Below, piece after piece: positions 1 to 22,769 of a stretch of 22,769 bases of DNA (the first letter of the stretch is position 1; the number at the start of each line of letters is the position of its first letter). The stretch lies in the NCBI GenBank assembly GCA_902797585.1, contig CADBTK010000053.1:1-22769 (forward strand). Direction: 5' to 3'. Below the pieces are notes generated by a model that did not search any database, was not told where the DNA came from, and saw only the letters and a list, made by a program, of their open reading frames with translations. The stretch comes from Erysipelothrix rhusiopathiae. GTDB taxonomy: Bacteria; Bacillota_I; Bacilli_A; Erysipelotrichales; Erysipelotrichaceae. Both the position numbers and the translations under genes were made by a program.

Positions 1-1101
1 TAAAGGAAAGATATTGGATGTAATAGGATGATCAAAGGATAAAAATTCATGAAAGGTTTGAAATGAAGCTTTCTTTTTCATTTGATCCAAATCATGATAC
101 ATCGTATATTTTGGCAACGCTTGATGATCGGTTACCATATCTTGAATAAAAGTAATACTTTCTTCTGTAATTTCTTTTTTTGCTCGTTGAATCTCTTCTT
201 CGCTTGATAAAATTACTTGCCCTTTTACATAATCTAGAATGGAATTTGTAGTGGTATAAGCATAATACCAATAAAGATGTGGTTGGATATCATAGCTTTC
301 TAACGCTTGTAAATCAGCTTCAATATGATCTTGCAGTCTTTCGGCTTCTTCTTCTCTACATTTCTTTTTTTCTTTTTCCAAACGTTCTAACACTTGTTGG
401 GAAATGGATGATAGTTGTTCATCCGTAAATAAGATATCGGTTGCAGGAGCAATATCTACATGATCAATATGTTGTAAGGTACGTTGTGTTTGCACATCAA
501 ATGTTCGAATGGATTCAATAATCGTATCAAAGAATTCAATGCGAATCGGATGTGGATAGGATAAAGAAAAAATATCTATGATTCCCCCACGTTTGGCATA
601 TGTACATGGACGTTGTACATATTGAAGATGTCCATAACCACTTCGATGTAGTTTTTCCAATAGTTGATCCATATCAATTTCTTGATTGACCGATAAAGAG
701 AAGCACCCTTCTTTAAAACGTTGAATATCTGGTAAATAGCGAACAAAGGCTGCTGTATTACAAATAATAATGCGTGGTTTTTCTTCACTGACACAAGCAT
801 ATAAACTCGATAACATATCTTCTTTGTCTTCGGGACTGGCCGCAATTGCTTGCACGCGAAGACTATCTTCCATGACAAAAAGCAGCACATCTTCCAACAA
901 GGGGGCTAGTCGTTGGTAGAGTTGCTGAGCATGATAACGATTCTTTTTTACAATAATTCTTGTTTGCTTATCCTTTAAAAAGGCACTAGCCAACAATAGA
1001 GCTTCTTCCATATCAAATAAGTTTCCGGCATCATTACCGCCTTGGCAGATATGTTGCACTAACTCATTTGACTGTAAAGAGAGAAGAATGTCTTGTTTCA
1101 A
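1..1101 (-). CDS. mfd: Transcription-repair coupling factor Mfd, N-terminal part (runs off the window)
   Basis: Mfd is a DNA translocase that removes stalled RNA polymerase and recruits UvrA to lesions. An open frame of 367 codons runs from 1101 to the window edge without a stop, covering only the N-terminal third of a protein usually near 1150 residues. The UvrB-homology region is recognisable: GYGHLQYVQRP followed by the strongly conserved RGGIIDIF (about residues 169-176), then PIRIEFFDT and SIRTFDVQTQR. The translocase motifs would lie beyond position 1. The start is a TTG at 1099-1101; it is chosen because GGAGG (1110-1114) sits 8 bases upstream and no in-frame ATG is close. The gene begins 4 bases after the pth stop, so the two are co-transcribed. 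A 104-codon frame at 576-890 on the same strand is out of frame with it and is a shadow. Confidence 0.9.
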   Translation of the reverse strand, partial: MKQDILLSLQSNELVQHICQGGNDAGNLFDMEEALLLASAFLKDKQTRIIVKKNRYHAQQLYQRLAPLLEDVLLFVMEDSLRVQAIAASPEDKEDMLSSLYACVSEEKPRIIICNTAAFVRYLPDIQRFKEGCFSLSVNQEIDMDQLLEKLHRSGYGHLQYVQRPCTYAKRGGIIDIFSLSYPHPIRIEFFDTIIESIRTFDVQTQRTLQHIDHVDIAPATDILFTDEQLSSISQQVLERLEKEKKKCREEEAERLQDHIEADLQALESYDIQPHLYWYYAYTTTNSILDYVKGQVILSSEEEIQRAKKEITEESITFIQDMVTDHQALPKYTMYHDLDQMKKKASFQTFHEFLSFDHPITSNIFPL

Positions 1102-1105
1102 ACAA

Positions 1106-1672
1106 TCAACCTCCTTTTTTGTTATATTGATTCATCGTTTCAACAAATGAATGGTCCATTAAATAATCAATAGCACTTGCTGCATGATTAATCGCATTTT
1201 GTAAATCTTCTTTTTCTTCTTCTTTAAATTTTGATAAAACCCAATCCACAATTTTTATTTGTGGATCGCGTCCAATTCCTACGCGTACACGGGCAAATTT
1301 ATCTGTAAAGATACAATGAATGATACTTTTCATTCCTTTTTGTCCCCCATCGCTACCTTTTTCACGTAATCGAACGGCACCAACTGGTAGAGCAATATCA
1401 TCATAGGCAACAATGATATCTTCAGCTCCTACTTTATAAAAATCCAAACATTCACGAACTGCAAATCCACTATTATTCATAAATGTCGTTGGTTTTAAAA
1501 GAATAACTTTTTCCCCTTTGATATGTGTTGTGGCAATCATGGCTTGGAATTTTTCTTGATTAAAAGAAAGTCCCCATTTATCTGCTAGGGCATCTAATAC
1601 CATAAATCCTGCATTGTGTCGGGTATTTTGATAACGAACACCCGGGTTTCCTAATCCTACAATAATCTTCAT
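1106..1672 (-). CDS. pth: Peptidyl-tRNA hydrolase
   Basis: Pth cleaves the ester bond of peptidyl-tRNA released from stalled ribosomes, recycling the tRNA in the cytoplasm. At 188 residues it has the normal family length. It opens with the hallmark VGLGNPG, followed by the catalytic region TRHNAG with His19; Asn9, Asn66 (FMNNSG) and Asp91 (AYDDIALP) match the known active-site positions. The stretch that is usually GGHNG reads GGQKG (residues 109-113), so the Asn equivalent to E. coli Asn114 is Lys112 here. Overall conservation still makes the assignment safe. It is the first gene of a pth-mfd transcription unit, separated from jag by a terminator. The ribosome site is weak (AGAGAG). Confidence 0.96.
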   Translation of the reverse strand: MKIIVGLGNPGVRYQNTRHNAGFMVLDALADKWGLSFNQEKFQAMIATTHIKGEKVILLKPTTFMNNSGFAVRECLDFYKVGAEDIIVAYDDIALPVGAVRLREKGSDGGQKGMKSIIHCIFTDKFARVRVGIGRDPQIKIVDWVLSKFKEEEKEDLQNAINHAASAIDYLMDHSFVETMNQYNKKGG

Positions 1673-1692
1673 ATTTCTCTCTTTTCTTATAC

Positions 1693-1698
1693 ATTATA
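1693..1698 (-). promoter_or_regulatory. Putative -10 element for pth-mfd
   Basis: Read on the minus strand this is a perfect TATAAT, 21 bases before the pth start codon. The -35 position falls inside the jag terminator stem (CAACCT) and is a poor match, so this is a suggestion based on the -10 box and on the terminator just upstream. Confidence 0.35.
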
Positions 1699-1710
1699 CA
1701 AAATTTGATG

Positions 1711-1734
1711 AAAAAAGGTTGCCTGTGGCAACCT
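1711..1734 (-). terminator. Intrinsic terminator after jag
   Basis: On the minus strand AGGTTGCC, loop ACA, GGCAACCT forms a perfect 8-bp GC-containing stem followed by a run of T. It begins directly after the jag stop codon and ends the rpmH-rnpA-yidC-jag unit. Confidence 0.9.
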
Positions 1735-1735
1735 A

Positions 1736-2365
1736 TTACGCGTCGATTTCTTTTCCTGGAGTATATAGGATATTGATGTGACGTTTTTCTCCTTCTCCAC
1801 TGGATTGAGTAGAGATATCTTTCATATTTGTTAAGGCGTTGTGAACCGCTTTTCTTTCATCGGCACTCATTGGATCTAAACTAGCATCCACTTTTGTACG
1901 ACGAACATCTTTCGCTACACGTACAGCCATCTTACGCAATTTTTCATAGCGTTCTTCTTTATATCCATTGACATCAATCAATAGACCAATTTTCTTTTTG
2001 AATTGAGCACTAGCAGCTACTTTTACTAAGCGGTTGAATGCTTGTAAACTACGTCCTGCTTTTCCAATTAAAATCGCATTGTTGTTGGTATCCACCGATA
2101 CTCGATAGAATCCATTGTCATTTTCTACCACAACACTTCCATCTAATTGGGCATTATCGAAATATGTTTGTACATAGTCATGAATAAATGTTTCAATGTC
2201 TTTTTTACTATATACTTCGATTTCTACGTTTTTCCCAATTCCTAAGAAACCGCTTTTTTCTTCTAATACATTGTGGTAAAGATCTTCAACTTCCACACCT
2301 TTTGCTTGAGCTGCGGCTTTTAAAGCTTCTTCTAAACTTTTTCCAGTAAACTTTTCGAATTCCAT
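1736..2365 (-). CDS. jag: RNA-binding protein Jag/KhpB (Jag-N, KH and R3H domains)
   Basis: Jag (KhpB/EloR) is a cytoplasmic RNA-binding protein that, with KhpA, affects cell elongation and division in several Gram-positives. The 209 residues hold the expected three parts: the Jag-N domain (about 1-50, with SLEEAL and KSGFLGIGKNVEIEV), a KH domain with a GKAG loop (about residues 101-104), and a C-terminal R3H domain (about 145-207, RVAKDVRRTKVDASLDPMS then ERKAVHNAL). It follows yidC by 15 bases with an AAGGAGG ribosome site, the usual pairing of these two genes. The usual downstream mnmE-mnmG block is absent; a terminator follows immediately. Confidence 0.95.
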   Translation of the reverse strand: MEFEKFTGKSLEEALKAAAQAKGVEVEDLYHNVLEEKSGFLGIGKNVEIEVYSKKDIETFIHDYVQTYFDNAQLDGSVVVENDNGFYRVSVDTNNNAILIGKAGRSLQAFNRLVKVAASAQFKKKIGLLIDVNGYKEERYEKLRKMAVRVAKDVRRTKVDASLDPMSADERKAVHNALTNMKDISTQSSGEGEKRHINILYTPGKEIDA

Positions 2366-2380
2366 TTCAGAAATCCTCCT

Positions 2381-3373
2381 TTATACTTGGGCACTTGTCT
2401 TATGAATAAACAAAGACTGTGCAATACGGATAATAGATGATACACACCAATAGAATGACATGGCTGCTGGCCATCCGATATAAATGAAGGCAAACATTAC
2501 TGTCATCATATACATACTTGTTTGCATAGAATTAGCCATATTTCCTTGTTCTTCTTTGCGATATGCATGCTCTTTTTTTCCTTGAGCTTTTTCACGAGAT
2601 TTGCGTAACCAGTTTGGTAATTGTGTTGTTACAAATTGAAGAATAACCATCAATATATAAATAACAATAATTCCAATCGTACCTGTTTTAAAAGCTTCCA
2701 TTGGTGTTTGTTCCAAGCGAATTCCCATGAATGTTCCATGAATAACACTAGCAGCTCGTACAGTTGCATAATACATACCCATCATAATTGGCATTTGTAT
2801 AAATAGAACCAAAATACTTCCTAGTGGATGAATATCGTATTTTTTATACAAGGCTTGTGTTTCTTGATACATCTTCATTTGTGAATCTTGATCATTGCGT
2901 CCTGCATATTTTGCCTGAATTTTTTGAATATCTGGCTGAATTTCTTGCATACGTTGTGTAGATTCTTGTGATTTACGTGTAAAGATGAATACCAATCCCT
3001 GAATCAAAACAGTAGCAACAATAATACCAATTCCAGCATCTGCTTTCTTTGCGACTAAGTTAATTAATGTAGCCAATGGCCAAACAATTAATCCATCGAA
3101 CCATCCATTAGACCATGCATCTTTCCAAGACATAGGTTTGATTACGATGTCGTCGTTTTTCTTCAATTTTGAATACTCTTTTTTTAATTTTTCATCTTTA
3201 ATTTCTTCAACATTCACTTCTGATTTTTTGAAAGTGACTTGTTCGTTGGCAATAATTTTGTCAACTTTTGTTTTACCATCTCGTCCACGTGGCGCACTAC
3301 ATCCTGTTAATGTCAACAAGACAAAGAAGGCGACAAACAATAATTTACCTTTTCCTTTAAACATTTTTCTCAT
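2381..3373 (-). CDS. yidC: Membrane protein insertase YidC/SpoIIIJ-type lipoprotein
   Basis: YidC inserts and folds proteins in the cytoplasmic membrane, alone or with SecYEG. The start is placed at the ATG at 3371-3373 (MRKMFKGKGK), because GAGGG lies just upstream and this gives a proper lipoprotein signal; the frame is open 7 codons further but those overlap the end of rnpA. Of 330 residues, the first 25 are a signal peptide ending in the lipobox LTGC, with Cys25 as the lipidated residue, typical of Gram-positive YidC. Hydrophobic segments follow, with the hydrophilic-groove Arg in FIFTRKSQ, a cytoplasmic coiled loop rich in Gln and Lys, then three or more further membrane helices (QMPIMMGMYYATV, IIVIYILMVILQFV, AAMSFYWCVSSIIRIAQ). 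It lies between rnpA and jag, the canonical order near oriC. Confidence 0.95.
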   Translation of the reverse strand: MRKMFKGKGKLLFVAFFVLLTLTGCSAPRGRDGKTKVDKIIANEQVTFKKSEVNVEEIKDEKLKKEYSKLKKNDDIVIKPMSWKDAWSNGWFDGLIVWPLATLINLVAKKADAGIGIIVATVLIQGLVFIFTRKSQESTQRMQEIQPDIQKIQAKYAGRNDQDSQMKMYQETQALYKKYDIHPLGSILVLFIQMPIMMGMYYATVRAASVIHGTFMGIRLEQTPMEAFKTGTIGIIVIYILMVILQFVTTQLPNWLRKSREKAQGKKEHAYRKEEQGNMANSMQTSMYMMTVMFAFIYIGWPAAMSFYWCVSSIIRIAQSLFIHKTSAQV

Positions 3374-3383
3374 TTCAATACCC

Positions 3384-3710
3384 TCATACATCAATCTTCT
3401 GAATCATCTGTTTTAATTGATCATAGTTTTCTTGATAAGAAAGTTTTGTGTATCTTGGTCTTACAATAAAAATACAGTCAAACTCTTCATCAAAACGAAA
3501 CAAAGAATCCACCATGCTGCGGACTTGTCGTTTGATTTTATTGCGCTTGACTGCATTGCCCAATTTTTTCCCGACACTAATTCCAACACGGGCATGGTCT
3601 TCTTTTCGTTTGATGTAATAACAGACAAAAGAAGATGATTTCACAAATGAATGATGTTGAATAATGGATGAAAATTCTTGGTTTTTACAAACTCTATACT
3701 CTTTTTTCAT
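3384..3710 (-). CDS. rnpA: Ribonuclease P protein component
   Basis: RnpA binds the catalytic RNase P RNA and helps it cleave the 5' leader of pre-tRNAs. The 108-residue protein starts MKKEYRVCKNQEFSSII and holds the signature RNR-type helix RNKIKRQVR (about residues 54-62), preceded by VGISVGKKLGNAV. Length and sequence are typical. The ATG at 3708-3710 follows an AAGGA ribosome site. The gene lies 45 bases after rpmH with a hairpin and T-run in between, and its stop codon lies 10 bases before the yidC start. Rpm-rnp-yidC-jag co-transcription is likely. Confidence 0.96.
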   Translation of the reverse strand: MKKEYRVCKNQEFSSIIQHHSFVKSSSFVCYYIKRKEDHARVGISVGKKLGNAVKRNKIKRQVRSMVDSLFRFDEEFDCIFIVRPRYTKLSYQENYDQLKQMIQKIDV

Positions 3711-3730
3711 CGCATTTCCTTCAACAAGAC

Positions 3731-3754
3731 AAAAAAACCACCGATTTGGTGATT
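3731..3754 (-). terminator. Hairpin with T-run between rpmH and rnpA (attenuator candidate)
   Basis: On the minus strand AATCACC, loop AAATC, GGTGGTT makes a 7-bp stem (one G-T pair) followed by seven T. It starts two bases after the rpmH stop and ends about 20 bases before the rnpA start. No promoter is visible between it and rnpA, so it would act as a partial terminator that keeps ribosomal protein output above that of the genes further on. Confidence 0.7.
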
Positions 3755-3755
3755 T

Positions 3756-3890
3756 CTATGCGGATAATACCTTTCTTCCTTTTGCTCGTCTACGAGCTAG
3801 AACATTACGGCCACCTACCGTTGCCATACGTGCACGGAATCCGTGTGTTCTTTGGTGTTTTATTTTACTTGGTTGATATGTTCTTTTCAT
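3756..3890 (-). CDS. rpmH: 50S ribosomal protein L34
   Basis: The 44-residue protein reads [20 protein letters not shown] at its start, then [23 protein letters not shown], which is L34 in full: a small, very basic structural protein of the large ribosomal subunit. Its AAAGGGGTG ribosome site lies just upstream of the ATG at 3888-3890, and it is read from the best promoter in the window. It is the first gene of the rpmH-rnpA-yidC-jag unit that runs leftward from oriC. Confidence 0.98.
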
Positions 3891-3920
3891 ATTGACACCC
3901 CTTTTTCCTATTCTTTCGTT

Positions 3921-3937
3921 TCATGTTTTTGACATGA
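3921..3937 (-). other. Small hairpin in the rpmH 5' leader
   Basis: TCATGT, loop CAAAA, ACATGA gives a 6-bp perfect stem starting just after the predicted transcription start and about 30 bases before the rpmH start codon. There is no T-run, so it is not a terminator; it may stabilise the 5' end of the mRNA. Confidence 0.45.
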
Positions 3938-3948
3938 ATTGCTGTTTT

Positions 3949-3977
3949 ATTATACGTAACCCATATTTAAAAGTCAA
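3949..3977 (-). promoter_or_regulatory. Strong housekeeping-sigma promoter of rpmH
   Basis: On the minus strand: -35 TTGACT (3972-3977), a 17-base spacer, and -10 TATAAT (3949-3954). Eleven of twelve consensus bases are present with ideal spacing. The predicted start near 3942 leaves a leader of about 50 bases before rpmH. Confidence 0.9.
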
Positions 3978-4016
3978 TGAAATTTCCTTATTTTATGCTC
4001 TTTTAGACAAGTTTTA

Positions 4017-5252
4017 CTATTCCATTCCACGTTTTTGTTTTAAATAATTGTATGCTTTATGGGCAAATGGATATAAGATTTTATTCACTGGTAAATCAAA
4101 TTCTCCAATGAATTCATTAATAATTGGATTGAAATTATCTTTGAATTTCGTTAATCCATCATCCAACGTTCCTTCTACTCCACCCATATTAGACCATTGA
4201 CATCCTCTATCAAAAGCCCATTTAAAGTTTTCTACATATTCTTTATATTGAGGCATGAATTTTTTAAAACGTTCATCCATTCCGGCATATAACATTTCAC
4301 AAGTATTTCCATATTGAATACTTAATATACCGGCAATATTGATTTCTTTATCTTCATGTCCGAATTCATTTAACACTTCTTCAAATTCTTTGACATCTTT
4401 TTGAGCAGAGCGTAATTGATCTTCCAAACGACGTTTTTTCTTTTTCGCATTTTCAGGTAATACTTCCAATTCTTTTAATACAGATTGTTCTTTTTCTTTT
4501 GCCGCTTGTGCTAATTGATATACATTACATTGCGCTAAGAAAATGACTCCACCTTCTGGATATGTTTCCATTAATAAATTGAAATATTCTTCATTACGCA
4601 AAGCAACTTGTTTACGTTGTTCTGTTAAAGCTACTAAACGAGAAAACTCTGGAACTAATTCTTTTTGTCCATGAATGATTTCTACATTTCTTTTATTGGC
4701 ATCTTTAATTAAACGCTTTGTATGTTTTGGTAAATTTTCTTCCCAATTTTCTGTTGGATAGACATTGGATTGGTATCGAGGTTGAATACTTTGTGCAATT
4801 GTTTTAGTAAACCCTTGATGTTTGGCTCCAATACTTTCAAATAAATCAATCATTGGTTGTGTAATTGGATAACGATTTTCATTGTAATCCTTACTTGCAT
4901 AATCATTGATATGAATAGCTGGATCAAATTTAATAAATAAACATTTTCTTTGTTTCGCAATTCGTTTTAATTCCAAAAAGTAATATTCCAATAATTTCTT
5001 ATTTTCATAATCCATAATAGGTCCTCTTGGAATATAGAAAAGTGTATATCCCATAGGAAGTTGACGAATTAAAACCATTCCTGTAGCAACTAATTCTTTC
5101 TTTTCGTTATATACACCAGTAATCAAATGATCCCAACTGGATTTAATGGTTGCCCAGTCATAACTTTGTAACAAATTACAATATGTATGGTTTTGAACAA
5201 ATTGTTCATATTCTTCTTTATTAATATTGGTAGAAAAATGATAAATAGTCAT
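4017..5252 (-). CDS. FemABX-family aminoacyltransferase (peptidoglycan interpeptide bridge)
   Basis: FemABX enzymes use aminoacyl-tRNA to add amino acids to the stem-peptide lysine of lipid II or peptidoglycan in the cytoplasm. The 411-residue protein shows the family pattern: two GNAT-like halves, with YDWATIKSSW and LPMGYTLFYIPRGPI near the N-terminus, and a long Lys/Glu-rich antiparallel coiled coil (about residues 240-300), the helical arm typical of FemA/FemX. The C-terminal part contains LYAGMDERFKKFMPQY and NMGGVEGTLDDGLTKFKDNFNP, a well-conserved Fem signature. The ATG at 5250-5252 follows AAGGGGG with a suitable gap; a GTG at 5273 is in frame but lacks a ribosome site. Which residue is added cannot be read from sequence. 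It stands alone, divergent from dnaA. Confidence 0.9.
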   Translation of the reverse strand: MTIYHFSTNINKEEYEQFVQNHTYCNLLQSYDWATIKSSWDHLITGVYNEKKELVATGMVLIRQLPMGYTLFYIPRGPIMDYENKKLLEYYFLELKRIAKQRKCLFIKFDPAIHINDYASKDYNENRYPITQPMIDLFESIGAKHQGFTKTIAQSIQPRYQSNVYPTENWEENLPKHTKRLIKDANKRNVEIIHGQKELVPEFSRLVALTEQRKQVALRNEEYFNLLMETYPEGGVIFLAQCNVYQLAQAAKEKEQSVLKELEVLPENAKKKKRRLEDQLRSAQKDVKEFEEVLNEFGHEDKEINIAGILSIQYGNTCEMLYAGMDERFKKFMPQYKEYVENFKWAFDRGCQWSNMGGVEGTLDDGLTKFKDNFNPIINEFIGEFDLPVNKILYPFAHKAYNYLKQKRGME

Positions 5253-5279
5253 GCTTTTCCCCCTTTTGAACACGGAATT

Positions 5280-5308
5280 ATTCTATCTCATATTTTTTAA
5301 AATCACAA
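5280..5308 (-). promoter_or_regulatory. Putative promoter of the FemABX gene
   Basis: On the minus strand: TTGTGA (5303-5308), 17 bases, TAGAAT (5280-5285). Each hexamer is one or two bases off consensus with ideal spacing, about 28 bases before the start codon. It lies at the edge of the origin region. Confidence 0.5.
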
Positions 5309-5315
5309 ATACTCG

Positions 5316-5530
5316 CATAAAAATTATAGTTATCCCCTATTAATTTTTATTTTTCCTTTTTCCCGGGATAAATATGTGGAAAAGTGATTTTATATCGATA
5401 ACTAAAACTTCTTAGAATTGGATAAGTTTTTGATAAGTCTAATTTATCCTCTTTTTTCTATTAACTTTATCCCAAATATCCCCATGTGGATAAATGAGAA
5501 TAGAAGTTTTCCACAGGGATAACTCCATTC
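5316..5530. other. oriC, upstream DnaA-box cluster (femX-dnaA intergenic region)
   Basis: This gene-free stretch between divergent femX and dnaA carries many TTATCC-core sites. A perfect box TTATCCACA is on the minus strand at 5485-5493. One-mismatch boxes are TTTTCCACA at 5507-5515 and its reverse form at 5375-5383. Looser TTATCC sites are at 5330 (TTATCCCCT), 5417-5425 (minus strand), 5444, 5467 (TTATCCCAA) and 5516-5524 (minus strand). The boxes occur on both strands and run up to the dnaA promoter, so DnaA autoregulation is expected. The surrounding sequence is very AT-rich. With the second cluster after dnaA it forms a bipartite Bacillus-type origin. Confidence 0.85.
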
Positions 5531-5562
5531 GAGTCGTGTTTTTATAATTCATTGATTTTGTG

Positions 5563-5568
5563 TATAAT
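5563..5568 (+). promoter_or_regulatory. Putative -10 box of dnaA
   Basis: TATAAT lies 24 bases before the dnaA ATG and just after the DnaA boxes. No convincing -35 hexamer is found 16-18 bases upstream, so the promoter is weak or assisted. Confidence 0.45.
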
Positions 5569-5592
5569 AATATAGATGCAAAGGAGGGTTCT

Positions 5593-6951
5593 ATGTCCAC
5601 AATTTCGTTTGAATCCATTTGGAATGAAACATTGGAAAAAATCCAAGAAATTCACTTTTTTTCTGATGATACATTTAAAAATTGGGTACGCAAGACAACT
5701 TTATTTAAAATTGAAGACAATATTGCGTATGTGGCATATCGTTCTGTCATAGTTAAAGACATTGTAACAGCTCCTCGTGCACAAGAATTAATGGAACATA
5801 CATTAAGCGATGTTTGGGGATACGATGTAAAAATTGAATTTTTAGAATATAACGATATGGAAAAAATGATGCCAGAAGAAATTGTTCAACAAAGAACAAC
5901 ACAATTAATTCAGACAGAATTTAATCCAAATTATACTTTTGATAACTTTATTGAAGGAAATTCAAATTCAGAAGCTTATGCAGCTTGTTTGAATGCTTGT
6001 ACTTCTACAAATCATTTATTTAATCCTATTATGTTATATGGAAATTCAGGATTAGGAAAAACACATTTACTTCATGCTGTGGGAAACTATTTAAAAGAAA
6101 ATAAACCAGAAGCAAAAGTTTTCTATTCTTATAGTGGAGATCTTGTATCTATATTATTAGATGCGATGAAAACAAAAAATGTTCATGGTAATACAGTGGA
6201 TATGGTGCAATCTCAATTAATTGATAATGATTATTTCTTAATTGATGATATTCAAAATTTAACGCAATCTAGTTCACAAGAAGTTTTCTTCAAAGTATAC
6301 AATGCCTTGATTGCGAAAAATGCACAAATCATTATTACTAGTGATATGCATCCTAACCAATTAACAGGAATTCAATCTCGTTTGATATCAAGATTTACCA
6401 ATGGTTTAATTTCTTGTATCCAACGACCAGAATTTGATACATCTCGTGCCATTATTCGTAAGAAAATGGAAGGATATGAAGAAACATGTGTTATGACCGA
6501 TGAAGTCATAGATTTTCTAGCAACAAAATTTAGTGATGATGTTCGTAAATTAGAAGGAAATCTTAATAAATTAATTTTTAATGCCACATTAGAGAATCCT
6601 GAAGTCATCGATATTCATTTTGCAGAAAAGATTTTATCCGATTCTATATCTATTGCCAAAGAAGATGAGTTAACACCGAAAAAGATAAAAAAAGCAGTAA
6701 CTCGTTATTATGGATTATCTTATAAAGATATAGAAGGAAAATCTAGACAAAAGAAATTAGTAACGGCTCGTCATATGTATGTATATCTAAACTATAAAAT
6801 GTTGAATTTATCATGGACTCAGATTGGTCAACAATTAGGAAATCGTGATCATTCAACAATTAAAAACTCATATGATCGTGCTAGTGAAATGATGAAAAAA
6901 GACAAAGCATTTAAATTGGCGATGAAACAAATAAAAGAACAACTTCAATAG
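5593..6951 (+). CDS. dnaA: Chromosomal replication initiator protein DnaA
   Basis: DnaA binds TTATCCACA boxes, oligomerises with ATP and opens oriC. The start is the ATG at 5593, because AAAGGAGG (5579-5586) lies just upstream; an in-frame GTG at 5560 is not needed. The 452 residues contain domain I (about 1-85), a very short linker (about 90-108), the AAA+ domain with Walker A GNSGLGKT (150-157), Walker B FLIDDI (215-220) and the arginine-finger region SRLISRF (262-268), and the domain IV signature RDHSTIKNSYDR (418 on) that reads the DnaA box. DnaA boxes flank the gene on both sides. It heads the plus-strand replichore and dnaN follows after 144 bases. Confidence 0.98.
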   Translation: MSTISFESIWNETLEKIQEIHFFSDDTFKNWVRKTTLFKIEDNIAYVAYRSVIVKDIVTAPRAQELMEHTLSDVWGYDVKIEFLEYNDMEKMMPEEIVQQRTTQLIQTEFNPNYTFDNFIEGNSNSEAYAACLNACTSTNHLFNPIMLYGNSGLGKTHLLHAVGNYLKENKPEAKVFYSYSGDLVSILLDAMKTKNVHGNTVDMVQSQLIDNDYFLIDDIQNLTQSSSQEVFFKVYNALIAKNAQIIITSDMHPNQLTGIQSRLISRFTNGLISCIQRPEFDTSRAIIRKKMEGYEETCVMTDEVIDFLATKFSDDVRKLEGNLNKLIFNATLENPEVIDIHFAEKILSDSISIAKEDELTPKKIKKAVTRYYGLSYKDIEGKSRQKKLVTARHMYVYLNYKMLNLSWTQIGQQLGNRDHSTIKNSYDRASEMMKKDKAFKLAMKQIKEQLQ

Positions 6952-7061
6952 TTTTCCCCACTTATCCACAGACAATCTCAGTCAAAAAATAAGTGTAGAC
7001 TAGATAAATAAAGAAAAGTTGACCTTTTATCCCCACTATCCACGCCTTATTATTATTACTT
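6952..7061 (+). other. oriC, downstream DnaA boxes and DnaA-trio tract (dnaA-dnaN)
   Basis: A perfect DnaA box TTATCCACA stands at 6962-6970, with TTTTCCCCA at 6952-6960 just before it. Two further boxes abut head-to-tail: TTATCCCCA (7027-7035) and CTATCCACG (7036-7044). Two C residues later comes TTATTATTATTACTT (7047-7061); its complement read 3' to 5' is AAT four times then GAA, five consecutive matches to the DnaA-trio consensus 3'-[G/A]A[T/A]-5'. A further AT-only tract continues to about 7079. Box pair, short GC step and trios is the basal unwinding arrangement described for Bacillus subtilis, so strand opening is inferred to begin here. Confidence 0.75.
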
Positions 7062-7095
7062 TAAATAAAAATATATAGAAAAAGGAGATTTGACT

Positions 7096-8220
7096 ATGAA
7101 ATTTTCAATCGAAAGAAAATACTTTTATCAAAAATTAAGCGTAGCTGCTCGTGCCATTAGTGTGTTTTCTCCATTACCTGCATTATCGGGAATTCACATT
7201 GATGTAAAAGAAGATTCAATTGTATTAACAGGAAGTGATTCAGATATTTCTATTCGTACATCGATTCAACCTTCAGAAATGAATAGTTTACAAATTGAAT
7301 CAACTGGATCCATCGTTATGGAAAGTAAATACTTATTAGAAATTGTTCGTAAGATTGAAAGTCCAGTTATTACTTTTGAATTGTTGGATTATGAATTGAT
7401 TCGTATTAAAAGTCAAAATGGAGAATTTAACTTAAATGGAATTTCTGCTGACCAATATCCAGCAATTGATTTCAAACAACCAAATCAAAGTATTAAATTA
7501 ACAAAATATCAATTACATCAAATTGTTAGTCAAACATCCTTTGCGTGTGGTGACAATAATTCGCAACGTCCAATTTTAAATGGAGTAAATTTCTTAATTA
7601 AAGACAACAACTTATATTGTGCAGGAACTGACTCTTATCGATTAGCTCGTAAAGTCATTTATATGGAAAATGCAGATGCATGTAATGTAACTATTCCTGC
7701 TAAGTCATTAAATGAATTAGAAAAATCATTGGATGAAGATACTGATCACATCTATTTATATATAGATGATAAAAAAGCTCAATTTGTATTTGATCAAACA
7801 ATTTTCCAAACTCGTTTATTAGATGGAGCTTTCCCTGATATGGAAAGAATTATTCCAACTGAATACATTTCAAAAATGGTTGTGAATGCCAGTGAATTAA
7901 GTCATGCGATTGATCGTACAAACTTTATTCGTAATGATAAGATTCATTTAATTAAAATGGAATGTAACAACCAATTGGTTCGTATTAAAACAAGTTCAAG
8001 TGAAATTGGAAATTCTGATGAAGTATTAACAGATTGTATTTATGAAGGACAAAGCTTATCAGTTACTTGTAATGGATCATTCTTAATGGATGCCATTCGT
8101 GCATGTCAATCTGAAAAAGTAGTATTGGAATTTTCCGGAGAAATGAGACCTATTAAAATCACAAATCCAGACGATCAAAGTGTGGTAATGGTGATTGTAC
8201 CAGTAAAAAGTTACGATTAA
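7096..8220 (+). CDS. dnaN: DNA polymerase III sliding clamp (beta subunit)
   Basis: The beta clamp is a ring-shaped dimer that encircles DNA and tethers polymerase III and repair proteins. The 374-residue protein begins MKFSIERKYFYQKLSVAARA and ends VVMVIVPVKSYD, the normal clamp C-terminus, with the three-domain length expected. The ATG at 7096 follows AAAGGAG (7081-7087); a TTG two codons earlier is in frame but closer to the ribosome site. It lies after dnaA and the origin's unwinding region, so it is probably transcribed together with dnaA, and it is cut off from the next operon by an intrinsic terminator. Confidence 0.97.
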   Translation: MKFSIERKYFYQKLSVAARAISVFSPLPALSGIHIDVKEDSIVLTGSDSDISIRTSIQPSEMNSLQIESTGSIVMESKYLLEIVRKIESPVITFELLDYELIRIKSQNGEFNLNGISADQYPAIDFKQPNQSIKLTKYQLHQIVSQTSFACGDNNSQRPILNGVNFLIKDNNLYCAGTDSYRLARKVIYMENADACNVTIPAKSLNELEKSLDEDTDHIYLYIDDKKAQFVFDQTIFQTRLLDGAFPDMERIIPTEYISKMVVNASELSHAIDRTNFIRNDKIHLIKMECNNQLVRIKTSSSEIGNSDEVLTDCIYEGQSLSVTCNGSFLMDAIRACQSEKVVLEFSGEMRPIKITNPDDQSVVMVIVPVKSYD

Positions 8221-8241
8221 AGCCCTGTAAGGGCTTTTTTT
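8219..8241 (+). terminator. Intrinsic terminator after dnaN
   Basis: AAAGCCC, loop TGTAA, GGGCTTT forms a 7-bp stem followed by T residues. It overlaps the dnaN stop codon and separates dnaN from the S4-recF-gyrBA operon. Confidence 0.9.
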
Positions 8242-8265
8242 CTATCTATGTAGGGGAATACCTTA

Positions 8266-8294
8266 TAGATTAAAAACACGTTTTATGATATAAT
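8266..8294 (+). promoter_or_regulatory. Extended -10 promoter of the S4-recF-gyrB-gyrA operon
   Basis: TATAAT at 8289-8294 is preceded by TGA (an extended -10, TGnTATAAT). The -35 position (TAGATT, 8266-8271, 17-base spacer) is weak. It lies between the dnaN terminator and the S4 gene and is the only visible promoter for the operon. Confidence 0.65.
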
Positions 8295-8317
8295 ATGCAT
8301 TGAAATGGGGTATGTAA

Positions 8318-8521
8318 GTGAAGTTTTCATTAAAAAGTGAATATATCAACTTATCTCAGATTTTGAAGTTCTATGATGTGATTCAAAGTGGAGGTCAGGC
8401 AAAAGAATATTTAGCTACAGCCATCGTTTTGGTCAATGGTCAACAAGAACAACGAAGAGGACGGAAACTATATAGAGGGGATATTGTGGAAGTGGAAGAT
8501 TTGAGGATTGAAATCGAATGA
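8318..8521 (+). CDS. yaaA: S4-domain RNA-binding protein, YaaA/RlbA type
   Basis: This 67-residue protein is essentially one S4 RNA-binding fold: ISLSQ-like start (INLSQILKFYDVIQSGGQAKEYL), then VLVNGQQEQRRGRKLYRGDIVEV, the classic S4 loop. The gene between dnaN and recF in Bacillota is yaaA/rlbA; its product is associated with ribosomes, and the precise role is not visible here. The start is a GTG at 8318 with GGGG about 7 bases upstream; an ATG at 8312 is followed at once by a stop. Its stop overlaps the recF start (ATGA), so the two are translationally coupled. Confidence 0.93.
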   Translation: MKFSLKSEYINLSQILKFYDVIQSGGQAKEYLATAIVLVNGQQEQRRGRKLYRGDIVEVEDLRIEIE

Positions 8522-9615
8522 ATATAAAAAAGATTCATCTTCATAATTTTCGTAATTACGACAATGCCTCTTTTTCTTTTGATTCCAACGCCATTCATTG
8601 TTTGATTGGAAAAAATGCGCAAGGGAAGACAAATTTTATCGAAGCCATTTACTTTTTGAGTCATCTTCATTCATTTCGAACACATTCAATGAGTGATTTG
8701 ATTCAAAGTAATAAAGAATGGATGAGAATTAATGCAGATATTGAAACACTGGGGCATCAAGAGGATGTTAAAGTGATGATTTCTGATCAACAACGTCTTC
8801 TCTTTCATTATCAAGATCCAGTAAAAAAGTATTCGGATTTTGTAGGAATTGTGAATGCGATTCTATTTTGTCCAGATGATATGTTGTTGTTTAAACAATC
8901 ACCTCGTAATCGTCGAAGAATGATTGATATAGAGTTAATTAAGTTATCTCATACCTACACAACAACCCTATCTCATTATCAAAAAGTCTTAAAAGAAAGA
9001 AATGCAGCTTTAAAACAAAATACGATTAATGAAGTTTATATTCAAACATTAACCGATCAATTAATCGAAGATCAGTTGATTATTATGAATCAACGAAATG
9101 AATTTGTTCATCGTTTATATAAGGAAATGATGAATTTATATCCTTTCTTTTCTTCAGAAAAACAAACAATTCAATTAAAGTATCAAACGTTTGTAGAATT
9201 AGGAGAAAACTTAAAAGAAAGAATTCAAATTGCTTATCAACAATCTTTTGAAAGAGATTGTCGATATAAACAGACAACACTTGGTATTCATAAAGACGAC
9301 TTACTTTTTCTTTTTGATGACAAGTTGATGTCACAAGTGGCTAGCCAAGGTCAAAAAAGAAGTGTATTGTTGACTTTAAAATTAGGTTTAGCCAACATTA
9401 TTTATCAGGCGAAAAAAGAATATCCAATCTTATTATTGGATGATGTATTTAGCGAACTAGATACTGTCCGTCGCCAACAACTTATTGAACATTTACCAAA
9501 CAATATGCAGATTTTCATTACTACAACAGAAAAAATGGAATCGCATTGGTTTGAAGGAAGAAATGTTCATATTTATCAAGTTGAACAAGGGTCATTAAAG
9601 GAGGTTTCACTATGA
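8518..9615 (+). CDS. recF: DNA replication and repair protein RecF
   Basis: RecF is an SMC-like ATPase that, with RecO and RecR, loads RecA at single-stranded gaps. The 365 residues open with [19 protein letters not shown] and show Walker A GKNAQGKT (31-38), an ABC-type signature [15 protein letters not shown] (from about 275) and Walker [13 protein letters not shown] (from about 304). Length is typical. It overlaps the S4 gene by four bases at its start and gyrB by four bases at its end. RecR is encoded at the right end of this window. Confidence 0.97.
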
Positions 9616-11573
9616 GTCAAGAAGATAACGTACAAGAATTTAGTGAATTAGAAAATGAAGCTACACATGTGGAAGATAAATCCTATACAGCGGATGATAT
9701 TCAAGTCTTAGAAGGATTAGAAGCGGTTCGTTTACGTCCTGGTATGTATATTGGATCTACCAGTTCGCGAGGATTACACCACCTTGTATGGGAAATTGTA
9801 GATAATGGAATTGATGAGGCATTAGCTGGTTTTGCCAATCAAATCGATGTAACGATTGAAAAAGGAAATGTCATTGCGGTTCGAGATAATGGTCGTGGTA
9901 TGCCTGTTGGAATTCATGAAAAAACAGGAGTTAGTGCTGTTGAAACCATTATGACTGTTCTTCATGCTGGAGGTAAATTCGGTGGTGGAGCATATAAAGT
10001 TTCTGGTGGTCTACACGGGGTTGGTGCTTCGGTAGTTAATGCATTAAGTGAATGGATGGAAGTAACTGTTTTCCAAGATGGAAAGAAATATCACATTCGT
10101 TTTGAAGAAGGTGGACAAACAACTCAACCTTTAAAAGAAATTGGAACGACAACAGAAAGTGGTACATTGGTTCGTTTTAAAGCCGATCCTACTATTTTTA
10201 AAGAAACAACAACATATGACTTTGATACATTGAATAAACGTATTCGTCAATTGGCTTTCTTGAATAAAGGAATTCGTTTAACTTTAACGGATCAACGTGA
10301 AGACGAAGAAGAAAAGAATGATTATTGTTACGAAGGTGGAATTCGTGAATATGTAGAATACATCAATAAAAATCATACTTCTATTCATGATCAAGTTATT
10401 TATTGTGAAGGAAACGAAGATGGAATTCTAGCAGAAGTTGCTCTTCAATATAATGACAGTTATCAATCAAGTATTTATTCTTTCTGTAATAATATCCATA
10501 CACACGAAGGTGGTTTCCATGAAGATGGATTCCGTATGGCATTAACTCGTGTGATTAACCAATATGGAAAAGAACACAATTATTTAAAGAAAGATGAGAC
10601 ATTATCACAAGATGATGTCAAAGAAGGTTTGGTTACTATTATTTCGGTTAAACACCCTAACCCGCAATATGAAGGACAAACAAAAACAAAACTTGGAAAT
10701 AGTGAAGTTCGTAAGATTGTTTCTGGAATTGTAGGTAAACAACTACAACGTTATTTCTTAGAAAATCCAGATGCTGCAAAATCAATCATTGATAAAGCAA
10801 TGTTGGCAAGTAAAGCTCGTATTGCAGCAAAAAAAGCACGTGAATTAACACGCCGTAAATCGGATTTAGATGGAATTAGTAGTTTGCCTGGTAAATTAAC
10901 AGATTGTTCAAGTAAAGATGCCAGCGAATGTGAAATCTATATTGTCGAAGGGAACTCCGCGGGTGGATCTGCCAAACAAGGTCGAGATGCTAAAACACAA
11001 GCTATCTTGCCACTTCGTGGGAAAATTCTAAATGTTGAAAAAGCAAGAGAAACTCGAATCTTCGATAATGCGGAAATTCGTAGTATGATTACAGCTTTTG
11101 GTTGTGGTGTTAAAGAAGATGTAGATATTGAAAAACTACGTTATCACAAGATTGTTATTATGACCGATGCCGATGTCGATGGAGCCCATATTGCGACATT
11201 GATGTTGACATTCTTATATCGATATATGAAACCAATTGTCGAACAAGGATACGTTTATATTGCTCAACCACCTCTATATAAAGTTCAAAAAGGTAAGAAA
11301 GTAATGTATGCCTATAAAGAACAAGAGATGGATGAAATTCGTGAAGAATTAAAAGAAGGATATAAAGTACAACGATACAAAGGTTTGGGAGAAATGGATG
11401 CCGAACAATTATGGGAAACAACTATGGATCCTAAAAACCGTGTATTGAAACGTGTCACTATTGAAGATGCAGAAACGGCGGATGAAACATTTGAATTATT
11501 GATGGGTGAACAAGTAGATCCTCGTCGTGATTTCATTCAAAAGAATGCCGTATATGCCAAATTAGATGTCTAG
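9612..11573 (+). CDS. gyrB: DNA gyrase subunit B
   Basis: GyrB supplies the ATPase of gyrase, which introduces negative supercoils. The 653-residue protein has the GHKL ATPase domain ([10 protein letters not shown] with Glu61 and Asn65; RDNGRGMP 91-98; GGLHGVGAS 132-140), a transducer domain, and the TOPRIM domain with EGNSAGG (about 446-452) and the metal-binding DADVDG (about 519-524), then the QPPLYK and YKGLGEM segments. A 27-residue acidic N-terminal extension precedes the usual [11 protein letters not shown] start. The ATG overlaps the recF stop and has AAAGGAGG upstream. A strong AAAGGAG site right after its stop serves gyrA. Confidence 0.98.
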
Positions 11574-11586
11574 AAAGGAGATTTCT

Positions 11587-14061
11587 ATGGAAGAAAATAA
11601 AGTTTATGATCAAGTCGAAGAAGTTGAAATCTCCAAAGAGGTCAAAGAAGATTTCCTAGACTATTCGATGTCCGTTATCGTACAACGTGCTTTGCCAGAT
11701 GTACGTGATGGAATGAAACCTGTACATCGTCGTATTTTACATGCGATGAATGTATTAAATATTTCTGCAGGAGTAGCACATAAGAAAAGTGCTCGTATTG
11801 TAGGGGAAGTTATTGGGAAATACCACCCTCATGGGGATACAGCTGTTTATGATGCCATGGTTCGTATGGCCCAAGATTTCTCTTATCGTTATCCATTAAT
11901 TGATGGGCATGGTAACTTTGGTTCACTAGATGGTGATGGGGCGGCAGCAATGCGTTATACCGAAGCCAGAATGTCAAAAATTGCCATGGAAATGATGCGT
12001 GAAATCAACAAAGATACAGTTGATTTTATTGAAAACTATGATGGTGAAGAAACCGAACCAACAGTTCTTCCTTCTCGTTTTCCAAACTTATTAGTAAATG
12101 GATCTATGGGGATTGCGGTTGGTATGGCAACGAATATGGCACCTCATAACTTAACAGAAAGTATCAATGCGATTCTAGCTGTCATGGATAATCCAGATAT
12201 TACAGTTGTTGAATTAATGGAATTTATTAAAGGACCAGACTTTCCAACAGGTGGGATTATCTTAGGACGTAGTGGAATTCGTCAAGCATATGAAACAGGA
12301 CGTGGTTCTGTGATGGTTCGTTCTAAATATCGTATGGAAGATATGCCAAATGGAAAGAAACGAATCATTTTCTATGAAATTCCATATTCTGTTAATAAAG
12401 CAAACTTATTATCAAAAATGGCTAACCTAGTTCGTGACAAAGAAATCGAAGGGGTTACTTATCTAAACGATGAAAGTAACCGTGAAGGTATTCGTATTGT
12501 TATGGAACTAAAAAAAGATGCCCAAGAAGAAGTTATTTTAAATAAATTATTTAAAAATACGCCTCTTCAATCCAATTTTAGTATCAACATGTTGGCACTA
12601 GAAAATGGTCGTCCAAAACAATTAACATTAAAAGAAATCATTCAAGATTACATTGATTTCCAAGTTCAAGTCATTGAACGCAAAACACGTTTCGATTTAA
12701 AGAAAGCACAAGATCGTGCACATATCTTAGAAGGATTGCGTATTGCGATTGATAACATTGATGCAGTGATTCAATTAATTCGTTCTTCTAAAAAAGATGA
12801 AGCAGGATTAGTGGCGGATATGTGTAAAGAGTTTGGATTAACTGAAATTCAAGCGAAAGCCATTCTTGCGATGCAAATTCGTCGTTTATCCGGATTGGAA
12901 AGAGAAAAAATTGAAGAAGAATATCAAGAATTATTGCGTAAAATTGAAGACTTCAAGGATATCTTAGCAAATCATTCTCGAGTACTTGGTATTATTCGTG
13001 ATGACTTAAAAGAAATTGATGAAAAATATGGGGATGATCGTCGTACGGAAATTACAGATCAATATATCGATATGGAAGATGAAGATTTAATTCCACAAGA
13101 AGATGTCATTATTATGATGACTACTTCTGGTTATATTAAACGTATGCCAGTCGATACATATCGTGCACAAAACCGTGGGGGACGTGGAATTCGTTCATTA
13201 ACATTGAATGAAGAAGACTCCATCGATACGATGATTTCTATGTCTACACACGATCACTTATTGTTATTTACGGATAAAGGACGTGTTTATCGATTAAAAG
13301 GATACAACATTCCAAATGCCTCACGTACATCCAAAGGATTGCCAATTGTTAATATTCTACAATTGAGTAATGATGAAAATGTTACGACGTTATTAGCAAT
13401 TCCAAAAGAACATGAATTCAACTATTTATTGTTTGTGACAAGAGATGGTATTGTGAAACGTACAGACATTAGTGAATTTGAAAATATCAACCGTAATGGA
13501 AAAATTGCGATTAGTCTAAAAGAAGATGACTTATTGTGGTTTGTAAAAACAACTACAGGTGATGAAGATGTCATTATTGCAGCATCCAATGGAAAAGCGG
13601 TTCGTTTCCATGAAAACCAAATTCGTGTGATGGGACGTACAGCTAGTGGAGTACGTGGTATGAATGTAGAAGATGCCCATGTTGTGGGAGTAAGTACATC
13701 CAGCGAAGGAGATACTTTATTATCAATTTCTGAAAATGGATATGGAAAACGTAGTTTGGTTGAAGATTACCGACTTACTTCTCGTGGTAAAAAAGGTGTT
13801 TCTACAATGAATGTTACCGAAAAAACAGGGCAATTAATGTTAGTAAAAGCGGTACAAGGTGATGAAGATGCGATGATTGTAGCATCCAATGGAATCATGA
13901 TTCGTATCGCGGTTGAAAATATTGGAATCCATGGTCGTAATACCCAAGGAGTTCGATTGATTAACTTAGCAGATGATGCCACAGTAACACGATTAACACT
14001 TGTAGATCACGCCGAAGAAGAGGAAGAAGTAGAAGAAACAGAACAAACTAATGAAGAATAA
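11587..14061 (+). CDS. gyrA: DNA gyrase subunit A
   Basis: GyrA forms the double-strand break and wraps DNA. The start is the ATG at 11587 because AAAGGAG (11574-11580) precedes it; the frame is open 7 codons further but into gyrB. The 824 residues hold the breakage-reunion domain with catalytic Tyr124 ([10 protein letters not shown]) and the quinolone-determining segment [12 protein letters not shown], where Thr85 and Asp89 match E. coli Ser83 and Asp87; Thr there is a normal variant in other Bacillota such as Clostridioides. The C-terminal beta-pinwheel contains the GyrA-box QNRGGRG (about 528-534), which marks gyrase rather than topoisomerase IV. The protein ends in a short Glu-rich tail. 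A strong terminator follows. Confidence 0.98.
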
Positions 14062-14086
14062 GAGATAGGATTTTCCTATCTCTTTT
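14061..14086 (+). terminator. Intrinsic terminator after gyrA
   Basis: AGAGATAGGA, loop TTT, TCCTATCTCT gives a perfect 10-bp stem followed by T residues. It begins at the gyrA stop codon and ends the gyrase operon, facing the terminator of the opposite operon. Confidence 0.92.
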
Positions 14087-14095
14087 CATATATTT

Positions 14096-14122
14096 AAAAA
14101 ATGCCGATATTTCTCGGCATTT
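14096..14122 (-). terminator. Intrinsic terminator after the Crp-like gene
   Basis: On the minus strand AAATGCCGA, loop GAAATA, TCGGCATTT is a perfect 9-bp stem followed by a T run. It overlaps the last bases of the Crp-like gene and closes the minus-strand operon, about 10 bases from the gyrA terminator. Confidence 0.92.
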
Positions 14123-14792
14123 ATTGAATAATTTTTTGAAGAGCTTTTTTATCTAGGATGGTAAAACTACCTCGTTTTGTTTTTACCCAACCTTCTTTGA
14201 CCATTGTTTTTATCATACGAGCAACAACTTCTCTAGCGGAATTTATTTCTAAGGCTATTTCTTCCTGGGTTGTTTTTACTTCTAAAGAATGGTTTTTATT
14301 TACTTCGTCTAATAAATAAATCGCAATTCTTTGGTCCACTCGTAAAAATAATGTTTGTTGGATCATCCACATGACATCACTGAAACGATCGGTTGCTAAT
14401 TCATACACATAAGAACGGATATATATATTTTCTTCTTTCCAATGAGACATATGAATGGCAGGAATCACAAGAAGTGAACAATCTTTAACTGCTACCATTT
14501 GGGTATCAAAGGTTATTTGATTGACAACACATGCAGCCGATAAGATATCAACATCTTCAGGTTCCAATCGATACAATGTGATTTCCCTACCTTCCTCGGA
14601 AATCATAAAAGTACGTAATTCCCCTTCAAGAAGCATAATCATTCCAAGACAATCGCTTCCTTGATCATGTATGATTTGTCCTTTTTTAAATTGAGCAACA
14701 TAGCTAACAGATTCCATTTGTTCTTTTTGTTGATTAGTTAAATGTTCATAAAATGGAAGTTGACTCAAATAATCATGTGGGGATTTTATCAT
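14121..14792 (-). CDS. Crp/Fnr-family transcriptional regulator
   Basis: A 223-residue activator-type regulator: an N-terminal cyclic-nucleotide-binding fold (about 10-120; FKKGQIIHDQGS, LLEGELRTFMISEEGREITLYRLEPED), a dimer helix (about 125-165) and a C-terminal winged helix-turn-helix (about 172-212). The recognition helix INSAREVVARMIKTM keeps Arg187, Glu188 and Arg192, aligned with Arg180, Glu181 and Arg185 of E. coli CRP, which read TGTGA. The cAMP cassette (GE...R-S/T-A) is missing; the equivalent stretch is DVDILSAACVVNQITF. There is no FNR-type N-terminal cysteine cluster; cysteines are at 48, 88 and 105. The ligand is therefore unknown. It is the last gene of the thioredoxin-rhodanese-CoA-disulfide reductase operon, 3 bases after its neighbour, and is probably its autoregulator. 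Confidence 0.92.
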   Translation of the reverse strand: MIKSPHDYLSQLPFYEHLTNQQKEQMESVSYVAQFKKGQIIHDQGSDCLGMIMLLEGELRTFMISEEGREITLYRLEPEDVDILSAACVVNQITFDTQMVAVKDCSLLVIPAIHMSHWKEENIYIRSYVYELATDRFSDVMWMIQQTLFLRVDQRIAIYLLDEVNKNHSLEVKTTQEEIALEINSAREVVARMIKTMVKEGWVKTKRGSFTILDKKALQKIIQ

Positions 14793-14795
14793 AGT

Positions 14796-16442
14796 TTATT
14801 CTCCTAGATGTACAGCTTTGTAGAAGTTGACGCCACCTGGATAGATTTTAACATTTTTATATCCATTTTGGCTTAGGATACGCGCTGCATTATAAGCACG
14901 AACACCAATAGCACAGAAGACGATTACTTCTTTTTCTTTATCTAATTCATTGACTCTTTCACGCAATTGTCCTAAAGGAATATGTGTAAAATTCATAGGT
15001 AATGAATACCACTTTAATTCCCCACCTTCACGTACATCCAATACTTGTGCTTCTGGATGTGTTTCTACTTCATCCCAAGTTGCGATTTGTGCAAGACCAT
15101 CTAGTACATTTCCTGCTACAAAACCAGCCATATTGATTGGATCTTTTGCGGATGAATATGGTGGAGCGTACGCTAATTCTAATTCTTTTAAATCTTCAAT
15201 AGAGGCATGTAGCCTAATTGCACTAGCTAGAACATCAATACGTTTGTCAACTCCTTCATTTCCTACAATTTGTGCTCCATATATTTGGGAACCATCTTTA
15301 GAAAATAATAGTTTAATCATCATTGGTTGGGCTCCAGGATAGTATCCTGCATGAGAGTTTTGACGAATGATGATGGATTCATATTCTTTTTCTAAACGCT
15401 TTAATGTTTTTTCGTTAGCTCCTGTAGCTGCTACGGTTAAATCAAAGATTTTTGCAACAGAAGAACCTTGTGTTCCTTTATAAATTTCTTTATTTCCAAC
15501 AATGTTATTGGCTACGATTCGACCTTGTTTATTCGCTGGTCCTGCTAAAGGAATCATTGTCTTTCCACCAAAGATGAAATCATTTACTTCAATAACATCT
15601 CCCATCGCATAAATATTTGGATCTGTTGTTTGAAGAGAATCATTGACTTTAATTCCACCACGTTGGTTGATGTCTAATCCAGCATCTTTAGCAAGTTGAC
15701 TATTTGGTCTAACACCAATAGAAAGAATGATGGAATCGCTTTGAATTTGAGTTCCAGATTTCAAAGTGGTCTTAACTCCTTGTTCATTATCTTCAAAAGA
15801 GTCTACTCCATCGTTTAAAATTAAATGAATTCCTTTATTTTTTAATTCTTGATGAACAAGTTGAGCCATTTCATAGTCAAGTGGTGCCATCACTTGGTCC
15901 ATTGCTTCTACTAATGTAACATCTACACCAGCTTCTTTTAAGTTTTCTGCCATTTCCAATCCAATGAATCCCCCACCTACAATTAAAGCTGTTTTCATTG
16001 TTTGTGCTTGGGCTTTTAGACGTGTCGCATCATGGACTGTCCACAATGTTTGAATTTTTTCTGATTCAATTCCAGGAATTGGTGGACGTAATGGAGAAGA
16101 ACCTGTTGCGATTACTAATGTATCGTAACTTTCTTCATAACTTTCATTTTTATTATGATCCAAGATAGTAATAGTTTGGTTATCTCGATCAATTTTTGTG
16201 ACTTCATTACGAATACGAACATCGATATCAAATCGATTGTTCATAAGTTCTGGAGTCATTAATAATAAATCATCTTGTTCTGGAATCACATTTCCAATGT
16301 GATATGGAAGTCCACAGTTGGCATATGAAATATAGTCTCCACGTTCTAATAAAACAATGTCGGCATCTTTATCCAATCGACGTAAACGTGCAGCACAACT
16401 CGCACCAGCGGCTACTCCACCTATAATGACTGTTTTACTCAT
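14796..16442 (-). CDS. cdr: CoA-disulfide reductase with C-terminal rhodanese domain
   Basis: A flavoprotein of the pyridine nucleotide-disulfide oxidoreductase class 3, fused to a rhodanese. The 548 residues begin with the FAD-binding GGVAAGASCAARLRR and the single redox Cys43 in YANCGLPYHIG, the mark of CoA-disulfide reductase and NADH oxidase relatives. The NAD(P)H site is VGGGFIGLEMAENL (about 152-165), the second FAD motif YAMGDVIEV, and YAPPYSSAKDP is the dimer-interface active-site loop. From about 455 on lies a rhodanese domain with the active loop CAIGVRAY (Cys510). Such fusions reduce CoA disulfide, CoA persulfide or polysulfide with NAD(P)H; the exact substrate cannot be told from sequence. 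It follows the single-domain rhodanese by 2 bases and precedes the Crp-like gene. Confidence 0.93.
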   Translation of the reverse strand: MSKTVIIGGVAAGASCAARLRRLDKDADIVLLERGDYISYANCGLPYHIGNVIPEQDDLLLMTPELMNNRFDIDVRIRNEVTKIDRDNQTITILDHNKNESYEESYDTLVIATGSSPLRPPIPGIESEKIQTLWTVHDATRLKAQAQTMKTALIVGGGFIGLEMAENLKEAGVDVTLVEAMDQVMAPLDYEMAQLVHQELKNKGIHLILNDGVDSFEDNEQGVKTTLKSGTQIQSDSIILSIGVRPNSQLAKDAGLDINQRGGIKVNDSLQTTDPNIYAMGDVIEVNDFIFGGKTMIPLAGPANKQGRIVANNIVGNKEIYKGTQGSSVAKIFDLTVAATGANEKTLKRLEKEYESIIIRQNSHAGYYPGAQPMMIKLLFSKDGSQIYGAQIVGNEGVDKRIDVLASAIRLHASIEDLKELELAYAPPYSSAKDPINMAGFVAGNVLDGLAQIATWDEVETHPEAQVLDVREGGELKWYSLPMNFTHIPLGQLRERVNELDKEKEVIVFCAIGVRAYNAARILSQNGYKNVKIYPGGVNFYKAVHLGE

Positions 16443-16444
16443 AC

Positions 16445-16765
16445 TTATACTCTCTTTCCTTTATAAGAGGCAATTCCTCCAATGTTGTGAACATTGGTAA
16501 ATCCCATTTGTTGAAATACTTTGGTTGCTTGTGCACTACGAGCACCACTTTGACAATATACATATAAAGGAGTGTCTTTTCCTTTTACTTTATTATCAAT
16601 CATTTCTAATCGATCTAAAGGAATGTTCATACTCTTTTCGATGTGTCCACTGTTATACTCTTGAGAAGAGCGAACATCAATTAATTTTGCTCCTTGTGTT
16701 TGTTTAAATTCTTCAATTCCAGCGTTAATATCCACACCAGAAAATAAATTTCCAAATAATCCCAT
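16445..16765 (-). CDS. Single-domain rhodanese (sulfurtransferase)
   Basis: A small cytoplasmic rhodanese that carries sulfane sulfur as a cysteine persulfide. The start is placed at the ATG at 16763-16765 (MGLFGNLF); an upstream ATG at 16777 overlaps the AAAGGA ribosome site and is less likely. The 106 residues contain the domain entry KLIDVRSSQEYNSGHI, NIPLDRL, and the active-site loop CQSGARS with Cys71, followed by FTNVHNIGGIASYKG. There is no signal peptide. It sits between thioredoxin and the CoA-disulfide reductase-rhodanese fusion, so sulfur relay and thiol-based reduction are the probable shared theme. Confidence 0.92.
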   Translation of the reverse strand: MGLFGNLFSGVDINAGIEEFKQTQGAKLIDVRSSQEYNSGHIEKSMNIPLDRLEMIDNKVKGKDTPLYVYCQSGARSAQATKVFQQMGFTNVHNIGGIASYKGKRV

Positions 16766-16782
16766 ATTCAATACCATCCTTT

Positions 16783-16824
16783 CTTATATTATATAAGACA
16801 ATATGTCTCTATCTATGGTCTTAT
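16783..16824 (-). other. Overlapping inverted repeats between trxA and the rhodanese gene
   Basis: Three hairpins share bases here: CTTATAT-T-ATATAAG (16783-16797), AGACA-ATA-TGTCT (16796-16808), and a longer pairing of ATAAGAC (16793-16799) with GTCTTAT (16818-16824), which reaches the trxA stop codon. The longer helix and the small ones exclude each other. No T-run follows. They could be mRNA processing or stability elements that set different levels of thioredoxin and the downstream genes. Confidence 0.5.
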
Positions 16825-17138
16825 GCATTTTTTAACATTTGTTCAATGACAGGTTTTGGTTGTACTCCCATTTGTGTCGCAACAACTTTTCCTTCTTTAA
16901 AAACCATTAATGTTGGAATACTCATAATTCCAAACTCACTGGATAATTCTGGTTGTTCATCAACATTAATCTTTCCTACTACAAATTGTCCTTGGTATTC
17001 TTTTGCGATTTGTTCTATAGTTGGAGCCAACATTCGACATGGTCCACACCAACTTGCCCAGAAATCAATTAATACTGGTTTATCGGATTGTAGAACTTGG
17101 CTTTCAAAGTTTTCTTTTGTGATTGTTAATTCAGACAT
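16821..17138 (-). CDS. trxA: Thioredoxin
   Basis: The 105-residue protein is a classical cytoplasmic thioredoxin that reduces protein disulfides and persulfides. It has the full active site FWASWCGPCRMLAP with Cys31 and Cys34, buried-Asp context DFWAS, the cis-proline loop SIPTL (Pro75) and GV near the C-terminus. Length is standard and there is no signal sequence. It is the first gene of the minus-strand redox/sulfur operon, directly downstream of the Crp-type operator and the -10 box. It may be a dedicated rather than the general thioredoxin, since it is co-transcribed with rhodaneses; the window cannot show whether another trxA exists. Confidence 0.95.
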   Translation of the reverse strand: MSELTITKENFESQVLQSDKPVLIDFWASWCGPCRMLAPTIEQIAKEYQGQFVVGKINVDEQPELSSEFGIMSIPTLMVFKEGKVVATQMGVQPKPVIEQMLKNA

Positions 17139-17161
17139 AGTTATACCTCACTTTCAGTTTT

Positions 17162-17167
17162 ATTCTA
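17162..17167 (-). promoter_or_regulatory. -10 box of the trxA-rhodanese-cdr-crp operon
   Basis: TAGAAT on the minus strand, five of six bases matching consensus. The predicted start is near 17155. The -35 position (17185-17190) reads CAGATA and is non-consensus; it is overlapped by the Crp-type operator, as in activator-dependent class II promoters. Confidence 0.65.
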
Positions 17168-17182
17168 TTCTTAACATAAATT

Positions 17183-17208
17183 GGTATCTGTGACCTTATC
17201 ACATTACC
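17183..17208 (-). promoter_or_regulatory. Crp/Fnr-type operator (TGTGA-N5-TCACA)
   Basis: The core 17189-17203 has perfect TGTGA and TCACA half-sites separated by five bases (the CRP consensus has six). Outer GGTA (17183-17186) and TACC (17205-17208) extend the symmetry. The centre (17196) lies 41 bases before the predicted operon start, the class II activator position. The regulator encoded at the end of the operon has matching recognition-helix residues. It also sits just upstream of the divergent serS promoter. Confidence 0.75.
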
Positions 17209-17237
17209 TTGTAAAAAAAGGAAAAGAATGATATAAA
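17209..17237 (+). promoter_or_regulatory. Promoter of the serS T-box leader
   Basis: -35 TTGTAA (17209-17214), 17-base spacer, and extended -10 TGA-TATAAA (hexamer 17232-17237). The predicted start near 17244 is right at the foot of T-box Stem I. Confidence 0.7.
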
Positions 17238-17243
17238 ATACTC

Positions 17244-17466
17244 AAAGCATTGAAAAGGAAGAGTACATATATTCTTTATTCTAGAGACGATATGGTTGGT
17301 GAAAATATCGATAAAGACATATGGAAAAGCCCCTTTGAGCAGAAATGATGAACCAAGTAGTTATTTCCGGTACAGACCGTTATCATGTTAAGAGATCTTA
17401 TTTTATAAGATAAAAAGGGTGGCAACGCGAGACATCGTCCCTTTATGGGTAGAATGTCTTTTTTTA
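17244..17466 (+). ncRNA. T-box leader controlling serS (tRNA-Ser sensing)
   Basis: The leader has a Stem I with base pairing AAAGG/CCUUU (17254-17258 with 17332-17336), an internal loop with AGUA (17262-17265) opposite GAAAAGCC (17324-17331), helices CAUAU/AUAUG and CUUUAU/AUAAAG, and a distal stem CGAUAU/AUAUCG enclosing GGUUGGUG. The loop contains AGC at 17328-17330, a serine codon and the best specifier candidate. The conserved T-box AGGGTGGCAACGCG is at 17416-17429. The terminator pairs AGACAT (17430-17435) with ATGTCT (17454-17459) and ends in a T run; the alternative antiterminator uses the T-box and the downstream CGTCCC. Uncharged tRNA-Ser would favour read-through into serS. Confidence 0.93.
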
Positions 17467-17480
17467 ATGGAGGAAAAGAT

Positions 17481-18764
17481 ATGTTAGACATCAAATTTGT
17501 TCGAGAGAACCCAGAAATTGTAAAAGAAAATATGAAGAAAAAATTCCAAGAAGGTCGCATTTCTTTGGTAGATGAAGTCTTGGAAGAAGATAAAGAATTA
17601 CGTTTGGCCCAACAAGCAGCGGATGATTTACGTGCAAGTCGTAAACGTATTTCAAAAGAAATCGGAGCTTTGATGGGACAAGGTAAAAAAGAAGAAGCAG
17701 AAGCTGTGAAAAAACAAGTAGCAGATATTGCTGATCAATTAAAAGCATTGGAAGAAAAAGAAGAAACTTTACGTCAATCTGTTACTAACAAGATGATGCA
17801 AATTCCTAATATTATTGAAGACAGTGTTCCATTAGGAAAAGATGATAGTGAAAATGTGGAATTGGAACGTTTTGGAGATCCAGTTGTTCCTGATTTTGAA
17901 ATTCCTTATCATACAGAAATTATGGAACGTTTGGCAGGAATTGATTTAGAAAGTGCACGTAAAGTGGCTGGAAATGGATTCTATTACTTAATGGGAGACA
18001 TCGCTCGTTTACATTCAGCTATTATTAGTTATGCGCGTGATTTCATGATTGATCGTGGATTTACTTATGTCATTCCTCCATTTATGATTCGTAGCAATGT
18101 CGTTGATGGAGTTATGTCTTTTGCGGAAATGGAAAACATGATGTATAAAATTGAAGGGGAAGACTTATTCTTAATTGGAACAAGTGAACACTCTATGATT
18201 GGTAAATTCATTGATACGATTTTAGAAGAAAAAGAATTGCCATATACTTACACTTCTTACTCCCCTTGTTTCCGTAAAGAAAAAGGAGCGCATGGAATTG
18301 AAGAACGTGGTGTATATCGTATTCACCAATTTGAAAAACAAGAAATGATCGTTGTATGTAAACCAGAAGAAAGTAAAGATTGGTTTGTGAAATTATATAC
18401 CAACACAGTAGATTTCTTCAGAAGTTTGGATATCCCTGTTCGTACTTTAGAATGTTGTTCAGGAGATTTAGCGGATTTAAAATCTAAATCAGTCGATGTA
18501 GAAGCATGGTCTCCTCGCCAACAAAAATACTTCGAAGTTGGAAGTTGTTCGAACTTAACCGATGCACAAGCTCGTCGTTTGAAAATTCGTGTAAAAGGCG
18601 ATGATGGAAATAAATATTTTGCGCACACATTAAATAACACTTGTGTAGCTCCTCCTCGTATGTTGATTGCGTTTTTAGAAAACAATCTTCAAGAAGATGG
18701 AACAGTATTAATTCCAGAAGCCCTTCGTCCTTACATGGGTGGAAAAAGCGTTATAGGAGAATAA
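17481..18764 (+). CDS. serS: Seryl-tRNA synthetase
   Basis: SerRS charges tRNA-Ser with serine. The start is the ATG at 17481 (MLDIKFVRENPE) with GGAGG ahead of it; an open extension to 17445 runs back into the T-box terminator and is rejected. The 427 residues have the usual layout: N-terminal antiparallel coiled coil that grips the tRNA (about 30-105), then a class II core with motif 2 CFRKEKGAHGIEERGVYRIHQ and QFEKQEM, and motif 3 PPRMLIAFLEN followed by LIPEALRPYMGG. The motif 3 lead-in reads LNNTCVAPPR rather than the LNGSGLAVGR seen in E. coli-type enzymes. It is under T-box control and has its own terminator. Confidence 0.97.
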   Translation: MLDIKFVRENPEIVKENMKKKFQEGRISLVDEVLEEDKELRLAQQAADDLRASRKRISKEIGALMGQGKKEEAEAVKKQVADIADQLKALEEKEETLRQSVTNKMMQIPNIIEDSVPLGKDDSENVELERFGDPVVPDFEIPYHTEIMERLAGIDLESARKVAGNGFYYLMGDIARLHSAIISYARDFMIDRGFTYVIPPFMIRSNVVDGVMSFAEMENMMYKIEGEDLFLIGTSEHSMIGKFIDTILEEKELPYTYTSYSPCFRKEKGAHGIEERGVYRIHQFEKQEMIVVCKPEESKDWFVKLYTNTVDFFRSLDIPVRTLECCSGDLADLKSKSVDVEAWSPRQQKYFEVGSCSNLTDAQARRLKIRVKGDDGNKYFAHTLNNTCVAPPRMLIAFLENNLQEDGTVLIPEALRPYMGGKSVIGE

Positions 18765-18773
18765 AAGACAAAG

Positions 18774-18801
18774 AACCGTTATTTTATCATAACGGTTTTT
18801 T
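18774..18801 (+). terminator. Intrinsic terminator after serS
   Basis: AACCGTTAT, loop TTTATC, ATAACGGTT is a perfect 9-bp stem followed by T residues, ten bases after the serS stop. Confidence 0.9.
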
Positions 18802-18811
18802 ATTGAGAGAT

Positions 18812-18817
18812 TATAAT
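18812..18817 (+). promoter_or_regulatory. Possible -10 box for the small lipoprotein gene
   Basis: TATAAT between the serS terminator and the lipoprotein start. There is no good -35, and the start it predicts would leave a very short leader, so it is tentative. Confidence 0.35.
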
Positions 18818-18837
18818 ATAGATAAAAGGAGAATAAA

Positions 18838-19218
18838 ATGAAACGATTATTCAGTGTTTTATGTGCATTTTGTTTAATGGGAATGTTTGGTTTAACAAGT
18901 TGTTCTTCACAAGGAGTAAAACCAATAGAAGATATTGATGTCACAGAAAGTAAATATATAGGAACGTGGATTTGTAAAGATGCCAATATTGGTGACAATA
19001 ATGCTCCATTTGAAGATGAAATCAAATTGGTTTTAAAAACCGATGCGACCGGTGAATTGAGTAGTGCTGGAGAAGTATCTAAATTTGTATGGCAAGAAAA
19101 CGACCAAGGATTCATCATTGAGGGTGATGAAGTCAATATGACATTTAAAGAAGATGAAAATAAAATTGTTGCCAAAGTAATTGGTGTGTCTTTAATCTTT
19201 GAAAGAGAAAATAAATAG
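18838..19218 (+). CDS. Small secreted lipoprotein of unknown function
   Basis: The 126-residue product starts MKRLFSVLCAFCLMGMFG, a signal peptide with lipobox LTSC, Cys22 being the predicted lipidated residue, so it should be anchored outside the membrane. The mature part is about 104 residues, acidic, with YIGTWICKDANIG near its start, then alternating short strands (EIKLVLKTDATGELS, KFVWQENDQGFIIEGDEVNMTF, KIVAKVIGVSLIFERE). This 'YxGTW...' opening followed by strand pairs resembles small lipocalin-like lipoproteins seen in Bacillota, but that is only a fold guess. It has an AAAAGGAG ribosome site and stands alone between the serS terminator and the SRP RNA. No function is proposed. Confidence 0.88.
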   Translation: MKRLFSVLCAFCLMGMFGLTSCSSQGVKPIEDIDVTESKYIGTWICKDANIGDNNAPFEDEIKLVLKTDATGELSSAGEVSKFVWQENDQGFIIEGDEVNMTFKEDENKIVAKVIGVSLIFERENK

Positions 19219-19241
19219 TTAAGATACTAAATTATAATATA

Positions 19242-19262
19242 GAAAAGGGAGCGTCTCTTTTC
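19242..19262. repeat. Inverted repeat between lipoprotein gene and SRP RNA
   Basis: GAAAAGGGA, loop GCG, TCTCTTTTC forms a 9-bp stem with one G-T pair. The T-rich arm lies within the stem and no T-run follows on either strand, so it is at most a weak terminator for the lipoprotein mRNA. It overlaps the -35 region of the SRP RNA promoter. Confidence 0.5.
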
Positions 19263-19286
19263 AAATGAAAAAAAACGTGCTATGAT
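19258..19286 (+). promoter_or_regulatory. Promoter of the SRP RNA
   Basis: TTTTCA (19258-19263), 17-base spacer, extended -10 TGC-TATGAT (hexamer 19281-19286). It predicts a start near 19293, exactly at the 5' end of the RNA's terminal helix. Confidence 0.65.
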
Positions 19287-19292
19287 ACCACT

Positions 19293-19371
19293 GCTACTAC
19301 AATGACATCTTATGAATCAGGTCAGGTCGGGAACGAAGCAGCCTTAAGTAAGCTCTGTCATGTGTAGTAGT
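19293..19371 (+). ncRNA. ffs: Signal recognition particle RNA (small bacterial, 4.5S-like)
   Basis: About 80 nucleotides folding into a single hairpin: CTACTAC (19294-19300) pairs with GTAGTAG (19364-19370), with ATGACA/TGTCAT continuing the helix. The apical domain is unmistakable: GGTCAGGTC, the GGAA tetraloop, then GAAGCAGCC, which binds Ffh. The tetraloop is closed by G-C, where the E. coli RNA has C-G, a compensatory swap. The T-rich run just after the hairpin (19371-19379) makes it self-terminating. It lies directly before tadA, and serS/ffs/tadA/dnaX clustering is common in Bacillota. Confidence 0.95.
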
Positions 19372-19394
19372 TTTTATTTAAAAAGGAAATTCAT

Positions 19395-19853
19395 ATGAAC
19401 GAAAAATGGATGAAACTGGCAATCGAACTTGCCAAAGAAGCTGAAAAAATAGATGAAGTTCCCATTGGTTGTGTAATTGTAAAAGATGATGAAATTATAG
19501 GACAAGGATTCAATCGACGAGAATCTTTGCAACAATCTTATGCACATGCAGAAATGATTGCGATTCAACAAGCTTGTCAAACATTAGGTTCGTGGCGTTT
19601 GGAACAGTGTGAATTGTATGTCACATTGGAACCATGTCCCATGTGTGCTGGAGCAATTATTCAATCTAGAATTGGACATGTGATTTATGGAGCCAGTGAT
19701 CCAAAAGGTGGTTGTGTAGGCTCATGTACCAATTTATTTGAAGTGAAAGAGTTCAACCATCATCCACAATATACAGCAGGAATTTGTAAGGAAGAATGCG
19801 CTTCCCTACTAAGAGAATACTTCAAGAAGAAGCGACGCCAAAAGAAAGCGTAA
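19395..19853 (+). CDS. tadA: tRNA-specific adenosine deaminase TadA
   Basis: TadA deaminates adenosine 34 of tRNA-Arg(ACG) to inosine, extending codon reading. The 152-residue protein has the zinc deaminase motifs HAE (His51, Glu53) and PCPMCAGA (Cys81, Cys84), preceded by VPIGCVIVKDDEIIGQGFNRRE and followed by VIYGASDPKGGCVGS, all typical. The C-terminus is strongly basic (KKKRRQKKA). The ATG follows AAAAAGGAAA, 15 bases after the SRP RNA T-tract, so it is read by read-through from the SRP RNA promoter or from an unseen one. Confidence 0.96.
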   Translation: MNEKWMKLAIELAKEAEKIDEVPIGCVIVKDDEIIGQGFNRRESLQQSYAHAEMIAIQQACQTLGSWRLEQCELYVTLEPCPMCAGAIIQSRIGHVIYGASDPKGGCVGSCTNLFEVKEFNHHPQYTAGICKEECASLLREYFKKKRRQKKA

Positions 19854-19865
19854 CTTCTTTTTTTA
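19827..19865 (+). terminator. Possible terminator at the tadA 3' end
   Basis: AAGAAG (19827-19832) can pair with CTTCTT (19854-19859), with CGC/GCG inside after a small internal loop, followed by a run of T. It overlaps the last tadA codons. The stem is imperfect, so confidence is low. Confidence 0.35.
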
Positions 19866-19868
19866 ATG

Positions 19869-19874
19869 TATAAT
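19869..19874 (+). promoter_or_regulatory. Possible -10 box for dnaX-recR
   Basis: TATAAT 25 bases before the dnaX start codon, just after the T-tract; no clear -35. Confidence 0.35.
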
Positions 19875-19899
19875 AGTAAAGCAGAAAGAAGGTGCTTTC

Positions 19900-21675
19900 A
19901 TGGCTTATCAAGCATTGTATCGAAAATATAGACCTTCTACTTTTGAAGAAGTTGTCGGACAAGGACATATTGTCCAAACATTGAAGAATGCCGTCGAAAA
20001 CAATCGCATAGCTCATGCGTATTTATTTTGTGGTCCCAGAGGGACAGGAAAGACTTCCATCGCAAAAATCTTTGCGCGTACATTGAATTGTACATCTCAA
20101 AATCATGATCGTCCGTGTGGACAATGTCAAAATTGTACAGATTCATTAAATGGTAGCCATCCAGACATCATTGAAATCGATGCGGCTTCAAACAATGGTG
20201 TAGATGAAGTTCGTAATTTAATTGAACGGGTGAAATATGCACCAATGGAAGGAAATTATAAAGTTTATATTATTGATGAGGTTCATATGATGACACAAAG
20301 TGCATTTAATGCATTATTAAAAACCATCGAAGAACCCCCTGCTCATGTGATTTTTGTTTTCGCAACAACAGAACCAAATAAAGTAATTCCAACGATAGTC
20401 TCTCGTTGTCAAAGATTTGATTTCACAAAAGTAGCAAAAAAAGATATACAACATCGTTTGGAAGTTGTTTGTAAACAAGAAGGAATTCAAATTGATCCGG
20501 ATGCGATTTCTTTAATCTCTAATCTATGTGATGGAGGGATGCGTGATGCATTATCTATTTTGGATCAATGTGTTGCCTATTGTACGGACGAAATTAACGC
20601 AACAAATGTTCGCCAAATCTATGGGGTCGTCACATTGAATGACATAGGAAAAATATATCATTTAATTTATAAACAAGATGTCCAAGGATTTGTTCAAGAA
20701 CTACAAAATTTATCAGATCAAGGAATGGATATGAAGAGATTTACATCAGATATGATTTCCTTATTAAAGGATAGTGTCATTTATGATTACGAACCAAACT
20801 CTTCCCTATTATCTGAAAATGAAAAAGAAATCATAGAGGATTTTTTATCGGATTCCCCTACTCTATTTCGTATGAATTTACTAAATTCATTAATGGAAAC
20901 ATATAATAAATATCCATTCGCTTCCAACGTATTGGATTATTTAGAAGCGGGTATTTTGGCATCAATTTCTCAATCATATGACAAAAAACCGACTGTAGAT
21001 AATATGAAAGAAGAAATTCATATGGAAGAAAAATACGATTCCTCATCTGAAAATGGTGTGAAACAGTCAGAAATTCCATCTGATTATTCAGAAATAAATG
21101 AGAAAAACGACGAAATAAGCGATAAAATCGTTGAAAAACAGTCAGAACCTGAATCTGATGTTTCACGTGAAACATTAAAACAGTCAGATATTTCAGATCG
21201 TAAAATCATATTGGATGATGAATATGTTATGCAACTATTAGTGGGTGCAAACAAGACAGAACGTCAATCAGATGAAGAAAAATATGAAAATAGAGAAGAA
21301 ATCATATCTGATATTAACATCCGTCGTGAGAATGGATTGTTAAGAAAAAGTCAGATTATTGCTAGTGGTTCTAACTATATTGTGGTGTGTGTTCCAAAAG
21401 AAGTTGAATCAAAAGAGATTAATGATTTCCAACAAACAACTGGATTCGAACAATATACGAACGTTGTATTAGGAAAACCAAAAATAATCTTCTCGGTTGA
21501 TATCCAACAACAAAATCGAGTTGTACAAAGTTTTAAAGAAAGAATGATTGATGGAACACTCCCCTCTCCGGTCGACGTACAACCTAGAGACATAACTGAG
21601 AAAGCTACAAAAGAAAAAACAACAGAGGATCTAATAAAAGAAATCTTCCCAGATGTTGAAGTGAAAGATGATTAA
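19900..21675 (+). CDS. dnaX: DNA polymerase III subunit tau/gamma
   Basis: DnaX is the clamp-loader ATPase of the replisome. The 591 residues begin MAYQALYRKYRP and show Walker A GPRGTGKT (45-52), a zinc knuckle with Cys64, Cys73, Cys76 and Cys79, Walker B DEVH (126-129) and sensor/Arg-finger region SRC (168-170), then the lid and collar domains to about 365. Residues about 365-450 are a low-complexity, Ser/Glu/Asp/Lys-rich linker with repeated KQSE/KQSD; a parS site lies within the DNA of this part. A folded C-terminal (tau-type) domain follows. No convincing frameshift signal was found, so only the full-length form is called. recR follows 11 bases later. Confidence 0.97.
   Translation: MAYQALYRKYRPSTFEEVVGQGHIVQTLKNAVENNRIAHAYLFCGPRGTGKTSIAKIFARTLNCTSQNHDRPCGQCQNCTDSLNGSHPDIIEIDAASNNGVDEVRNLIERVKYAPMEGNYKVYIIDEVHMMTQSAFNALLKTIEEPPAHVIFVFATTEPNKVIPTIVSRCQRFDFTKVAKKDIQHRLEVVCKQEGIQIDPDAISLISNLCDGGMRDALSILDQCVAYCTDEINATNVRQIYGVVTLNDIGKIYHLIYKQDVQGFVQELQNLSDQGMDMKRFTSDMISLLKDSVIYDYEPNSSLLSENEKEIIEDFLSDSPTLFRMNLLNSLMETYNKYPFASNVLDYLEAGILASISQSYDKKPTVDNMKEEIHMEEKYDSSSENGVKQSEIPSDYSEINEKNDEISDKIVEKQSEPESDVSRETLKQSDISDRKIILDDEYVMQLLVGANKTERQSDEEKYENREEIISDINIRRENGLLRKSQIIASGSNYIVVCVPKEVESKEINDFQQTTGFEQYTNVVLGKPKIIFSVDIQQQNRVVQSFKERMIDGTLPSPVDVQPRDITEKATKEKTTEDLIKEIFPDVEVKDD
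21061..21188 (+). repeat. Short direct repeats in the dnaX linker
   Basis: AAACAGTCAGA occurs three times (21061-21071, 21136-21146, 21178-21188), each in the same frame and coding KQSE or KQSD. The last two flank the parS site. They probably reflect low-complexity linker growth rather than a binding array. Confidence 0.6.
21159..21174. promoter_or_regulatory. parS centromere-like site (ParB/Spo0J binding) inside dnaX
   Basis: TGTTTCACGTGAAACA is a perfect 16-bp palindrome identical to the widely conserved bacterial parS consensus. It encodes VSRET in the unconserved dnaX linker. It lies about 15.6 kb from the dnaA box cluster, where parS sites usually cluster. It should load ParB, which spreads and recruits SMC; no parA/parB is in this window. 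Confidence 0.9.
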
Positions 21676-21686
21676 AGGAGTGTATT

Positions 21687-22268
21687 ATGTATCCAAAAGC
21701 ATTTAATGATTTAATACAAGCATTCCGTAGTTTGCCTGGAGTCGGAGCTAAAACAGCAGAAAGATATGCCTTCAAAGCTCTTGATTGGGATAATGATAAG
21801 CTAGAACTGTTTTTAGAAGCTCTCAAAGCATCTAAAACACAAATACATCGCTGTAAAACCTGCGGAAACCTTTGCGAAGGTGAAACTTGTGCCATTTGCC
21901 AAGATTCTACAAGAGATCATGGAACGATCTGTGTAGTAATAAATCCAAAAGATATTGCGGCCATAGAATCCATGGAAGAATATAATGGTGTATACCATGT
22001 ATTAAATGGAACTATTAATACACAGAAAGGAATATTACCAGAAGATTTAAACATCTCTACCCTATTAGAGCGTGTAGATGATAATACAAACGAAATTATC
22101 TTAGCAACAGACCCTACAATGGAAGGTGAAACTACCGCCTTATATTTGGAAAAACTACTTTCTGATCGTGTTTCTGTTACAAGATTGGCATATGGTATTC
22201 CTATGGGTGGACATTTAGACTATACAGATACTCTTACCTTATTAAAAGCTTTCCAAGGACGCAAATAA
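21687..22268 (+). CDS. recR: Recombination mediator RecR
   Basis: RecR works with RecO and RecF to load RecA on gapped DNA. The 193 residues show the N-terminal helix-hairpin-helix (SLPGVGAKTAERYAF, 15-29), a zinc finger with Cys56, Cys59, Cys68 and Cys71, a TOPRIM domain (ICVVINPKDIAAIE from about 81, ATDPTMEGE near 146) and the C-terminal Walker B-like tail YGIPMGGHLDYTDTLTL. An AAAGGAG site precedes the ATG. It follows dnaX directly; the YbaB/EbfC nucleoid protein gene that often lies between them is absent. A terminator overlaps the stop codon. Confidence 0.97.
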   Translation: MYPKAFNDLIQAFRSLPGVGAKTAERYAFKALDWDNDKLELFLEALKASKTQIHRCKTCGNLCEGETCAICQDSTRDHGTICVVINPKDIAAIESMEEYNGVYHVLNGTINTQKGILPEDLNISTLLERVDDNTNEIILATDPTMEGETTALYLEKLLSDRVSVTRLAYGIPMGGHLDYTDTLTLLKAFQGRK

Positions 22269-22287
22269 CCTTTATATAAAGGGTTTT
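22267..22287 (+). terminator. Intrinsic terminator after recR
   Basis: AACCTTT, loop ATATA, AAGGGTT gives a 7-bp stem (one G-T pair) followed by TTTT, overlapping the recR stop codon. Confidence 0.7.
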
Positions 22288-22288
22288 A

Positions 22289-22769
22289 AGATAGGCATAT
22301 GAATAATCAGAAATACATTCATATGCCTTTTCATATACTTTCTGAGCACTCATATGAATAAAATATCCCCTATCATATGTATACTTCTTATTTTCCTATT
22401 TTTAAGCTTAAAAATATATTAATTACATGATAATAGGAAAATTCTAATACTTTTCCTATGAATGCTCCTATAGTAGCTTCTATTCTTAATTAAAATACAT
22501 GATAAAAGAAAAGTTTCTATAACATTTTGATCAGATCTATTCATATATCATTTCTATTCATAGGAATGTTCATATCTTATTGTTTATAAAGAATTTGTTA
22601 TTATTTATTATTGTTTCTTACGTTCATATGAACAATTTTGTAATATTCATATCCATTTTCATATAAAAATATTACTTCATATGAAAATTCAGAGACAAAT
22701 TCATACGATTATCCTCTCTTCATATGAATAAATCATATAGTTATAGTATAGTTGTGAATGCTCATATGA
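22289..22769. repeat. AT-rich non-coding region with repeated CATATG palindromes
   Basis: No gene-like frame is present. CATATG occurs eight times: 22296, 22320, 22351, 22374, 22625, 22678, 22721 and 22763. Three copies extend to CATATGAATAA (22296, 22351, 22721); others form longer palindromes GTTCATATGAAC (22623-22634) and TTCATATGAA (22676-22685). Single-base variants (CATATA, CATATC, CATACG) are interspersed. A nested dyad lies at 22390-22442. The motif is not enriched in the other intergenic regions of the window. Function unknown; candidates are binding sites for a regulator of the gene beyond the window, or degenerate repeats. Confidence 0.75.
22293..22331 (+). terminator. Second, longer hairpin after recR built on CATATG
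   Basis: AGGCATATGAAT (22293-22304) and ATTCATATGCCT (22317-22328) form a perfect 12-bp inverted repeat around a 12-base loop, followed by TTTT. It can act as a back-up terminator, but its arms carry the CATATG motif repeated through the rest of the intergenic region. Confidence 0.6.

Follow-up and report, generated by a model that had tools for sequence, protein, structure and literature searches.

A conserved palindrome with a five-base spacer upstream of trxA in Erysipelothrix rhusiopathiae, a very likely switch for a Crp-type activator of redox and sulfur genes

The stretch of Erysipelothrix rhusiopathiae DNA analyzed in this study (22,769 nucleotides, hereafter the window) carries on its minus strand a cluster of redox and sulfur genes that begins with trxA and ends with a gene for a Crp-like regulator. 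A short palindrome lies upstream of trxA, and the question raised by this locus is which protein, if any, acts there and in what manner. The original prediction described a class II operator of the CRP/FNR type through which the regulator activates its own operon. The sequence comparisons reported below make it very likely that a Crp-type activator uses the palindrome as a conserved switch.

Inspection of the region upstream of trxA confirmed the presence of TGTGA-N5-TCACA at positions 17189–17203 (TGTGACCTTATCACA; minus-strand reading TGTGATAAGGTCACA), which is the only exact N5 palindrome of the window. The predicted -10 hexamer TAGAAT is also present on the minus strand (17167 to 17162), exactly 21 bp past the operator. 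Taking the start 7 bp past the -10 box, the predicted transcription start (±2) falls at 17155 (minus strand), and the operator centre (17196) lies 41 bp upstream of it, as had been calculated. Likewise, no -35 box could be recognized: the best match at 16–18-bp spacing was 3 of 6 letters in the window, and at most 4 among 58 deduplicated sites from related loci. The region therefore has the traits of a predicted class II promoter, i.e. (i) a fixed distance between operator and -10, (ii) an operator overlapping the -35 region and (iii) the lack of a good -35 box.

The conservation of this arrangement was examined in two sets of loci. The discovery set comprised 23 loci at which a scan of genome contigs detected the Crp protein; a thioredoxin or CoA-disulfide reductase (CoADR) match was found within the fetched flanks of 20 of them, N5 palindromes adjoined redox genes, and -10 boxes were located 20–21 bp after TCACA. 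The test set (n = 51) comprised 39 new Clostridia loci and 12 Erysipelotrichales loci, all 12 of which had been scanned earlier as shorter pieces. A site was defined as TGTGA-N5-TCACA with up to 1 mismatch, and a -10 box as a match of at least 5 of 6 letters.

In the 51 loci, a -10 box occurred at exactly 21 bp after 36 of 112 oriented sites, compared to a mean of 2.37 for other offsets (Poisson, 8e-30), and in 500 shuffles at most 10 boxes were found at any single offset. The 39 Clostridia loci alone contained 78 oriented N5 sites, 25 of them with a -10 box at exactly 21 bp; when distances of 20–22 bp were accepted, the box accompanied 30 N5 sites in 24 loci, and 0–3 sites for each of the other spacers from N2 to N9. 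An N5 site with a -10 box at 20–22 bp was present in 8 of the 12 Erysipelotrichales loci. Among all 96 examined loci, 36 yielded no N5 site with a 5-of-6 -10 box. The same palindrome thus recurs at redox and sulfur genes in Clostridia and Erysipelotrichales loci containing an orthologous Crp-like gene.

The consensus of the 58 deduplicated sites with a -10 box at 21 bp was TGTGAY-N3-RTCACAGAA. The trailing GAA appears on the promoter side only (G in 46 and A in 47 of the 58 sites), and its counterpart in the window is GAT (17186–17188, minus strand). Since the G and the first A correspond to positions 3 and 4 of a -35 box at a 17-bp spacer, a rudimentary -35 element may remain at these promoters. 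Some sites face promoters in both directions: at one locus with ferredoxin-like and CoADR-like genes, a palindrome (L174:5232–5246) has TATAAT 21 bp away on both sides, and it is possibly a bidirectional class II operator.

The distribution of the site was then compared with that of the regulator, using the pattern GTGAYNNNRTCAC-N21-22-TAWWAT and classing a Clostridia Crp protein as strong at a score of at least 110 bits. The pattern was detected in 41 of 245 Clostridia genomes (65 sites; 7 matches, counted by eye, for the reversed control). Site plus -10 occurred in 32 of the 61 Clostridia genomes with a strong Crp, compared to 9 of the 184 others (Fisher, 1.6e-15), and in none of the 10 Clostridia genomes encoding lower-scoring Crp proteins only. 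Moreover, none of the loci of 16 lower-scoring Crp paralogues contained an N5 site with a 5-of-6 -10 box at 20–22 bp, a single N5 palindrome lacking the -10 being found in one of them (L246). When the 30 best-scoring CoADR loci were sampled out of those from 125 matching genomes, the site was absent from all 14 in Crp-negative genomes and from all 5 in genomes with lower-scoring Crp only, and it was present in only 4 of the 11 in genomes with a strong Crp. Crp proteins of the N5 type and of the lower-scoring kind occur side by side in four of the sampled genomes (G263, G312, G319 and G365).

In Erysipelotrichales, the strict pattern matched 6 of 13 genomes with a strong Crp and 12 of 105 others (reversed control, 1); the 13 include the window's own genome, which this pattern misses. 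In two of the six (G052 and G076), the site and the crp gene are located on different contigs. The exact pattern TGTGACNNNGTCACA, which matched 9 of the 19 genomes of the discovery loci (19 of the 23 loci taken in), proved too strict for this order, as it matched only 5 of 118 genomes, none with a strong Crp. None of the seven TGTGACNNNGTCACA sites of these five genomes has a 5-of-6 -10 box at 20–22 bp, including three exact sites (L077, L082 and L083) within a single genome, G078.

The recurrence of the -10 box at 21 bp, together with the rarity of site plus -10 in Clostridia without such a Crp, points to a class II activator promoter. It could be argued that the palindrome is real but serves another co-occurring regulator, e.g. 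a Rex-like repressor, or that the Crp-like protein represses there, since co-occurrence is not the same as binding and Rex sites likewise contain TGTGA and TCACA. This explanation is improbable, because the spacing of Rex sites is even, site plus -10 follows the strong Crp and is missing from the 16 lower-scoring loci, and the fixed 21-bp distance combined with a poor -35 is a sign of an activator.

E. coli class II CRP promoters have the same TGTGA and TCACA half-sites, with the operator in place of the -35 box. Their operator is a 16-bp N6 palindrome bound with cAMP, in contrast to the 15-bp N5 palindrome centred at -41 described here. The E. coli sites are centred at -41.5, which by arithmetic places the end of TCACA 21 bp before the -10; the promoter-side half-site of the window is at the same distance, and its far half-site is one base closer.

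To evaluate the spacer, exact GTGA-Nn-TCAC matches were counted in the 51 test loci, each palindrome being counted on both strands. N5 gave 88 oriented matches, and every other spacer from 3 to 11 gave 4–20. Near the more distant members of the subfamily (21 loci), exact N5 matches numbered 18 when oriented, 9 of them followed by a -10 box at 21 bp, and N6 matches numbered 4, 2 of them with the box at that distance. N6 palindromes were also identified in 3 of the 16 loci of paralogues lacking the cysteine pair described below (L246:7486, L250:4553 and L253:1530), where the hexamers exactly 21 bp downstream match the -10 in 6, 5 and 4 of 6 letters, respectively; these three cases, although few, could be the ordinary-register counterpart.

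At the sequence level, the original interpretation was supported with respect to class II geometry, operator conservation, the lack of a good -35 box and the operon's Crp-like protein as likely binder. Its equation with CRP/FNR sites was not supported, since the spacer is 5 bp instead of 6, in the window and predominantly in relatives. This one-base-shorter register, missed previously, is the distinguishing feature of the operator. The three N6 cases agree with a simple model in which the promoter-side subunit keeps a constant position with respect to RNA polymerase, and in the N5 clade the distal half-site has moved one base inward.

An ordinary CRP/FNR-type site of 6-bp register, from which N5 would be an accidental deviation, was considered very unlikely and was rejected on the strength of the spacing scans. 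The half-site letters and recognition residues do match those of CRP, and two oriented N6 matches with a -10 box at 21 bp lie near distant subfamily members. Against this, N6 (14 oriented matches in the 51 loci, compared to 88 for N5) does not rise above the level of other spacers, the N6 palindromes at 3 of 16 loci belong to paralogues without the cysteine pair, and exact TGTGA-N6-TCACA is absent from the 1.18-Mb source genome assembly.

Published Crp/Fnr motifs of even register include wTGTGAnnnnnnTCACAw, TTGACnnnnGTCAA, GTAACnnnnGTTAC and the FNR box TTGATnnnnATCAA, and other motif types are mentioned for C. thermocellum and C. difficile (PMC1274295). No N5 Crp/Fnr operator was found in the published literature covered, which consisted mostly of open-access papers.

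On the other side of the operator, promoter-like boxes of the divergent serS gene (TTGTAA-17-TATAAA; 17209–17237, plus strand) begin 5 bp beyond the palindrome, so both divergent promoters share a very short region. They are followed by a T-box leader (Rfam RF00230, 153.8 bits) at 17241–17445 (plus strand). Proximity to the -35-like TTGTAA, itself 17 bp from TATAAA, might suggest that the site mainly serves this serS promoter, but the distance from the operator to the TATAAA -10 is 28 bp and not 21, and serS was not conspicuous among the first genes downstream of relatives' sites (listing read by eye). Such a role was rejected because of the 28-bp gap and has little to recommend it.

The chance level was estimated for the window and for the source genome assembly (1.18 Mb, 68.6% complete). 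Under independent bases, the expected number of exact N5 palindromes is 0.024 for the window and 1.25 for the genome, in which 3 were found. The other two (C42 and C103) have no -10 box at 21 bp and look like chance occurrences, so no further regulon member was found in this incomplete genome. With one mismatch allowed, the window contains 3 matches, compared to 1.19 expected, and at least 3 turned up in 10 of 100 shuffles; the palindrome by itself would be weak evidence. A combined site was scored on both strands (the 10 palindrome letters at N5 plus TATAAT at +21; 16 letters), giving 17 matches in the genome and 12 for the reversed pattern. The window site, with 1 mismatch of 16, is the best of the genome; the other 16 matches all have 3 and do not rise far above the reversed control. 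A chance palindrome, the least credible explanation despite 3 occurrences where about 1.25 are expected, was rejected on this rank and on the conservation of letters, position and -10 distance over tens of divergent genomes.

The putative regulator is a 223-aa protein encoded at 14121–14792 (minus strand; PF13545, 6e-14; PF00027, 3e-10; AlphaFold2 mean pLDDT 88.7). Its assignment to the Crp/Fnr superfamily is based on scores of 40.4 bits for PF00027 (cut-off 27.5) and 52.2 bits for PF13545 (cut-off 27), as well as on the AlphaFold2 secondary structure. It scored far below the cut-offs of the equivalog models for CRP (NF008732; 29.8 bits, cut-off 266) and FtrB (NF006901; 46 bits, cut-off 211). 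The FNR-type N-terminal cysteine cluster for 4Fe-4S is absent, the only cysteines being C48, C88 and C105. The nearest solved structure by sequence is PDB 3dv8 (E = 2.7e-47), with an alignment that spans both C48 and C88.

C48 (codon 14649–14651, minus strand) is invariant in the subfamily sequences examined, and C88 (14529–14531, minus strand) is nearly so, being replaced by K in L192. In the AlphaFold2 model, C88 is located in helix 84–90 and C48 in the loop before strand 51–56. Both cysteines, together with R187, E188 and R192 of the recognition helix (codons 14217–14234, minus strand), were invariant in a 21-sequence alignment. C48 and C88 occur together in 57 of 58 subfamily sequences of the Clostridia set (39/39 high-scoring, 14/14 middle and 4/5 lower), whose alignment left out two further middle-scoring proteins with internal stops (L177 and L190). 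In the 16 paralogues, a cysteine was found at position 88 in none and at position 48 in two. These paralogues form a clade with support 1.0, apart from the cysteine-pair proteins, and the 14 middle-scoring proteins are split 7 and 7 across the midpoint root and do not form one clade.

The R-E-x-x-x-R motif, on which the original prediction had relied, is indeed present (R187-E188-x-x-x-R192). It does not by itself predict an N5 site, since 10 of the 16 paralogues have it (including L246, L250 and L253, the three with N6 palindromes) and yet none of the 16 loci contains such a site with a -10 box.

Nearly identical Crp proteins were observed, together with similar N5 promoters (20 or 21 bp) ahead of genes for rubrerythrin, desulfoferrodoxin or small cysteine-rich proteins, in ten loci (L040–L047, L049 and L050) recorded as Faecalibacterium, Gemmiger, Oscillibacter, Hominifimenecus and Clostridium fessum. 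Such near identity across these genera suggests recent horizontal transfer.

The gene order downstream of the operator is trxA-rhodanese-CoADR-crp, on the minus strand, with intergenic gaps of 43, 2 and 3 bp. trxA (16821–17138, ATG at 17138) encodes a 105-aa thioredoxin (PF00085, 1.2e-33; TIGR01068, 134.7 bits, cut-off 96.8) and the second gene (16445–16777) a single-domain rhodanese of 110 aa (PF00581, 5.8e-19). The third (14796–16442) encodes a 548-aa CoA-disulfide reductase-like flavoprotein fused to a rhodanese (PF07992, PF02852 and PF00581), which scored 398.8 bits for PRK13512 (cut-off 394) and fell under the cut-offs of TIGR03385 and PRK09564. A terminator-like hairpin follows crp at 14060–14084 (minus strand; consensus scan, 1 found compared to 1.4 expected in shuffles). 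With all four genes on one transcript, autoregulation in the window would follow, and the short gaps make this part of the original prediction plausible here. It is not a conserved property, as in only 15 of the 55 loci with a located crp (the window being counted) does this gene follow such a site within 6 kb in the same orientation.

Of 95 loci, 59 contained sites with a -10 box at 20–22 bp (80 oriented sites), and a first gene could be called for 76 of these sites. The encoded proteins were grouped by single linkage. Starts were chosen automatically, and spurious calls are possible for a few of the first genes or reverse-oriented sites. The thioredoxin/rhodanese/flavin-disulfide-reductase group accounts for 41 of the 76, rubrerythrin/rubredoxin for 10 and 4Fe-4S ferredoxins for 7. 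The remainder comprises a small cysteine-rich protein without a Pfam family (4 cases), which presumably resembles ferredoxin-thioredoxin reductase, three pairs, among them crp itself (L052 and L193) and a CcdA-like gene, and 8 singletons. Pfam analysis of ten representatives supported rubrerythrin, ferredoxin, DsbD/CcdA-like, desulfoferrodoxin, flavin disulfide reductase, YgaP-like and rubredoxin assignments; two of the ten gave no family.

The site, its geometry and conservation, its co-occurrence with the regulator and the conserved cysteines are established at the sequence level, and the following mechanism is proposed from them. The Crp-like protein encoded in the operon, or an equivalent family member, would bind 17189–17203 as a dimer, recognizing the subfamily operator TGTGAY-N3-RTCACA, whose half-sites are one base closer than in CRP/FNR sites. 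With its promoter-side half-site 21 bp before the -10, the bound dimer would replace the missing -35 contact and recruit RNA polymerase, and trxA-rhodanese-CoADR-crp would be activated from the predicted start, with positive feedback possible in this organism. Redox or reactive-sulfur stress, exerted on the C48/C88 pair, is the probable activating signal; cysteine conservation and the composition of the regulon suggest thiol or sulfane-sulfur sensing. There is good reason to expect that an N5-register subfamily Crp does bind this operator and activate the operon in the class II manner, probably in response to such a signal.

A broader reading may be put forward tentatively, with slightly more doubt than confidence. 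It envisages a Crp/Fnr subfamily widespread in anaerobic Firmicutes that would combine a 15-bp operator (half-sites one base, or about 36 degrees, closer than in CRP/FNR sites, the promoter-side subunit fixed at 21 bp) with a nucleotide pocket turned into a C48/C88 thiol or sulfane-sulfur sensor, and would activate thioredoxin, CoA-disulfide reductase, rhodanese, rubrerythrin and related genes. If this holds, the shifted register would insulate the subfamily from N6-type paralogues in the same cell.

CprK and FLP-type proteins have ligands and operators other than those considered here. They resemble the window regulator in being Crp/Fnr proteins with cysteines that are, or are proposed to be, redox-active; these cysteines occupy other positions. 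In CprK of Desulfitobacterium the redox-active pair is Cys11-Cys200 (PMC2610375), and redox-active or proposed redox-active cysteines are also mentioned for Flp of the FLP type of lactic acid bacteria (PMC5039431).

HcpR and HcpR2, the hcp regulators of Desulfovibrio, Clostridium and others, are similar in being Crp/Fnr proteins that control stress genes of anaerobes, and their sites were likewise predicted from genome comparisons. The published HcpR operators are of even register (PMC1274295), unlike the odd 15-bp palindrome found here, which places it outside the HcpR operator type. PgRsp of Porphyromonas gingivalis, a heme-binding regulator of redox genes, was modelled on 3dv8, named there as Eubacterium rectale (PMC6955866). 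It is linked to the window regulator through this structure; the portion of PMC6955866 covered contains no operator motif or spacing. In the literature covered, mostly open-access, no described regulator was found for the redox/sulfur regulon of these anaerobes.

The shortened operator would mark a family of putative redox regulators of anaerobic bacteria that has received little study. Crp/Fnr operators are usually viewed as having one register with variable letters, and a clade-wide change of spacing by one base is encountered here. With the promoter-side half fixed, it would be a clean case of a dimeric activator changing register, possibly avoiding cross-talk. As a search motif, GTGAY-N3-RTCAC placed some 21 bp ahead of a -10 box offers a tool for mapping the redox/sulfur regulon in many anaerobes, and the C48/C88 pair provides a testable sensor hypothesis.

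Several minor observations were made in the same sequences. Many CoADR homologs in relatives (L084, L085, L086 and L263) occupy open frames of approximately 800–870 codons, with an extra C-terminal part relative to the 548-aa window protein. In L048, a TusA/DsrE-like stretch (identified by eye) is located directly downstream of CoADR. Finally, the window contains a bacterial small SRP RNA (RF00169, 68 bits) at 19291–19376 (plus strand).
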